Shown here: positions 1 through 64,000 of the stretch, in pieces
Position numbering within the stretch: position 1 is the stretch's first letter
Layout: each line of letters begins with the position of its first letter
Assembly: GCF_000153805.1 (NCBI RefSeq)
Contig: NZ_DS022298.1
Span: forward strand, 796,756-860,755
DNA from: Synechococcus sp. BL107
GTDB lineage: Bacteria > Cyanobacteriota > Cyanobacteriia > PCC-6307 > Cyanobiaceae
Direction: 5' to 3'
Length of the DNA stretch: 64,000 nucleotides
Translations under genes and position numbers: made by a program
The notes under the pieces: generated by a model
The model's input: only the letters and a program-made list of their open reading frames with translations
The model's database searches: none
Told to the model about the DNA's origin: nothing

Positions 1-387
1 ATCAGACTTAGCCAAACCGTTTACGAAGTCACGAACAGTGATTTCACCGTTCAATAGTCGCGCCTCAAGTGACGTTTCTCTTTGGCTTTCTCTGGGGTGC
101 AGGTTACCTAGTACTTGACGATAAGCAGCCGCGATCACTCGCTCAAGAGCTGCTGCATTGTCTGGATTGTACTGATCAAACACTGATCCGAAGGGGCATT
201 CGGCGTGCAAGCGGGGCCCAATTCCAATCCCCATCGATGCACAGTGCTGACGCTTGTACTCAGCGCGTACTCCTGCGACTGTTCGGTGTGCTGTGTTTTT
301 ACCGGCTTTGCTTTGTGTGGAGAAAGCAGCGGGTCCGGTTCGAGTAGCCGAAGTGAGAGACTTCAGGCTGGTTTCTGTGCCGAGCAT
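1..387 (-). CDS. mpeC: Phycoerythrin II-associated linker MpeC (N-terminal part, cut by window edge)
   Basis: Seen: 129 codons are open from an ATG at 387 to the left edge. A Cys falls at residue 49, followed by a GIGIGPRLHAECPF-type motif and the start of a phycobilisome linker domain (AAYRQVLGN, then a NGEITVRDFVNGLAKSD-like stretch). Known: MpeC joins PEII hexamers in the distal rod and carries phycourobilin on Cys49; this position matches exactly. It lies downstream of mpeBA on the same strand, with a terminator between, so it probably has its own promoter in 388-554. The paralogs MpeD and MpeE elsewhere in the window share the Cys plus GxGPR block. The C-terminus is unseen, so the full length cannot be judged. 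Confidence 0.88.
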   Translation of the reverse strand, partial: MLGTETSLKSLTSATRTGPAAFSTQSKAGKNTAHRTVAGVRAEYKRQHCASMGIGIGPRLHAECPFGSVFDQYNPDNAAALERVIAAAYRQVLGNLHPRESQRETSLEARLLNGEITVRDFVNGLAKSD

Positions 388-554
388 GATTTGTGAGGGG
401 GTGATGTTGTGGACGGTTCGTCACATCTCCCTGAAGGAATTACAGGTCTTGTAAAAACCTTTTGGTCAAAGTGACGTTCTCTAGAGATTCAAGCTTTATT
501 TGTTGGCTAAATAAAATGTCAGAGACTTTCGGTTGATTGTTGCTTGCAATTGGT

Positions 555-585
555 AAAAAAAAGGGTGGGCATTGCCCACCCCTTT
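555..585 (-). terminator. Rho-independent terminator of mpeBA
   Basis: Read on the minus strand this is a GC-rich perfect stem (GGGTGGGCA paired with TGCCCACCC) with a three-base loop region, followed by a run of eight T. It sits about 35 bases past the mpeA stop and before the mpeC start, so it should end most mpeBA transcripts. Confidence 0.9.
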
Positions 586-620
586 GTTTGCTGTGTTTTA
601 ACAACAACCAGGCTGATTGA

Positions 621-1118
621 TCAGCCCAGTGAGTTGATCACGTAGTCCAGCAACTGGTTGTAGGAGGTCAGAGCCTGGGGGCTCATGTCGCGAGGGGCGC
701 AACCGTCGTTACGCATCTGGGAGAAACCAGCCACGTAGGTGCCAGCGTCGATGCTGAGCGCCTTGTAGACCTCTTTTTGGCCATTGATAGCCAGCTCATC
801 CAGGGGGCCTGTGCCGCCGGCGACCAAGCAGTAGTTGATCAGACGCAGGTAGTGAACAAAGTCACGCTTGCACTTCTCTTTGCCTTCAGTAGCGCACTGG
901 CGGGGCTGACGGCCAGTAGCACCGTTGGGGTACTGGGCGTACACAGCGTCAACAGCACGCTGAGCAATGCCGTCGTAGTTCTGGGAGAGCTTTTCAGCGG
1001 CTTCCAAACGTGCAGCAGCGCGTTGGATAGAACCCTGAACTGACTCCATGTCGGAGGAAGAAGGGAAGCGGGAAGCGCTATCGGCAGCGCCGACCACGGT
1101 GGTGATGACGGACTTCAT
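621..1118 (-). CDS. mpeA: C-phycoerythrin class II alpha subunit
   Basis: Phycobiliprotein alpha chain of PEII, the outermost rod pigment of marine Synechococcus. The 165 residues include the three bilin-binding cysteines expected for MpeA, at 75, 83 (in the EKCKRD motif) and 140. The two extra-PUB type sites distinguish it from class I PE and from phycocyanin. It follows mpeB by 44 bases and shares a transcript ending at the hairpin near 570. The bilin on Cys83 is set by the HEAT-repeat enzyme encoded upstream (1891-3093) and, in chromatic acclimaters, by MpeZ, which is not seen here. Family assignment is firm; chromophore identity cannot be read from the sequence. Confidence 0.96.
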
Positions 1119-1162
1119 TTTGAGGAAGTAAGTGGGTGTGGACGTTTAAATAAAGACGTGGC

Positions 1163-3093
<1,931 letters not shown>

Positions 3094-3246
3094 TTCCGGA
3101 AGCACTGAACAAAATTAGCACTTCAGGCAGGAAGGCCCTGTTGCCAGAACAGATCCTTGGTGTAGGCAGTGTTGCATATCATTTTTTTGAGGTGGTGAAT
3201 GTGGGAGAGTCGTGTCTGTTAATCTCTACACAACAACTGGTATGAG

Positions 3247-3567
3247 ATGCCTGTCGGAGCTGAAGCTGAATTAGCCCTGTCTCACTTCGTTGAGACCATG
3301 TGCGGTAATCCTCAGGTTCAGGATGATTTGAATGATGTTGATGATTTAGAGAGGCTGCGTATTGTTGTTCAATCTGTTGAGTCTTCACTCACAGGAGCAG
3401 CATTAATTCCCTTTGAACAAGCGACAAGAACTCCAAAGATTCTCGTAGATTCCGGTGTATCAGCTCAGGCAATACCTTGGCGTTTGTTGCGTTGTACCGG
3501 TGGCCCATTGGTCTTGCAACTTATCTGTAAGAAGGCTAATTTTGCGATCTGGATAGAGAGTTGCTGA
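3247..3567 (+). CDS. Conserved hypothetical protein of the phycobilisome cluster
   Basis: A 106-residue protein of unknown function, first of three small plus-strand genes set between the MpeA lyase gene and cpeR. It is acidic in the first half (runs such as DDLNDVDDLERLR) and hydrophobic toward the end, with three Cys (residues 19, 82 and 93) and no recognised domain. Its TGA overlaps the ATG of the next gene (TGATG), so the two are translationally coupled. Location suggests a role tied to phycoerythrin assembly or control, but this is inference from context only. Confidence 0.7.
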   Translation: MPVGAEAELALSHFVETMCGNPQVQDDLNDVDDLERLRIVVQSVESSLTGAALIPFEQATRTPKILVDSGVSAQAIPWRLLRCTGGPLVLQLICKKANFAIWIESC

Positions 3568-3863
3568 TGTCAATCGAGTCTTTAAATTGTTTTTTAAATG
3601 ATGTGGTCCGATTCCATGAGCTGGCGACAGGTCTTAAGGCACTGTCCAGTCATGATCAGATTATTGCTTTTGGGCAAAGCCAAGGTTTTGATTTCACTGA
3701 AAGTGAGTGGAATACCCTTTTTAATCAGGATTTTGAGCTCCAGTCAGACTCAATTCAGCAATCAATTCTGTCTGCGAACCCAGTTCACTGGTCGTGGGCA
3801 TTTCGACAACACACAGTATGGAGGGCTATGCTGATGCATGGTGCTGGCGATGGAAGTGCCTAA
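3567..3863 (+). CDS. Nif11-like domain protein
   Basis: 98 residues. The N-terminal half (SLNCFLNDVVRF, then ALSSHDQIIAFGQSQGFDF) has the Nif11-family pattern: a short helix, a D/E-rich helix and a GFDFTxxE motif. The C-terminal tail is rich in Trp and His (HWSWAFRQHTVW). Known: Nif11 domains occur in nitrogen-fixation-linked proteins and as leader regions of some cyanobacterial peptide precursors. Here there is no double-Gly cleavage site and no modification enzyme nearby, so a natural-product role is unlikely. The start overlaps the stop of the preceding gene. Function unknown. Confidence 0.75.
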   Translation: MSIESLNCFLNDVVRFHELATGLKALSSHDQIIAFGQSQGFDFTESEWNTLFNQDFELQSDSIQQSILSANPVHWSWAFRQHTVWRAMLMHGAGDGSA

Positions 3864-3898
3864 AGCCAGCGATCTTTGCAAACTAGTTATTTGTTCTT

Positions 3899-4120
3899 AT
3901 GTCTGATTTAGAACAAGATCAACTCCTTGAGCGTTTTATTGCCTTAGCTCGAACAAATGACGATCTTCGTGATGAAATCAAAAGTGCCTTAAATCAAGAT
4001 GAGGTGATTTCAATCGCAGAACGTCATGGTTTTGCAGTGGATTCCTTGGCAATTCTAAGAAAATGGAGTCAGCACACCGATTTTTCTAAACCCACATGGA
4101 TGGGATGGTTCGATGAATAA
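3899..4120 (+). CDS. Small Nif11-like domain protein
   Basis: 73 residues: an acidic N-terminal helix (QDQLLERFIALARTNDDLRDEIKSAL) and a DEVISIAERHGF motif typical of the Nif11-like fold, then a Trp-containing tail (KPTWMGWF). It resembles the N-terminal part of the upstream gene, suggesting duplication. It ends four bases before the convergent cpeR stop, so the two transcription units meet tail to tail without a visible terminator. Function unknown; cluster location suggests a phycobilisome-related role. Confidence 0.72.
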   Translation: MSDLEQDQLLERFIALARTNDDLRDEIKSALNQDEVISIAERHGFAVDSLAILRKWSQHTDFSKPTWMGWFDE

Positions 4121-4123
4121 ACA

Positions 4124-4429
4124 TTAGCTGTTGATTTCCGAGTAGCGCGTTTGATGGTTTCCTTTTTTCGCCCAATACGTCACGAACTCTTCTCCGCCTG
4201 GGCGCGGAACACTGGCTATCGCTCTCAAGATTTTGAACGATCGATTCGGACCCATTGGCCAATTGCCAACAGCTTTGATTGCACGGACTTTTCCCCCCAT
4301 AGATTCAATGCAAAGTTCGAATTTTTCTAATTGTGTTTGATCAACAGTCTCAAAAATAAAATCAGTCCCGTCGCATATCAAATGCTGTGAGCGAATCCAG
4401 GCTTTAATTTGTTTCCCATGATCAAGCAT
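4124..4429 (-). CDS. cpeR: Phycoerythrin operon activator CpeR
   Basis: A 101-residue basic protein with the CpeR core: IKAWIRSQHLICDGTDFIFETV near the start, NWPMGPNRSFKILRA in the middle and GGEEFVTYWAKKG toward the end. Known: in Fremyella/Calothrix CpeR is required for cpeBA expression and sits last in the cpeCDESTR operon. Here it directly abuts the cpeT stop with no gap, so it is co-transcribed with cpeS and cpeT. No classical DNA-binding helix-turn-helix is evident. Assignment rests on conserved motifs and identical gene order. Confidence 0.85.
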   Translation of the reverse strand: MLDHGKQIKAWIRSQHLICDGTDFIFETVDQTQLEKFELCIESMGGKVRAIKAVGNWPMGPNRSFKILRAIASVPRPGGEEFVTYWAKKGNHQTRYSEINS

Positions 4430-5044
4430 TCACGATTCCTTCTGTTCTATCCAGCTAGTTGAAATGAGTTCTGAAAAATTTTCGATCCGTTTGAACCGCA
4501 GAGGTCCATGCTCAGAACCCCATTGTGGTTGATCGGTTGCAGGATCAAAGCCACGATCACGACTGATCCAATTGTTTGCATCAACTTCGACTTCGCTTAC
4601 TAAATAAGTAAGACTGCCATTTCTAGGGACCAAACATTTTTTTCCGGGTTCTACTGATCCGATATATTTGCCGTCGCTTTCTTCTGTGAAATGCATTGCG
4701 CATCCGCAACGGCTTTTAAGACTTGTTTGTTCAAGCGATTCAAGTAATTCAGGATTACTTCCGGAGCCAGCCAATCGGTCCTTATTAGCAAAATCAAAGT
4801 TTTCAACAATAAAGGTATCGTCTTTTATTTTTAGTCGATGAATCCCTTGGCGATAAGGGTTCCATTTGGCGTAATCATAAAATTGCTCAGAATAAAATCC
4901 AGGTCCCTCAAAGATTTCCCAGGGTAATGGACGAAATACTATATTGATTCGAGCAAAATCTTTCGGGTTGACTTGTGCTTGCTCATAATTGTCATAAATT
5001 CCTGCGAGTGTTCTGGCAAATCTCAGCTGCTGTTCTATTTCCAT
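4430..5044 (-). CDS. cpeT: CpeT-type bilin lyase or chaperone
   Basis: 204 residues of the CpeT/CpcT family, beta-barrel proteins that attach bilin to Cys of beta subunits or act as chromophore chaperones. Recognisable blocks are FRPLPWEIFEGPGFYSEQ near residues 36-53, YRQGIHRL, a CGCAMHF motif near 113 and GSVEPGKKCLVPRNG near 128-142. It lies 14 bases downstream of cpeS and immediately upstream of cpeR. Known: Fremyella CpeT is implicated in chromophorylation of CpeB. The exact cysteine served here cannot be told from the sequence. Confidence 0.9.
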   Translation of the reverse strand: MEIEQQLRFARTLAGIYDNYEQAQVNPKDFARINIVFRPLPWEIFEGPGFYSEQFYDYAKWNPYRQGIHRLKIKDDTFIVENFDFANKDRLAGSGSNPELLESLEQTSLKSRCGCAMHFTEESDGKYIGSVEPGKKCLVPRNGSLTYLVSEVEVDANNWISRDRGFDPATDQPQWGSEHGPLRFKRIENFSELISTSWIEQKES

Positions 5045-5058
5045 GAATTAACCTCTTT

Positions 5059-5595
5059 CTAAACTTTAATTCTTCGAACTTCTGATGCGAAAGATGATTG
5101 GAGGATTCCAGATCCCTCGGATGTCTTTAAGACGGAAGAGCGACAGCGAACATGCTCGGATACGAACCAAATCCTTTCTTGAGCGATGGATTGCTCATAA
5201 TTAGTTTCTAAAATAAACGTTCCATCATTGAGGAATCGATAGCTGGACTCTGCAGGGAAAGATTCTGCATACCCTACGCTTCTTAGAAGATGTCCTGATG
5301 TTTGATCTTTAGGGATCGGAATGATGATGCACGAGCCTGAGGATACAGCTGTTGGATCATCTGGTTCCCAATCACTTTCTGCATTCCATTCCATTTTAAA
5401 TGGAGAAGTATAAGCGCTGTCGTCTGGCTGAGAAGAATTTTTTATTGCCTCTTTGATTTCCTTGTTATCCGTATCGAGTTGCGTAATGGTGATCTCGCTG
5501 AGAACATCTTCGAATTGTTGAAAAGCCAATGAATGGCCAGATCTCATTGATCGCCATTCGCCCAAGCTTTGAGCAACAAATTGCTCAATATTCAT
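5059..5595 (-). CDS. cpeS: Phycoerythrobilin lyase CpeS
   Basis: 178 residues of the CpcS/CpeS lipocalin-like lyase family. The family opening is present (IEQFVAQSLGEWRSMRSGHSLAFQQFE), as are the beta-strand segments YRFLNDGTFILETNY and ERIWFVSEHVRCRSSV. Known: CpeS attaches PEB to the Cys82-type site of PE beta chains. The start ATG at 5595 lies inside the last codons of a 60-codon upstream frame (5585-5767), an 11-base overlap consistent with translational coupling. It begins the S-T-R part of the operon. Confidence 0.9.
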   Translation of the reverse strand: MNIEQFVAQSLGEWRSMRSGHSLAFQQFEDVLSEITITQLDTDNKEIKEAIKNSSQPDDSAYTSPFKMEWNAESDWEPDDPTAVSSGSCIIIPIPKDQTSGHLLRSVGYAESFPAESSYRFLNDGTFILETNYEQSIAQERIWFVSEHVRCRSSVLKTSEGSGILQSSFASEVRRIKV

Positions 5596-5767
5596 CTTGA
5601 TGGAGAGCTGATCGACTGTCGTGCTGTGTATTAGGTAAATTGCTTTGCATCATGTTCACCAAAGAATCCACCATCATGGACATCGCCATTGGTACAGATG
5701 ACACAGACTCATTGAAGGCTTCGCTTTGATTGTGTTGTGGACCTGTGCTGTGGCTAAGGATGGGCAT
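5585..5767 (-). CDS. Small hypothetical protein upstream of cpeS
   Basis: A 60-codon ATG frame whose stop lies 11 bases inside cpeS, on the same strand and in the gap between cpeE and cpeS. The product is Met-rich in the middle (VPMAMSMMVDSLVNMMQSN) with a polar, His-containing N-terminus and no recognised domain. The overlap with cpeS and the lack of another candidate in the 300-base gap support a real gene, possibly one of the uncharacterised genes listed for marine Synechococcus phycobilisome regions. It could also be only a coupling leader for cpeS. Confidence 0.5.
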   Translation of the reverse strand: MPILSHSTGPQHNQSEAFNESVSSVPMAMSMMVDSLVNMMQSNLPNTQHDSRSALHQDEY

Positions 5768-5894
5768 TTGTAAAATTAAAAGGACGGTTGACGAAATGCT
5801 TGAGAGATCGTGACCCGTTTGGGAATCGACTTGCTAAGCCTGACCCAAATCATCGCCGATCTCTTTGATGTGTGGCCGATAAAGGCCCTATTCG

Positions 5895-6629
5895 TTAAGC
5901 CTTCGCAATAGAAGAGATCCGTCCACCCTGCTTCAGGATGCTTTGGATCGTTGCCGACATGGAGGTTTGGCTCACCACCGAGTTTTGAACAGCCCGCCGG
6001 TTGGCGCCAATTTGACGCCCGGACGTCCATGTGATTCTGAGGGCATTGGCATTTCCGACGCTCTTGCGATCAATGATGGTTGGCGAACTTCCCGTTGAGA
6101 GGCTGTTTAGAAGCCTGGATCCCTTTGCGGCACCATCAAACCCTGCATAGCCAGCGTCAACAGCTGCGGCACGTGGATAATTAATTGTTCTGCCACCGCT
6201 AACGGTTTGAGTTGATCTGTTATGGGGTACTTGATCAACACCGAAAACTTGCAGATATTCATCGCTGTAGGTGTAGCTAGCAATTTCAGCGTCGTAGCCA
6301 TGTTCGTTCATTAAACGAACGTGCGCCATCAGTTCTGCTTGATCATGTGGTGCACGTCCAAGCAGGTGTTTGAAGTTGAGTTCAACAAAACGGTAAGGAC
6401 TGCTTGGCTCAAGAAATAGCTTTCTGTAGGTTTCTGACTGTGCCAAGGCAGTGACAAAACCTTGCACGGTGAGATCACCATTCATAAACAAGGCTTCGAG
6501 TGACTGATTCACATCAAGCTCCATCAGATGACGGTTGCCAAAGACTTGTTTGTAGATCGACTGAATTACCTCATCGGCATGGCCGAGGTCAGTATTAGCA
6601 GGTGCGACCAGTGTTTGGGTGTCCGTCAT
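5895..6629 (-). CDS. cpeE: Phycoerythrin I-associated rod linker CpeE
   Basis: 244 residues with one phycobilisome linker (REP) domain: IYKQVFGNRHLMELD near 25-39, ALFMNGDLTVQGFV, RFVELNFKHLLGRAPHDQAE near 81-100 and EYLQVFGVDQVP. A short C-terminal remnant of the CpcD-like capping domain (ATIQSILKQGGRISSI) follows. No Cys-containing PUB motif precedes the domain, unlike the MpeC group. Third in the order cpeC-mpeD-cpeE, matching the known arrangement of these linkers. The E assignment is by position and length; C and E linkers are similar. Confidence 0.82.
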   Translation of the reverse strand: MTDTQTLVAPANTDLGHADEVIQSIYKQVFGNRHLMELDVNQSLEALFMNGDLTVQGFVTALAQSETYRKLFLEPSSPYRFVELNFKHLLGRAPHDQAELMAHVRLMNEHGYDAEIASYTYSDEYLQVFGVDQVPHNRSTQTVSGGRTINYPRAAAVDAGYAGFDGAAKGSRLLNSLSTGSSPTIIDRKSVGNANALRITWTSGRQIGANRRAVQNSVVSQTSMSATIQSILKQGGRISSIAKA

Positions 6630-6718
6630 TGTTTGATGAAAGTGGAGGGAAGAGTGTTGGATTCACCCCCCCACCCAGTGGGGAGGCTATTGAATGAAAT
6701 GCAAGATCAATGCTTCAG

Positions 6719-8359
6719 TTACATCACTTCAGTGATAGAAACAATCTTGCCGCCACGGGCATGGATGTATTTCATCTGGCTCGACATGTCTTTGCCGGAT
6801 ACCAGATAAGTATTTCCTGCAGTGCGTTGACGTCCTCGGGCTGCTTGAGCACCCACCACAATCCGGAAACGCTTCTTGGTGGGATCAGGCGCACCAGATT
6901 GTGTGCCAGTCCGGTTGATCCTTGTGGTGGTGGAGCTCCAGCCTCCAGGAACCATGCCGGTTGCAACAGACGTTACGAGGGACGAACTGGTTTGAACGGT
7001 GTCGCTAGCAGCGAAGCCTTCAGCCAATTTCAGGTGACGGTTGAAAGCCACTTGAGAGCGGCCATTTTCAGACAGGATTCGTGCGAATGGCACGGTGTCT
7101 TCCCCGAAGGTGCTCTGGTATTCCTCGCAGTCGACGTAACTGGCGATTTCTGCGTCGTAGCCGCCCTCAGCCAGAATTTTTGTGTGCTCACTGATTTCAG
7201 CCTGAGACTTTGGCGCGCGTCCGAGGAAGTGCTTGAAGTTCAGTTCGATAAAGCGATAAGGGGCGTTGGTCTCAAAGAAACGACGCTTGTATTCAGCCGA
7301 CAATCCAATCGCACGGACAAATTCTCGAGTGCTGAGGTAACCATCGATGAACTTGCTCTCCGCTGAGATGGCGCGCTCAAATTCCATCAGATGGGGGTTG
7401 CCCATTACTTGCTTGTACGACGCGCGAATCAATGCTGCGAGCTGATCTGGGCTATCGCCTGGGCAGCGCTGATAAGTTTCCTGCTCTCGTTGCCCCAAAC
7501 CGAAGTACACGTAGGAGTCACCACGCATGGGTGCATTGTCTTTCCCACTGGTGACACCAGGGGCTTTGCTTGCGAAGCGAGCGCCGCCGCCTGCAGATGG
7601 GCGGATCCCAAATGGTTGCGATGGGACGCTGATTCGAGGAGCGGTACCGCTGCCAAGGCTTGTGGTTAAAGCGCTGCTTCCGCCACGGGCACTGTCGCTA
7701 CCGGCAAAGCTTTTCTGAATCGCCGCGAGCATTGGGAATGCTGCGGTGGAGAGATCCGCCGGGGAGCTCCAAGACCGTGCGTAAGGCACCACATTGCTAC
7801 CAAACACCTCGAGGTATTCGGCCGAATCGACGATGCTGTCGATGACAGCTGCTTGCCCGTGCTCCGCCTGCAGGGAAATTTTTGCCGACATCTCTGCTTG
7901 GGAGTGCGGTGCCCGGCCAAGGAGATGTTTGAAATTCAGTTCAATGCCGCGCTGAGGGGCAACGGATAAGAAAAAGCGGCTTTTGTAAAAGCTTGATTTC
8001 GCCAGGCCTCGAATGAAATTACGGACATCGAGGTCTCCATTACGCAGTTGAGCTTCCAGCTCGGCGCAACGCTCGAAATCCATCACATGCGCATTGCCAA
8101 ATACCTGCCGATAGGCGGCTGCAATGACGTCATTCAGAGCCGATGAATCATCTGGGCTATAGCACTCTGAGGTGACGCGGTGAGGGCAATCCGCATGACT
8201 GCGAGGTCCAACCCCGATCGCCAGTTGATCGCATGATTGCTTGAGGAATTCACCAATCGTGAGAGCAGGTTTTTTGCCGACCCCTTTGCGTTCAAAGCTG
8301 ACGGGGCTGCTCCATTTTGTTTCTGCGCCGAATCCTTTTGAAGCTTGAGTTGTGTCCAT
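6719..8359 (-). CDS. mpeD: Fused phycoerythrin linker MpeD (two linker domains)
   Basis: 546 residues with two linker domains. The first half resembles MpeC: Cys43 followed by GVGPRSHADCP, then AAYRQVFGNAHVMDFERC near 90 and IELNFKHLLGRAPHSQAE. The second half (from about 290) carries KQVMGNPHLMEFERA and IELNFKHFLGRAPKSQAE, ending in a CpcD-like domain (FRIVVGAQ to GGKIVSITEV). Known: marine Synechococcus MpeD is an unusually long linker (548 residues in WH8102) that fuses an MpeC paralog with a CpeD-like linker and carries phycourobilin. It therefore likely bridges the PEI-PEII junction of the rod. Flanked by cpeC and cpeE in one transcript. Confidence 0.92.
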   Translation of the reverse strand: MDTTQASKGFGAETKWSSPVSFERKGVGKKPALTIGEFLKQSCDQLAIGVGPRSHADCPHRVTSECYSPDDSSALNDVIAAAYRQVFGNAHVMDFERCAELEAQLRNGDLDVRNFIRGLAKSSFYKSRFFLSVAPQRGIELNFKHLLGRAPHSQAEMSAKISLQAEHGQAAVIDSIVDSAEYLEVFGSNVVPYARSWSSPADLSTAAFPMLAAIQKSFAGSDSARGGSSALTTSLGSGTAPRISVPSQPFGIRPSAGGGARFASKAPGVTSGKDNAPMRGDSYVYFGLGQREQETYQRCPGDSPDQLAALIRASYKQVMGNPHLMEFERAISAESKFIDGYLSTREFVRAIGLSAEYKRRFFETNAPYRFIELNFKHFLGRAPKSQAEISEHTKILAEGGYDAEIASYVDCEEYQSTFGEDTVPFARILSENGRSQVAFNRHLKLAEGFAASDTVQTSSSLVTSVATGMVPGGWSSTTTRINRTGTQSGAPDPTKKRFRIVVGAQAARGRQRTAGNTYLVSGKDMSSQMKYIHARGGKIVSITEVM

Positions 8360-8418
8360 GGTTCAGGGGAGGGGGGGAATGGTTCGAGGAAGTGTCGTTG
8401 AAGAAAATCCTGAAAGGA

Positions 8419-9303
8419 TCAGGTCACCGGAGTGATGCTTGCGATTTTTCCGCCTTCGCGGTGAATCCGAATGAATTGCTCAGAGAGCTTGTTGAAAGGC
8501 ACGTAATAAATGCGGTTACTGCGCACATAGCGGGAGATGCGGCGCACATTATTGGCGCTGTATCCCGTCACTTCGACGCGATAGGTCATGCCCTCTTCGC
8601 CTGCGCCCACGCCAAGACGGGTCGGAGCATCCTGGAGATTGCGGGACGGACGGAAACTCCAGCCTGAGGTTTCGCTGGAGGACGGTGGAATCACCGCAAG
8701 AGGGCGGTTTTGATAGGCAGCTCCACCAAGTTTGCTGCTAATGCCGGCGAGATCTCCTTTCAGGCTGCTGCTGCTGTTGCCCCGCAGAAGTTGGAAACTC
8801 CAGGTGAATTCTTGAAGGGTGGTGCAGCTTTCAGTTTTCCAGCCACGTTGGTAGGGAACGATCCATTCTCCGAATGCGTTTTGGTAGTCGTCGCAATCAA
8901 GAAAGCTGTCGATATCAGCGTCGTACCCCTTGGCGTCAAGCCGTTCGGAGTGGTCGCGCATCTCCTGGAAGTCGATGGGTGCTCGACCCATCAGGTGACG
9001 GAATGCCAACTCGATGTAGCGGTATCGAGCGCATGTCTCGAAGAAGCGACTGCGATACAAATCACTCTTGGCGATCCGGCGAACGAATTCCCGAACGCTG
9101 ATCTCACCAAGCTTGAATTGCGATTCAGCAACCAGCTGACGCTCGCTCTCCATCACATAGGCGTTGCCAAGCACTTGCTTATAAACAGCGCGAATAATCT
9201 GCTCCTTTTTGGAGTCTTCATCGCCCGGGAGAAGTTCTAGTGGCGCTTCACTCTCTTCGGAGAAGCGTTCTACCCCCAGAAGCGAGGCAGGACCGAAAGG
9301 CAT
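8419..9303 (-). CDS. cpeC: Phycoerythrin I-associated rod linker CpeC
   Basis: 294 residues from the ATG at 9303 (MPFGPASLLGVERF); a TTG nine codons upstream is possible but less likely. One linker domain (IIRAVYKQVLGNAYVMESERQ, YIELAFRHLMGRAPIDFQEM) is followed by a Ser/Gly-rich spacer and a complete CpcD-like C-terminal domain (TYRVEVTGYSANNVRRISRYVRS to GGKIASITPV). The absence of an N-terminal Cys-PUB motif places it with PEI linkers. First gene of the apparent cpeC-mpeD-cpeE-cpeS-cpeT-cpeR run, so the operon promoter should lie in 9304-9481. Confidence 0.85.
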   Translation of the reverse strand: MPFGPASLLGVERFSEESEAPLELLPGDEDSKKEQIIRAVYKQVLGNAYVMESERQLVAESQFKLGEISVREFVRRIAKSDLYRSRFFETCARYRYIELAFRHLMGRAPIDFQEMRDHSERLDAKGYDADIDSFLDCDDYQNAFGEWIVPYQRGWKTESCTTLQEFTWSFQLLRGNSSSSLKGDLAGISSKLGGAAYQNRPLAVIPPSSSETSGWSFRPSRNLQDAPTRLGVGAGEEGMTYRVEVTGYSANNVRRISRYVRSNRIYYVPFNKLSEQFIRIHREGGKIASITPVT

Positions 9304-9481
9304 GAATTTTCTCGCGTTAGCACCAGGCAATACTCAGTCAGAAGTGCTGATGTAGAGCAGCTTCTTTATAAACCTCAATCAAGTGTTGCCAAGTATTGCG
9401 TGACACATCAATTACTTGCCATCGCAAGGGCTTTGGCTGCCTTTTTAGGGTGAACGCCTCGGTTGAGTGTTTTGAGGCCGT

Positions 9482-10186
9482 TCAGCTCTGGGGGCTGCGG
9501 AGCGATTCGAGGCTTGTTCGTGTTGTGCCGCGCGTCAGAGGATTCCAGTGATCCAGTTCCATTGCCGATCGATTCAGCAGAGTTGTTAATTGTTCGTTGA
9601 GCCCTGAACAATGGCTGAAATCAGCCCCTTTGATGGATTCAACGCTGTCTAGAGCAGCGTCTTGGAGATCAGCACCACGGAAATCAGCGAGATCAAGTTG
9701 GCTCGTGCCGAACCGGGTCGCCCGGCACATCGCGCCACGAAGAGTGGCGAAACGAAGATCGGATCCAGCGAGAGAGACACCATCGAGCAGTGCACCACTG
9801 AGGTCGGCACCGCTGAGGTAGGCCCCCATTAAGACAGCTCCACGCAGATCAATACCGCGCAGATCGGCATTGTTCAGAAATGCTCCGTTGAGCTTCGCGC
9901 CTGGGCCGACTGCCCCACTTCTCAACAGATCAAAGCCCTCAGGGACTGTCGTGACATGGTCAAAACGAGCAAGCCGAAGGTCTGCTCCCTCCAGTTGGCA
10001 GCGACTTAAATTGCTGCCTCGTAAGTCGCACCTGCACAAATTGGCGTTGCGAAGGTCTTGCTCGCCAAGATCTTGTTCGCTCCAGTTGGCTCCCCGTGCA
10101 TCGATGCACTCGCCCTCGAATTGTTGTGGACGAACTGTTTCTGGTGCAACCCAGGTGCGCAGATTGAGAGCCACCGTTCCAACCAT
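9482..10186 (-). CDS. Pentapeptide-repeat protein
   Basis: 234 residues from an ATG at 10186, seven bases past the cpcG2 stop. The middle and C-terminus are tandem A(D/N)Lxx pentapeptides (for example LRGIDLRGAVLMGAYLSGAD), which fold as a right-handed quadrilateral beta-helix. There is no signal peptide or membrane segment. Known: such proteins are abundant in cyanobacteria and mostly uncharacterised. Position directly behind cpcG2 suggests co-transcription and a role in the antenna cluster, but function is unknown. The frame remains open upstream inside cpcG2; that extension is Cys/Arg/Ser-rich and is rejected. Confidence 0.85.
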   Translation of the reverse strand: MVGTVALNLRTWVAPETVRPQQFEGECIDARGANWSEQDLGEQDLRNANLCRCDLRGSNLSRCQLEGADLRLARFDHVTTVPEGFDLLRSGAVGPGAKLNGAFLNNADLRGIDLRGAVLMGAYLSGADLSGALLDGVSLAGSDLRFATLRGAMCRATRFGTSQLDLADFRGADLQDAALDSVESIKGADFSHCSGLNEQLTTLLNRSAMELDHWNPLTRGTTRTSLESLRSPQS

Positions 10187-10193
10187 CAGAGAG

Positions 10194-10958
10194 TCAGCTG
10201 CGAACCATTGAGATCGCGATCGTAAGCAGCACCCTGGTGATCTCGAAGCCTCCAACAACGAAGAGGCCCAACCAGACCTTGAGCAGCCACGCCGGTGGTT
10301 GTCCGTTGACCCACAGCTCAGAGACTTGCAATGTTTGGCCTTGCATACCGTCAAACTGAGATCTGGGAGCTCTCTCTTGCAGAGAGTCGCGCCAGTCGGC
10401 TCCGTAGCGGGGGAAGCTCTGATAAATCGGTGTCTCTCCTAGAGATTGTCCTGGCAAGACGCGGGAGCGTTGCTGCGGCACAAGGTCGTAACCGAAGCAG
10501 CTCATGTATTCATCGCTATCGAGGAGTGTGTCCACAAAGTTGGTGAATCCTTTCTCCCCAATCACGATCGACCAGGCCAAGCGCTCAGCATCGCCATGGA
10601 CGGGGCGGCCGAGCACACGCCCCACCACTTGATCCACCATCCGGTAGTTCGAGCTGCACTGGTAATAGCCCTGCTGAAAACGTTCAGACAGCAGCAGGCC
10701 TCGGATGAAATCTCGAAGTGTGATGTTGCCGCTTCTCAGCTGTGATTCCAGAAACGGCTCACGATCGCTTTGCATCGCGTGAAAAAAGATCTGCTGATAG
10801 GCCTGTTCGATCAAGCAGTCGATGTTGGAGCGATAAGTATCCGCGCCGCCTTCAGAAGAACCCGTTAGCTCCGTTCGAACTGTGCTGGTATCCCCCGCCA
10901 GATTGCTCACCCGTGCGTTCTGCGTTGTGAGGGGATACGCCTGCAGGGGCAAAGCCAT
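10194..10958 (-). CDS. cpcG2: Rod-core linker CpcG2, CpcL-like with C-terminal membrane helix
   Basis: 254 residues: a linker domain of the CpcG group (IDCLIEQAYQQIFFHAM near 46-62, LRSGNITLRDFIRGLLLSERF, DSDEYMSCFGYDLVPQQRSRVLPGQ) and a hydrophobic end from about residue 222 (WLLKVWLGLFVVGGFEITRVL). Known: CpcL-type linkers have a C-terminal transmembrane helix that anchors core-less phycocyanin rods to the thylakoid, feeding photosystem I; standard CpcG1 lacks it. The tail seen here fits the anchored type. Downstream, the pentapeptide gene follows by seven bases; upstream lies a phycobiliprotein-like gene. Confidence 0.88.
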   Translation of the reverse strand: MALPLQAYPLTTQNARVSNLAGDTSTVRTELTGSSEGGADTYRSNIDCLIEQAYQQIFFHAMQSDREPFLESQLRSGNITLRDFIRGLLLSERFQQGYYQCSSNYRMVDQVVGRVLGRPVHGDAERLAWSIVIGEKGFTNFVDTLLDSDEYMSCFGYDLVPQQRSRVLPGQSLGETPIYQSFPRYGADWRDSLQERAPRSQFDGMQGQTLQVSELWVNGQPPAWLLKVWLGLFVVGGFEITRVLLTIAISMVRS

Positions 10959-11030
10959 TGAAATGACGATGGGTAAAAATACTCGGTGTTGATCTTCGTC
11001 TTATTTGCCGGAATTTCAACGAATCTCGTA

Positions 11031-11603
11031 TCAGTACTTAACTGCAGTTTTGTTGAGTTCCTTGAGTAGGTGCATAAATGAATCGCTAAGAAGTTGGGCT
11101 TCGATTGCGCCTGAAACCTCGTGCTCGGAAAGGACTTTTAGCCGTTTGAGGGCGATGTTGAGTCCTTCGATGGGCACTCCGACGTGGGCATACAGAGCGA
11201 GCAAAGCGCCCATTCCTTCTGGATCTGTGAATTGGTCTTGTTTGCACGCAATCGCATAAACGATCACGCGGAAGAACTGCCAGCAGTCTCTCCAGCAGGC
11301 TTCGGCGCGTTCCGATGGGAACAGCGCGCCACCCGATTGCACGAGATGCGGCTGCTCTCTCACAAGGAATTCACGTGCTTGCTGCACCAAGTGATTGGCT
11401 TTGCCCTGGAGCTGCTCGATCAGCTGAGCATCAACCTTCGAGGATTGACAAATTTGTTGGATTTCTGCTGGTGATAAGGCGCGCTTCTCTTCATCCGCCA
11501 TTCGAAGAATCTGGCGATCAGAAGCTGGTAGAGAAGGATCGTTCTGCAGTCCCAACACTTGAGCTGATGCGATCAACTGCTTCAGCACTGGATCATTCGG
11601 CAT
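11031..11603 (-). CDS. Phycobiliprotein-like protein (AplA-like)
   Basis: 190 residues. The centre carries a divergent phycobiliprotein signature: Cys103 in an ACWRD motif (equivalent to the CLRD bilin site of alpha/beta chains), then FFRVIVYAIACKQDQF and LLALYAHVGVPIEGLNIAL, like the conserved LRxxxYxxxAGD and LGVP elements. The N-terminal 60 residues are unlike standard subunits. Known: AplA-type phycobiliproteins lack a normal light-harvesting role. Retention of the Cys means a bilin could bind, giving a sensor, a chaperone or an assembly factor; this is inference. It lies between cpcG2 and a hypothetical gene on the same strand, ten bases apart from the latter. Confidence 0.75.
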   Translation of the reverse strand: MPNDPVLKQLIASAQVLGLQNDPSLPASDRQILRMADEEKRALSPAEIQQICQSSKVDAQLIEQLQGKANHLVQQAREFLVREQPHLVQSGGALFPSERAEACWRDCWQFFRVIVYAIACKQDQFTDPEGMGALLALYAHVGVPIEGLNIALKRLKVLSEHEVSGAIEAQLLSDSFMHLLKELNKTAVKY

Positions 11604-11612
11604 CGGCTTTTT

Positions 11613-12038
11613 TTAGAGCTGAAACGACGAGACGGGGGTGGCAATGAGCCCACCATGCCGCTCAAGATAAAAAGCCCAGACCAGATTTTCCCCTAGTCCT
11701 GGGCAATGCTCGATCGCGATTTGCGCCACTTCGCTGGACGATCCCATGGCATGGAGGAGTTGCTTCGCTTCAGTTGCTGAGCTGATTGTGGTGCCACGGA
11801 TGGCAGACCCCACGACCCAGGTGAGCGTTGTATCAATGAGATCGCCGTCATTGTCCGCGCAGGCCAGCAGAAGGTTGGCCGGACTGATGATTTGTTCAAA
11901 CGTTTCCTGCCAGAGCTGAATGTTTTCGTCCCGCAAGTTGATGCGAAAGCAGTCAGGACCTGCTGGGAAACTCAGCTCTCCGCTGGCATCGGCATGCTCT
12001 TGAAGTGCCTCGATTCTTGGATCTGCGAGACAGCTCAT
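11613..12038 (-). CDS. Hypothetical protein of the phycobilisome cluster
   Basis: 141 residues from the ATG at 12038 (MSCLADPRIEALQEHADA); a GTG two codons earlier is possible. Soluble and acidic, with a WQETFEQIISPANLLLACADNDGD segment and a VVGSAIRGTTISSATEA segment, but no family I recognise. It ends ten bases before the phycobiliprotein-like gene, so the two are probably co-transcribed, and it would be the first gene of that unit. Function unknown. Confidence 0.65.
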   Translation of the reverse strand: MSCLADPRIEALQEHADASGELSFPAGPDCFRINLRDENIQLWQETFEQIISPANLLLACADNDGDLIDTTLTWVVGSAIRGTTISSATEAKQLLHAMGSSSEVAQIAIEHCPGLGENLVWAFYLERHGGLIATPVSSFQL

Positions 12039-12387
12039 CCGCACTGATCAGAAGTCGTTCATTTAACCAGTGCCGAGGGGCTTTCCCTTTGAACTTGTCG
12101 CATTACAGATCGCGGTGGGTCAATGGCTTGCGGTGATTGAAGTCGCGATCTGAGAATGTGCTTGCCCAGCGTTCTTGCGTAGAAAGTAACTTTTGATATT
12201 TGTTGGGGTGACGAATGTCAGCACTAGGTATTTGTAAGGCCTCCGTGCTTGTTCTCTGAGCAAAGTTTGGGAGGTTTGTAATTTGAAAGATCTTGTTTTT
12301 TGTATAGATGATTCTTCGATGCCCTTAGCCGGCTTATGTATTCAACTGTCTCATATTGATTGACTTGGTGATCATTTCGTTGCTTCG
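12039..12387. other. Intergenic region
   Basis: About 350 bases between the start of the 11613-12038 gene and the stop of the TVP38-like gene. It is relatively AT-rich in its right half, has stops in all frames and contains no tRNA or clear terminator. It probably holds the promoter of the small minus-strand unit to its left. Nothing else can be supported. Confidence 0.5.
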
Positions 12388-13032
12388 TCAATTGTTTGTT
12401 TCGACTGACTTTTTCTTGAGTAAGCCTGTGAGTGTTGCCAAGGCAAACATTGCAAGTAAGGCAATGCCCAGCATCACGCTGGCTCCCTGTGTAACCCCGG
12501 CACCAACGGCGACTAAGATTGAGTCACTAATTAATATGCTGATTACAAGGGCAGGCGCAAAAATTCTCCAACGGGTTTGGCTGATGCCAATCGCATAACT
12601 TAGAAAATCAAACAAGCCAGTCATTAATAGACCTGTCATCAAAAAGAAATTTCCCTCCAGTTGATTCTGGCTGAATCCATCAATCCGCTCCATAGCCTTG
12701 TGCCCTACCAGGCGGCTTACGGGCGAGCGTCCCCAAATTCTGGCAATGAAAAATGCTGCGTTGCAAAACACGAAATCGGCGAAAATAATTGTGAGATAAC
12801 CGGTTTCAAATCCCAGTAACGAGCCAGCGAGTAATGAGTAAACCGAGCTTGGTAATGCCGGTAAAACGATGCTAATTCCGCGAAGAAATGCTATTCCGAC
12901 TGGAGCCCAAATGCCCATGCTCTGCACGGCTTCTTTAAGAGGCTCGATCCCATATTTTTGTAGATAATATACTATTAGAATTACAAATATAGTAATTAAG
13001 GCTATTTTTATTCCAGTCTTTATCCTTGGCAT
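12388..13032 (-). CDS. TVP38/TMEM64 (DedA-related) membrane protein
   Basis: 214 residues, about five to six hydrophobic segments. The first is near residues 7-24 (KIALITIFVILIVYYLQ), followed by the family region PVGIAFLRGISIVLPALPSSVYSLLAGSL, with the Pro-rich re-entrant motif, and FGRS-like FIARIWGRSP. Known: VTT/DedA-family proteins are implicated in lipid scrambling and membrane homeostasis; the substrate here is unknown. The gene is more AT-rich than the linker genes and marks the edge of the rod cluster. Start ATG at 13032. Confidence 0.85.
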   Translation of the reverse strand: MPRIKTGIKIALITIFVILIVYYLQKYGIEPLKEAVQSMGIWAPVGIAFLRGISIVLPALPSSVYSLLAGSLLGFETGYLTIIFADFVFCNAAFFIARIWGRSPVSRLVGHKAMERIDGFSQNQLEGNFFLMTGLLMTGLFDFLSYAIGISQTRWRIFAPALVISILISDSILVAVGAGVTQGASVMLGIALLAMFALATLTGLLKKKSVETNN

Positions 13033-13198
13033 CGGTCGGGTTTAATCTTTTGGTAAAGACTCTAGGCCGGTTAGGTAGACCTTCCACTGATTGGTAACGC
13101 TTTATTCAGTCAAGGGCCTCATTTCGGTGATACACAAGTTCGACAGAAGGCGTTGCGACTCGTTGAAGTATTGGCCGCCATCGTGACTTGTTCCGCCA

Positions 13199-13708
13199 GT
13201 GGACGTGGACAGTAGGTTCATCATCGATACCATCAGCGAAGTACTCGAAACGAGGTTGTCTCTAGTGGCTAAGCCCTCTCTGCGGTCCGAGTTCGAACAG
13301 CAGCTCTGTTTACAGCTGCTGGGTCTTAGCGAAGTGGTTGAAGTTTTAGTGGAACGAGTCCTGGACTTGGAAGAGCGTCTGCAGTTGGTCGAAGGCCAGC
13401 AACTCGAGGCAGAGGCAGATTTCGAGCACTCTGAGCAGGCTGGTGAATTGTTGTCTGCCAGTGAGTTGAAAGTGCGTTCGCTCCGTAACCGTTTGACTCC
13501 CTCAACAGTCGTGCCTTTCAAGTCTGAGGCCGTCAACGAGGAGAGAATTGAAGACCAGCGCACCGACGATCAACCATCTGAAGATCAAGCGTTCGAAGAT
13601 CAGTCCATCGAAGAAGTCTTGCCGTCCGGTGAGATGCCAATCGAGGCGTCTTCTGACGACGAGATGGAATATGTGGATGATCCTCAGATTGATTTGTTGT
13701 CCGCTTGA
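13199..13708 (+). CDS. Acidic coiled-coil hypothetical protein
   Basis: 169 residues from a GTG at 13199. The N-terminal 75 residues form likely amphipathic/coiled-coil helices (SEVVEVLVERVLDLEERLQLVE). From about 110 the protein is a highly acidic, low-complexity tail with repeated EDQ units (RTDDQPSEDQAFEDQSIEE). No domain recognised. Codon use on this strand is more natural than the antisense frame. It converges with the next gene, stop to stop, one base apart. It could be a structural or adaptor protein; function unknown. Confidence 0.6.
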   Translation: MDVDSRFIIDTISEVLETRLSLVAKPSLRSEFEQQLCLQLLGLSEVVEVLVERVLDLEERLQLVEGQQLEAEADFEHSEQAGELLSASELKVRSLRNRLTPSTVVPFKSEAVNEERIEDQRTDDQPSEDQAFEDQSIEEVLPSGEMPIEASSDDEMEYVDDPQIDLLSA

Positions 13709-13709
13709 G

Positions 13710-13949
13710 TTAAGACAAATCCAGTAAGCGAATCCTGAAGATGGCGACCTGTTGCGCCATCTCAGGGGAGCTGATCACAAATGGATGATCAGCCATCGCT
13801 TCGAGCACAGCTTTGATTCGTTCATCCGGCGAGTTTGATGCGTCGCTGGAATCACTCAACCTCTTCCAGGTGCGATCAAACACCATCGCGAAGCTGTCCG
13901 CATTGTTGAAAACGCGGTCGCTATCAGCGTTAGCCGCCACGAAGGACAC
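13710..13949 (-). CDS. Small hypothetical protein
   Basis: 79 residues from a GTG at 13949. The sequence is soluble with mixed charge (DSFAMVFDRTWKRLSD, then DERIKAVLEAMADHPFVISSPEMAQQ). The frame stays open about 20 codons further upstream without an ATG, so the true start may be earlier with a rare initiation codon. No family recognised. It converges with the acidic coiled-coil gene. Confidence 0.5.
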   Translation of the reverse strand: MSFVAANADSDRVFNNADSFAMVFDRTWKRLSDSSDASNSPDERIKAVLEAMADHPFVISSPEMAQQVAIFRIRLLDLS

Positions 13950-14416
13950 AATTAATTCGGCATCGTTGGGTGCCAGGAACCTGATTTGAACTAGGGCGCT
14001 ACGACAATGTGGCCCTTAAAGCATTCAAATTGGTTTAGTAGCTGTACAGAAAACACCTTTGCGGGAGTTTGCATACGGCTTCTAGGCCGCAGGGTCAGAC
14101 CTTGAGGTTTGCCGAGCGGTTGTACGGATCACTCCTGGAAGGTGACACGAGTCATGACTCTATTCCTTGCTCGAAGGCACTCCAACTAACAAGAGGATGT
14201 CGCTCGTGATTCCCCCTCGTTGTACGGATCAGGGGAAGCGAGGGGCGCCAGCTTGAAAAGGCTGAATGCCTTGCAGCTCTGTTGCCTTTGAAGCAACCGT
14301 GGAGTACCGCCCTAAGCCAGATGCGCCACTGGACCACGAAGCCTCAATGGTTTGTAACACTGCCGTTAACTTGTGTGAAGCGTTTCCTTGGACGGGATCG
14401 CAATTAAAGACGTTTC
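13950..14416. other. Intergenic region with exact 13-base direct repeat
   Basis: About 470 bases without a convincing gene. It contains two copies of GTTGTACGGATCA at 14119-14131 and 14219-14231, exactly 100 bases apart, and is followed by an intrinsic terminator at 14417-14450. An 81-codon ATG frame (14266-14511) runs through the terminator and looks non-coding. A non-coding RNA ending at the terminator is possible but unproven. Confidence 0.5.
14119..14231. repeat. Pair of 13-base direct repeats, 100-base period
   Basis: GTTGTACGGATCA occurs at 14119-14131 and again at 14219-14231. The flanking bases differ (GCG before one, CTC before the other), so only the 13-mer is shared. No gene depends on it. 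It may be a protein-binding site or the footprint of a past insertion. Confidence 0.7.
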
Positions 14417-14450
14417 AAGAGGAACCTGTGGGAGGGGGCCTCTTTTTTTT
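14417..14450 (+). terminator. Intrinsic terminator with no clear upstream gene
   Basis: An AAGAGG stem arm pairs with CCTCTT after a G-rich 16-base loop, followed directly by a run of eight T on the plus strand. The nearest upstream plus-strand gene ends at 13708, so the terminator may end an unannotated small RNA or leader. It lies only 58 bases before the next small gene. Confidence 0.65.
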
Positions 14451-14507
14451 GCTTATGGGGTTGGCTGAATGTTTCCTTGACAGAATGGAAGCAGCAGGAA
14501 TAGCCCA

Positions 14508-14702
14508 ATGAATTATGAGCAGGAAGTGATTTTCAAGTGCGCTATCAAAGGAACTCTTGGTGGCCTTGCAGAGAAAATGACAGCTGAGGATTTTGATGAG
14601 TTGCTCAATGCTTCCCAGGATTGGAGGAAGCATTTGGTGATCGAGGCGATCACTGAAGTGGCAACGATTCATGCTGGACGTCGTCGACCTGAAATCGATT
14701 AA
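14508..14702 (+). CDS. Small conserved-looking hypothetical protein
   Basis: 64 residues from an ATG at 14508, preceded by GCAGGAA at suitable ribosome-binding distance. Mixed alpha-helical sequence (EVIFKCAIKGTLGGLAEKMTAEDFDELLNASQDWRK then VIEAITEVATIHAGRRR). No membrane segment or known motif. It lies downstream of an intrinsic terminator and so likely has its own promoter. Function unknown. Confidence 0.6.
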   Translation: MNYEQEVIFKCAIKGTLGGLAEKMTAEDFDELLNASQDWRKHLVIEAITEVATIHAGRRRPEID

Positions 14703-14751
14703 TGGGATGAGCACTCTCGGGACATGCCAAGCCTGGGTCGTTGAAAAATGG

Positions 14752-14949
14752 TCAAGTTCCGGATGCTTGTTCCATCGCGGGGCCTCGGGCAAACTCTGAG
14801 TAGAGCGCCGCTGCTTCATCAGGCATCCCGCTGTCCCAAAGAGTTTGCGCTCTGTCTTGCATCCATAGGCCGGCTTCGCTCCACAGTTGTCGCTTGAGGG
14901 TCTCCTGGAGATGCTTTGTATCGCCCTGATCCATTGTGATAACAACCAT
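14752..14949 (-). CDS. Small hypothetical protein
   Basis: 65 residues, or 60 if the second ATG (14934) is used. Charged, helical, with three Trp (QLWSEAGLWMQDRAQTLWDSGM) and DEAAALYSEFARG, reminiscent of small helical-repeat proteins but too short to classify. Convergent with the preceding small gene, separated by 49 bases. Function unknown. Confidence 0.55.
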   Translation of the reverse strand: MVVITMDQGDTKHLQETLKRQLWSEAGLWMQDRAQTLWDSGMPDEAAALYSEFARGPAMEQASGT

Positions 14950-15184
14950 CTGATGGCTGTATAGGTGCGCTCTGGCTGAGAATCAGCAACGATTTTTACC
15001 GGACTTAAAGACTTCCGGATTTGTTCTCAGCTCGGACCAGTCATGCCCACGTGGTACGAACATGAATGGATGGATGATTTGGAATGAAAGTCATCAGGTG
15101 TCCGTCCCTACAAAAAAGTTCTTCGTGATACACAACAATTGAATTGTCCTTGGGAACGGGGATGCGTCGAACTTGGGGGGGTCT

Positions 15185-15203
15185 GGGGAGGCCTCCCTTT
15201 TTT
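15185..15203 (+). terminator. Terminator-like hairpin without assigned gene
   Basis: GGGAGGCCTCCC is self-complementary and is followed by six T on the plus strand. The stem is short unless the upstream G-run takes part. No plus-strand gene of normal size ends here, so it may close a small RNA transcribed from about 14950-15190. Confidence 0.45.
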
Positions 15204-15310
15204 GTGCTTGTCGGGGAGTTCTGGTTTGTCTTGTGATTGAAGACTCTTGAAAAATCCTCCAGCGCTCCCAACCCAATTGGCGGATTTGTCGAAGGATGCC
15301 AAATAGTAAT

Positions 15311-15348
15311 GGCACGTCATCACAACGTTTCTGTTGCGATGACGTGCC
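15311..15348. repeat. Strong inverted repeat downstream of tRNA-Phe
   Basis: GGCACGTCATC and GATGACGTGCC form an 11-base-pair stem. After one A/C mismatch the stem continues with CAAC/GTTG around a six-base loop. It lies 21 bases past the 3' end of the minus-strand tRNA-Phe. There is no T-run, so it is either an unusual terminator, a processing element or a recombination-related palindrome. Confidence 0.75.
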
Positions 15349-15368
15349 TTGCATGGCGTTTAGGGAAA

Positions 15369-15441
15369 TGCCAGGACCCAGATTTGAACTGGGGACACGG
15401 CGATTTTCAGTCGCCTGCTCTACCAACTGAGCTATCCCGGC
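15369..15441 (-). tRNA. tRNA-Phe (anticodon GAA)
   Basis: 73 bases folding as a cloverleaf: acceptor GCCGGGA/TCCTGGC, D-arm GCTCAGTTGGTAGAGC, anticodon loop CTGAAAATC giving GAA, and T-arm with GTTCAAATC. CCA is not encoded. It lies at the edge of the phycobilisome rod cluster, with mpeE on its other side. Confidence 0.97.
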
Positions 15442-15471
15442 TAGCCGCTTTCGCGACGTCGCAATCTTAAA

Positions 15472-16188
15472 TCACCGCCCGAGGCGTTTCGCTGGTGTAC
15501 GCCCCAGACAGATAATTCCTCTTACCGAATGTCCGGCTTCGTTCAGGGCTTTTTGAGCAGCCAAGGCGGTTGCACCAGTCGTGAGAATGTCGTCCACCAG
15601 CCAAACCGTTGTTTTCGACTGCAGGGATATTTGTGGGGCGGGGGCTGCGTGAAAGGCGCCTGTCAGGTTGTGCATTCGCATGGAACGATTGAGGTGATGC
15701 TGACTAAGCCCAGCTCGAGTGCGGTGCAGCAGCATTGTGCTGGGCTGCCCAAACCCTGCAGCAATCAGATTTGGGAGAGGGTTGCAACGCTTCTTTTTCC
15801 AGCTTGGAATGGGGACCAACAGAACTTCCTTGGGAAGAGGGTGAGCCTTGGCAAGCAGCTGAATCACTGCTCGTCCAGTGCGGCTTTGAGGCTGCTCTTT
15901 GATCTTCAGCACGAGTTGTCGGAACCGACCTTGATAGGTGCCGAGTGCTTTCCATGGAAGTGGTTCACTCCCGCTGGTGTTTGATTCGCCGAGGCCGTAC
16001 TCCTCGATGCAGCGGCCGCATGGCTGATGCTCGACATCGGTCATGGGCGGAATGTTGTCCTCGAGACTCGCTCGGCAGATAGGACAGGAGGGTTGAATCA
16101 GGAAGGACTGAGCAGTCTGGAGTATTGACTGAATCACGGTGCCCCTTGATTCAGTGCTCCTTGATTCAGTGCGTCCAGCAAAGTGCAT
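15472..16188 (-). CDS. comF: ComF-family phosphoribosyltransferase-like protein
   Basis: 238 residues. An N-terminal double CxxC zinc motif (CPIC near 35-38 and CGRC) precedes a type I phosphoribosyltransferase domain with VPIPSWKKKRCNPLPNLIAAGF and the PRPP loop VWLVDDILTTGATA near 195-208. Known: ComF proteins support DNA uptake during natural transformation and resemble Gln-PRPP amidotransferase family domains. dprA, another competence gene, lies 11 kb away. The N-terminal codons contain a tandem 15-base repeat (RTES-RSTES); a later start is possible. Confidence 0.88.
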   Translation of the reverse strand: MHFAGRTESRSTESRGTVIQSILQTAQSFLIQPSCPICRASLEDNIPPMTDVEHQPCGRCIEEYGLGESNTSGSEPLPWKALGTYQGRFRQLVLKIKEQPQSRTGRAVIQLLAKAHPLPKEVLLVPIPSWKKKRCNPLPNLIAAGFGQPSTMLLHRTRAGLSQHHLNRSMRMHNLTGAFHAAPAPQISLQSKTTVWLVDDILTTGATALAAQKALNEAGHSVRGIICLGRTPAKRLGR

Positions 16189-16241
16189 CGAGGACCGTGG
16201 GTCTGATGGGGGCTATTAAGTGTTCCCCGTTACCGCGAGGG

Positions 16242-16511
16242 TCAGTTTTTTGGCATGGCACGCAACATGGCCACCAATGTGCGGTGGGCATCCTCGCTGT
16301 CGGTGAGGGTGTGGTCGAAGGGGATTTGCAGCTTGCTGCCATCCACGTCCAATTCCATTGAATTCGGCGTCACCGCAACCATTCGAGCTGATTCTGGTGC
16401 ATTGATGCCGCCGTAATGACGGGCGTAATCCAACACAGCTTCAGCGTGGTCATCATTCATGTGCGTACAAATGCGTGCACTGACAGCGGGAGTTAAGGGG
16501 TCGGTAGGCAT
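16242..16511 (-). CDS. DUF2470 domain protein
   Basis: 89 residues: a single DUF2470 domain with the typical CTHMNDDHAEAVLDYARHYGG motif at 15-35 and MELDVDG near 52. Known: this domain is found at the C-terminus of HugZ-type heme-utilisation proteins and plant GluTR-binding protein; stand-alone versions are common in cyanobacteria. A link to tetrapyrrole metabolism is plausible, and the neighbouring mpeE is a bilin-carrying linker, but this remains inference. Confidence 0.88.
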   Translation of the reverse strand: MPTDPLTPAVSARICTHMNDDHAEAVLDYARHYGGINAPESARMVAVTPNSMELDVDGSKLQIPFDHTLTDSEDAHRTLVAMLRAMPKN

Positions 16512-16537
16512 GGTGAATAGTCCTAAAAAATGTTGTC

Positions 16538-16651
16538 TTAGCTAAAACGTTGCCATAGAAGAGCTCCAAGCCGGATACCGCTGAATGCGACATAGCACGA
16601 CAGTGCCACAAACAACAGCAGGGAAAGCACCTCTTGGGGTTTTGTTGGCAT
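16538..16651 (-). CDS. 37-residue single-helix membrane protein
   Basis: A short ATG frame starting MPTKPQEVLSLLLFVALSCY: a polar N-terminus, one hydrophobic helix at about residues 8-24 and a basic end (GALLWQRFS). Size and layout resemble the small single-helix subunits of photosystems and cytochrome b6f, but it matches none I recognise. It lies between the mpeE terminator and the DUF2470 gene on the same strand. Upstream bases give no strong ribosome-binding site. Real, but of unknown function, is the most likely reading. Confidence 0.55.
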   Translation of the reverse strand: MPTKPQEVLSLLLFVALSCYVAFSGIRLGALLWQRFS

Positions 16652-16670
16652 GGTGGTGGGGATAAAATTC

Positions 16671-16705
16671 AAAAAAGCATCGAAACCTTTCGGTCACGAT
16701 GCTTT
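16671..16705 (-). terminator. Intrinsic terminator of mpeE
   Basis: On the minus strand AAAGCATCG pairs with CGATGCTTT around a GACC/GGTT-containing loop, followed by a run of T. It lies about 55 bases past the mpeE stop, and 20 bases before the 37-residue frame. Confidence 0.92.
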
Positions 16706-16758
16706 GGTGATAGTTGTTTGAATTGAAGACCTTCAAATGGTCATTCAAGAAGCCCTAT

Positions 16759-17661
16759 TCAGCCCCAGGATTTGGAATTTTTAGACCCATACATTCTGGC
16801 AAAAGCGCCGGATGTTGGATCGTTCATCGCACGCGAGTAGGAGAAGCTTGAAACTTCGTAGCCACCCTCTGCTGTGGACAAGCGTCTGGCATTCGTGAAT
16901 TCCATCACCAGTTGGCTGCGCCCTTCAATCGTGGTGTCTGAAGCGGCATTCCCTGGCGTGACGCGTCCGAGGTTCACGAACGTGGAGCAGTAAGCACCTG
17001 CTGCTGAGGTCCAAGCGCGGAGATAGGGAACAGTATCGGTGCCAAATACTTCCAGGTATTCACCCGACCGAGTGAGCTTCTCGACAAGACCATCGAATCC
17101 ATGCTCAGCAATCACGGTGATCGCTGCGCTCACTTCAGCCTGGTTGAGCGGCGGACGTCCAAGTAGATGTTTGTAATTCAATTCGATGCCACGGATTGGC
17201 GACACCCGGAAAAAATAGTTCTGTTTGTACAGATCTGATTTGGCAAGACCTGCGACAAAATCACGGACCGAGATATCTCCATTCATCAGCTGGGACTCCA
17301 GCTCGGTGCAACGCTGATTCTCGGTTGGCCCAAGATTTCCAAAGACTTGGCGGTAGGCCGCCGTCATCGTTGCTGTTAAAGCTTCACTTCCTGTTGAGGC
17401 GAATTCATCCGCAACGGCACTAAACGGACACTCGCTATGAATGCGAGGGCCGGTACCGATGCCGGTCGCTCCACAGAGATTTTCTTTGTATTCCAGGGAT
17501 GTTTTGCCAACAAGGCCTTTTCTTGGAATTAAATTCCCCAGTTTCTGCTCTTCGCGGTAGCGGTTGATCGCGGTGTTTTGTCTGGACTTCGCAGCGTTGT
17601 TCGCAACGTAGGAAACGCGGTCGAGACTGGTGAAATCGCGTGTCGGCTTGATGACGACCAT
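16759..17661 (-). CDS. mpeE: Phycoerythrin II-associated linker MpeE
   Basis: 300 residues, the size reported for MpeE of WH8102. A long basic N-terminus leads to Cys63 followed by GIGTGPRIHSECPF, the same Cys-GxGPR block that in MpeC carries phycourobilin. One linker domain follows (AAYRQVFGNLGPTENQRC near 101-118, GIELNYKHLLGRPPLNQAE near 157-175, EYLEVFGTDTVPY). There is no CpcD-like C-terminal domain. It is isolated from the main rod cluster by tRNA-Phe and comF, and is closed by its own terminator, so it is separately transcribed. Confidence 0.9.
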   Translation of the reverse strand: MVVIKPTRDFTSLDRVSYVANNAAKSRQNTAINRYREEQKLGNLIPRKGLVGKTSLEYKENLCGATGIGTGPRIHSECPFSAVADEFASTGSEALTATMTAAYRQVFGNLGPTENQRCTELESQLMNGDISVRDFVAGLAKSDLYKQNYFFRVSPIRGIELNYKHLLGRPPLNQAEVSAAITVIAEHGFDGLVEKLTRSGEYLEVFGTDTVPYLRAWTSAAGAYCSTFVNLGRVTPGNAASDTTIEGRSQLVMEFTNARRLSTAEGGYEVSSFSYSRAMNDPTSGAFARMYGSKNSKSWG

Positions 17662-17809
17662 TAATGAGCCTTACAAGGATTCGTTGCGTGAGAATAAAGC
17701 GATGAAGTTATTTAGGCCCTTGATACCCCAGGCTTGCAACAAAATGTTTGCCACCTAATTTTTTTAGCTCGTTTTCGTTGAATTGATGCCCTCCAACAGA
17801 TGATTCTCC

Positions 17810-19066
17810 TCAGCCTTGCTCAGTCGATGGTCTGGATTCATTGAGGGAGGCGAGAGCGAGCCGGGCAACTCCCGCTGCTGGCTGCTGCTGAGATGTGATC
17901 ACTGGCATGCCTAAGCGACGTTCCCTGATCCGTCGCCACTGCGGATTTCGTGCGCCACCACCGATGCTGATCAGTCGTTTGGGTGGTTTTGCTCCCAATG
18001 CGGTCAAGGTTTGCCACCCCTGCGCTTCGATGTCGGCAAGTCCCTCCAACAAGCCCTGGAGAAATAAGGCATCGCTTACGGGCCGTGGCTCAAGGATGGG
18101 CATTAAGGATGGATCATCGACTGGGAATCGTTCCCCAGGTCGCGGTAATGGGCGAAAGATCAGGCCGCTATTGGTGTCTGGGTTGATTTGCCGGCTGAGT
18201 TCAGTGAGTAGTTCATCGTTGAAGAATTGACGCAGAACCCCTGCGCCAGCATTGGATGCGCCGCCGCACAGCCAGCGTCCTCCGACGCGATGACTCGTGA
18301 TCCCTGGTCCGTGGATCGGAACTGTTGTGAAGCGCTTCATCACCAGCGTGGTTCCCAACACGGTGATTCCGTCGTCATCACCAGGATCAGTCGCCAGCAC
18401 CGCCGCATTGGAATCTGTTGTCCCAGCCACGATTTGAGCATCGTCAGGAAGTCCGAGTTCAAGGGCTCGGGCACTTGCGATTGTTCCCAAGGTGCTTCCA
18501 CTGGGCCGAATGATGGGAAGCCGATTGAGCCATGGTTGTTTGGTGAGGGCCTCTGGCCACGAGTGATTCTCCAAGTTCCACCCAAGCCGCAGATTGTTCC
18601 CTTCTTCGCCCCAAGTCCAATCCCCCAAAAACCATCCATTGATCCAGTCCGCCTGATGGCGGAGAAGGGTAGAAGGGCCATACACCTTCGTGAGTTGCAG
18701 CGCCCGCGCGAGGCTTCCACTGTTGCTTGAGGCCGGACCACCTTCGGGAACGAGCTTTTGAAGCTGCAGCTCAAAGCCCTGGCAAGCCTCCGAGTACGGC
18801 AAAGCCTCACCCTGGGGGCGCCCCGTTGAATCACAGGCCAGCAACGTTCCTGATGTGCCATCAACAGCAAGCGCCTTAATGCTGTATCGCTGTTCTGCAG
18901 GGATTCGAGCAATCAATGTGGAACATGCTCGCGTCCAACCATCGGGCTGATTCAGTCCGACGTCGTAAGGAACTGATGTCGAATATTGGATGGTGTTCGA
19001 TCGATCCAGCACGGCGATGCGAACGCCACTGGTGCCCAGGTCAATTCCGAGCACCAGGGAGGTCAT
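17810..19066 (-). CDS. FGGY-family sugar kinase (D-ribulose kinase-like)
   Basis: 418 residues from the ATG at 19066, seven bases after the metK stop. The ASKHA ATPase signature GIDLGTSGVRIAVLD is at the N-terminus, with AVDGTSGTLLACD near 75, AGTTDSNAAVL near 217 and ISIGGGARNPQWRRI near 363. Known: the closest characterised relatives I recall are the cyanobacterial SePSK and plant XK-1 enzymes, shown to phosphorylate D-ribulose. It is shorter than xylulose and glycerol kinases (about 500). Substrate is inferred, not shown. Probably co-transcribed with metK. Confidence 0.83.
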   Translation of the reverse strand: MTSLVLGIDLGTSGVRIAVLDRSNTIQYSTSVPYDVGLNQPDGWTRACSTLIARIPAEQRYSIKALAVDGTSGTLLACDSTGRPQGEALPYSEACQGFELQLQKLVPEGGPASSNSGSLARALQLTKVYGPSTLLRHQADWINGWFLGDWTWGEEGNNLRLGWNLENHSWPEALTKQPWLNRLPIIRPSGSTLGTIASARALELGLPDDAQIVAGTTDSNAAVLATDPGDDDGITVLGTTLVMKRFTTVPIHGPGITSHRVGGRWLCGGASNAGAGVLRQFFNDELLTELSRQINPDTNSGLIFRPLPRPGERFPVDDPSLMPILEPRPVSDALFLQGLLEGLADIEAQGWQTLTALGAKPPKRLISIGGGARNPQWRRIRERRLGMPVITSQQQPAAGVARLALASLNESRPSTEQG

Positions 19067-19073
19067 GGCTGAA

Positions 19074-20300
19074 TCAGGCTTTGCGCAGTTCCTCGGCCTT
19101 GGCTGCGACATCTTCCCAAGGGAGATTGAGGTCGTTCCGGCCGAAATGACCGTAGGCCGCAGTGTTTTGGTAGAAGCGACCACCCCGTGCTTGAGGAAGA
19201 TTGCGTAGTCCGAAGTTTTCGATAATCGCGCCTGGGCGCAAGTCGAAATGCTCTTGTACGAGCGCCGTGAGATCTTCATTCGACACCGTTCCTGTGCCGA
19301 AAGACTCCACCAAAATCGAAACGGGCTTGGCTACACCAATGGCGTAACTCAACTGCACTTCGGCGCGGCCGGCCAAGCCAGACGCCACAAGGGCTTTCGC
19401 CACAAAGCGGGCGGCATAGGCAGCCGAGCGGTCCACCTTGGTGGGATCTTTGCCCGAGAAGGCACCACCGCCGTGGCGTGCGTAGCCGCCATAGGTGTCG
19501 ACGATAATCTTGCGTCCGGTTAAACCTGCATCTCCTTGGGGCCCACCCACAACGAATTTGCCGGTGGGGTTCACTAGATATTTGGTGCTCTCCCGGCTGG
19601 GTTTCAGGTTGAGGTCGGCGGTGGCGGGCTCGACGACGTGGGTCCAGAGATCTTCCGTAATGCGCTCGCGGATGCCTTGCTCATCACTCATCCCCCCCAC
19701 TTCGGCAGTGTGTTGGGTTGAGATCAGAATCGTGTCGATCGCAACGGGCTGGTCGTTTTCATAGACCACGCTCACTTGGGTCTTGCCGTCGGGCAGGAGA
19801 TAGTCGAGTGTTCCGTTGTGGCGAACTTCAGCAAGTTGGCGGGCCAAACGATGCGCCAGGCTGATGGGCAGCGGCATCAACTCCGGGGTTTCGTTGCAGG
19901 CGTAGCCGAACATGATCCCCTGGTCTCCCGCACCGACCAAGTCCAGCGGATCGCCAGCGTGGTCATCAGCTTCATTAACGCCTTGGGCAATATCAGGTGA
20001 TTGCTGATCAAGAGCGACTAAAACGGCACAGCTGTTTGCATCAAAACCGCCGGCGCGAGCGCCGCTGTAGCCAATCTCTTTGATGACGTCGCGCACGAGG
20101 TGGATGAAGTCCACCTTGGCCTTGGAGGTCACCTCGCCGGTGATCATGCAAAGCCCAGTATTGACAACGGTCTCGCAGGCCACACGGCTTGCAGGATCCT
20201 GTGCCAGCAAAGCATCAAGGACTGCGTCACTCACTTGATCGCAGATTTTGTCTGGATGCCCTTCGGTAACGGATTCCGAGGTGAAGACGTAACGACTCAT
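19074..20300 (-). CDS. metK: S-adenosylmethionine synthetase
   Basis: 408 residues. Forms SAM from methionine and ATP. Family signatures are present: [24 protein letters not shown] at the start, [12 protein letters not shown] near 122-133 and [19 protein letters not shown] near 273-291. It is followed at seven bases by the FGGY kinase. The methionine-salvage genes mtnA, mtnB and mtnC, which recycle the methylthio group of spent SAM, lie 23 kb away. No SAM riboswitch was recognised in the short gap upstream. Confidence 0.97.
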
Positions 20301-20324
20301 GCAAATAAATGTCTTGGAGAGACT

Positions 20325-21098
20325 TTACGGGTCGGCTTCAAGTTCAAGCTCATTCCAATGTTCAAGCTGATGCACGGCGGTGGTTAAGTGAGGGCGTATA
20401 TCCCATCCGCCTAGATAACCAATCACGCAGCCGATACCAGCATCCCTCGCCATTTGGAGGTCTGTTTCCGCATCTCCGATCAAGGCACATTGATGCGGTA
20501 GCAGTTGCAGGCGTTTGCATAGCTGATGCACCGCTTCCGGGTTTGGCTTTCTGGGTTGATCATCCGCACTCCAACAATCCGCCACCAGAGAGCTGATGTT
20601 TTCGTGATCCAGAAATGTATTGATTCCTTTTGTTGTGTCATTGCTGATCACAGCGCTGAGAACCGATGCGTTGTCGAGTTTTTCAAGAAATCTTTTGGCA
20701 CCGTCGAGAAGTGGGCGCGATGATCCGTCATCGCTGAATTGTTGATCGATTCGTTGGAAGCAAGTCTCGGCGAGTGCCAGGGCTTCGGGCCAGCTGCAAC
20801 CAAAAATGCAGAACACCGTGGCAGTGGAGGTGAGGTTGTCTTGGCGTGCAGCAACCGCGAGGGTTCCACCAGGATGGAGTGCCTTGTCGCGAATCCCAAA
20901 GGCTTGCCTGAGTGTGGTGTCGAGTTCACTGAGATGGGCGGCACCTTTGGCGTCTCTCCAGAGATCGCAAATCACAGCGAGTCTTCGCTCGAACAGATCG
21001 AGGAGGTGAGGCTCGCTATGGGAAAGGGTGCCGTCCTTGTCGAACAGCACCCCATGAATCGAGCCGATGGGTTGTCCCCTCAGCAGCAATGTGGCCAT
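20325..21098 (-). CDS. HAD-superfamily hydrolase (phosphoglycolate phosphatase-like)
   Basis: 257 residues. HAD motif I is VLFDKDGTLSHSE (residues 18-30, nucleophile Asp21), motif II SAVISNDTTKGI near 148, motif III Lys in QPRKPNPEAVHQL and motif IV LIGDAETDLQMARDAGIG. An inserted helical cap places it in subfamily I, like phosphoglycolate phosphatase, which would serve photorespiration. Substrate cannot be fixed by sequence. It follows rpsA by seven bases and is probably co-transcribed with it. Confidence 0.85.
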   Translation of the reverse strand: MATLLLRGQPIGSIHGVLFDKDGTLSHSEPHLLDLFERRLAVICDLWRDAKGAAHLSELDTTLRQAFGIRDKALHPGGTLAVAARQDNLTSTATVFCIFGCSWPEALALAETCFQRIDQQFSDDGSSRPLLDGAKRFLEKLDNASVLSAVISNDTTKGINTFLDHENISSLVADCWSADDQPRKPNPEAVHQLCKRLQLLPHQCALIGDAETDLQMARDAGIGCVIGYLGGWDIRPHLTTAVHQLEHWNELELEADP

Positions 21099-21105
21099 GG
21101 ATGGC

Positions 21106-22209
21106 TCAAATCATCATTGATGCGATGGGCTCCTCTCCTTCCTCAGCTTGCTCTAGAAGCATCTGCTTGTAACGAGCAGCCATTTCCTCAGCTTTCTCAA
21201 AAACTTTCTGAGGGTCGGTGAGCATGTCACCGGGTTCCGGCTCCAGCGCTTTGGTGGAGAGGGAAATACGGCCTCGTTCAGCGTCCAGGTCGATGATCAT
21301 GACCTTCATCTGATCGTTCACATTGAGAACAGAGTGGGGCGTCTCAATGTGCTCATGGCTGATTTCAGAGATGTGCAGCAATCCACTCACACCGCCGATA
21401 TCGATAAAGGCTCCGTAGGGCTTGATACCGCGGACGGTGCCAACCACCACTTCGCCAACTTCTAGGCGATTCATCTTGCGCTCAACCAACGCACGGCGAT
21501 GGCTCAAGACCAAGCGGTTGCGTTCTTCGTCCACTTCAAGGAATTTCAGTGGGAGGAAGTCGGCAACCAACTCTTCTTTTGGTTTGCGCGTGCTGATGTG
21601 GGAGCCAGGGATGAATCCGCGCAATCCCTCAACCCGGACGAGTGCACCACCACGGTTGGTGGCAAACACCTCGGAGTAAATCGTGGCATCTTCTTTCTGA
21701 AGCTGGCGCACGCGCTCCCAGGCACGTTGATATTCGATCCTTCGAATCGACAGCGCGAGCTGACCATCTTCATTCTCTTCACTCATGATGAAGAACTCAC
21801 GGATCTCACCGGGCAGGAGCACATCGCTCAGGCCCTCGACCCGGTTGATCGACACCTCTTGTAGGGGCATGAACGCGGCGGTCTTGGCGCCGATGTCGAT
21901 CATTGCGCCCTTGGATTCGAGGGCGAAGACCGTGCCGTTGACGATGTCGCCTGGCTTGAAGTTGTAGTCGTACTTACTAAGAAGGGCCGCGAATTCATCA
22001 AGGGTGAAGCCGGCATCCTCAAGGTTGTTCCGGTTGGCTCGACTGCTGGGGTCGTCAGCGGTCGGAACGTCTTCGGGAATGCCGAGATCCTCTGCTTCAA
22101 AGGCTTGCTCAGCTGTCAGGTCACCAGCTTCTGCGGTGGCAGTTGCTTCATCGACTGGTGTTGCTGTGCTGGTGTCTGGGGTTTGCTCTTCTGTGGGCGT
22201 CGCGGCCAT
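21106..22209 (-). CDS. rpsA: Ribosomal protein S1
   Basis: 367 residues from the ATG at 22209 (MAATPTEEQ). An acidic, Thr/Glu/Ala-rich N-terminus precedes three S1 RNA-binding domains, starting near residues 83 (FKPGDIVNGTVFALESKGAMIDIG), 165 and 250 (EVGEVVVGTVRGIKPYGAFIDIG). Three-domain S1 is the usual cyanobacterial and plastid form, unlike the six-domain enterobacterial one. An in-frame upstream start at 22278 is less likely. Binds mRNA at the 30S subunit. Confidence 0.95.
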   Translation of the reverse strand: MAATPTEEQTPDTSTATPVDEATATAEAGDLTAEQAFEAEDLGIPEDVPTADDPSSRANRNNLEDAGFTLDEFAALLSKYDYNFKPGDIVNGTVFALESKGAMIDIGAKTAAFMPLQEVSINRVEGLSDVLLPGEIREFFIMSEENEDGQLALSIRRIEYQRAWERVRQLQKEDATIYSEVFATNRGGALVRVEGLRGFIPGSHISTRKPKEELVADFLPLKFLEVDEERNRLVLSHRRALVERKMNRLEVGEVVVGTVRGIKPYGAFIDIGGVSGLLHISEISHEHIETPHSVLNVNDQMKVMIIDLDAERGRISLSTKALEPEPGDMLTDPQKVFEKAEEMAARYKQMLLEQAEEGEEPIASMMI

Positions 22210-22323
22210 GGGGGGGTGGCGGTCTACCTCAGGTGGGTAGTACGAAGGATTCGCGTCCAACGCCCGCCGACGTTGCACGGAGAATGTGTGACTCTACAGA
22301 TGAACCAGCCCTAGTTCTCGTTT

Positions 22324-22806
22324 TTAGCGGACAGCAGCAAGATGTTCCTGCTCTGTGTTCATCGTTTCGAGGGTGGACACAAAATCGTCGATTCCGCGGA
22401 ATTGTCTGTACACCGATGCGAAACGGATGTAGGCGACTTCGCTGATTTGTTTGAGCTCCTTTAAAACTAATTCTCCAATTTCAGAGCTTGCAACTTCTTT
22501 GGAAGTGCGCTGCTGCAGTTGAAGTTCGAGATTTTCGACGACTGTTTCAAGCCGTGCAGCATCGAGCCCGGTTTTATCGCATGCTCGACTCAAGCCATGC
22601 AAAACTTTGGTTCGGTTGAAGAGTTCCCGGCAACCATCTCGTTTGATCACTGTGATCGGAACGGTTTCGACACGTTCGTAGGTGGTGAAGCGAAAATCAC
22701 AGTTAAGACATTCCCGGCGACGACGCACGCTGCGTCCACCATCTGCAGCTCTGGATTCCAGAACGCGACTATCTGTGTTTTGGCAGGAGGGGCACTGCAC
22801 GCCCAA
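22324..22806 (-). CDS. nrdR: Transcriptional regulator NrdR
   Basis: 160 residues: an N-terminal zinc ribbon ([15 protein letters not shown] and CLNCDFRF) and an ATP-cone ([20 protein letters not shown] onward). Known: NrdR represses ribonucleotide reductase genes by sensing ATP/dATP. Start MGVQCPSCQ at 22806. It lies between the psbB-psbT unit and rpsA, all on the minus strand. Target boxes were not identified in the window. Confidence 0.96.
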
Positions 22807-22942
22807 TCACAATCAAATATGCATCAACTTTACGCATTGATTAGTGACTTGAAAAGGGTGGTGAGGCGATATCTATCTTTCCGCCATGACTGATCGGAAG
22901 ATATGAGCCGATTTGTTCACGTTTTAATCAATCGATCTAAAG

Positions 22943-22967
22943 AAAAAGCAGCCGGCTTTGCTGCTTG
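22943..22967 (-). terminator. Second terminator-like hairpin after psbT
   Basis: On the minus strand AAGCAGC pairs with GCTGCTT around a seven-base loop, followed by a T-run. It is placed just beyond the stronger hairpin at 22978-23002, giving a tandem arrangement. Confidence 0.65.
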
Positions 22968-22977
22968 GAAAAGCATG

Positions 22978-23002
22978 AAAAAACCCCGCCGAAGCGGGGT
23001 TT
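22978..23002 (-). terminator. Terminator of psbB-psbT
   Basis: AAACCCCGC and GCGGGGTTT stem arms with a TTCG-type loop, followed by a T-run on the minus strand, 12 bases after the psbT stop. Confidence 0.95.
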
Positions 23003-23013
23003 GAAGGATTGGA

Positions 23014-23109
23014 TTACTTTCCGATCTTTGGTGGATCGCGGAAGGCGATAGCAAAGAACAAGGTGGCAATCGCAAAAGTGAGGATGAGGACGTAAGCGAA
23101 GCTTTCCAT
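23014..23109 (-). CDS. psbT: Photosystem II subunit PsbT
   Basis: 31 residues: one transmembrane helix ([20 protein letters not shown]) and the polar end FRDPPKIGK, the conserved PsbT tail. Sits at the PSII monomer interface and stabilises the dimer and acceptor side. Found 21 bases downstream of psbB, the standard cyanobacterial arrangement, and followed by tandem terminators. Confidence 0.97.
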
Positions 23110-23130
23110 CTGAGGGTTCCTAGGAGGCGA

Positions 23131-24690
23131 TCAGTTGAGAGGCGTTCCTGCTGGGGGCACGTAGCCCTCTGGCAGACGACGTGTGGTTTTGTCGCCCAAC
23201 TTGGCGAACAGGCCGAATTCCACCTGGTCTCCGAGGTCTGGATCGATACCAGCAAACACATCGCGGTACAGGGTGCGAGCCCCGTGCCAAATGTGTCCAA
23301 AGAAGAAGAGCAGCGCGAAGGTGGCGTGGCCGAAGGTGAACCAACCGCGAGGTGAACTGCGGAAGACACCATCAGAGTTGTAGGTCTCACGATCGAAATC
23401 GAAGGCCTCACCCAATTGGGATTTGCGAGCCAGACGTTTGACGTCAGCAGGATCAGTGAACTTCTGACCATCCAAGGCTCCACCAAACACTTGAGCAGTA
23501 ACGCCCTGTTGTTCGAAGGAATACTTGGCTTCCGCACGACGGAAGGGAATGTCAGCACGAACAATGCCTTGCTCATCTTCAAGAATCACTGGGAAGTTCT
23601 CGAAGAAGTTCGGCAAACGTCGAACTTGCAGCTCACGACCGTTGCTGTCGGTGAACACAACATGACCCAGCCATGAGGTGGCGAGACCGTCGCCATTCAC
23701 CATTGGGCCAACTCTGAATAAGCCACCCTTGGCAGGACTGTTGCCCACGTAGTCGTAGAACGCCAGCTTCTCTGGAATCGCAGCAAAGGCTTCTTCCCGG
23801 GTCGCGCCATCGTCCATGGCGGTTTGAACGCGACGATTGATCTCAGTCTTGAAGTAGCTCTGATCCCACTGATAACGAGTGGGGCCGAAAAGCTCAACTG
23901 GGGTAGCAGCCGAGCCGTACCACATAGTTCCAGCAACGATGAATGCAGCAAAGAAAACAGCTGCGATGGCACTCGCTAAGACTGTCTCAATGTTGCCCAT
24001 CCGGAGAGCCTTATAGAGGCGCTCAGGCGGTCGTGTGGTGATGTGGAAAATGCCAGCGATGATGCCAACAATTCCAGCTGCGATGTGGTGGGCAACGATG
24101 CCGCCCGGATTAAATGGATTAAATCCTTCTGGTCCCCAAGACGGTTGAACCGCCTCAAGGTGGCCGGTTATTCCATATGGATCAGAGATCCACATGCCAG
24201 GCCCAAACACACCAGTGAGATGGAAAGCACCAAATCCAAAGCAGCCAAGGCCAGCTAAGAGAAGGTGAATGCCAAAAATCTTGGGGAGATCAAGAGCTGG
24301 TTCTCCGGTTCTGGGGTCCTGCCAGATCTCAAGATCCCAGTAGGTCCAGTGCCAGATGGCGGCCAGCATTAGCAGGCCAGAAAAAACGATGTGGGCGGCG
24401 GCAACACCTTCGAAGCTCCAGAAACCAGGATCAACACCGGTTTCACCAGTGATGCTCCAACCACCCCAGCTCCCGGTAACTCCCAGGCGTGACATGAAGG
24501 GCATCACAAACATGCCCTGACGCCACATGGGGTTCAGGACAGCATCGGATGGATCGAAAATGGCTAATTCGTACAGAGCCATGGAGCCGGCCCAGCCGGC
24601 AACGAGGGCTGTATGCATGAGGTGCACAGCCAAAAGGCGACCCGGGTCATTGATGACGACGGTGTGCACCCGATACCAGGGCAATCCCAT
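23131..24690 (-). CDS. psbB: Photosystem II CP47 chlorophyll-binding protein
   Basis: 519 residues from the ATG at 24690 ([20 protein letters not shown]), the conserved CP47 start; upstream in-frame codons are rejected. Six transmembrane helices with His ligands (for example [34 protein letters not shown]) and the large lumenal loop between helices 5 and 6. The end [22 protein letters not shown] is typical. Inner antenna of PSII. Co-transcribed with psbT; divergent from the ferredoxin gene, so 24691-24875 holds both promoters. Confidence 0.98.
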
Positions 24691-24875
24691 GGGACAGGTT
24701 CGGGGGACAAGGCTGCGCACGCGCAACCAGACCCCGCGATCGTAAGGGCTTTCGTTAGGTCATTGGTTGAATCACGACAGGGATGCAACGTTCCAGTGAC
24801 AAGGATTAAGGCTTAAACCGTTCACAAAACGCAAACCTTCGCCGCATGATGGGTGTCTGTGTGCCATCTGCTCCC

Positions 24876-25352
24876 ATGCCAGTGATCCGTTTCGTTCGCG
24901 AAGGTCGTGACGTGGAGTGCTATCCCGGTGAAAATTTGCGTGAAGTCGCTCTACGCCAAAGCCTTGAGCTCTATGGCCTCAAAGGGCAGTTGGGTAACTG
25001 CGGTGGGTGTGGTCAGTGCAGTACTTGCTTTGTTTCAGTCGTAGATGAAAACAATGCCGATGCTTTGACGGCGCGCACTCCCGTGGAGGACAGCAAGTTG
25101 CGTCGTCGCCCCCAAGAGTGGCGTTTGGCTTGTCAGGCCCTGGTTGAAAAATCGGTGATGGTGCTAACTCGGCCTCAGATTCGCTTGCCAGATGCCGAAA
25201 CTAGGCTTGCTGCGGCGCGTCAGGCACCGCTGCCCGTGGGTCCAACCGCTTGGCCTGCAGCTCCCGATCAGGAACTCGAAAGCGAGGATGAGCCCGCAGG
25301 AGAGCCGACCCTTGAGAAGGAATCGGCTGCTACTGCCGATGAAGAGGGCTGA
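24876..25352 (+). CDS. 2Fe-2S ferredoxin-like protein with acidic tail
   Basis: 158 residues from the ATG at 24876 (MPVIRFVREG). A plant-type 2Fe-2S fold: CGGCGQCSTC near residues 43-52, and the fourth Cys in RLACQALV near 90. After the domain comes a Pro/Ala then Glu/Asp-rich extension of about 50 residues (ELESEDEPAGEPTLEKESA), unusual for soluble ferredoxins of about 97. Divergent from psbB and followed at 60 bases by psbM, so a PSII or redox-regulatory link is possible. The electron partner is unknown. Confidence 0.85.
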   Translation: MPVIRFVREGRDVECYPGENLREVALRQSLELYGLKGQLGNCGGCGQCSTCFVSVVDENNADALTARTPVEDSKLRRRPQEWRLACQALVEKSVMVLTRPQIRLPDAETRLAAARQAPLPVGPTAWPAAPDQELESEDEPAGEPTLEKESAATADEEG

Positions 25353-25411
25353 GCTCGCTGCGACGTTGGCCGCTTGTCGGTGATACCTTCGCGGGGATCC
25401 CTCCAGCGGCC

Positions 25412-25516
25412 ATGGAAACCAACGATCTCGGATTTGTTGCCAGCCTCATGTTCATTTTGGTTCCAGCAATCTTTTTGATCGTGCTTTATATCGGCACGAA
25501 TCGCAGCGAAGCCTGA
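25412..25516 (+). CDS. psbM: Photosystem II subunit PsbM
   Basis: 34 residues: METNDLGFVASLMFILVPAI and onward, a single transmembrane helix with the typical acidic N-terminus and LYIGTNRS end. PsbM lies at the PSII dimer interface. It ends five bases before the convergent universal stress protein gene. Confidence 0.96.
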   Translation: METNDLGFVASLMFILVPAIFLIVLYIGTNRSEA

Positions 25517-25521
25517 GATAT

Positions 25522-26370
25522 CTAACGGCGCTCCGGTTCCCGAACAAGCAGTACTGGGGCTGGAGCGTGAACACGGATGTAATCGCTTACAGATCCCCCG
25601 AGCAGCTTGTCAAAATCCACGAGGCCACGGGCCACAAGCGGTCGTCGATCTTGTGAGGCGATCACGAGCATGTCGGCATTGATCTCTTCGGCGACTGCGC
25701 AAACGCTTCGGCCGATATCTTTCCCCTCGGTGTGAATGGTTTTGAGGTCGACGCCGAAGCTACGTGCTCTTTGAACCGCTGCTTCCAGGATGTCGTCTGC
25801 TTTCGTCCGTCCTCCGCGGGAGGGCGCTGATTCCTGTCGCACCACGTGGAGGCCGGTCAGGGTTCCTCCTGGGATGTCTCGCACGAATTCGCAGGCGGTT
25901 TTGAGGGCGTCGTCACCTACTCCAGTCCCGTCAATGGTCACCATCACACGATTGACGTGCCGAACGTAGAGGTCGTCTCTGACAAGCAGCATGGGCCGCG
26001 TTGAGAGTTGAAAGACGTATTGGCTTGTGCTGTTGGCGAGGATCGATTGAAGGCGGCCAAGCCCTCTTGAACCCATCACGATCAAGTCGGCATCAAGTTC
26101 ATCCGCCACTTTGAGCACGGTTTGCTTGGTGTCTCCATCGCGAACGATGCTTTGTACGGCACTGGGCTCGAGGCCCATGCGATCAACAGCGCCCTCGAGC
26201 ATGGATTGCGCATTGTCTCGGTGCCCTTCGGAGCCGGCTTTGCTTTGTTCTGGCACCACGTGCAAAAGGTTGACGCGTGCGGTTTTGAAGCTGGGGATGT
26301 CCTGCAGCATGCGGATCATTTCTTCCACATGGCCCTTGCCCGAATCGGCAATGAGCAGGTTCCTGAACAT
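25522..26370 (-). CDS. Universal stress protein, two tandem UspA domains
   Basis: 282 residues made of two UspA-like Rossmann domains. The first carries ADLIVMGSRGLGRLQSILANSTSQYV (near 94-119) with the G-x2-G-x9-G(S/T) nucleotide pattern. The second starts near 137 (NRVMVTIDGTGVGDDAL) and ends with a less standard DMLVIASQDRRPLV then VSDYIRVHAPAPVLLV. Likely an ATP-binding cytosolic stress protein. Role unknown; shares no operon. Confidence 0.92.
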   Translation of the reverse strand: MFRNLLIADSGKGHVEEMIRMLQDIPSFKTARVNLLHVVPEQSKAGSEGHRDNAQSMLEGAVDRMGLEPSAVQSIVRDGDTKQTVLKVADELDADLIVMGSRGLGRLQSILANSTSQYVFQLSTRPMLLVRDDLYVRHVNRVMVTIDGTGVGDDALKTACEFVRDIPGGTLTGLHVVRQESAPSRGGRTKADDILEAAVQRARSFGVDLKTIHTEGKDIGRSVCAVAEEINADMLVIASQDRRPLVARGLVDFDKLLGGSVSDYIRVHAPAPVLLVREPERR

Positions 26371-26409
26371 GATTGATGCGGCAGCCTTTGAAGAAGCCTA
26401 TGGGCAGGA

Positions 26410-26868
26410 ATGGTTTTGACGAAAAAGCTGACGGACAGCGTTACGCCGACGCCGTGGAGGTTGAAGAAGCGTGTGTTGCCTCAACACACTGATCACGCGG
26501 GTGTGATGTGGCACGGGGCCTATGTGGCTTGGCTGGAAGAAGCCAGGGTTGAGGCCTTGGTTGCTGCTGGCCTCACCTATGCCGAGATGACGACGCTGGG
26601 CGTGGAGATGCCAGTGGTTTCCTTGAACATCAACTACCGACACGCTCTTTGTCATGGCGACATGGTTGTTTTGGAAAGCATCAGCAGCCTCCCTGTGGGG
26701 GTCCGTTGGCCCTGGCGTTGTCAGATGCTTTGCAATGGCCAGCTCATGGCGGATGCATCGGTTGAACTCGTCATGGTGACCGCCGGCCGTGTGCTCCGAC
26801 GTCCGCCCGCTCACCTGCAGGCTTTGATGAACCGGTTGCGCCAGGGTCCTACCGCTGAAGATGTTTGA
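26410..26868 (+). CDS. Hotdog-fold acyl-CoA thioesterase (4HBT family)
   Basis: 152 residues. The 4-hydroxybenzoyl-CoA thioesterase signature appears as LPQHTDHAGVMWHGAYVAWLEEAR near 24-47, with the catalytic-type Asp in the TDHAG motif. VVSLNINYRHALCHGDMVVLES follows. Known: cyanobacterial members include the DHNA-CoA thioesterase of phylloquinone synthesis, a possible role here; others are YbgC-like. Starts 39 bases from the divergent stress protein gene. Substrate undetermined. Confidence 0.82.
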   Translation: MVLTKKLTDSVTPTPWRLKKRVLPQHTDHAGVMWHGAYVAWLEEARVEALVAAGLTYAEMTTLGVEMPVVSLNINYRHALCHGDMVVLESISSLPVGVRWPWRCQMLCNGQLMADASVELVMVTAGRVLRRPPAHLQALMNRLRQGPTAEDV

Positions 26869-26894
26869 ATTAGTGCAAATGTACTAGTTTTGAG

Positions 26895-27968
26895 ATGGAC
26901 CGGTCTTGGTGGTGGTTGTGGAGTCATTGCCCTGGGCTTGGTGCGGCTCGGATTCGCGCTCTGCGTTCCGTTGCTTATGAGTGGTCGGTGGGTCCAGCTG
27001 AGCTCTGGAGCTGGCCAACGCATCGGCTTCAGACGCTGCTCTCTTGGCCCGAATCCTGTTGGTCGAGCGTGGAACGCTTCCGTCGGTTGCATGGCAAAAC
27101 TCCCAAGATCAATGTCCCTGGGAATGTGCTCCTCCCAGGGGATCACCAATGGCCACAGGGGGTGGATCGTCTTGATCGCCCCCCGGTTCTTTTGCATCAC
27201 TGTGGTGACTTATCGCTGCTTAACGGCCAACGGCAACAGCAGGCTGTTGCCGTTGTGGGGACTCGGGCCGCTTCAGCCCATGGTCTCGCAGTGGCTGAGG
27301 ATTTGGGCCGCTCGTTGGCGTCGATGGGCTGGCCAGTGATTAGTGGTTTGGCGGAGGGGATTGATGCGGCGGCTCATCAGGGCTGTTTGGACGCGGGTGG
27401 ACGTCCGGTGGCAGTTTTGGGGACCGCGTTAGAGCGTGTCTATCCACGACACCATGAGACATTGCAGTCGGAAGTCAGTTGTAAAGGGCTTTTGCTAACC
27501 GAGCTGTCTTCAGGAACAGCCATGAATCGAGGCTCTTTCGTTGAACGCAATCGGTTGATCGTGGCGCTTGCGAAAGCTCTCGTGGTTGTGGAGTGTCCTG
27601 AGCGCAGCGGGGCGTTGATCACGGCCAAATTCGCCTCTCAACTTCAATGTCCTGTTTGGGTTGTTCCCGGTGATGCACGTCGTTGGTCCTCCCGTGGGAG
27701 TAACGAACTTCTTCGGAATCAAGCCTCACTGCTCTTAACGACATCTGATCTAGCCGATCACCTGGGAGAGGGGCCGTTGATGTCTGCTTCAACAAGCGTG
27801 GCTCAGGACGCCTTACTGGCGGCGATCGGAGATGGTGCATCCATCGAGACTCTTCAGCGGCGCCTTGGGGCGAAGGGGGGTCATCTTTCCTCTCGGCTTG
27901 TGGCCCTTGAGTGTCAAGGACAGTTGGTGTGTGAGGCTGGCCATCTTTGGCGGCGCCGCAGATCGTGA
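26895..27968 (+). CDS. dprA: DNA-processing protein DprA
   Basis: 357 residues. Rossmann-like Smf domain: AVVGTRAASAHGLAVAEDLG, SGLAEGIDAAAHQGCLDAGG, AVLGTALERVYPRHH, NRLIVALAKALVVVECPERSG and GVNELL-like SRGSNELLRNQASLL. A short N-terminal helical region and a C-terminal winged-helix-like end follow the usual layout. Loads RecA on incoming single-stranded DNA in natural transformation. Its last four bases overlap the prmC start (GTGA). Confidence 0.94.
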   Translation: MDRSWWWLWSHCPGLGAARIRALRSVAYEWSVGPAELWSWPTHRLQTLLSWPESCWSSVERFRRLHGKTPKINVPGNVLLPGDHQWPQGVDRLDRPPVLLHHCGDLSLLNGQRQQQAVAVVGTRAASAHGLAVAEDLGRSLASMGWPVISGLAEGIDAAAHQGCLDAGGRPVAVLGTALERVYPRHHETLQSEVSCKGLLLTELSSGTAMNRGSFVERNRLIVALAKALVVVECPERSGALITAKFASQLQCPVWVVPGDARRWSSRGSNELLRNQASLLLTTSDLADHLGEGPLMSASTSVAQDALLAAIGDGASIETLQRRLGAKGGHLSSRLVALECQGQLVCEAGHLWRRRRS

Positions 27969-28855
27969 CGACCGAGCAGTTCCTTGCTGGCAATGATCTG
28001 CTGGCTTGGCGCCGTCGCCAACTTCGTCGCGGTGGACGCTCCGTTGATCTCGATTGGTTGCTCGATCTTGGCGGTGGCGTGTCCTGGTCGGAATTGCAGC
28101 GACTCCTGATTGACTCCCAGGGAAGGATCGCGATTAATCAGTCATTGGAGGAGCTCGAAAAGCTTTGGCTGCTCCATTTGGAGCAGTCCATGCCGCTTCA
28201 ACACCTGGTTGGTGTTTGTCCTTGGCGAGATCTCCTGTTGGAGGTGTCGTCCGCGGCCTTAATCCCTCGACAAGAGACCGAGCTTTTGGTGGATTTGGCT
28301 TTGGCTTTCGCGGGGGGACGTCCCCCCCGCTCTTGGGCCGACTTAGGGACGGGCTGCGGTGCGATCGCCGTCAGCTTGTGTCGTGCATGGCCGGATGCTG
28401 AGGGGCATGCCGTCGATTTGAGCATCGATGCGTTGGCGCTGGCTGAGAAGAACCTCAAGGCCCTTGCTCCAGCCCAATCTTGTCGGTTGCAACAAGGATC
28501 TTGGTGGGTTCCATTGCGGGCCTCTTGGGGACAGCTTGAGATCGTGGTGAGTAATCCTCCTTACATCCCAAGCCCACTACTTGGGGAGTTGGCTCCTGTA
28601 GTGCGGGAGCATGAACCGCATGTTGCGTTGGTTGGTGGGGAAGATGGTCTCGAGGCCATTCGCTCCTTGTTGAAAGATGCGCCGCGGGCTCTTGCTCCAG
28701 GTGGCGTCCTGTTTTTGGAACACCACCATGACCAAAGTGAGAGCGTTCAGGATTTAATGCGTCGGGTTGGTCTGGTGAATGTCTCTGCTGCGAACGATCT
28801 TGAGGGGGTCGCCCGTTTTGCTCAGGGTCAGCGCGCCCTCACATCGGCCCTATGA
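27965..28855 (+). CDS. prmC: Release factor N5-glutamine methyltransferase
   Basis: About 296 residues from a GTG at 27965 that overlaps the dprA stop; an ATG six codons earlier is the alternative. SAM-binding motif ADLGTGCGAIAVSLC and the glutamine-methylase NPPY motif (VVSNPPYIPS) are present, as are the helical N-terminal domain and IPRQETELLVDLAL. Modifies the GGQ glutamine of release factors RF1 and RF2. Overlaps tsaC at its 3' end by four bases (ATGA). Confidence 0.94.
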   Translation: MTTEQFLAGNDLLAWRRRQLRRGGRSVDLDWLLDLGGGVSWSELQRLLIDSQGRIAINQSLEELEKLWLLHLEQSMPLQHLVGVCPWRDLLLEVSSAALIPRQETELLVDLALAFAGGRPPRSWADLGTGCGAIAVSLCRAWPDAEGHAVDLSIDALALAEKNLKALAPAQSCRLQQGSWWVPLRASWGQLEIVVSNPPYIPSPLLGELAPVVREHEPHVALVGGEDGLEAIRSLLKDAPRALAPGGVLFLEHHHDQSESVQDLMRRVGLVNVSAANDLEGVARFAQGQRALTSAL

Positions 28856-29460
28856 CAGCGCCAAGGGGTCCGTTGGTGCATTCCATTGCATCCATAGCGC
28901 GGCGTTTGCAAGCCTCCGAAGCGGTCATTATTCCGACGGATACGTTGCCGGGTCTGGCTGTTTTGCCTCAGAACGCCGAGACTATTTGGACGCTGAAGCA
29001 GCGCCCAGCCGATAAGCCCCTAATTCTGATGGGGGCCACGGTTGATGCGTTATTGGAGGGTGTCGATTCCCGTTGCCATAACGATGCCAAAACCCTGGCG
29101 GCGAAGCATTGGCCTGGCGCAATCACGCTGGTTCTGCCAGCTCGAGGCCCTTATGTGGACTACCTGAATCCCGGTGGATCCAACATTGGTTGTCGGATCC
29201 CAGCCTGTGCAGTAACCCAGAATCTGCTCTCATTCAGCGGTCCGCTCGCGACCAGTAGTGCCAATCCTTCTGGTCAGTCTGCTGCGACGACGGCTTTGGA
29301 AGCGGCTGAGTTCTTTCCTGATCTTGCGCAGCTCGGACCTCAACCCTGGCCCAGGCATTCCGGAGAGGCCAGCACCGTGTTGATCTGGAGGAGTGTGGGT
29401 TGTTGGCGCATTGCTCGCCATGGTGCTGTGATGCCGGAGGGCATCAATGCAACGGAATGA
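28852..29460 (+). CDS. tsaC: L-threonylcarbamoyladenylate synthase (YrdC/Sua5 family)
   Basis: 202 residues. The YrdC-fold signatures are IIPTDTLPGLAVLPQNAE near 25, KQRPADKPLILMGAT near 46 and SSANPSGQSA near 140. Makes threonylcarbamoyl-AMP for the t6A37 modification of ANN-decoding tRNAs. It lies in a tight chain with dprA, prmC and a small membrane gene, each overlapping by four bases, and is followed by a tRNA-Thr gene on the other strand. Confidence 0.93.
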   Translation: MTAPRGPLVHSIASIARRLQASEAVIIPTDTLPGLAVLPQNAETIWTLKQRPADKPLILMGATVDALLEGVDSRCHNDAKTLAAKHWPGAITLVLPARGPYVDYLNPGGSNIGCRIPACAVTQNLLSFSGPLATSSANPSGQSAATTALEAAEFFPDLAQLGPQPWPRHSGEASTVLIWRSVGCWRIARHGAVMPEGINATE

Positions 29461-29627
29461 TCCTTCTTGTTGGCCTTTGCTTGGCGGTGATGACGTTTCT
29501 TCACTGGGTGCTGGAACCGCTTGAGTTCGTGATAACTCCAGTTCTTCAATTCAGTTGGATCCCTTGGATTTTGTTGTTGGTGGGGGTGTGGCTGTTTGCA
29601 GCCCCAGTCAACGAAGACAGCCTCTAA
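29457..29627 (+). CDS. Small membrane protein coupled to tsaC
   Basis: 56 residues, two predicted helices: MILLVGLCLAVMTFLHWVL and WIPWILLLVGVWLFA, joined by a short loop, with an acidic end (PVNEDSL). Its ATG overlaps the tsaC TGA (ATGA), so it is translated from the same mRNA. No recognised family. Likely a real conserved small protein of unknown function. Confidence 0.7.
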   Translation: MILLVGLCLAVMTFLHWVLEPLEFVITPVLQFSWIPWILLLVGVWLFAAPVNEDSL

Positions 29628-29640
29628 AAATCCCTTAAAA

Positions 29641-29711
29641 GCCGGCTAACGGATTTGAACCGATGACCTTCGCTTTACAAAAGCGCTGCTCTACCACTGA
29701 GCTAAGCCGGC
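29641..29711 (-). tRNA. tRNA-Thr (anticodon TGT)
   Basis: Cloverleaf with acceptor GCCGGCT/AGCCGGC, D-arm GCTCAGTGGTAGAGC, anticodon loop TTTGTAA and T-arm GGTTCAAATCC. The base of the anticodon stem has a G/A mismatch. CCA is not encoded. Confidence 0.95.
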
Positions 29712-29722
29712 ATTGCCAAACT

Positions 29723-29953
29723 CTACCGATCAGTGGGTCTTGAGTCTTGAAGATTGAACGGTCGCTCCATCATCCAAAGGGCTAACTCAAGCCGAGTTCG
29801 ACACCCTGTTTTGGACAAGGCACGACTGATATGACATTCAACGGTTCTGAGGCTGATGACCAGTCGATCTGCAATGTCGCGATTCGTAAGGCCCTGCAGT
29901 AAGAGAGCGCTTAGACGGGCTTCCGATGGAGTGAGCGGTGTGGTGGCAGTCAA
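29723..29953 (-). CDS. Stand-alone LuxR-type DNA-binding domain protein
   Basis: 76 residues consisting almost only of a GerE/LuxR helix-turn-helix: LTPSEARLSALLLQGLTNRDI, ADRLVISLRTVECHISRALSKTG and RTRLELALW. No receiver or ligand domain is visible. Follows minE on the same strand at 17 bases, so it may be part of the min operon. Likely DNA-binding regulator; target unknown. Confidence 0.82.
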   Translation of the reverse strand: MTATTPLTPSEARLSALLLQGLTNRDIADRLVISLRTVECHISRALSKTGCRTRLELALWMMERPFNLQDSRPTDR

Positions 29954-29970
29954 AGTCCAAGAGTGACTGC

Positions 29971-30258
29971 TTAAAGAGTTCCCCCGTTCGGTGGTTGTTG
30001 GATCGATCGACGAATGGGCAGATTGGCAACCAGAGCAGTCATGCGATCCTCGGTTTCAAGGCTGACGTCTCCTTCCTCGATATCGATCTCCACGTAACGA
30101 GCAACAACTTCGAGGATTTCACGGCGCATTTGGGCCAGCAGTTCGGGATTGAGGTCGCTGCGGTCATGGGCCAGAACAAGTTGCAACCGTTGCTTGGCCG
30201 TACTCGCACTGGAGGTTTGACGGCCTAGGAGCTTGTCGATGAAATCTTTGACGGTCAT
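29971..30258 (-). CDS. minE: Cell division topological specificity factor MinE
   Basis: 95 residues. The N-terminal MinD-binding segment includes [21 protein letters not shown]; the C-terminal dimerisation part includes [20 protein letters not shown]. Displaces MinC from MinD and sets the division site. Starts four bases after the minD stop. Confidence 0.96.
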
Positions 30259-30262
30259 CGAT

Positions 30263-31075
30263 TCAAAAAAGTCTGGTTTGCATTAACTGGCGCACTCTGG
30301 CGCGGAACCCTTGGCGTGCTTCGGAAGGATCCATTAGGGGAATGTCTTCTCCCTGAAGCCTCTTGGCGATGTTGTTGTAAGCCCTCGCTGCAGGAGAGCC
30401 GGTCTCCCCCAGCGTCAGTGGTTCCCCACGATTGGTACTCACAATCACCTGCTCGTCTTCAAAGACCAAGCCCAGAAGTGGAAGAGCCAAGATGTCGGTG
30501 ACATCGTCGACAGACAGCATCTCTTGATTGGACATCATCTTGGGCCGCACTCGGTTCAAGACCAGTTGCACAGGGGTGACCCCTTGGGTGTTGAGCAGAC
30601 CAATGACGCGATCTGCATCACGCACAGCGGCGACTTCAGGAGTCGTCACAACAACAGCCTCCCGAGCCGCAGCGGCCGCATTTTTGAAGCCGTCTTCGAT
30701 GCCGGCAGGGCAGTCGATCAAGACGTAGTCAAATTGTTCCTCGAGCAACGACACGATTGCTTTCATGTCTTTTGGCGTCAGCCATTCGAGCATTCGAGGA
30801 TTGCCAGCGGGCAAAAGGGCCAGGTTGGGCTCCTGCTTGTGTTTAACGAGGGCTTGCTCCAATCGGCATGTTTCGGCAAGCACTTCTTGGGCCGTGAAAA
30901 CAATTCTGTTTTCGAGGCCCAAAAGAAGGTCGAGATTGCGTAGGCCGAAATCGGCATCCAGCACAACGGTCTTCGCCCCAAGCCTGGCCAGGGCGATGCC
31001 GAGGTTGGCTGTTGTGGTGGTTTTACCGACGCCGCCCTTGCCGGAGCAGATCAGGATCGTTCGGGTCGTCGACAC
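30263..31075 (-). CDS. minD: Septum site-determining ATPase MinD
   Basis: 270 residues. Deviant Walker [15 protein letters not shown] at the start, [18 protein letters not shown] near 40, switch [12 protein letters not shown] near 117, and a C-terminal amphipathic membrane-targeting helix ([13 protein letters not shown]). Between minC (57 bases upstream) and minE (four bases downstream). Confidence 0.98.
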
Positions 31076-31132
31076 CGGGATTCCGCTTTGTTTGGATCAG
31101 GATAAGCTTCAAATCCTTCGTGACAACTTCGA

Positions 31133-31792
31133 TCAACCGTGTTGGAAGCTCATCACTTCGGCTGGATCGATTCTGATGACACCCTCACGAAGGGAGGCTT
31201 GTTCCGCTAACCCAGGTTGGGGAAGGTCAGCCGGTCCTCGCGCGACAGCATCGGCGATACGGAGCTGAAGAGGGCGAAGTTGCAGCGCAATGATCCGAGC
31301 TTGGGTCGATCCATCTGCCCCTGCATGGGCCACACCTCTGAGTCGACCCCAAATAAGAATGTCTCCAGACGAGCTGACCGTGGCTCCAGGATTGACATCT
31401 CCATAAATCAGAATGCTCCGATCGCTTTGCAGGTAGTCACCAGAGCGCAATGTTCCCTGATGAAACATCACGCCAGTCGGCTGGGTCGGTGTTGATTCGC
31501 TTGGGAGTTCCTGGCTGATCAGCTCTCTTGAGCCAAACGGTTCCGACTGTTGAAGCCTTGCTTCAACACCAAACGCTTTGGCACTCACAACGGTGGCAGG
31601 AACGTTGCTGATCAACGAATCAAGCCGTCGCCCGCTTTGATCCACGTGAACCATCAGGTCTTGAAGGTCGGTGTAAGTGAGAAACCAATCCCCACAGTCG
31701 AGATCAACACACTCCGTGTTTGCAGCGTCAAGCAAGTCTTTGATCGCGTCCTTCCAGTGCCTGTCACGGTGGTTTGGGAGTTTTACTTTCAT
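31133..31792 (-). CDS. minC: Septum site-determining protein MinC
   Basis: 219 residues from the ATG at 31792, which overlaps the upstream HD gene stop as ATGA; an ATG 11 codons further upstream is possible. The C-terminal beta-helix domain shows the family repeats GTLRSGDYLQSDRSILIYGDVN, GATVSSSGDILIWGRLRGVAHAG and RIIALQLRPLQLRIAD. Inhibits FtsZ polymerisation with MinD. Confidence 0.94.
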   Translation of the reverse strand: MKVKLPNHRDRHWKDAIKDLLDAANTECVDLDCGDWFLTYTDLQDLMVHVDQSGRRLDSLISNVPATVVSAKAFGVEARLQQSEPFGSRELISQELPSESTPTQPTGVMFHQGTLRSGDYLQSDRSILIYGDVNPGATVSSSGDILIWGRLRGVAHAGADGSTQARIIALQLRPLQLRIADAVARGPADLPQPGLAEQASLREGVIRIDPAEVMSFQHG

Positions 31793-33066
31793 TCCTCTGG
31801 GGTCCAGTTCGATCGCGTCGTCCATTCAAGAGCCATGGTTTGACGCAGCTCAGCGCTGATGTCACCGGGGTGAATGAGCCAGGATGTTGCGGCCGGTTGG
31901 ATCAGGCTTTCCACGAGGGGAGAGGCTTGTTCCAGCGCCTGAAGATTTTCTCCATCCCAAAGCCTTAATCCACCTCTGTAGGGGTGGTAGCCGCGGATTT
32001 GCTGATGGCGAAGTCCACAGCTGTTGCGAGGATCATGGCCCTGGCTTTCGGCTAGACGCGTCGCGATCGCTAATGATTTGAGTTGGTTTTCACGACTTAA
32101 ATGATCAACTGCCGTCGCTTTAAACAAGTTGCGGTCTAGAAAACGAGCGCTGAGTTCTGCCACTGCTGAAGGCCCTTCCTCTTTCCATCGCTGCAAGTGA
32201 TAACCAGTCCGTACATCGTCATTGGCAAGGAAAAGATCCAGGTTGATTTGGTCGGCATTCCATAGCCACTGGGCCATTACCTCGTCAGTCCAGACTTTTT
32301 GGCGCCCCAGATCTCGTACCAATTGCACGAGGCGTTCCAGCAGCCAGTTGCACACCACATTGAGTCGGTGGTTATAGACGCTGCGGTACATCAAATTGCG
32401 AACGACCAGGTAATGCTCCACGGCCATCAAACCCTTGGGGTGAATGGCAATGTCGCCGTCTGGCGCCAGGGTTAACGCCCCAAGAATCCGATCCAGGTCG
32501 AGTTGGCCATAGCGCGTGCCAGTGCTGTAACTATCGCGAAGCAAATAATCGAGTCGGTCGCAATCCAACTGACTGCTGACCAGCCGTTGGATAACGGGAT
32601 GGGGGCTAATGCCGTGTTCCAACAAATCGGCTACGGAATCGGCAGTGCCGGCCTGCTCTGTTTCGAGACATTCGCGAATGTCTGTGTGATCGCGGATGAT
32701 CCGTGCAGACCAGGACTCATGACGCAAACCAAACATTTCTTCCCCTGTATGGCTGAGGGGGCCGTGACCTAAGTCATGCAGCAGCGCTGCTGCGTACAAA
32801 ACAGGTCGGTGAGGCTCAAGTTCTGGAGCTTGTTCCACCATGCGCTTAAACGCACGACGTGCCAGGTGAAACACCCCTAGCGAGTGGGTGAAGCGGCTTG
32901 ATTCAGCACCATGAAAAGTCAGGAAGGCTGGACCGAGCTGACGGATGCGACGCAAGCGTTGAAATGGCGCTGTGTCCACCAGTTCCATCACCATGGCCTC
33001 GCATGGGGCGCTCTGCTCCAGACCGATTTCTCGATGCAGTGGATCGTTGTACGTCCGTTGCCTCAT
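31789..33066 (-). CDS. HD-domain phosphohydrolase
   Basis: 425 residues. HD signature YAAALLHDLGHGPLSH at 91-106, preceded by RFTHSLGVFHLARR near 58-71 and followed by SQLDCDRLDYLLRDSYSTG. This pattern is that of the YdhJ/SAMHD1-like group (dNTPase-like), commonly annotated only as HD phosphohydrolase. It overlaps both neighbours by four bases (ctp upstream, minC downstream). Metal-dependent hydrolysis of a nucleotide is likely; substrate unknown. Confidence 0.9.
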   Translation of the reverse strand: MRQRTYNDPLHREIGLEQSAPCEAMVMELVDTAPFQRLRRIRQLGPAFLTFHGAESSRFTHSLGVFHLARRAFKRMVEQAPELEPHRPVLYAAALLHDLGHGPLSHTGEEMFGLRHESWSARIIRDHTDIRECLETEQAGTADSVADLLEHGISPHPVIQRLVSSQLDCDRLDYLLRDSYSTGTRYGQLDLDRILGALTLAPDGDIAIHPKGLMAVEHYLVVRNLMYRSVYNHRLNVVCNWLLERLVQLVRDLGRQKVWTDEVMAQWLWNADQINLDLFLANDDVRTGYHLQRWKEEGPSAVAELSARFLDRNLFKATAVDHLSRENQLKSLAIATRLAESQGHDPRNSCGLRHQQIRGYHPYRGGLRLWDGENLQALEQASPLVESLIQPAATSWLIHPGDISAELRQTMALEWTTRSNWTPEE

Positions 33067-34298
33067 GGGATGGAGGTGTTGCTATCGAGCTCCAACAACG
33101 ACGCCATCCACTGCTCTGCTTCGTTCAGCCAGCGGTCTCCTTCCCCGCCTGGGTTGAGAGGTTCAGGATCGGAAAGAAGGCGATCGGGTTCAATCCCTGC
33201 ATCCTGAATATCTCGTCCGCTGGGGGTGACATAGCCGGCCACGGTGACGGCCAGACCACTGCCGTCACTCAGGTTCGTGAGGGTTTGAATGAGCCCTTTC
33301 CCGAATGTTCGATTGCCCAGCAGGGTTGAGCGGCCGCTGTCTTGTAAAGCTCCCGCCAGGATTTCGCTAGCGCTTGCCGTGCCGCCATTCACCAAAGTGA
33401 GCATGGGTCCGTCAAACAGTGTTGAAGTCCCGGCTTGAATGCTGTCTGTGATGCCCTCTCTGTTGCGGGTTTCAACGATGGCTCCCCCGCTGAGGAAGTC
33501 GTCCGCAACGGCTAAACCAGAACTCACGAGTCCACCGGAGTTATTGCGTAGGTCCAGAACCAATCCTTCGATGCCTTTGTCTTGGAGTTCAGCGAGTGCT
33601 TCCAGCACCTGCTTGGGAACACCCTCTGTGAACTGGGTAATACGCAAATAGCCCAGGGTGTGGGATTCGGTGCGCAACCGTCGTGTCCGCACCGGACGAA
33701 GGTCGACGCTGCGGCGCTCTAAGGAGAGCTCTTCAGGAGTATTGCTTCCCTGCTGCAATGTCAGTACCACCTGGGTGCCAACCTCTCCGCGAAGTGCATT
33801 GGCGGCTCCTTCGAGGCCGAGATCGGCGATTGGTTGCCCATCGACAGCCAGGAGATAGCTCCCGCTTGCGATTTCAGCGTCTGCAGCTGGCGATCCGTCC
33901 AAAGCTGAAATCACGACCACTTGGTCTTGTTGGTCATCAGGACCAAGTTGCAGACCGACGCCGCTGAGGTTCCCACTGGTGCTGTTTTTGATCGCTGCGT
34001 AGTCCTTCGGCCGTAGGAGTCGTGTGTAAGGGTCGCCGAGTTCTCCGAGCATCTCCTCAATGGCGTTGTAGGCGTCTTCGCTGCTCTGAATTGTTTTTTC
34101 GAGAGCTTTTTGGCGTTGGCGTCGCCATCGCACGTCATCGAGCCGCTCCGGGTTCCAATAGCCCTGGTTCACCAGGCGCCAGCTATCGACCACCAGTTGT
34201 TGGGTATCGCTGAGGGCGTAGACCGTCGAAATGGGCGCGAACACCAGCCCAAACGCGATGCAGGCCGCAATCAAAGGAGCGATGAGCTTTTTGGCCAT
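33063..34298 (-). CDS. ctpB: Carboxyl-terminal processing protease (S41)
   Basis: 411 residues from an ATG at 34298, giving a signal peptide MAKKLIAPLIAACIAFGLVF; in-frame starts at 34352 and 34421 would crowd petB. A PDZ domain (SGVGLQLGPD to SGSYLLAVDGQPIADLGLEGA) and the S41 Ser-Lys dyad region (VNGGTASASEILAGALQDS and TFGKGLIQTL) are present. Exported to the lumen or periplasm. CtpA versus CtpB paralogy is uncertain: CtpA processes D1. Overlaps the HD gene by four bases. Confidence 0.87.
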   Translation of the reverse strand: MAKKLIAPLIAACIAFGLVFAPISTVYALSDTQQLVVDSWRLVNQGYWNPERLDDVRWRRQRQKALEKTIQSSEDAYNAIEEMLGELGDPYTRLLRPKDYAAIKNSTSGNLSGVGLQLGPDDQQDQVVVISALDGSPAADAEIASGSYLLAVDGQPIADLGLEGAANALRGEVGTQVVLTLQQGSNTPEELSLERRSVDLRPVRTRRLRTESHTLGYLRITQFTEGVPKQVLEALAELQDKGIEGLVLDLRNNSGGLVSSGLAVADDFLSGGAIVETRNREGITDSIQAGTSTLFDGPMLTLVNGGTASASEILAGALQDSGRSTLLGNRTFGKGLIQTLTNLSDGSGLAVTVAGYVTPSGRDIQDAGIEPDRLLSDPEPLNPGGEGDRWLNEAEQWMASLLELDSNTSIP

Positions 34299-34419
34299 TG
34301 AAGAGGTCTTGCGCCGCAGGCGATGCGAGAAGTTGTTAACAGTTGGATACATCACAGTCCTTTCGCCTCGTTGGTTGAAGCGTGCTCCGTAGACTTTCGC
34401 AACCCGAGCCCGCTTGTGC

Positions 34420-35076
34420 ATGGCGAATTCTTCGCCCGTTTACGACTGGTTCCAGGAACGTCTGGAAATCCAGGACATTGCTGATGACATCGGCACAAAA
34501 TACGTCCCCCCCCACGTCAATATTTTTTATTGTCTGGGCGGCATCACGTTGGTCTGCTTTTTGATTCAGTTCGCGACAGGGTTCGCGATGACTTTCTATT
34601 ACAAGCCAACAGTTGCTGAGGCCTATACCTCTGTTCAGTACCTGATGACAGACGTCAGCTTCGGTTGGCTGATTCGCTCGGTGCACCGTTGGAGCGCCTC
34701 GATGATGGTGCTCATGCTGATTTTGCATGTGTTCCGGGTTTATCTCACCGGTGGTTTTAAGCGTCCTCGTGAGCTCACCTGGGTGACTGGCGTCACCATG
34801 GCTGTGATCACGGTTTCGTTCGGTGTTACTGGCTACTCCCTGCCTTGGGATCAAGTTGGTTACTGGGCTGTGAAGATTGTCTCCGGTGTTCCCGCAGCCA
34901 TTCCAGTTGTTGGAGACTTCATGGTTGAGTTACTCCGTGGTGGAGAAAGTGTTGGTCAAGCAACGCTCACTCGCTTTTACAGCCTTCACACTTTCGTGAT
35001 GCCTTGGCTCCTCGCGGTGTTCATGCTCATGCACTTCCTGATGATTCGTAAGCAAGGTATTTCCGGTCCCTTGTGA
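34420..35076 (+). CDS. petB: Cytochrome b6
   Basis: 218 residues from the ATG at 34420 ([18 protein letters not shown]). Four transmembrane helices with the paired heme-ligand His residues ([23 protein letters not shown] and [20 protein letters not shown]) and the Cys35 for the c-type heme in NIFYCLGG. Divergent from ctpB; 40 bases upstream of petD. Confidence 0.98.
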
Positions 35077-35115
35077 TCGTTGTTCCTTCCGTTCTTTCAA
35101 CACTTGGATTAACTG

Positions 35116-35598
35116 ATGCACATTCTCAAGAAGCCTGACCTTTCTGATCCCAAAATGCGGGCCAAGCTCGCCAAGGGCATGGGGCACAACTATTACGGAG
35201 AGCCAGCTTGGCCGAACGACCTTCTCTATATTTTCCCGGTCGTCATTCTTGGCACAATCGCTTGCGTTGTTGGCCTCGCTGTTCTGGACCCTGCAATGTT
35301 GGCCGATAAGGCCGATCCATTCGCTACACCACTAGAGATCTTGCCTGAGTGGTATCTCTATCCTGTGTTCCAGATCCTGCGTGTTGTTCCAAACAAACTG
35401 CTTGGAATCGCGTTGCAAACATTGGTTCCCCTAGGCCTAATGCTTGTTCCGTTCATTGAGAGCTTCAACAAGTTCCAAAACCCTTTCCGTCGCCCTGTGG
35501 CGATGACTGTGTTCCTGTTTGGAACTATCACCACCATTTATTTGGGTATTGGCGCTGCGCTGCCAATCGATAAGTCGCTCACCCTTGGATTGTTCTGA
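35116..35598 (+). CDS. petD: Cytochrome b6f subunit IV
   Basis: 160 residues: [19 protein letters not shown] start, conserved [16 protein letters not shown] helix, the Qo-site PEWY motif ([14 protein letters not shown]) and a third helix near the end. Completes the quinol-binding core with PetB. Followed by a terminator. Confidence 0.98.
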
Positions 35599-35620
35599 TC
35601 CTTTTTTGAGTGCACTGCGA

Positions 35621-35651
35621 AACCCCCCGGCCTTCGAGCTGGGGTTTTTTT
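35621..35651 (+). terminator. Terminator of petBD
   Basis: AACCCC and GGGGTT arms around an inner GGC/GCT stem with a CTTCGA loop, followed by seven T on the plus strand. Confidence 0.9.
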
Positions 35652-35676
35652 ATGACCTTTTTTTTGCCTCTTAGAG

Positions 35677-37134
35677 CTAGCGGCTGAGGCCAGCGTCCAG
35701 ATTCAGCATTAAGACGTCATCGGGATTCACGCGCAGGAAATGGTGGGTTAAAAGGAAACCCACGATGGTCCACGTTTGAAATGTCCTTGATTGTTGCCCT
35801 ACCCATGTTCCTGTTGGACCGTCGAAATATTCAGCCCACTGTTGACGTGGAAGTTGGTTGAGATGGCTCCAGTAGCACTCGTCGAGGAGGGTTGTCATTT
35901 CACTCATTAACAACACGTCGGCATTGGGATGCAGCCGTTCGTGGAGAAGGATTGATGACCCAAAAAACCAAAGCAGGCTTGGCCAATGCCCACCGTTGTG
36001 ATAACTCCAGGGCCAGTTTTTAGGGTCAGACCCCGTTTTGTTCTCCCACTCCACCCCTGCCATTGGCGGATGACAAATCCGCATTGGCATTTGTGCCATG
36101 AGGTGATCTCGGTTGTGATGCACGAGCCGAAATAAGGCCCTTTGTTGTGGTGCCGTGAGCAGTCCAAACATCGAGGCGAGCGAATTGCCGAGGCTGTAGA
36201 AACGGAAGTCCGGCCTGCCAGTTCGAATGTTGCCGATGAGGTATCCACCCCGATCCTGAAGCCAGTCCTGTAGCCAATCAGGGATCACTTGAGGTTGAAC
36301 ATTGAATTCGTTTTGGTGCTGGTTGTCTCCGTATTGCTCCGTGGGGCGACGCCGGAGGACCTGCATGGTTTTGCTGGTGACCCAGTAGTGCTTCAACAGA
36401 AATTGGCGCAGGTCATGCGTCCATTTGCGACTGAGGCGGAGACGTTCTGCCAGGAGTGCGCTGGTGTCGTGGCGTTGGTAAAGCTCCATGAGTTCAATGC
36501 AGCTTCGTAGTGCTCCGTACAACAACACTTCCACTTCCAGTGGTGCGCCCCAAACGTCCATTGGACGATCGATCATGAAGGCGCAGTCCGGTACGAACAG
36601 CACTGGTGTTCCTTCAAAGCTGGGGTGCAGCACTAGATCAAGAAGGAGCTGGATTCCGCGTTGCACTTCCGGACTCCGACCAAAATCAGTGTCTCCACTT
36701 CTTTTGACGTAGATCCAACAAAGGATCGGCCACCACAGGCTCGGATCCACAGAGGTGATCCGGCCAATGGACCGCTGGCCGTAATCAGCGACCAGATTCC
36801 CCTCTTCTTCAACGAAACTTGTTGGAAAAACCCCACGGGTTTGCACACTCGTGCTTTGGAGGTCGAGGCAAACCTTCAAAAATTGCTTCACGATCGCGAA
36901 GCGACCTTGCACCAGCAAATAAATCATCACCGGGACGTTGTCCCGAACAAAGATTTCGCCGTAGTTCAGCTCTGAATCGGCATAACTGCTTTCAAGGGCT
37001 GCAACGCTGCCGGCCAGTTGTCCCTGAATCGATATGAGAGTGCGTTCGAAGTGTTCTTGGGCCTTCTGGACCACTTGGTCTTCTTTAGAACTGGGGCGAA
37101 ATCGCTGACTTTCTTCGGTAAATCGCGTCCCCAT
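35677..37134 (-). CDS. Alkaline/neutral invertase (GH100)
   Basis: 485 residues from the ATG at 37134 (MGTRFTEESQRFRPSS). Family landmarks are GSVAALESSYADSELNYGEIFVRDNVPV, QTRGVFPTSFVEEEG, YGQRSIGRITSVDPSLWWPI, GRPDFRFYSLGNSLA and WSYHNGGHWPSLLWFF. Hydrolyses sucrose in the cytosol to glucose and fructose, so it takes part in turnover of sucrose used as a compatible solute. An earlier start at 37200 is possible. Lies between petD and the rRNA operon with no operon partners. Confidence 0.93.
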   Translation of the reverse strand: MGTRFTEESQRFRPSSKEDQVVQKAQEHFERTLISIQGQLAGSVAALESSYADSELNYGEIFVRDNVPVMIYLLVQGRFAIVKQFLKVCLDLQSTSVQTRGVFPTSFVEEEGNLVADYGQRSIGRITSVDPSLWWPILCWIYVKRSGDTDFGRSPEVQRGIQLLLDLVLHPSFEGTPVLFVPDCAFMIDRPMDVWGAPLEVEVLLYGALRSCIELMELYQRHDTSALLAERLRLSRKWTHDLRQFLLKHYWVTSKTMQVLRRRPTEQYGDNQHQNEFNVQPQVIPDWLQDWLQDRGGYLIGNIRTGRPDFRFYSLGNSLASMFGLLTAPQQRALFRLVHHNRDHLMAQMPMRICHPPMAGVEWENKTGSDPKNWPWSYHNGGHWPSLLWFFGSSILLHERLHPNADVLLMSEMTTLLDECYWSHLNQLPRQQWAEYFDGPTGTWVGQQSRTFQTWTIVGFLLTHHFLRVNPDDVLMLNLDAGLSR

Positions 37135-37828
37135 GGCACTCCAGGTGCAGGCTTCTTTTTGAAACCTAGTGATGGCAAAGGGTTCCGCCAGTGGAAGCAA
37201 GTCTGCAGATGCTTACGGTGAGCAACCAGTTGCGCGAGGGGAGTGAGGGGTGTTATGTTTTTGTCTTGCGCGGGAGCCGAGAGGCGAGCGCGCAAGACCG
37301 AAGCGCTGAAGGCGAAGGCCTTTAGATGTTCTGAGGTCGGCTTACGGGGCCGCGGGAGAAATCCGACGGTGTTGTAAGTTTCAAAAGCGGTTGGAAACGA
37401 CCGCGTTGATCAGCCGACTGCTTCCGAGAGGGAGATGGTTTGAGTTGATCGCACCTGGACAATTGAAAAGTTTAGGAACTGACGCTTTTATCGCGTTTGA
37501 GTTTGGATTGCATCGCGAGAGATGTGATTTGAATTCGAATGAAATTGCGATAAAGGTGTGAGGTCCCGTCAAAAAATTTAAGTTGCAATGAAGCATTGCG
37601 CTTACAACAAGGAGGTTTTCACGAGCCTTTGAGTTGTCGGTGTGCGCAGTGTGGAGCAACGACCGGATCTGAGATCCTGGAAAGTCACGATGAGAAATCA
37701 GAAGTGCACTCTTAAGAACCCTTGATCTGTCAGAAGACAAGGTGGCGACAACTGCAGTAAGTACGCCAGTGCTTATGTGTGGGTGAAGCAAGTCAATCTG
37801 AGGTGAAAGCCAAAAGGGGTTGATCTAC
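37135..37828. other. rRNA operon promoter and leader region
   Basis: About 690 bases without coding potential. A 10-base-pair inverted repeat (GTCTTGCGCG with CGCGCAAGAC) lies at 37263-37298, then purine-rich repeated GAAGGCG elements. A BoxA-like TGCACTCTTAAGAACC near 37700 may be the antitermination site. I could not fix the promoter by eye. Confidence 0.6.
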
Positions 37829-39310
<1,482 letters not shown>

Positions 39311-39496
39311 AACAGGGAGACAAAACAATGATTTTGATGTCTGAGTATTTTATTCTTAGGCCGAAATCCTGTCACCTTAGGTCGATCGGTACCTCAACAT
39401 TATTTCAAAGATTGATGAGCAATCATCGAGAGATTGAAAGAGATGTTCAGTTCCTAAACTTTGTCTAGGTCACACCCCGCAAGGGAAGAGTCCCCT

Positions 39497-39570
<74 letters not shown>

Positions 39571-39579
39571 TTCGGTGTT

Positions 39580-39652
39580 GGGGGTTTAGCTCAGTTGGTA
39601 GAGCGCCTGCTTTGCAAGCAGGATGTCAGGAGTTCGAGTCTCCTAACCTCCA
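39580..39652 (+). tRNA. tRNA-Ala (anticodon TGC)
   Basis: 73 bases, nine bases after tRNA-Ile. Acceptor GGGGGTT/AACCTCC, anticodon loop TTTGCAA (TGC) and T-arm AGTTCGAGTCT. Confidence 0.98.
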
Positions 39653-40088
39653 CTGACCGAACTCAATCTCCATTGTCCGGTAACTCGGAGGATGAACTCG
39701 AAGGAGTGTGATTTAGATGTGTCCACTAGATTGGACCCCAGCTTCCTGTCATTCCAGATCAGTAAGAATTACTTGATCGGTTGATAAGATGCTGGGCTCA
39801 GATTAATCGCAAGATTAATTTGATGTCTAGTAGAACCTTGACAACTGCATAGGTAAGTCTGGAAAAACAAAGCATCTTACAGATGCATTGTTTTCAGTTT
39901 AAATTCTCGAAAGGGAATTTAGATTTAGAACAATGAAAATTCTTTTGAGCAAGAGCCGAGACTCTTAGATGTTCTTTGATTCGTGTCGAGCGAATCAGAG
40001 TTTGATTTTGTTTTTATGAGCAACGAAAGTTGTTGATGAAACCAGAAGAATCTGCTTTCAACCGCAGTAAGCGTTTAAGAGGTTAATT
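39653..40088 (+). other. 16S-23S spacer, tRNA-Ala to 23S
   Basis: About 435 bases of AT-rich spacer without reading frames. It includes inverted segments such as TTCTCGAAAGGGAA and long complementary stretches expected to pair with the region past 23S for RNase III processing. The nearer 16S part (39311-39496) likewise holds leader-type hairpins only. Confidence 0.7.
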
Positions 40089-42957
<2,869 letters not shown>

Positions 42958-43060
42958 ATTTTGGTTCTTGCCTGAAGACAAATTCTTTGTTGATTCAGAC
43001 GCGCAACGCAAGTTGTAATCCTATGCAGTTCTCAGGGTTCACCCTCTGAGAATGGTTTTA

Positions 43061-43178
43061 TCCTGGTGTTCATGGCGGTGTGGAACCACTTCGATCCATC
43101 CCGAACTCGGTTGTGAAACGCATCAGCGGCGACGATATTTGGGGGGTAGCCCCCTGAGAAAATAGCTCAATGCCAGGT
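43061..43178 (+). rRNA. rrf: 5S ribosomal RNA
   Basis: About 118 bases from TCCTGGTGTTC to ATGCCAGGT, with the 5S core GAACCACTTCGATCCATCCCGAAC-like region and paired ends. It follows 23S by about 100 bases. Confidence 0.96.
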
Positions 43179-43236
43179 AAAACATTCTCTAAAAAAGTGA
43201 TCTGAAGACCATACCGGTCTGATCATTTTTACGAAG

Positions 43237-43264
43237 AAACCACCTCTGCGGAGGTGGTTTTTTT
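43237..43264 (+). terminator. rRNA operon terminator
   Basis: AACCACCTC and GAGGTGGTT arms with a TGCG loop, followed by a run of T on the plus strand. It lies only a few bases from the mtnC stop on the opposite strand and, because A residues flank its other arm, may serve both directions. Confidence 0.92.
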
Positions 43265-43269
43265 GTGCC

Positions 43270-44016
43270 CTATACCTTGGGGTTAAGCCACTTTTCTACC
43301 TCTTCAAGACTACTGATCACAGGATGATTTCTGGGTTCTTGTTGGGGATTGCCGTCTCGCATGCTGTAAAGGGTGCATAGCCCTGCATTCTTGGCTGCAT
43401 CACATTCGTCACTGTTGTCGCTGATGAAAAGAATATGTTGGGGTTTGCAGCCCATGACCGATGCAATTGCCGTATAGCTCGATGGCTCTTTCTTGTTGCC
43501 AATATGGGTATCGAACCAGGAGCTAAATAGATTCTCAATGTCTCCTTTGTTAGTGAATTTGTAAAGTAAGTGCTGTGCTTCGACGCTGCCGGACGAATAC
43601 ACCGAAAGTTTGTATCCTTGTTTGTGCCATTTTTTTAGATTTTCATGGGCATCTTCGAAAAGTTCTGAAGAGATTCTTCCTGTTGTATACCCTTCTTTCC
43701 AAATCTTTCCTTGAATGTCTTTGAGCGTAGTGGACTTTTTGTCGGTTTTAATCAACAGCTGTAGATAGGCTTCGATTTTTAGATCTTTTGTCTGCTGTCC
43801 TTTCTCTGATTCATGTCTGAGTCTTGTGCTGTCTTCACTGTTGTCCTTAATCCATTCATCCTCGGCATTATGAATAAGTTTATTGATAATTGGATCATTT
43901 CTGTGGCGATGGAGAAAACTCTTTAACTCTGATTTTGCATAAGGGAATAGGGTCTCTGTTACGAATGACACCGGACATGTTGTTCCTTCGATGTCGAGCA
44001 AGATATGGCTAATCAT
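43270..44016 (-). CDS. mtnC: Enolase-phosphatase E1
   Basis: 248 residues. HAD-type bifunctional enzyme of methionine salvage that converts diketo-methylthiopentyl phosphate to acireductone. Motif I ILLDIEGTTCPVSFV at 5-19; SVYSSGSVEAQHLLY near 138 and ILFISDNSDECDAAKNAG near 194 complete the active site. The protein is unusually rich in Lys, Asn and Ile and the gene is AT-rich compared with its neighbours, a possible sign of transfer. Its ATG overlaps the mtnB stop (ATGA). Confidence 0.93.
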   Translation of the reverse strand: MISHILLDIEGTTCPVSFVTETLFPYAKSELKSFLHRHRNDPIINKLIHNAEDEWIKDNSEDSTRLRHESEKGQQTKDLKIEAYLQLLIKTDKKSTTLKDIQGKIWKEGYTTGRISSELFEDAHENLKKWHKQGYKLSVYSSGSVEAQHLLYKFTNKGDIENLFSSWFDTHIGNKKEPSSYTAIASVMGCKPQHILFISDNSDECDAAKNAGLCTLYSMRDGNPQQEPRNHPVISSLEEVEKWLNPKV

Positions 44017-44633
44017 GAATTAGATTCCAATAGTTTTTTCTGCAATAGAACTGAGAATAAGAATTCAAGAATCTCCACATGACGCTGAGCTTCTGCCAAT
44101 GAATTCCCCCAAGCATAGAGACCATGGCCTGCCACAAGAAGACCTGGCAAGGTGCTACTGAGATACGGTCGAACGGTCTGGCTGAGTTCCTTGATGTTTT
44201 GATTGTTAGACACGATCGGAATATCGATTGATGTTTCATGACTGATAATCCCTCTTAATCCTTTGAGCATTTCCCATCCCTCTAATCGGATTTTGGCTTG
44301 CTCTGCGAAATGATCTGAAAGGACGGTGGCATTAATGGAGTGTGTATGAAGAACTGCGCGACATTCCAATCGTTTAATGATTTCGACGTGCAGTGTTGTT
44401 TCTGCACTGGCTTGTCCTCGGCCCTCAATGACATGTTGATGTTCATCCACGATTACGAGCTGTGCTGGCTCCACTCGACCCTTATTAATGCCGCTGGGAG
44501 CCATGAGTAGATGGATTGGGTCTCGTTGAACGACAACACTGAAATTGCCCCCTGTGCCCTCACACCATCTCCGCCCATGCAGGTCTGAAATGGTTTTCGT
44601 TAGCTGTTCGCGAAGCTCCTGGTTCGTGTTCAC
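44013..44633 (-). CDS. mtnB: Methylthioribulose-1-phosphate dehydratase
   Basis: 206 residues of the class II aldolase/adducin fold. Zinc ligands lie in VLHTHSINATVLSD and VAGHGLYAWG, and SGINKGRVEPAQLV is the family substrate region. Catalyses the step between MtnA and MtnC. Overlaps mtnC by four bases and is divergent from mtnA, with only about 50 bases between, which must hold both promoters. Also fairly AT-rich. Confidence 0.93.
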   Translation of the reverse strand: MNTNQELREQLTKTISDLHGRRWCEGTGGNFSVVVQRDPIHLLMAPSGINKGRVEPAQLVIVDEHQHVIEGRGQASAETTLHVEIIKRLECRAVLHTHSINATVLSDHFAEQAKIRLEGWEMLKGLRGIISHETSIDIPIVSNNQNIKELSQTVRPYLSSTLPGLLVAGHGLYAWGNSLAEAQRHVEILEFLFSVLLQKKLLESNS

Positions 44634-44683
44634 GTCTTCGGAGTGCTGTTTTCTTCTATATAAGTAGAAGTTAAACCCCTGTT

Positions 44684-45691
44684 TTGACGCTTCCTCGGAG
44701 TTTGCGCTGGACTGGCGGTCAGCTTGATTTGCTCGATCAGCGCTGCTTGCCCCATTCGGTTGTTTACCGGCAGCTCACCAAGTGGCATGAGGTCAGCGAC
44801 GCGATTCGTTCGATGGTTGTGCGTGGTGCCCCTGCTATTGGGATTGCTGCCGCGTGGGGTGTTGTTTTGGCAGCACGGTCTGGAGATGATCTTGATCAAG
44901 CCATTGAAGGTCTACGTGCGTCCCGCCCGACTGCAGTCAATTTGAGTTGGGCGCTCAATCGGATGCAATCGTTCGTTAACTCCAAAGGTTGGGTTGATGT
45001 TCGTGAACTCGAACGCCTTGCCGCTGTCATCGAAGCGGAGGATCGTGCCCTCACGCAGGCATTGGTGAATTACGGCATTGGGGTTTTGCCGGATGATTGT
45101 CGTGTTCTTCATCACTGCCACACCGGTGCCGTCGCCACGGCTGGAGTCGGTACGGCCCTTGGTGTGATCGTGGCCGGTCATCAGCATGGGATTTTGAAGC
45201 ATGCCTGGCTGGATGAAACCCGTCCGCGTCTGCAGGGGGCCGCTCTTTCCTCTTGGGAACTTGGCTGCTGTGGTGTGCCCTCGACGGTGATTGTTGATGG
45301 AGCGAGTGGTTTGCTGATGCGTCGCGGTGAGGTGGATGTTGTTTTGGTCGGTTGTGACCGTGTTGCTGGTAATGGAGATGTGGCCAACAAGATCGGTACC
45401 TACAACCTCGCCCTTGCTGCGCGAGCCCATGGGGTGCCTTTTTATGTTTGTGCTCCAAGCAGCAGTATCGACATCACCACCGTTGATGGTGATGCCATCA
45501 CCATCGAGGAGCGTCCGGAGGATGAAATTACCCATTTCCACGGTGAACCTATTTGTGCCTTCGGTGTGCGTGCTTGGAATCCTGCTTTTGACATCACTCC
45601 AGCCCACTTGATTACAGGGCTGATTACTGAATTTGGTGTCATTCGATCTCCCTCAAGACACTCCCTAAGTGCATTGCCGTTGGTGAACTAG
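44684..45691 (+). CDS. mtnA: Methylthioribose-1-phosphate isomerase
   Basis: 335 residues starting at a TTG (MTLPRSLRW). Motifs: VVRGAPAIGIAAAWG near 44-58, HHCHTGAVATAGVGTALG near 143 with the catalytic Cys, and GCDRVAGNGDVANKIGTYNLA near 224 with the catalytic Asp. Its GC content is like the core genes, in contrast to mtnB and mtnC. The last four bases overlap the convergent mutM stop. Confidence 0.94.
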   Translation: MTLPRSLRWTGGQLDLLDQRCLPHSVVYRQLTKWHEVSDAIRSMVVRGAPAIGIAAAWGVVLAARSGDDLDQAIEGLRASRPTAVNLSWALNRMQSFVNSKGWVDVRELERLAAVIEAEDRALTQALVNYGIGVLPDDCRVLHHCHTGAVATAGVGTALGVIVAGHQHGILKHAWLDETRPRLQGAALSSWELGCCGVPSTVIVDGASGLLMRRGEVDVVLVGCDRVAGNGDVANKIGTYNLALAARAHGVPFYVCAPSSSIDITTVDGDAITIEERPEDEITHFHGEPICAFGVRAWNPAFDITPAHLITGLITEFGVIRSPSRHSLSALPLVN

Positions 45692-46524
45692 CGCTGACAG
45701 CTCGGGCACCAGTGGGTGCTTCGGCCCGATAACTTTTCCCGGATGATGGGCGTTCCACATTTGCGGCAGGGCTGTCCACTGCGTCGATACACCCAAGACT
45801 GCCCCCCATAGTTCCCATTGACGCCTTCTAGATCTCGAAAGTCGCTGAAGGTTGTTCCTCCAACCCCGATGCTGATGTGCAGCACGTTGACCAGTTCATC
45901 TCGGAGTCGGACCAGTTGTTCGATCGTGAGCTTCCCCGATGGTGAGAGAGGTGGAATCCCAGCCGCGAACAAGCTCTCATCGGCGTAGATGTTTCCTACT
46001 CCGGCAACAAGAGATTGATCCAGCAGGGCGGTTTTGATGGGTCGTGCGGAACCCTTGAGCCGTTGCTTGAGATAGGCACCTGTGAATGCATCGCTGAAGG
46101 GTTCTGGCCCGAGTCGTTTAAGACCCGTCATCACGCTGTCGAGGTCGTTGCCTTCTGGTATCCACCACATCTCTCCGAAGCTGCGCAGGTCAACAAAACG
46201 CAGTTCCTCGTTGTTTTGATTCCAAAAACGCACGCGCGTGTGACTGCAAGGTGCTGCTGGCGTCGCATGCCATTGGAATTGGCCGGTCATTCGCAAATGC
46301 ACGCCCCAGCTGCCTCGATTGGGTTCGAGCTGGGCCATGAGGTATTTGCCACGGCGAGACCAAGCTCCGACCATGGCACCCTTTAGGCCCGCCACAAATC
46401 GTTCGACTCCACCCGGACTCGCGATGGCCCTCGCTCGGCAGACTTCGATTTCAGCGATTTCAAAAGATTCAAGACGGTCCGCTAATCCTCGGCGAACCGT
46501 CTCAACTTCAGGAAGCTCAGGCAA
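45688..46524 (-). CDS. mutM: Formamidopyrimidine-DNA glycosylase
   Basis: 278 residues. N-terminal PELPEVETVRRGL with catalytic Pro2-Glu3, Lys in the beta-hairpin region RRGKYLMAQLE, helix-two-turn-helix VAGVGNIYADESLFAAGI and the C-terminal zinc finger CRKCGTPIIREKLSGRSTHWCPSCQR (shown by its four Cys). Removes 8-oxoguanine. Starts five bases after the psaE stop, so the two are probably co-transcribed. Confidence 0.96.
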   Translation of the reverse strand: MPELPEVETVRRGLADRLESFEIAEIEVCRARAIASPGGVERFVAGLKGAMVGAWSRRGKYLMAQLEPNRGSWGVHLRMTGQFQWHATPAAPCSHTRVRFWNQNNEELRFVDLRSFGEMWWIPEGNDLDSVMTGLKRLGPEPFSDAFTGAYLKQRLKGSARPIKTALLDQSLVAGVGNIYADESLFAAGIPPLSPSGKLTIEQLVRLRDELVNVLHISIGVGGTTFSDFRDLEGVNGNYGGQSWVYRRSGQPCRKCGTPIIREKLSGRSTHWCPSCQR

Positions 46525-46529
46525 TGGCC

Positions 46530-46739
46530 TCAGGCGGACTCGAGTTCTGACTCGGCGAAATTGTTGGTGTTGATGCCGCCATCAACGCCTTGCATGGCGC
46601 TGTAGTTCACCTTTTCAAAGCGAACAACCACCGGATAACGGATTCCAGATGTGTCGATTGTGGCAACAGTGCCAACTTCGTTGAACCAGTAGGACTCGGG
46701 ACGCTTGATGCGCACCTTGGCGCCGCGGGAGATCGCCAT
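46530..46739 (-). CDS. psaE: Photosystem I subunit IV
   Basis: 69 residues from the ATG at 46739 ([20 protein letters not shown]), with the SH3-like core [20 protein letters not shown] and end [23 protein letters not shown] stromal subunit supporting ferredoxin docking and cyclic flow. Upstream in-frame codons are rejected. Confidence 0.98.
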
Positions 46740-46854
46740 CGCTGTGCATAAAAAGGATGCAGTTTTGAGCGTATCTCGCTGGATGCGGCAGGAGACCTCT
46801 ACGTCACAGAATGTCGTCCGTTCCTCCTTGGCGTTGCACTTGACCACATCTGTT

Positions 46855-47880
46855 GTGCCTGATCAACCCTCATTGCAGCTGGATCTTCCTGATCCAGAGA
46901 GCGATGACATCAGCACCATGGAGTTTCTGGCCCGCCTGGAGCAGGCCTGGGCCATCTGCGATCGCTTCGATTTGCAAACTGAAATTTGGCGCGGTCGCAT
47001 TCTTGGAGCCGTTCGTGACCGGGAAAAGAGAGGTGGCGAGGGGCGTGGAGCAGGCTTCCTCCAATGGCTTCGAGAAAACGAAATCAGCAAAACGCGGGCC
47101 TACGGCTTGATTCAGTTGGCTGAAGCGGCGGACGCGATGCTCACGGAGGGCGCCTTAGAGGAAAGCAGCGTCAATCAGTTTTCGAAACGCGCCTTCATGG
47201 AAACGGCCCAGGCGGTTCCAGAAGTTCAGCTGATGATCTCGGAGGCGGCCAATGAAGGTCAGGAGATCACGCGGAAGCAAGTTCGTCGCTTGACCGATGA
47301 ATTCACTGCGGCGACCAGTCCGTTGCTGCCGGAGGAAATTCGTCAGCGCACCCAGGAGAATCTTCTCCCGCCTAGAGCTGTGGCGCCCCTTGTTCGGGAG
47401 CTTGCCAAGCTGCCGGAACCGCAACAAGAGGATTTTCGCAAGGTGCTGCGGGATGAACCCGAGCTGGATCGCATTAAAGATGTCACCAGTACGGCCCGTT
47501 GGATTACGAAGGCCAATGAGTCGGGTGCTGCCGTTCGGGCTTTTCAGCAGGGGGAGCTCGACTTAGACAAAGCAATGCAAGAGGCGCAACGTCTTGATGC
47601 CCTCGGCCTTCTGGCGGACGCGGTGGGTCAGGCGCAGGCTTTGGAGTCGGCGGTTCTCAAGCTGCATACGTCCTGGAGACGTCTTGGCGGTTTGCACGAG
47701 CGCCTTTGGGTGGAAAGTGGCAGCAGTACGCCTTATCTCCGTGATGTACTCAATGCCTTGCAGTCTCTAAGTGGGGCCACGATGCGCGTGTCGTTGGGGG
47801 AGTTGGCAGGTGGAAAGCGTGTCCGCCTGCAGTTGGTGGAGGAATCACCAGACCAATTGGATCCGCCGCCCTTGGCTTAA
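46855..47880 (+). CDS. Hypothetical protein, divergent from psaE
   Basis: About 341 residues; start uncertain, with a GTG at 46855 ([17 protein letters not shown]) preferred and an ATG at 46918 as alternative. Largely helical, with [27 protein letters not shown] recalling the helix-turn-helix part of ParB/KorB-like or phage Nin-like proteins, then [11 protein letters not shown]. The end is a mixed helix/strand domain ([23 protein letters not shown]). I know no function. Followed by an inverted repeat and recQ. Confidence 0.78.
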
Positions 47881-47925
47881 CACCAGATCTTGTGCTCGTT
47901 ATCCTGGGGGCACTAGATCTGGTGT
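47880..47925. repeat. 11-base inverted repeat between two genes
   Basis: ACACCAGATCT at 47880-47890 and AGATCTGGTGT at 47915-47925 are perfectly complementary, with a 24-base spacer. The first arm includes the last base of the preceding stop codon. There is no T-run, so it is not a standard terminator, though an RNA hairpin would form just before recQ. Confidence 0.85.
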
Positions 47926-47949
47926 GTCCTGGACTCCCTCGAAAGCGCT

Positions 47950-49410
47950 TTGCAGACTCACTTTGGGTGGGATCGCTTTCGAGCTGGCCAGCGCGCCGTT
48001 GTTGAGGCTGTTCTAGAAGGACGCGATGCGTTGGCGGTCTTGCCAACGGGAGGAGGCAAGTCGCTTTGCTATCAGCTCCCAGCGTTGGTGCGTGATGGCT
48101 TAGTGGTTGTGATTTCGCCGCTCGTGGCTCTCATGGAGGACCAAGTGTTGGCACTCCAGAAACGGGGGATCACAGCAGCCTGTTTGCATGCAGGGCTTGA
48201 TCCAGGCCGAAGGCAACAAGCCATGGCGCGTTTGCGCGATGAATCCCTGAGATTGCTTTACATCGCGCCGGAGCGCTTGCAGGGAGAGGCGACGCGCCAG
48301 ATGTTGGAAAACCATGCATCTGAGGGACGTCTCGTGGCTCTTGCCGTCGATGAGGCCCACTGCATCAGTGCCTGGGGGCACGACTTCCGTCCTGACTACA
48401 GACGTTTGGGCATGATTCGTCGACTCTGCCCCGGCGTTCCGATGCTGGCGTTGAGTGCGACGGCGGCTCCGAGGGTGCGGGCCGACATCCTGCGCTTGCT
48501 CGATCTCCGCAGTCCCTTGGTGCAGGTGAGCTCGGCTCGGCGCGTCAATCTGAACTACACGATGCAACGTCGGCCTAGGGATCCGATGCCGCAGGTGCTG
48601 GAGGCCTTGGAGCAATCCCGAGGAGCTGCGTTGATCTATGCCCGGACGCGCCGGTCTGTCGAGCTCTGGGCCGAGCGGCTCCGGGAGCACAAAGTTGATG
48701 CCACGCCGTACCACGCTGGGTTGGACCCAGACACCCGTCGGACGGCTTTGACGCGGTTCTTGGAACAGAAGCGTCCCGTGCTCGTGGCAACTGTGGCTTT
48801 TGGCATGGGGGTCGATCGTGGTGATGTCGGCTTGGTGCTCCACCTGGATCTTCCAGCAACCCCTGAGGGCTATTTGCAGGAATCGGGTCGGGCAGGACGC
48901 GACGGCCAACCCGCCAGTTGTCTTGTGTTGTTCTCTCCAGGCGATCGCACAACGTTGAGCTGGGCGATGCAGGCGTCCGGTCGTTCAGGTTCCTCGCTAG
49001 AGGAGCGCCGACGCCTTGATCTTGCTCAGCAGCAGCTCCGACGGATGGAGGCTGTTGCTGAAGGCGAGATGTGTCGTGAGCAGGCTTTGTTGCTGGCTGT
49101 GGGGGAGCTTGTGAGCCCCTGTGGACATTGCGACCGCTGCAAAACCGCTCCAAATCACCGTGACTGGTCTATTCAGGTGCAAACCCTGTTGACGCACCTG
49201 GCAGACCAGGAGGGGATGGACCTTCGACGTTTGGGTGAGCACCTCGCCTTGCATGAGCCCGGTCGTGGAGACCGCTGGACCTGGCTGGCACGGCGACTCG
49301 TGCAGGAGGAATTAATTCGTGAGAGCAACGATGGTGCTCAACGGCTGTACCTCCGGGAGAGCGGTCGCAGTTTCCTTAAGACTCCATGGCCACTGGATTA
49401 CGCGGCATAG
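47950..49410 (+). CDS. recQ: ATP-dependent DNA helicase RecQ
   Basis: About 486 residues from a TTG; the exact start is unsure because no ATG or GTG precedes the FGWDRFRAGQ motif in frame. Helicase motifs: LPTGGGKSLCYQLPAL (I), VDEAHCISAWGHDFRPDY (II), SATAAPRVRADIL (III) and QESGRAGRDGQPAS (VI), plus the zinc-binding CGHCDRC region. It is shorter than E. coli RecQ and lacks an obvious HRDC domain. 3'-5' unwinding in repair. Confidence 0.93.
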   Translation: MQTHFGWDRFRAGQRAVVEAVLEGRDALAVLPTGGGKSLCYQLPALVRDGLVVVISPLVALMEDQVLALQKRGITAACLHAGLDPGRRQQAMARLRDESLRLLYIAPERLQGEATRQMLENHASEGRLVALAVDEAHCISAWGHDFRPDYRRLGMIRRLCPGVPMLALSATAAPRVRADILRLLDLRSPLVQVSSARRVNLNYTMQRRPRDPMPQVLEALEQSRGAALIYARTRRSVELWAERLREHKVDATPYHAGLDPDTRRTALTRFLEQKRPVLVATVAFGMGVDRGDVGLVLHLDLPATPEGYLQESGRAGRDGQPASCLVLFSPGDRTTLSWAMQASGRSGSSLEERRRLDLAQQQLRRMEAVAEGEMCREQALLLAVGELVSPCGHCDRCKTAPNHRDWSIQVQTLLTHLADQEGMDLRRLGEHLALHEPGRGDRWTWLARRLVQEELIRESNDGAQRLYLRESGRSFLKTPWPLDYAA

Positions 49411-49416
49411 GCCTCG

Positions 49417-50385
49417 CTATGCCCTGGCTTGACAGCGATCTTTAACCAAGTCTTTCTCGAAGCGGCTTTGGGGGGAGGCCCAGAGTTTCCAGCTGCCATC
49501 GGCTCCGGTGGCATTAATTTTTTTGGCTGAACAATTTACCGCCAGGTACAAGCCTTGGCCTTGGGCATTCAGTGTAGGAACCACCTGACTGCCGCCCATC
49601 GGTTGCCAGTTGGCCCAGTCCACCTGGAGTGGGCCATAGGTTCTCCAATCCGTCGACTTTGCAAGTTGCGTTTTGGTGGTTTTCGAGGCAGGCACAACCT
49701 TCTTGGCAGGTTTTGCCTTGCTGACTTTGGTTTGAACGGGCTTGGTCACTGCCGGCTTGCTTTGGCTTGGGGTGGCTTTGGCAGAAACGCTTTGGGTCGC
49801 CAAAGCGGTAGTGGGTTGTGTGAGATACAGCCGTGTGCCCACCTCCACTTTGTTGGGGTTGGTGAGGTCGTTGATGCTGATCAGCGTGGAGATTGGCAGC
49901 TTGTAGGCCTTGGCAATTTGGGTGAGGGTTTGCCCCTTAACCACAGTGTGTTCAGTGGCTCCAGCGATGGGAGTTACTGCAACGGGTTTGAAGCCAGGTT
50001 TTGGCAGAACGGCGTTGCTGGGTAATTTCAGGGTTTGGCCCACTTCCACGTGGTTGGCGTTGCGGAGGCCATTGACGATCATCAGATCTCGGCTGCTCAC
50101 CTTGTATTGGGTTGCGATTCTGCTGAGGGTCTCTCCCTTTTTCACGCGATGTCGCCCGCTGCCGGCATTCACCCTTGGCCCTGGCACTTGAAGCTGGCTG
50201 CCCGCCTCCAAGTAGTTGGCATTGCTCATGTTGTTGAGCCGCATCAAAGTGCCCACGCTCACGCCTGAACGGTAGGCAATGTCTGTAAGCGTTTCGCCTG
50301 GTCGCACCGTGATGGTGGCGGCGGTCGCCGAGAGGGGAAGGATTAGAGCCGTCAGGGCAAGGACGGCGAAACCAGAGCGGCGCAT
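49417..50385 (-). CDS. Secreted LysM-repeat protein
   Basis: 322 residues from the ATG at 50385. Signal peptide MRRSGFAVLALTALILPLSA, then three LysM domains starting near residues 24 (ITVRPGETLTDIAYRSG), 78 (HRVKKGETLSRIATQYK) and 145 (HTVVKGQTLTQIAKAYK), a Lys/Thr/Pro-rich linker and a C-terminal globular part with a Cys pair (NCSAKK, DRCQARA). LysM binds peptidoglycan, so a cell-wall role is likely. No catalytic domain was seen. Confidence 0.9.
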   Translation of the reverse strand: MRRSGFAVLALTALILPLSATAATITVRPGETLTDIAYRSGVSVGTLMRLNNMSNANYLEAGSQLQVPGPRVNAGSGRHRVKKGETLSRIATQYKVSSRDLMIVNGLRNANHVEVGQTLKLPSNAVLPKPGFKPVAVTPIAGATEHTVVKGQTLTQIAKAYKLPISTLISINDLTNPNKVEVGTRLYLTQPTTALATQSVSAKATPSQSKPAVTKPVQTKVSKAKPAKKVVPASKTTKTQLAKSTDWRTYGPLQVDWANWQPMGGSQVVPTLNAQGQGLYLAVNCSAKKINATGADGSWKLWASPQSRFEKDLVKDRCQARA

Positions 50386-50481
50386 TCGACTCCTTTCATT
50401 TCCCGAACCATACGGTGCCTGAAGCAAAGCGCCACCCCCCCAGAGCGACTGCTGCGGAAGGGATGTCTCTGTCTCATTAGC

Positions 50482-51861
50482 TCATCCCGCGATTCGTCTC
50501 AACACGTCGAGATCTAAGGAGTAAGGCGGGTACCGAAGTTTGAAATCAAACCGGAACCCCCGTTTCAGGACGGCCTTGTAGTGGCTGAAGGTCTGAAAAC
50601 CGTTGTGACCGTGATAACTCCCCATACCACTGGCGCCGACGCCTCCGAAGGGGAGTTCTGGAATGCCGGCTTGCATCACGACATCGTTTAAGCAAACACC
50701 ACCTGAGCTGGTGGTGCTCAGCACCTCCTGCTGTTGGGCTTCGCTTCCTCCAAATAGGTAAAGAGCCAAGGGTTTGCCTTGGTGTCGGATTGTCTGAAGA
50801 GCCTCGCTGAGCTTGTCCAGGCGAAGCATGGGCAAGAGCGGTCCGAAGAGTTCTTCGCCCATGAGTGGATCTTGACGATCATTCACTTCAATCACGGTTG
50901 GGGCGATGCGACGTTGCTCTCGGCTGATTTCGCCGCCAATCAAGATTCGACCATTCGCCCTTGCTGTTTCCAGCAATCGTTCCAGTCGATGGAACTGCTG
51001 TTCATTGATGATTTTCCCGAGCTGATCGGATGCCAGTGGATTGTCCCCGTACATCGCCAAGCGTTCATTGCGCAGCGCATTGAGGAGGTCTGGGTAGAGA
51101 TCGGACTCCACCAAAAGGTGGTCTGGGGCAATACAGGTTTGCCCAGCATTGATGCCTTTACCCCAGATCAACCGACGGGCACTCACCTCAAGATTGGCGC
51201 CTTGAAGCACAAGGGCAGGACTTTTCCCTCCCAGTTCAAGGGTGACCGGTGTGAGGTTTGTGGCCGCTCCGGCCAGGACTTTGCGGCCGATGTTTCCGCC
51301 ACCGGTGAAAAAGATATGGTCAAACGGCATGGCCACCAGTTGTGCTGCGACGGCACCATCGCCTTGCTCAACCCTCACGACCTCTGGCTCGAAATGGTCG
51401 GCGACCAGCTTGGCGATTAACTCTGCAACAGCCGGTGCATGTTCCGAGGGCTTCAAAACCGCCGTATTGCCAGCTGCCAGGGCACTGATGAGAGGACGCA
51501 GGGTGAGCTGGAAGGGGTAATTCCAGGGACCGATCACGAGGACGCAGCCCAAGGGTTCTGGAATCACCTGGGCCTGCCCCGGGCTGAGGGCAACGGGAAC
51601 AGGCACCCGTTTGGCACGCATCCATCGACGCAAATGTCGACGTGTGAATTTCAACTCTTGCCGCAGGGCGACAATCTCAAAGAAAGCTTCGGTTGCTGGT
51701 TTTCCGAGATCCTTTTGAAGGGCTTTCAGCACGTCTTGCTCATGCTGTTCGACCAGTGTCATCAGCCGTCCCAACTGCTCTTTGCGCCAGGCCAAGGGTC
51801 GAGTCATCCCCGAGCCAACGCTCTCTTGCATCCGGGTCAATTGTTGGATGGAGAGGATCAC
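50482..51861 (-). CDS. Aldehyde dehydrogenase, class 3 type
   Basis: 459 residues. Family motifs are PLGCVLVIGPWNYPFQLTLRPL near 107, FFTGGGNIGRKVLAGAA near 184, VTLELGGKSPALV near 205 (general-base Glu) and GKGINAGQTCIAPDHLLV near 231 with the catalytic Cys. The end (SHYKAVLKRGFRFDFKLRYPPYS) matches class 3 / fatty aldehyde dehydrogenases. A role in oxidising long-chain aldehydes is likely. Divergent from the GH13 gene at 51916. Confidence 0.92.
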   Translation of the reverse strand: MILSIQQLTRMQESVGSGMTRPLAWRKEQLGRLMTLVEQHEQDVLKALQKDLGKPATEAFFEIVALRQELKFTRRHLRRWMRAKRVPVPVALSPGQAQVIPEPLGCVLVIGPWNYPFQLTLRPLISALAAGNTAVLKPSEHAPAVAELIAKLVADHFEPEVVRVEQGDGAVAAQLVAMPFDHIFFTGGGNIGRKVLAGAATNLTPVTLELGGKSPALVLQGANLEVSARRLIWGKGINAGQTCIAPDHLLVESDLYPDLLNALRNERLAMYGDNPLASDQLGKIINEQQFHRLERLLETARANGRILIGGEISREQRRIAPTVIEVNDRQDPLMGEELFGPLLPMLRLDKLSEALQTIRHQGKPLALYLFGGSEAQQQEVLSTTSSGGVCLNDVVMQAGIPELPFGGVGASGMGSYHGHNGFQTFSHYKAVLKRGFRFDFKLRYPPYSLDLDVLRRIAG

Positions 51862-51915
51862 GGGGCTGACGTTCTGGCCAGACGGGTCTAGCAGTGGTGC
51901 ATCTGCATCCGGGGG

Positions 51916-53583
51916 ATGACCACAGGGCGGCCATGGTGGTCAGGAACGGTCGTTTATCAACTGATCGTTCGTAGCTACTCCGACGGGAACGGTGATGGCA
52001 TCGGTGATTTCAAAGGTTTGGCAGCCCGTTTGCCTTACCTGCGTTGGCTTGGGGTGAAAACCCTATGGCTGACGCCTATCTATCCATCCCCACTGCGGGA
52101 TGGTGGATATGACATCACTGATTTCAAAGGGATTCATCCAGATCTTGGCGATCTGGCGTCGTTTCATCGCTTCCTGACAGCAGCCCATAGCCAGGGCATG
52201 CGGGTGATTCTCGACTTGGTCTTGAACCACACCAGTGACTTACACCCCTGGTTCCAGCGGGCCCGATGGGCTCCAAAAGGCAGTCCTGAGCGTGGGGTCT
52301 ACGTCTGGAGTGATGACCCCAAGCAGTACAGCGATGCGCCGGTGCTGTTTCGGCACTTTGAATCATCGAACTGGGAATGGGATTCCGTTGCGGAGCAGTA
52401 CTACCTGCATCGCTTTCTCCGTCATCAGCCAGATCTCAACTACGCCAATCCCTGGGTTCAGGAGGCAATGTTGGAAGTCGTCGATTTCTGGCTTGAGAGG
52501 GGGGTGGATGGCTTTCGCCTCGATGCCGTTCCGTTTTTATTTGAGGCAGAAGGAACCCGTTGCGAAGGGCTGCCGGAAACCCATGCGTTCCTCAAGCGCT
52601 TGCGGAAGCGCGTGGATGCCCATGGCCGCGATGTGTTGCTGCTCGGTGAGGCGATTCAACCTGTGGAGGAGGCGGCGCCTTATCTCGCGGACGATGAGCT
52701 TCAGGGGGCCTTCAATTTTGTGCTCACAGCCCATTTGTTTGCGGCCATCGCCAGCGGTACGGCTCAAAAGTTGGGCGAGTGTTTGCTTGAAGCAGAGCAG
52801 GCCATAGAGGGTCCCCGGTGGGCGCTGCCGTTACGCAACCATGATGAGCTTTGGCTTGGCGATGGACACCTCATTGACGATGAGGTGATTCAAGCGGTGC
52901 GGTTTGGTTTGCCCCAGGGGCAGGGCCATTGGCTGAACTGGGGAATTAACCGTCGTCTGGCTCCGTTGCTCAACGGTGATCCCCGTTCCAACCGCCTCTT
53001 GCACGGTTTGTTGTACAGCCTGCCCGGGATGCCTTGCTTGTATTACGGCGATGAGCTGGGGATGGGCGATTGGCCTGGATTGAGGGACCGTGATCCCAAC
53101 CGAACTCCGATGGCTTGGACCCCAGCCCGCAATGGTGGTTTTTCCATGGCTCCCGATCCATTGCTGGTGCTGCCTCCCATTACGGCTGCTGGCTATGACT
53201 ACCGAGTCGTGAATGTGGAGGTGCAAAAGCAGTTGCCGGGTTCATTGTTGAATTGGCATCGGCGGATGCTCACCTCCCGTCGGTTGCTGCCAGCACTGCA
53301 ACACGGGGATTTCACCTTGCTCCCCAGCAGTCATCCAGGCGTTTTGGTGTATTTGCGATCCACCGACGAGATGTCTGTTTTGGTGGCAGCCAATGTGACC
53401 GCTGCTGGGGCCTCATTGAGCTTGGATCTATCGGCGTGGAAAGGACAACGCACGCGCGAAGTGATGTGGGGGTGTGAATTCCCAATTGCTAACGAGGAGT
53501 GGTTTGTGAATTTGCCGCCCTACGGATTCAACTGGTGGCTCATTGGTGAGGTGGAGGTGGCGCCCGATACGAGACCGGACTGA
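51916..53583 (+). CDS. GH13 enzyme, trehalose synthase / alpha-glucosidase-like
   Basis: 555 residues. TIM-barrel GH13 with YQLIVRSYSDGNGDGIGDFKG at the start, DLVLNHTSD, nucleophile Asp in GVDGFRLDAVPFLF near 195, acid Glu in LLLGEAIQP and third Asp in RNHDEL. The opening is typical of TreS-like enzymes, which interconvert maltose and trehalose, but sucrose- or glucan-active relatives share it. Its 3' end overlaps the convergent glpD gene by 64 bases. No signal peptide. Product not certain. Confidence 0.85.
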   Translation: MTTGRPWWSGTVVYQLIVRSYSDGNGDGIGDFKGLAARLPYLRWLGVKTLWLTPIYPSPLRDGGYDITDFKGIHPDLGDLASFHRFLTAAHSQGMRVILDLVLNHTSDLHPWFQRARWAPKGSPERGVYVWSDDPKQYSDAPVLFRHFESSNWEWDSVAEQYYLHRFLRHQPDLNYANPWVQEAMLEVVDFWLERGVDGFRLDAVPFLFEAEGTRCEGLPETHAFLKRLRKRVDAHGRDVLLLGEAIQPVEEAAPYLADDELQGAFNFVLTAHLFAAIASGTAQKLGECLLEAEQAIEGPRWALPLRNHDELWLGDGHLIDDEVIQAVRFGLPQGQGHWLNWGINRRLAPLLNGDPRSNRLLHGLLYSLPGMPCLYYGDELGMGDWPGLRDRDPNRTPMAWTPARNGGFSMAPDPLLVLPPITAAGYDYRVVNVEVQKQLPGSLLNWHRRMLTSRRLLPALQHGDFTLLPSSHPGVLVYLRSTDEMSVLVAANVTAAGASLSLDLSAWKGQRTREVMWGCEFPIANEEWFVNLPPYGFNWWLIGEVEVAPDTRPD

Positions 53584-55103
53584 GCGAGGTAGGTCTCAAC
53601 GAGAGGCTCCAGCCGTTGCGCCTCAGCAAAATCCACCATCGCTAGGCGGCAACGGCGGGCCAGTACGTCGGTGCTGCTGCGGGCATGCTCCGATTGGATG
53701 GCATGGGAGATCTCTGCCTCACAGAGGGGAATCACGTCGCTCAGGGGGGCTCGCTTCTCAGGATCAGCGGCTTCGATCATCGGCACGGCCTGAAGACCAT
53801 GGCTGCCCTGAAGATGCTCGATCTGCGCAGCGCGTTGAGGAGTGTTGGGCAAGAGAGTTTCGAGCTGGTTTGTTTGTGTTTCGAGTTCGTCTCGTGTGGC
53901 TGTTGGCGTGGCTCCACTTCCCAGTAGCACCACGGCTTTGGGGGATGGAAGTGGTTGCCCTAGCTGTTGCTCGACTGCTGCCAGGGTGTCAAGAGCCATC
54001 GGTCGACAGGTGGTCCACTTGCCGCCCATCACACTCACCAATCCACAGGGAAGGGTCTCCACCTCGTGCTCGCGGACCACTCTGCTGCTGTTTAGACCCT
54101 CTCCAGGTGGTTTGAGCAGCGGTCTACCTCCGGCCCAACGGCTGGTGACCTGCGGTTCAGCACAGCCTGGGAACCACTCACGCACATAATTCAGCAGGTA
54201 GCTTTCTTCGTCAGCCGTACAGGACGAGGCCAGGTTTGGATCGCAGGCTTCATCGGTGGTTCCCACCAATGTGCGTCCAAAGAACGGCAACATGAACAGA
54301 ACTCGGCCATCGGCTGTGGAGGGAACGAGAAGTCCCAGGCCCTGCGGACAGAGGTTTTGCTTCAGCACGATGTGGCTTCCACGGCTTGTGAGCATCCGTG
54401 CCGGGGATGCCGGGTCTGCTAATCGACGAACGGCATCGGCACCGAGTCCTGTTGCGTTCACAACCACGCGGGTTGTCCAGCGTTCTTGCGTCCCGTCTCC
54501 GGTTTCACTGATAGCGGCCACCAGCCGGCCGGCGCCATTGCGTTCGAGTCCAACCACTTTGCAGCGGGTGCGTAGCTGTGCCCCGGCCCGTTGGGCGGTT
54601 AATGCCAGAAGCAGGTTGAGTCGCGCGTCATCAAATTGCCCATCTTTGTAGGCCACAGCGCCTTGGCAGCGTTTCAACTGCGGCAGGGCTTCGTCCAATT
54701 GGTGGCTCGACAGCAATCGACTCGAGCCAATGCCTTGACGCCCTGCGAGGGCGTCGTACAGGCCGAGTCCGATGCGGTAGTAAGCCTGGCCACACAGCGT
54801 TTTTGTGGGGAGTGCTAGTTCGAGGCGCCGGGCCAAAAACGGAGCTTGTTCCAACCAATGGCCCCGCTCCAGCAATGCCTCCCGTACAAGATTTAGCTGC
54901 GCTAGGTCGAGGGTTTTAAAAGCGAGTTCCAGATAGCGCACGCCGCCGTGCAGCAATTTCGTGCTCCGGCTACTCGTGCCACCGCCGATATCCCCTGCCT
55001 CTAAGAGCGCAACGGAAAGGCCGCGACGAACTGCCTCGTAGGCCACGCTGGCGCCACTGGCCCCCGCGCCGATCACAACCAAATCAACGTTGTGATCATT
55101 CAT
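53520..55103 (-). CDS. glpD: Glycerol-3-phosphate dehydrogenase (FAD)
   Basis: 527 residues. FAD-binding VVIGAGASGASVAYEAVRRG at the N-terminus, then GGTSSRSTKLLHGGVRYLE and the family tail. Oxidises glycerol-3-phosphate to dihydroxyacetone phosphate and passes electrons to quinone. Its first codons overlap the glpK stop by eight bases; its end overlaps the convergent GH13 gene. Confidence 0.95.
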   Translation of the reverse strand: MNDHNVDLVVIGAGASGASVAYEAVRRGLSVALLEAGDIGGGTSSRSTKLLHGGVRYLELAFKTLDLAQLNLVREALLERGHWLEQAPFLARRLELALPTKTLCGQAYYRIGLGLYDALAGRQGIGSSRLLSSHQLDEALPQLKRCQGAVAYKDGQFDDARLNLLLALTAQRAGAQLRTRCKVVGLERNGAGRLVAAISETGDGTQERWTTRVVVNATGLGADAVRRLADPASPARMLTSRGSHIVLKQNLCPQGLGLLVPSTADGRVLFMLPFFGRTLVGTTDEACDPNLASSCTADEESYLLNYVREWFPGCAEPQVTSRWAGGRPLLKPPGEGLNSSRVVREHEVETLPCGLVSVMGGKWTTCRPMALDTLAAVEQQLGQPLPSPKAVVLLGSGATPTATRDELETQTNQLETLLPNTPQRAAQIEHLQGSHGLQAVPMIEAADPEKRAPLSDVIPLCEAEISHAIQSEHARSSTDVLARRCRLAMVDFAEAQRLEPLVETYLAQSGLVSGATSTSPMSHQLNP

Positions 55104-56601
55104 GCCAGTTCAAGCTGCGGGTCACGGCGTCATCCCAACGGATTCGCCAAGCCTTGCGCTGCACCGCATCGCACTGCGGTTGGAACAGTTGGGCTCCATC
55201 ACGTCGGTGGAGGGCAAGGTTGTTCAGATCGTTGACCACTCCAGCTTGTAAACCTGCAAACAACGCCACGCCTCGTGCGGTGCTTTCAAGACTGGCGGGT
55301 CGCCGCACCGTGAGCCCTGTGCTGTCTGCTTGGGCCTGCAGGAGCGGATCCGAGGCGGCGGCTCCCCCATCGACTGCAAGTTCTCCCAGCCCATGCCCGA
55401 GGGCTTGTTCCGCGAGGTCCACGAGGGTGGACACGGACAGGGCGATCCCCTCCAGGGCGGCCCTTGCAATGTGGCAGCGGTTGCTGTCGCGGGTTAGCCC
55501 CACCAGGATTGCCCGTGCCTCTGGGTTCCAGTGGGGGGTTCCCCAACCTGTGAAGGCCGGCACCAGCATCACGCCGCCTGAATCAGCAACTTGATTGGCG
55601 AGGTCGTTCACCTGTTCGGCACTCTCGATGATTTGGAGACCATCCCGAAGCCACTGGATCACGGTGCCGGCATTGAAGAGGCTGCCTTCAAGGCAGTAAG
55701 TGGGCACCCCATCAGCGTCGGTCCACCCCAGGGTGCTGAGGAGCCCAGCTTCGGATCGACGGATCTCGTTGCCGGTGTTGATCACGAGGAACGCTCCTGT
55801 TCCGTAGGTGCATTTGCTTTCACCGGGTTGCAAGCAGAGTTGTCCGAGGGTGGCGGCTTGTTGATCTCCGAGCATCGCCTGGATCGGCAGCCCTTCAAAG
55901 GGCAGGCCTGCGGCAATTTGGGCGATGTCCCCTCGGCAGGGCAGCAGCTCGGGTAAAGCACTGGCTGGTAATCCGGTGTGGATGCGGAAGTCATCCACCC
56001 ACTGGCGTTGTTCCAGGTCCAGCAGCAGGGTGCGGCTGGCGTTGCTCAGATCACTTCCGTGATGCTGGCCCTCGGTGAGTTGCCAAAGGAGCCACGATTC
56101 CACGGTGCCGAAGCAGAGGTCATCGGTGGCGGCGGCGGCAGCTGCTTCTCCGTAGTGCTCCAACATCCAACGGATTTTGCTGGCACTGAAATAGGGGTCG
56201 AGCAAGAGCCCTGTGCGTCTCCGCCAGTCCTGTTCCAATCCCTGGCGCTTCCAGTCTGCGCAGATGGATGCGGTCCGACCGTCTTGCCAGACCAGCGCTG
56301 GACCGCAAGGAACACCGGTGCTGCGTCGCCAAAGCACGGTTGTTTCCCGTTGGTTGGTGATCCCACAGCTCACCACCGCTTGGCGCTGATCGTCACTCAG
56401 CTTTTGCTGAAGGTCGATGAGGGCTTGCCGTTGGCTCGCCCAGATCTCTAGTGGATCCTGCTCGACCCAGCCATCGGCTGGGTACTGGATCGGTAGGGGG
56501 GCACTAGCGCTGGCGACCAGATCGCCCGCCGGATTGAAGACCACAGCTCGGGAGCTGCTCGTGCCCTGGTCCAGGGCCAACAGAAGAGGCTGATGCGCCA
56601 T
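55096..56601 (-). CDS. glpK: Glycerol kinase
   Basis: 501 residues. FGGY kinase with LALDQGTSSSRAVVF near 7-21, SCGITNQRETTVLW, VWQDGRTASIC, GDQQAATLGQLC and KCTYGTGAFLV; the C-terminal VDGGAAASDPLLQAQAD is diagnostic of glycerol kinase. Makes glycerol-3-phosphate for GlpD. No glpF was seen beside it. Divergent from the second GH13 gene. Confidence 0.96.
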   Translation of the reverse strand: MAHQPLLLALDQGTSSSRAVVFNPAGDLVASASAPLPIQYPADGWVEQDPLEIWASQRQALIDLQQKLSDDQRQAVVSCGITNQRETTVLWRRSTGVPCGPALVWQDGRTASICADWKRQGLEQDWRRRTGLLLDPYFSASKIRWMLEHYGEAAAAAATDDLCFGTVESWLLWQLTEGQHHGSDLSNASRTLLLDLEQRQWVDDFRIHTGLPASALPELLPCRGDIAQIAAGLPFEGLPIQAMLGDQQAATLGQLCLQPGESKCTYGTGAFLVINTGNEIRRSEAGLLSTLGWTDADGVPTYCLEGSLFNAGTVIQWLRDGLQIIESAEQVNDLANQVADSGGVMLVPAFTGWGTPHWNPEARAILVGLTRDSNRCHIARAALEGIALSVSTLVDLAEQALGHGLGELAVDGGAAASDPLLQAQADSTGLTVRRPASLESTARGVALFAGLQAGVVNDLNNLALHRRDGAQLFQPQCDAVQRKAWRIRWDDAVTRSLNWHE

Positions 56602-56652
56602 GGCAGTGCTGTTTCTTCTCTGCTAGCGAGAGGATCGCCACCTGGAAAGGTT

Positions 56653-58095
56653 ATGGGCTTGCCCACATTGTTTTCCGACCCGCCGGCTTGGGTCACTGAG
56701 GCGGTGATCTACCAAGTTTTTCCTGATCGTTTTCGTCGTAGCGCCAGGGTTGAGGCACAACAGCATTTGAAGTTCAAGCCCTGGGGTGCTGATCCCACTG
56801 AGGAAGGGTTTCAAGGGGGTGATCTCTATGGAGTGATCGATGGTTTGGATCACCTTCAAGCGATGGGGATTAACTGCCTGTATCTGACCCCGATTTTTTC
56901 TTCGGCAGCGAACCATCGTTATCACGCCTACGACTACTTCCAGGTTGATCCTCTTTTGGGGGGTAACGCTGCCCTAGATGCACTGATTGCTGCGCTGCAT
57001 CAACGCGGGATGCGACTGGTACTTGATGGTGTTTTTAACCATTGCGGCCGCGGCTTTTGGGCCTTCCACCATCTTGCTGAGAACGGGCAGTCATCGCCCT
57101 ATCGCCATTGGTTTCATGTCCGTCAATGGCCCATTCGCCCCTACCCAGCCCAGGACGAAGATTGTGGATACGACTGTTGGTGGGCGTTGCCAGACCTACC
57201 AAAGTTCAACCATGCCGATGCCGGAGTGCGTGAGCATTTGCTGGCGGTGGCCCGTTATTGGCTGGAACGAGGCATCGATGGCTGGCGACTCGATGTTCCT
57301 GCAGAGGTGCCCGCAGAGTTTTGGGTGTCTTTTCGACAGGTGGTGCGAAGGGTCAACCCAGACGCTTGGATTGTTGGAGAGGTTTGGGGAGATGCACGCC
57401 GCTGGCTGCAAGGAGAGCATTTTGATGGCGTGATGAACTACCGCCTTGGCTGGAGCAGCTTGTGCTGGGTGGCTGGGGATCAGCTTCGTCAGAGCTATCG
57501 CAATCCCGAGTATCCCTTGAACCCTTTGACAACGCTGGAGCTGATCGATATCTGGACCACCACGGCGAGCTGGTATCGCGCTGAAGTGAATCGCGCCCAA
57601 ATGAACTTGCTCGATAGCCACGATGTGCCGAGGGCGCTGCACACGCTGAAGGGTGATGTGGCTGCCTTGAAGTTGTCGTTGCTAATGCTTTTTCTCCAGC
57701 CAGGGGCGCCTTGTATTTATTACGGCACCGAGGCTGGGTTGGCCGGTGGCCCGGATGACGACCGTTCGAGTGGTCCGGAACCGGCCTGTCGTGAGGCCTT
57801 CCCATGGGAACAGCCCTGGAGGGCTGATCTCTGCAGCTACGTGTCGCGCCTAAAAGCATTCCGCGATCGTTGGCTCAACCTTGGCCAGCCATTGATCAGC
57901 TGGAGCGCCATGGGATCAGATGGCTTGATGGCATCCACGGAAACTTGGACGATGTGGATCAATCGAAGCCGACACACAGAGCTGCGTTGTTCCAACCCAG
58001 GCTCTGATGATCAGGTGATTTGCGGCAGTTTCATCAATGGGAGCTTGCGTCCCCAGAGTGCCGTGATCTGCTTCACCCCCAGTGCCAAGGAGTGA
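56653..58095 (+). CDS. GH13 alpha-amylase/neopullulanase-type enzyme
   Basis: 480 residues from an ATG at 56653 (MGLPTLFSDPPAWV); 20 codons upstream remain open but would run into glpK. Features of the cyclomaltodextrinase/neopullulanase group: VIYQVFPDRFRRS, GGDLYGVIDGLDHL, GVFNHCGRGFWAFH, nucleophile GWRLDVPAE, acid WIVGEVWGDA and LDSHDVPR. No N-domain of the longer neopullulanases is present. Cytosolic glucan or maltooligosaccharide hydrolysis is likely. Confidence 0.88.
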   Translation: MGLPTLFSDPPAWVTEAVIYQVFPDRFRRSARVEAQQHLKFKPWGADPTEEGFQGGDLYGVIDGLDHLQAMGINCLYLTPIFSSAANHRYHAYDYFQVDPLLGGNAALDALIAALHQRGMRLVLDGVFNHCGRGFWAFHHLAENGQSSPYRHWFHVRQWPIRPYPAQDEDCGYDCWWALPDLPKFNHADAGVREHLLAVARYWLERGIDGWRLDVPAEVPAEFWVSFRQVVRRVNPDAWIVGEVWGDARRWLQGEHFDGVMNYRLGWSSLCWVAGDQLRQSYRNPEYPLNPLTTLELIDIWTTTASWYRAEVNRAQMNLLDSHDVPRALHTLKGDVAALKLSLLMLFLQPGAPCIYYGTEAGLAGGPDDDRSSGPEPACREAFPWEQPWRADLCSYVSRLKAFRDRWLNLGQPLISWSAMGSDGLMASTETWTMWINRSRHTELRCSNPGSDDQVICGSFINGSLRPQSAVICFTPSAKE

Positions 58096-58101
58096 GATGG
58101 A

Positions 58102-58173
<72 letters not shown>

Positions 58174-58183
58174 GTGTGGAAGG

Positions 58184-58265
58184 TGGGCCGGGTTGGATTT
58201 GAACCAACGTAGGCAGAGCCAGTGGATTTACAGTCCACCCCCATTAACCACTCGGGCACCGACCC
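58184..58265 (-). tRNA. tRNA-Tyr (anticodon GTA)
   Basis: 82 bases with a long variable arm, the type II form expected for bacterial tRNA-Tyr. Acceptor GGGTCGG/CCGGCCC, anticodon loop CTGTAAA (GTA) and T-arm GGTTCAAATCC. Ten bases from tRNA-Thr, probably one transcript. Confidence 0.96.
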
Positions 58266-58350
58266 GAACCACACCCGGAGAATTTACCAGCCGATGCGTC
58301 ATTTCCTGCCGTATCGATACGATTAACCCAGCTGAAACGGCCTTTTGGCC

Positions 58351-58791
58351 ATGCACGTTCTGCTCCTTAATGGTCCAAATCTCAATTTGCTGGGGCAGCG
58401 GGAGCCTGGGATTTATGGCCGCGACACCTTGGCCACGATTGAAATGGAGCTCACGCGAGAAGCCAAAGCCGATGGCGTTGAGTTGGTGAGTTTCCAAAGC
58501 AACTTTGAAGGAGCTCTTATTGAACGAATCCATCAAGCCATGGGTGAGAGCCAAGGGATTTTGATTAATGCAGGTGCCTTCACCCATTCATCAATTGCGA
58601 TTCGAGATGCCTTAACGGGTGTGGCCATTCCCTATGTGGAATTACACCTCAGCAACACCCACGCTCGTGAGCCTTTTCGTCATCATTCCTACCTTGCAGA
58701 TCGTGCGGTTGGTGTGGTGAGTGGATTCGGCGCCAAAAGTTACTCATTGGCCCTGAGCGGTCTGGTCCATCACTTGCGACAGGGCGGATGA
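58351..58791 (+). CDS. aroQ: 3-dehydroquinate dehydratase, type II
   Basis: 146 residues from the ATG at 58351. [20 protein letters not shown] near 4-23 with the catalytic Tyr, [17 protein letters not shown] near 74 and [19 protein letters not shown] near 96. Third step of the shikimate pathway. Its stop overlaps the miaE start (ATGA). Confidence 0.97.
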
Positions 58792-59441
58792 CCCTTTCCC
58801 TCCCGCAAAAGACCACCCCAGAGAAGGCCATCGCTTCGATTCGCTGGCTCGCGGCACCCACGAGTTGGACTTGGGTCGAACAAGCCAACGCGCGGCCGAT
58901 GGAGGTGTTGATTGACCATGCCCATTGCGAGCGGAAAGCAGCAGGGTCTGCTGTCCAGATGATGTTCCGTTACCTGTGTGAACCAGGCCTGGGGGAGGCG
59001 CTGAGCCCTCTGGCTCGGGAGGAGCTTGAGCACTTTGAGCAGGTTCTTGGCTTGATCAAATCGCGCGGCCGATACCTCGAGCCACTTCCTTCGCCCGGTT
59101 ACGCAGCCAACCTGGCGCGTCATATCCGCAAGGGCGAGCCCCAGCGAATGCTGGATTCTTTTCTTGTGGCGGGCTTAATCGAAGCGCGGAGCCATGAACG
59201 GATGGCTCTTTTGGCCGAGCACAGTCCGGATTCTGAATTGCGCTCGCTCTATGGTGATCTTTTAGCAAGCGAAGCGCGACATTTCGGTTTGTATTGGGTG
59301 CTAGTTGAGGAGCGCTTTTCTCGAGCTGTATTAATTGAACGCTTGCAAACCCTGGCCCTTGCTGAGGTGGCGGCGTTGCAAGGTGTCCTTGATTGTCCGG
59401 AAAATGTGCGGATGCACTCCTGTGGGGTGTGTCCTGTTTGA
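58788..59441 (+). CDS. miaE: tRNA 2-methylthio-N6-isopentenyladenosine hydroxylase-like
   Basis: 217 residues of the MiaE ferritin-like di-iron family: [14 protein letters not shown] near 44-57, EELEHFEQV near 83, [11 protein letters not shown] near 134 and [11 protein letters not shown] near 161 supply the Glu/His ligands. Hydroxylates ms2i6A37 of some tRNAs. Translationally coupled to aroQ. Confidence 0.93.
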
Positions 59442-59445
59442 GTTA

Positions 59446-61125
59446 CTACGGAATGTCTTGGGCTGCTATCTGCAGTGCCTCACGCCGAGAGGCAACAAGT
59501 TCTCCATGAACACCGAATTGACGCAGGCGCTGTTGCAGTTTTGCGTTGGCTCCAGCAATCAAAATGGTTCGCCCGGATGACTGTGCCTCCTGAACCATCC
59601 GTTCGATGGCGAGAGAGGCAGAGATTCCAATTCGTGGCACCTCTGTGATGTCCAGAATCAATACCTTGTAGTTCTGGATGAGGCCCATGCGGGCACTGAT
59701 TCCCTTGGCGGCACCAAAGCTGAGTGGTCCGCGGAGTCGGAACAGCATTAGGGCATCGCCGCACTGAAGAACTAAGTCCTTTTCTTCTGTGTTGAGGTCG
59801 TGGAGAGGGCCTTCAGCGGCATCGGGTGGGTTATCGGCGTCCATCCCCTCCAGTTGCGTTTGGGTGATGGAATCAACGGTGAGCAAGTTGGCGATGAACA
59901 TTCCAACTAACACTCCCCAAATCAAGTCCCAAAACACCGTCATTAACAGGACGGAGTACATCAACACCGCTGTTTTCCCTGAGAGGCGGTGGGCCCGAAG
60001 TAGGAAGCCCCAGTCGATGATGTCGAGCCCGACTTTGATCAGAATTCCAGCCAACAGTGCGGTGGGAATTTGTGCAGCAAGCGGCCCTGCCCCAAGCAAA
60101 ACAATCAGCAGAACAAGTGAGTGGCTCATCCCAGATAGCGGTGTGGCGCCGCCAGATTTGATATTGATCACGGTGCGCATCGTTGCCCCAGCCCCTGGTA
60201 GGCCAGAGAGGAAGCCCGCAGCGGTGTTGGCCATTCCTTGGCCAATGAGCTCACGGTTGGAGTCGTGGCTGGTTTGGGTGATGTTGTCGGCGACGAGTGA
60301 GGTGAGGAGCGAATCGATGGCTCCTAACAGGGCGAGAACAAGACCTGCCTTCACCAGCTCTGGAAGGTGTTCGCTGAAGTTCGGCATCACCAGCTGAAGT
60401 CCTCCCTCGGGGATGGCTCCGATCCGAGCCAGTGGTTCCAGTCCAAGGGCGATTAAGTGGTCGTCATTGAAAAACAGCAATGACAGTGGCGTCACAATCA
60501 CCAGTGCCAGGAGTGGGGAGGGAATCCACTGGCGCAAACGCAAGGGCGACAGGAAAACAACAGCCAGTGTCATCACACCCACCGCTAAAGCTGCGGGATT
60601 GAGGCCAGGGCTGTTGGCCAGTGTTTGCAGCGAATCCACCACGCCACCTCGAGTGGTGATCCCCGCAAAAGGCCCGAGCTGTAAAACGAGAATGATGAAA
60701 CCAATGCCCGACATGAAACCCGACACCACGGAGTAGGGCACGAGCGTGATGAAGCGGCCGAGACGCAGTACGCCAAGCAGTATTTCGCAAACGCCGCCGA
60801 TGACCACAGCAGCCATCACCATGGGCAGGATTTCGCCAGCACTAAGGTCTTGATTGACGCCAACGGCCGCGAGGCTGGACACAACCCCCGCCACGGTCAC
60901 GCTCATCGGCCCTGTGGGACCACTCACTTGGGCGGGCGTTCCGCCTAGAAGAGCGGCCAAGAATCCAGTGACGATTGCTCCGTAGAGCCCATAAATTGCT
61001 CCGCCTGGCCCCAGAGCTGCATTGCCAAAGGCCAGGGCGAGAGGCAGGGCCACAACGGCAGCGGTCAGTCCACCGAGGAGGTCGCCTTTCAGATTGCGGC
61101 GGTGGAAGCCATGAATGAAGCCCAT
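59446..61125 (-). CDS. SulP family anion transporter with STAS domain
   Basis: 559 residues, about 10-12 membrane helices (start GLTAAVVALPLALAFGNAALGPGGAIYGL, then QVSGPTGPMSVTVAGVVSSLA) and a C-terminal cytosolic STAS domain (ALMLFRLRGPLSFGAAKG to VLILDITEVPRIGISASLAIERM). Known: cyanobacterial SulP proteins include the bicarbonate transporter BicA and sulfate transporters; the substrate cannot be assigned here. Overlaps the upstream thioredoxin-like gene by one base (TAATG). Confidence 0.9.
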   Translation of the reverse strand: MGFIHGFHRRNLKGDLLGGLTAAVVALPLALAFGNAALGPGGAIYGLYGAIVTGFLAALLGGTPAQVSGPTGPMSVTVAGVVSSLAAVGVNQDLSAGEILPMVMAAVVIGGVCEILLGVLRLGRFITLVPYSVVSGFMSGIGFIILVLQLGPFAGITTRGGVVDSLQTLANSPGLNPAALAVGVMTLAVVFLSPLRLRQWIPSPLLALVIVTPLSLLFFNDDHLIALGLEPLARIGAIPEGGLQLVMPNFSEHLPELVKAGLVLALLGAIDSLLTSLVADNITQTSHDSNRELIGQGMANTAAGFLSGLPGAGATMRTVINIKSGGATPLSGMSHSLVLLIVLLGAGPLAAQIPTALLAGILIKVGLDIIDWGFLLRAHRLSGKTAVLMYSVLLMTVFWDLIWGVLVGMFIANLLTVDSITQTQLEGMDADNPPDAAEGPLHDLNTEEKDLVLQCGDALMLFRLRGPLSFGAAKGISARMGLIQNYKVLILDITEVPRIGISASLAIERMVQEAQSSGRTILIAGANAKLQQRLRQFGVHGELVASRREALQIAAQDIP

Positions 61126-61532
61126 TAAGGCAGCCCACTCCAGCTACTCAGTGCCTCGAGCGATTGCAGCCCCTCTCGTCGACGTCCATCAGGCATGACC
61201 CAGGTGGGGTAAGCACGAATGGCTGCAGATTCACAATCGGCGGCTTGTTGGGGATGTTTTTTGGGTTGACGACACTCCACGTACGGAACTGTGCTTCCGG
61301 CTTGTTGGCCAAACAGATTCATTTGGCGAAAGCAAGCTGGACAACTCCAGGAGCCATAAAAGCGAGCTCCGATTGAACTCAGATGATTAGCGAGTTCGAT
61401 GGCTTGATTGCTCGATGCCCGAAGGGGTTCTCCGATCGTGCCCTTCCATTTCTCTCCTGACAATGCAGGGAGAGCCCAAATCGCTGCGCCCAAGGCCCAA
61501 CCCGTGAAAACGATTCCACCGATTCTTTTCAT
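61125..61532 (-). CDS. Exported thioredoxin-like protein (CPAC motif)
   Basis: 135 residues from the ATG at 61532. Signal or anchor MKRIGGIVFTGWALGAAIWAL, then a thioredoxin-like region with SWSCPACFRQMNLFG near 61-75, VPYVECRQPKKHPQQAADC and a cis-Pro type YPTWVMPDGRR near 108. This resembles the thioredoxin domain of cyanobacterial and plant VKOR/LTO1 fusions, but stands alone. Likely works in the lumen or periplasm on disulfides. Coupled to the SulP gene. Confidence 0.85.
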   Translation of the reverse strand: MKRIGGIVFTGWALGAAIWALPALSGEKWKGTIGEPLRASSNQAIELANHLSSIGARFYGSWSCPACFRQMNLFGQQAGSTVPYVECRQPKKHPQQAADCESAAIRAYPTWVMPDGRRREGLQSLEALSSWSGLP

Positions 61533-61649
61533 GCAGGCCAAGTGCGTCAAAACGAAGTTAGGGCGGATGGCACCGTTCGGGCTTCCCTCCATTTCGAACC
61601 CGCACGAAACGAGCCGCTGTTGAGAAAGTGGAATTAGGGAATGGAAACC

Positions 61650-62606
61650 ATGGCTGGCAGCGGTTACAAGGATTATTTCCAGGTTCTCGGTGTTGATCGA
61701 TCCGTAGACGCCGACGGGATCAAGCGTGCTTTTCGAAAGTTGGCTCGTCAATATCATCCAGATGTGAATCCTGGAGATGCATCGGCCGAGGCGCGCTTTA
61801 AGGACATTAGTGAGGCCTATGAAGTGCTGTCTGATGCCGACAAGCGCAGGCGATATGAGCAATTTGGCCAGTACTGGAACCAGGCAGGGGGGATGGGAGG
61901 TGGCGCGCCCGGCATGGATGTTGATTTCGGCCGCTATGGAAATTTCGACGATTTCATTAACGACTTGCTCGGTCGCTTTGGCGGCCCAGGCGGTTCCCCT
62001 GGATTCCAGGGGGGTGGTTTTCCTGGTGGAGGATTTCCAAGGGGAGCTCAGGCATCGCGTTCACCCGTGAATCTTGATGCGGAAGCCTCCGTTGGGGTTT
62101 CATTTACGGAGGCCTACCGGGGTGGCGAGCGAACCTTGTCCGTGAATAACGAGCGGGTTCAGGTCCGAATCCCCGCTGGGGTTAAGAACGGATCGCGTCT
62201 TCGTTTGAAGGGAAAGGGAAATTTGCAGCCTGGAACGGGTCGCCGCGGTGATCTTTACCTGAATCTTTCGATCAAGCCCCATGCGATTTGGCGCCTTGAT
62301 GGTGATCAACTGCGTGCCGACCTTCCGGTCAGTTTTGATGAGTTGGCCTTGGGCGGGATGGTCACCGTGATGACCCCTGACGGTGAAGCTCAGGTATCGA
62401 TTCCTCCTGGTACTCCGCCAGGGCGCAGTCTCCGACTCAAAAATAAGGGATGGCCTTTGAAAGCTGGCCGCGGCGATCTTCTGCTAACGCTCACCCTTGA
62501 GCTGCCTGCATCGTGGAGTTCAGAGGAGCAGCAGCTGCTTGAACAACTTCGTGTTCAGCGTTCTTCGAATCCCCGCCACGACTGGTTACGAAGCGCCGCG
62601 CTTTGA
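61650..62606 (+). CDS. DnaJ-type co-chaperone (CbpA-like)
   Basis: 318 residues from the ATG at 61650, nine bases after AGGGA; an ATG three codons upstream has that site immediately adjacent. J-domain DYFQVLGVDRSVDADGIKRAF with HPDV (HPD motif), Gly/Phe-rich linker (GGPGGSPGFQGGGFPGGGF) and two C-terminal substrate domains. The zinc-finger region of type I DnaJ is missing, so it is type II (CbpA-like). Stimulates a DnaK. Confidence 0.93.
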   Translation: MAGSGYKDYFQVLGVDRSVDADGIKRAFRKLARQYHPDVNPGDASAEARFKDISEAYEVLSDADKRRRYEQFGQYWNQAGGMGGGAPGMDVDFGRYGNFDDFINDLLGRFGGPGGSPGFQGGGFPGGGFPRGAQASRSPVNLDAEASVGVSFTEAYRGGERTLSVNNERVQVRIPAGVKNGSRLRLKGKGNLQPGTGRRGDLYLNLSIKPHAIWRLDGDQLRADLPVSFDELALGGMVTVMTPDGEAQVSIPPGTPPGRSLRLKNKGWPLKAGRGDLLLTLTLELPASWSSEEQQLLEQLRVQRSSNPRHDWLRSAAL

Positions 62607-62645
62607 GCAGCGGACCGTACGATCGCTGGTACCTCCCCGGGTCTG

Positions 62646-63647
62646 ATGGAGCTCACCTACCGCCCCCGTCGTTTGCGTCGTACGCCAGCTTTACGCGCCA
62701 TGGTGCGAGAGCACAGCCTTTCAGCTGCAGACTTTATTTACCCCCTCTTTGTGCATGAGGGTGATGGGGTAGAGCCCATTGCTGCCATGCCTGGAGCTAG
62801 TCGGTGGAGTCTGTCTGCTCTGATGGGCGAGGTTCAGCGCGCCTGGGATCTGGGTGTTCGTTGCATCGTGTTGTTCCCCAAGGTGTCTGAGGAACTCAAA
62901 ACGGAAGATGGGGCGGAGTGTTTTAACGAAAACGGGTTAATTCCCCGTGCGATTCGTCAAATCAAAGCGGCTATCCCTCAGATGGCGATCATGACGGATG
63001 TTGCTTTGGACCCCTATTCCTGTGATGGGCACGACGGGATTGTGAGTGAGCACGGAGTTGTTCTCAATGATGAGACGATTGAACAGCTTTGTAAGCAGGC
63101 GGTAGTTCAAGCCCGAGCTGGTGCAGATCTCATTGGTCCTAGCGACATGATGGATGGCCGTGTTGGGGCCATCCGCGAAGCCCTCGATGATGAGGGATTT
63201 GAACATGTCGGCATCATTAGCTACACCGCTAAATATTCTTCGGCTTATTACGGCCCGTTCCGAGAGGCTCTGGATTCGGCGCCGCGATCTGATGGGTCAA
63301 AACCGATTCCGAAAAATAAAGACACCTACCAAATGGACCCAGCGAATGCTCGGGAGGCGATTACTGAAGCTCAGCTGGATGAGCAAGAAGGCGCCGATAT
63401 CATGATGGTGAAACCTGGCTTGGCTTATCTGGATATCATTCACCGTCTCCGTGAGGAATCAGAACTTCCCATCGCTGCATACAATGTAAGCGGCGAATAT
63501 TCAATGGTGAAGGCGGCTGCAGAGCGCGGCTGGATTGACGAAAAAGCTGTTGTTTTAGAAACTCTGCTGAGCTTTAAAAGAGCTGGAGCTGATTTAATTC
63601 TCACCTATCATGCTTGTGATGCCGCTGGTTGGCTTCGGGAAAGTTAG
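62646..63647 (+). CDS. hemB: Porphobilinogen synthase
   Basis: 333 residues. Starts MELTYRPRRLRRTPALR. Catalytic Lys regions: YTAKYSSAYYGPFREAL near 194 and MMVKPGLAYLD near 253. The metal loop reads DVALDPYSCDGHDGIV, with Asp/His rather than a Cys triad, fitting magnesium-type enzymes of phototrophs. Supplies tetrapyrrole for chlorophyll, heme and the phycobilins of the rod cluster. Follows dnaJ at 40 bases. Confidence 0.97.
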   Translation: MELTYRPRRLRRTPALRAMVREHSLSAADFIYPLFVHEGDGVEPIAAMPGASRWSLSALMGEVQRAWDLGVRCIVLFPKVSEELKTEDGAECFNENGLIPRAIRQIKAAIPQMAIMTDVALDPYSCDGHDGIVSEHGVVLNDETIEQLCKQAVVQARAGADLIGPSDMMDGRVGAIREALDDEGFEHVGIISYTAKYSSAYYGPFREALDSAPRSDGSKPIPKNKDTYQMDPANAREAITEAQLDEQEGADIMMVKPGLAYLDIIHRLREESELPIAAYNVSGEYSMVKAAAERGWIDEKAVVLETLLSFKRAGADLILTYHACDAAGWLRES

Positions 63648-63911
63648 TCTCTGGACTAATTGATTGTTGACAAGATCTATTGTTAGTAAATTTTAGTTAT
63701 CCTTTAATCTCTTGTATCTATGTCTTAGGGCTGGTAAATGGTGGGCAGGGTTATTTTTTTTGATGCTCTTTGATGAGTGACCTGCCGAGCTGAATTGTTG
63801 AATTCAATATTGAAGGCATAAAGGTGAGGGTTGGACGAGTGGGTTGGCGCGAAACGCTCGCTGGTTTGAGGTGATCTGCTCCACAATGGTGTTCTTCAGT
63901 CGCTCTGACGA
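63648..63911. other. Intergenic region
   Basis: About 265 AT-rich bases. A six-base-pair hairpin (TTAGTC/GACTAA) overlaps the hemB stop and may act as a weak terminator, but has no T-run. No gene is convincing here. Confidence 0.5.
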
Positions 63912-64000
63912 ATGCCAACGGTTGATCGGCTCGGCCACGTCGCTATCCGCGTTGATGATGTGGAACGTGCCGTGACCTTTTACAAAGGGCTGGGCATGCG
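63912..64000 (+). CDS. VOC/glyoxalase-fold protein (start only, cut by window edge)
   Basis: 29 codons from an ATG at 63912: MPTVDRLGHVAIRVDDVERA followed by a VTFYKGLGM stretch, the first beta-alpha-beta unit of the VOC fold (glyoxalase I and related dioxygenases), with the metal-ligand His in GHVAIRV. The rest lies outside the window. Specific activity unknown. Confidence 0.8.
   Translation, partial: MPTVDRLGHVAIRVDDVERAVTFYKGLGM

Follow-up and report, generated by a model that had tools for sequence, protein, structure and literature searches.

The window analysed here, a 64,000-nucleotide stretch of the Synechococcus sp. BL107 genome, contains an ORF that a first-pass annotation had described as a divergent phycobiliprotein-like gene. 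The ORF is confirmed, and its product matches the family PF00502 (Pfam) at 97.3 bits (E-value = 1.1e-27, residues 33-183). It exceeds the gathering cut-off of 22.2 and is therefore a member of this family. The gene is aplA, already published at the same genomic position in marine Synechococcus, which rules out a novel or orphan phycobiliprotein. The gene, its neighbours and the features discussed below are listed in Table 1.

Table 1. Features of the aplA locus, with positions in the window
Feature	Positions	Strand	Evidence
aplA, allophycocyanin-like phycobiliprotein, 190 aa	11031..11603	minus	PF00502; grouping with AplA homologues; published gene order
Cys103 codon, homologue of the bilin-binding Cys	11295..11297	minus	Cys in 128/128 AplA and 104/104 other phycobiliproteins
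Cys107 codon, second cysteine typical of AplA	11283..11285	minus	Cys107 or Cys113 in 124/128 AplA against 1/104 others
N-terminal extension lacking in antenna subunits, about residues 1-26	11526..11603	minus	Alignments to ApcA and to MpeA-/MpeB-like proteins; predicted helix 5-13
unk4-like gene, GTG start as listed	11613..12044	minus	9 bp upstream of aplA; position given in the available text of PMC2246261
cpcG2 (cpcGII), rod-core linker	10194..10958	minus	PF00427 E-value = 2.7e-36; 72 bp downstream of aplA
unk5-like pentapeptide-repeat gene	9482..10354	minus	PF00805 E-value = 2.8e-24; unk5 described downstream of cpcGII in the available text

Allophycocyanin alpha chains of solved structure match the AplA ORF at E-values of about 1e-11 (best 1all_A, 1.2e-11). 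All six matched NCBIfam phycobiliprotein models give scores below their cut-offs. The best of them, the ApcA model NF058521, gives 56.9 of 270 bits and so falls short of its equivalog cut-off; the CpeA, CpeB, CpcA, CpcB and ApcB models give 15.9 to 44.8 bits against cut-offs of 225 to 279.3. On the AplA profile, the AplA proteins of the fetched loci score 147-265 bits, against 86 bits or less for other phycobiliproteins. The sequence is thus indeed far from any antenna subunit, as had been proposed. In a quick tree, a long branch with support 100 separates 101 AplA rows (of 128, thinned at 88% identity) from 25 of the 104 other phycobiliproteins, including those of the same genome. The NCBIfam cut-offs, the gap in profile scores and the tree together rule out a diverged rod or core subunit. 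ApcA, the source of the best solved match, shares the CxRD motif and the fold with AplA, but differs from it by the low model score, the lack of the N-terminal extension and its separate place on the tree. The genome itself (2.29 Mb, one contig) has 13 PF00502 matches. Eleven are full-length, among which AplA scores lowest (97.5 bits; others 148-198); the other two share one 989-residue frame. The closest named relative, from a contig scan that found two loci, is in Synechococcus sp. AG-683-C23 (77% identity). A phage gene was also considered and rejected: there are no matches in 50,697 phage records, nor in IMG/VR for the one peptide pattern used.

The unk4-like gene, aplA, the linker and the pentapeptide-repeat gene lie on one strand in the published order. 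According to the available parts of Six et al. 2007 (PMC2246261), who compared 11 marine Synechococcus genomes, an aplA orthologue lies upstream of cpcGII in all PEII-containing strains, unk4 lies upstream of aplA, and cpcGII is generally followed downstream by unk5, which has pentapeptide repeats; the window has this same order, unk4-aplA-cpcGII-unk5. The available text of PMC6363710 places aplA in Type IIB clusters also, and AplA is labelled in those cluster-figure legends of PMC5478717 and PMC6776005 that are available.

In the window the unk4-like gene has no match in Pfam or NCBIfam. The unk5-like ORF overlaps cpcG2 as listed, and its true start is probably further in. The C-terminus of the cpcG2 product is hydrophobic, as it also is in neighbouring homologues, and resembles that of membrane-anchored CpcL-type linkers. 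Promoter and terminator scans gave chance-level results only. Elsewhere in the window, positions 6719-8359 (minus strand) encode a double rod linker of 546 residues, in which two PBS_linker_poly stretches are combined with a CpcD domain. A phycobiliprotein ORF at 1163-1927 (minus strand) as listed begins some 76 residues too early by comparison with the usual start, its true start being probably near 1699; we call it MpeB-like, a name of our own, as is MpeA-like for another window protein.

AplA was reportedly named by Montgomery and colleagues in 2004, in Fremyella diplosiphon. That protein is said to have a 28-residue N-terminal extension, to keep its chromophore residues and to have changed subunit-contact residues; reportedly it carries a covalent chromophore and is absent from phycobilisomes. 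The window protein is like the AplA/Apl proteins in being an allophycocyanin-like phycobiliprotein with an N-terminal extension and retained chromophore residues. In gene order and described features, we found nothing that would separate it from these proteins. The literature searched, to which subscription journals mostly do not belong, holds no account of AplA function beyond the 2004 work. To the known aplA the present analysis adds two modest leads, a class-wide tie to phycoerythrin and a second cysteine.

Conserved residues and the second cysteine

A search of 300 genomes from the window's GTDB family gave a match to AplA at 1e-10 in 100; in 88 of these the match was 2.2e-20 or better. 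We collected 128 distinct AplA sequences, 87 from the family (leaving out the fragmentary hits of genomes G119 and G227) and 41 from outside it, where 40 of 86 AplA genomes, mostly the best-scoring, were fetched. The comparison set of 104 other phycobiliproteins consists of those hit by the AplA profile in the fetched loci and is not a census.

The CxRD motif of the AplA ORF is Cys103-Trp-Arg105-Asp106, its cysteine presumably corresponding to the consensus bilin-binding Cys84. Cys103 is kept in all 87 distinct AplA of the GTDB family and, with the 41 from outside, in all 128. The bilin-site cysteine is therefore conserved in orthologues, and Pfam, the NCBIfam cut-offs and the ORF map likewise agree with the first-pass view of a protein beside cpcG2 that keeps this cysteine and is not a known rod subunit. 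Ten residues are invariant in the 128 AplA: Gly92, Leu94, Arg99, Cys103, Trp104, Asp106, Phe110, Arg112, Tyr116 and Pro144. Four of these (Cys103, Asp106, Arg112, Tyr116) are also invariant in the 104 other phycobiliproteins. Leu94, Trp104 and Phe110 are atypical of the latter, ApcA included: Phe110 occurs there once, and Leu94 and Trp104 are outside the five commonest residues at their positions. At the positions presumed to make alpha-beta contacts, Arg112 and Tyr116 are kept, Phe110 replaces Tyr/Ile/Val, and the GTDB family has Asp or Asn at position 37.

These residues bear on the reading that the pigment was lost in this lineage and that AplA works as an apoprotein. Arg105 is kept in 124 of the 128 AplA and replaced in four, which would suit a loss, though the window protein is not among the four; the literature searched, as far as its text is available, likewise offers no pigment data for marine AplA. 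Against this, Cys103, Asp106, Arg112 and Tyr116 are kept without exception, and we regard the loss of the pigment as highly improbable. The alignment shows the bilin-site cysteine and pocket residues to be conserved, and in the mechanism proposed below it is the putative chromophore site that is based on sequence.

AplA typically has a second cysteine in the same helix as Cys103. Among the 128 sequences, 75 have only Cys107 (+4), 48 only Cys113 (+10), one both and four neither, compared with one Cys107 and no Cys113 in the 104 other phycobiliproteins. The +4 form is found in most AplA of the window's GTDB family and the +10 form in most others. The window protein, with its cysteine at +4, differs from the homologues outside the family: among those 41, Phe occupies +4 in 37 and the cysteine is at +10 in 39. 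On the tree, read by eye, the Cys113 form comprises nearly all outside members and the first-branching group inside the family, so that the move from Cys113 to Cys107 can be a single event. As one move suffices (the changes being judged by eye), the idea of repeated compensation by a second cysteine is weakened; on the sequences compared, the second cysteine reads as a conserved trait of AplA and not as proof of such compensation. The single protein with both cysteines is that of locus L198, which belongs with genomes G309 and G328, two members of one genus.

In two-cysteine cyanobacteriochromes, the second cysteine binds the bilin a second time or reversibly. By analogy AplA might be a two-cysteine biliprotein, in which Cys107 or Cys113 would bind the bilin again or reversibly. 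The antenna fold would then serve as a switch responding to light or redox state, with phycoerythrin biogenesis as its target. We hold this to be a long shot; the second cysteine offers a single-residue test.

N-terminal extension and fold

In the alignments, ApcA residue 9 corresponds to AplA residue 35, and the MpeA- and MpeB-like proteins of the window begin at about AplA residue 27. The extension of AplA is thus about 26 residues long, compared with about 28 in the Apl family, and this family feature is present. Its positions 10, 14, 16 and 18 are conserved within the GTDB family.

A structure model of AplA from five sequence rows has a pLDDT of 83.9, against 50 for the three AplA rows alone. 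The model leans on paralogues, since its two further rows are window proteins of MpeA- and MpeB-like type. VIA-align matches it to phycobiliproteins with Z-scores of 13.0-14.2 (125-147 residues aligned, rmsd 2.2-4.2), keeping in mind that helical proteins can reach Z of about 13 by common arrangement. The best Foldseek match (E-value = 1.9e-5) has a TM-score of 0.58 on the query and an rmsd of 8.5, the whole-chain superposition being loose. The fold check proposed at first pass therefore returns a phycobiliprotein fold, from a model aided by phycobiliprotein rows; because the added rows are themselves phycobiliproteins, the model counts as support and not as independent proof. A phycobiliprotein fold of AplA is supported by the sequence together with this paralogue-aided model, with the sequence matches carrying the point. 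Single-chain bilin carriers also match the predicted fold, with Z of 13.7-13.8: 6hrk, from an ApcF-type subunit, and smURFP (7uqa). Both bind bilin as single subunits, in agreement with their entry titles. Unlike AplA, these are engineered or far-red core derivatives, and they were compared by fold only.

Co-occurrence with phycoerythrin

Across 388 Cyanobacteriia genomes, AplA (a match of at least 98 bits, four genomes, G365, G540, G446 and G547, having only 98.5-107.4) is present in 107 and CpeB above its cut-off in 114; 94 have both and 261 neither (Fisher p = 7e-55, uncorrected for kinship). CpeB occurs without AplA in 20 of the 114. A within-genus test covered the 22 listed genera with variation (10 genomes of unlisted genus being outside it). 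AplA and CpeB agree there in 96 of 108 genomes, against a shuffle mean of 59.9, and none of 20000 shuffles reached the observed figure. CpeB varies in 20 of these genera, and in 11 of the 20 it matches AplA presence perfectly. AplA is mostly found in phycoerythrin-making cyanobacteria, and the link holds within genera, with exceptions. This link across cyanobacteria narrows the search for the role of AplA to phycoerythrin biology.

Thirteen genomes have AplA only. Five of them (G365, G379, G554, G571, G620) have a strong PebB match (E-value below 1e-60). In a sixth, G540, a CpeA piece of 91% identity lies at the start of a contig. The missing cpeB may thus be an assembly gap in these six. Two others (G446, G547) probably contain not AplA but other phycobiliproteins, since their matches give 75.3 and 72.9 bits with a CpeA query, against 23-41 for the listed AplA. 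In G492 the PebB-like match is confined to a short piece at the edge of a contig. In the remaining four (G309, G328, G376, G410) AplA is clear, but CpeB does not exceed its cut-off and a strong PebB is missing, which argues that phycoerythrin is not strictly needed for AplA; the CpeA match of G376 is intermediate, at 51% identity. The PebB query gave some match in all 16 genomes tested, the weak ones, of about 26-31% identity, being presumably other bilin reductases.

Within the GTDB family, CpeB is found in 84 of the 88 AplA genomes (exceptions G096, G119, G183 and G262). Conversely, 85 of 169 CpeB genomes have no AplA. Seven or fewer phycobiliprotein candidates are found in 76 of these 85, as would be expected of Prochlorococcus, to which we infer that they belong; the other nine have eleven or more candidates and probably make phycobilisomes without AplA. 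A PE-containing strain without aplA, WH7805, is also described in the available text of PMC2246261.

Gene neighbours and the proposed role of AplA

We compared the neighbours of aplA within about 5 kb (8 kb for plasmid loci) in the 75 family loci longer than 6 kb and in 41 distinct outside loci, which remain of 43 after leaving out the second copies of the Rippkaea and Pseudanabaena plasmids. Another phycobilisome gene lies near aplA in all 75 family loci and in 39 of the 41 outside. The family loci have a linker in 65 cases and unk4 in 64, and no PebA/PebB-like gene within about 5 kb in any of the 75. The outside loci have a HEAT-repeat lyase-like gene (35 of 41), a CpeS-like gene (26), a PebA/PebB-like gene (25, of which 21 at 150 bits or more) and a linker (24), with no unk4 relative near aplA in any of the 41.

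Five of 72,556 plasmid records match AplA, the best three over 93-95% of the query. Three plasmid loci (L156, L157 and L158) combine aplA with phycoerythrin genes. In Rippkaea orientalis PCC 8801 and Gloeothece citriformis PCC 7424, aplA is accompanied by phycoerythrin subunit genes, pebA and pebB, lyases and linkers; "bleomycin hydrolase" annotations of the latter plasmid match CpeA and CpeB. The plasmid of Pseudanabaena sp. PCC 7367, typed as conjugative, has aplA with cpeB and a rod-core linker.

This linkage suggests, with fair probability in our judgement, that AplA is a non-antenna phycobiliprotein serving phycoerythrin-containing phycobilisomes. One bilin would, very probably, be attached covalently at Cys103 by a lyase of the phycobilisome gene cluster. 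The changed surface and the N-terminal extension would then keep AplA out of the antenna rings, leaving a free pigmented protein in the cell. Its most likely role would be to sense light or bilin supply and to tune phycoerythrin or rod assembly. As Pfam shows no domain beyond PF00502, signalling by AplA would need a partner. A sensor of this kind would be an antenna fold turned into a photoreceptor.

The first-pass annotation had offered a sensor, a chromophore carrier or an assembly factor as candidates, and the link to phycoerythrin genes fits all three. AplA may instead hold a bilin for transfer, or help phycoerythrin or linkers to fold, with no light sensing. The bilin synthases, lyase-like genes and linkers among its neighbours speak for such a delivery or assembly factor, as does the way in which AplA presence tracks CpeB within genera; a thioether-bound bilin, as reported for Fremyella AplA, is not readily handed on. 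We consider this a real but less probable possibility than sensing; it would imply an unrecognised maturation step for phycoerythrin.

It is unlikely, in our view, that AplA belongs as a minor structural component to a special phycobilisome, such as rods held by the membrane-anchored CpcL-type linker encoded beside it, and was missed in phycobilisome preparations. In the window, aplA is followed directly downstream by a gene for a linker with a hydrophobic C-terminus; a linker of this kind is present in 49 of the 65 family loci with an intact linker, and within 1.7 kb of aplA in 43 of the 65. Such a linker is found in only 2 of the 22 distinct outside loci with an intact linker, which rules out the pairing of a CpcL-type linker with aplA as a family-wide rule and weighs against a structural part. 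The available text of PMC2246261 also states that in Fremyella AplA has no link to the phycobilisome.

For the lyase that a pigmented, free AplA would use, the outside loci provide a candidate. The HEAT-repeat gene at L157:7237-7893 is closest to NblB, under the cut-off (91.6 of 300 bits). In 24 of the 41 outside loci, a relative of this gene and aplA are arranged head-to-head, no more than 1.8 kb apart, and genes of this type could encode a lyase for AplA.
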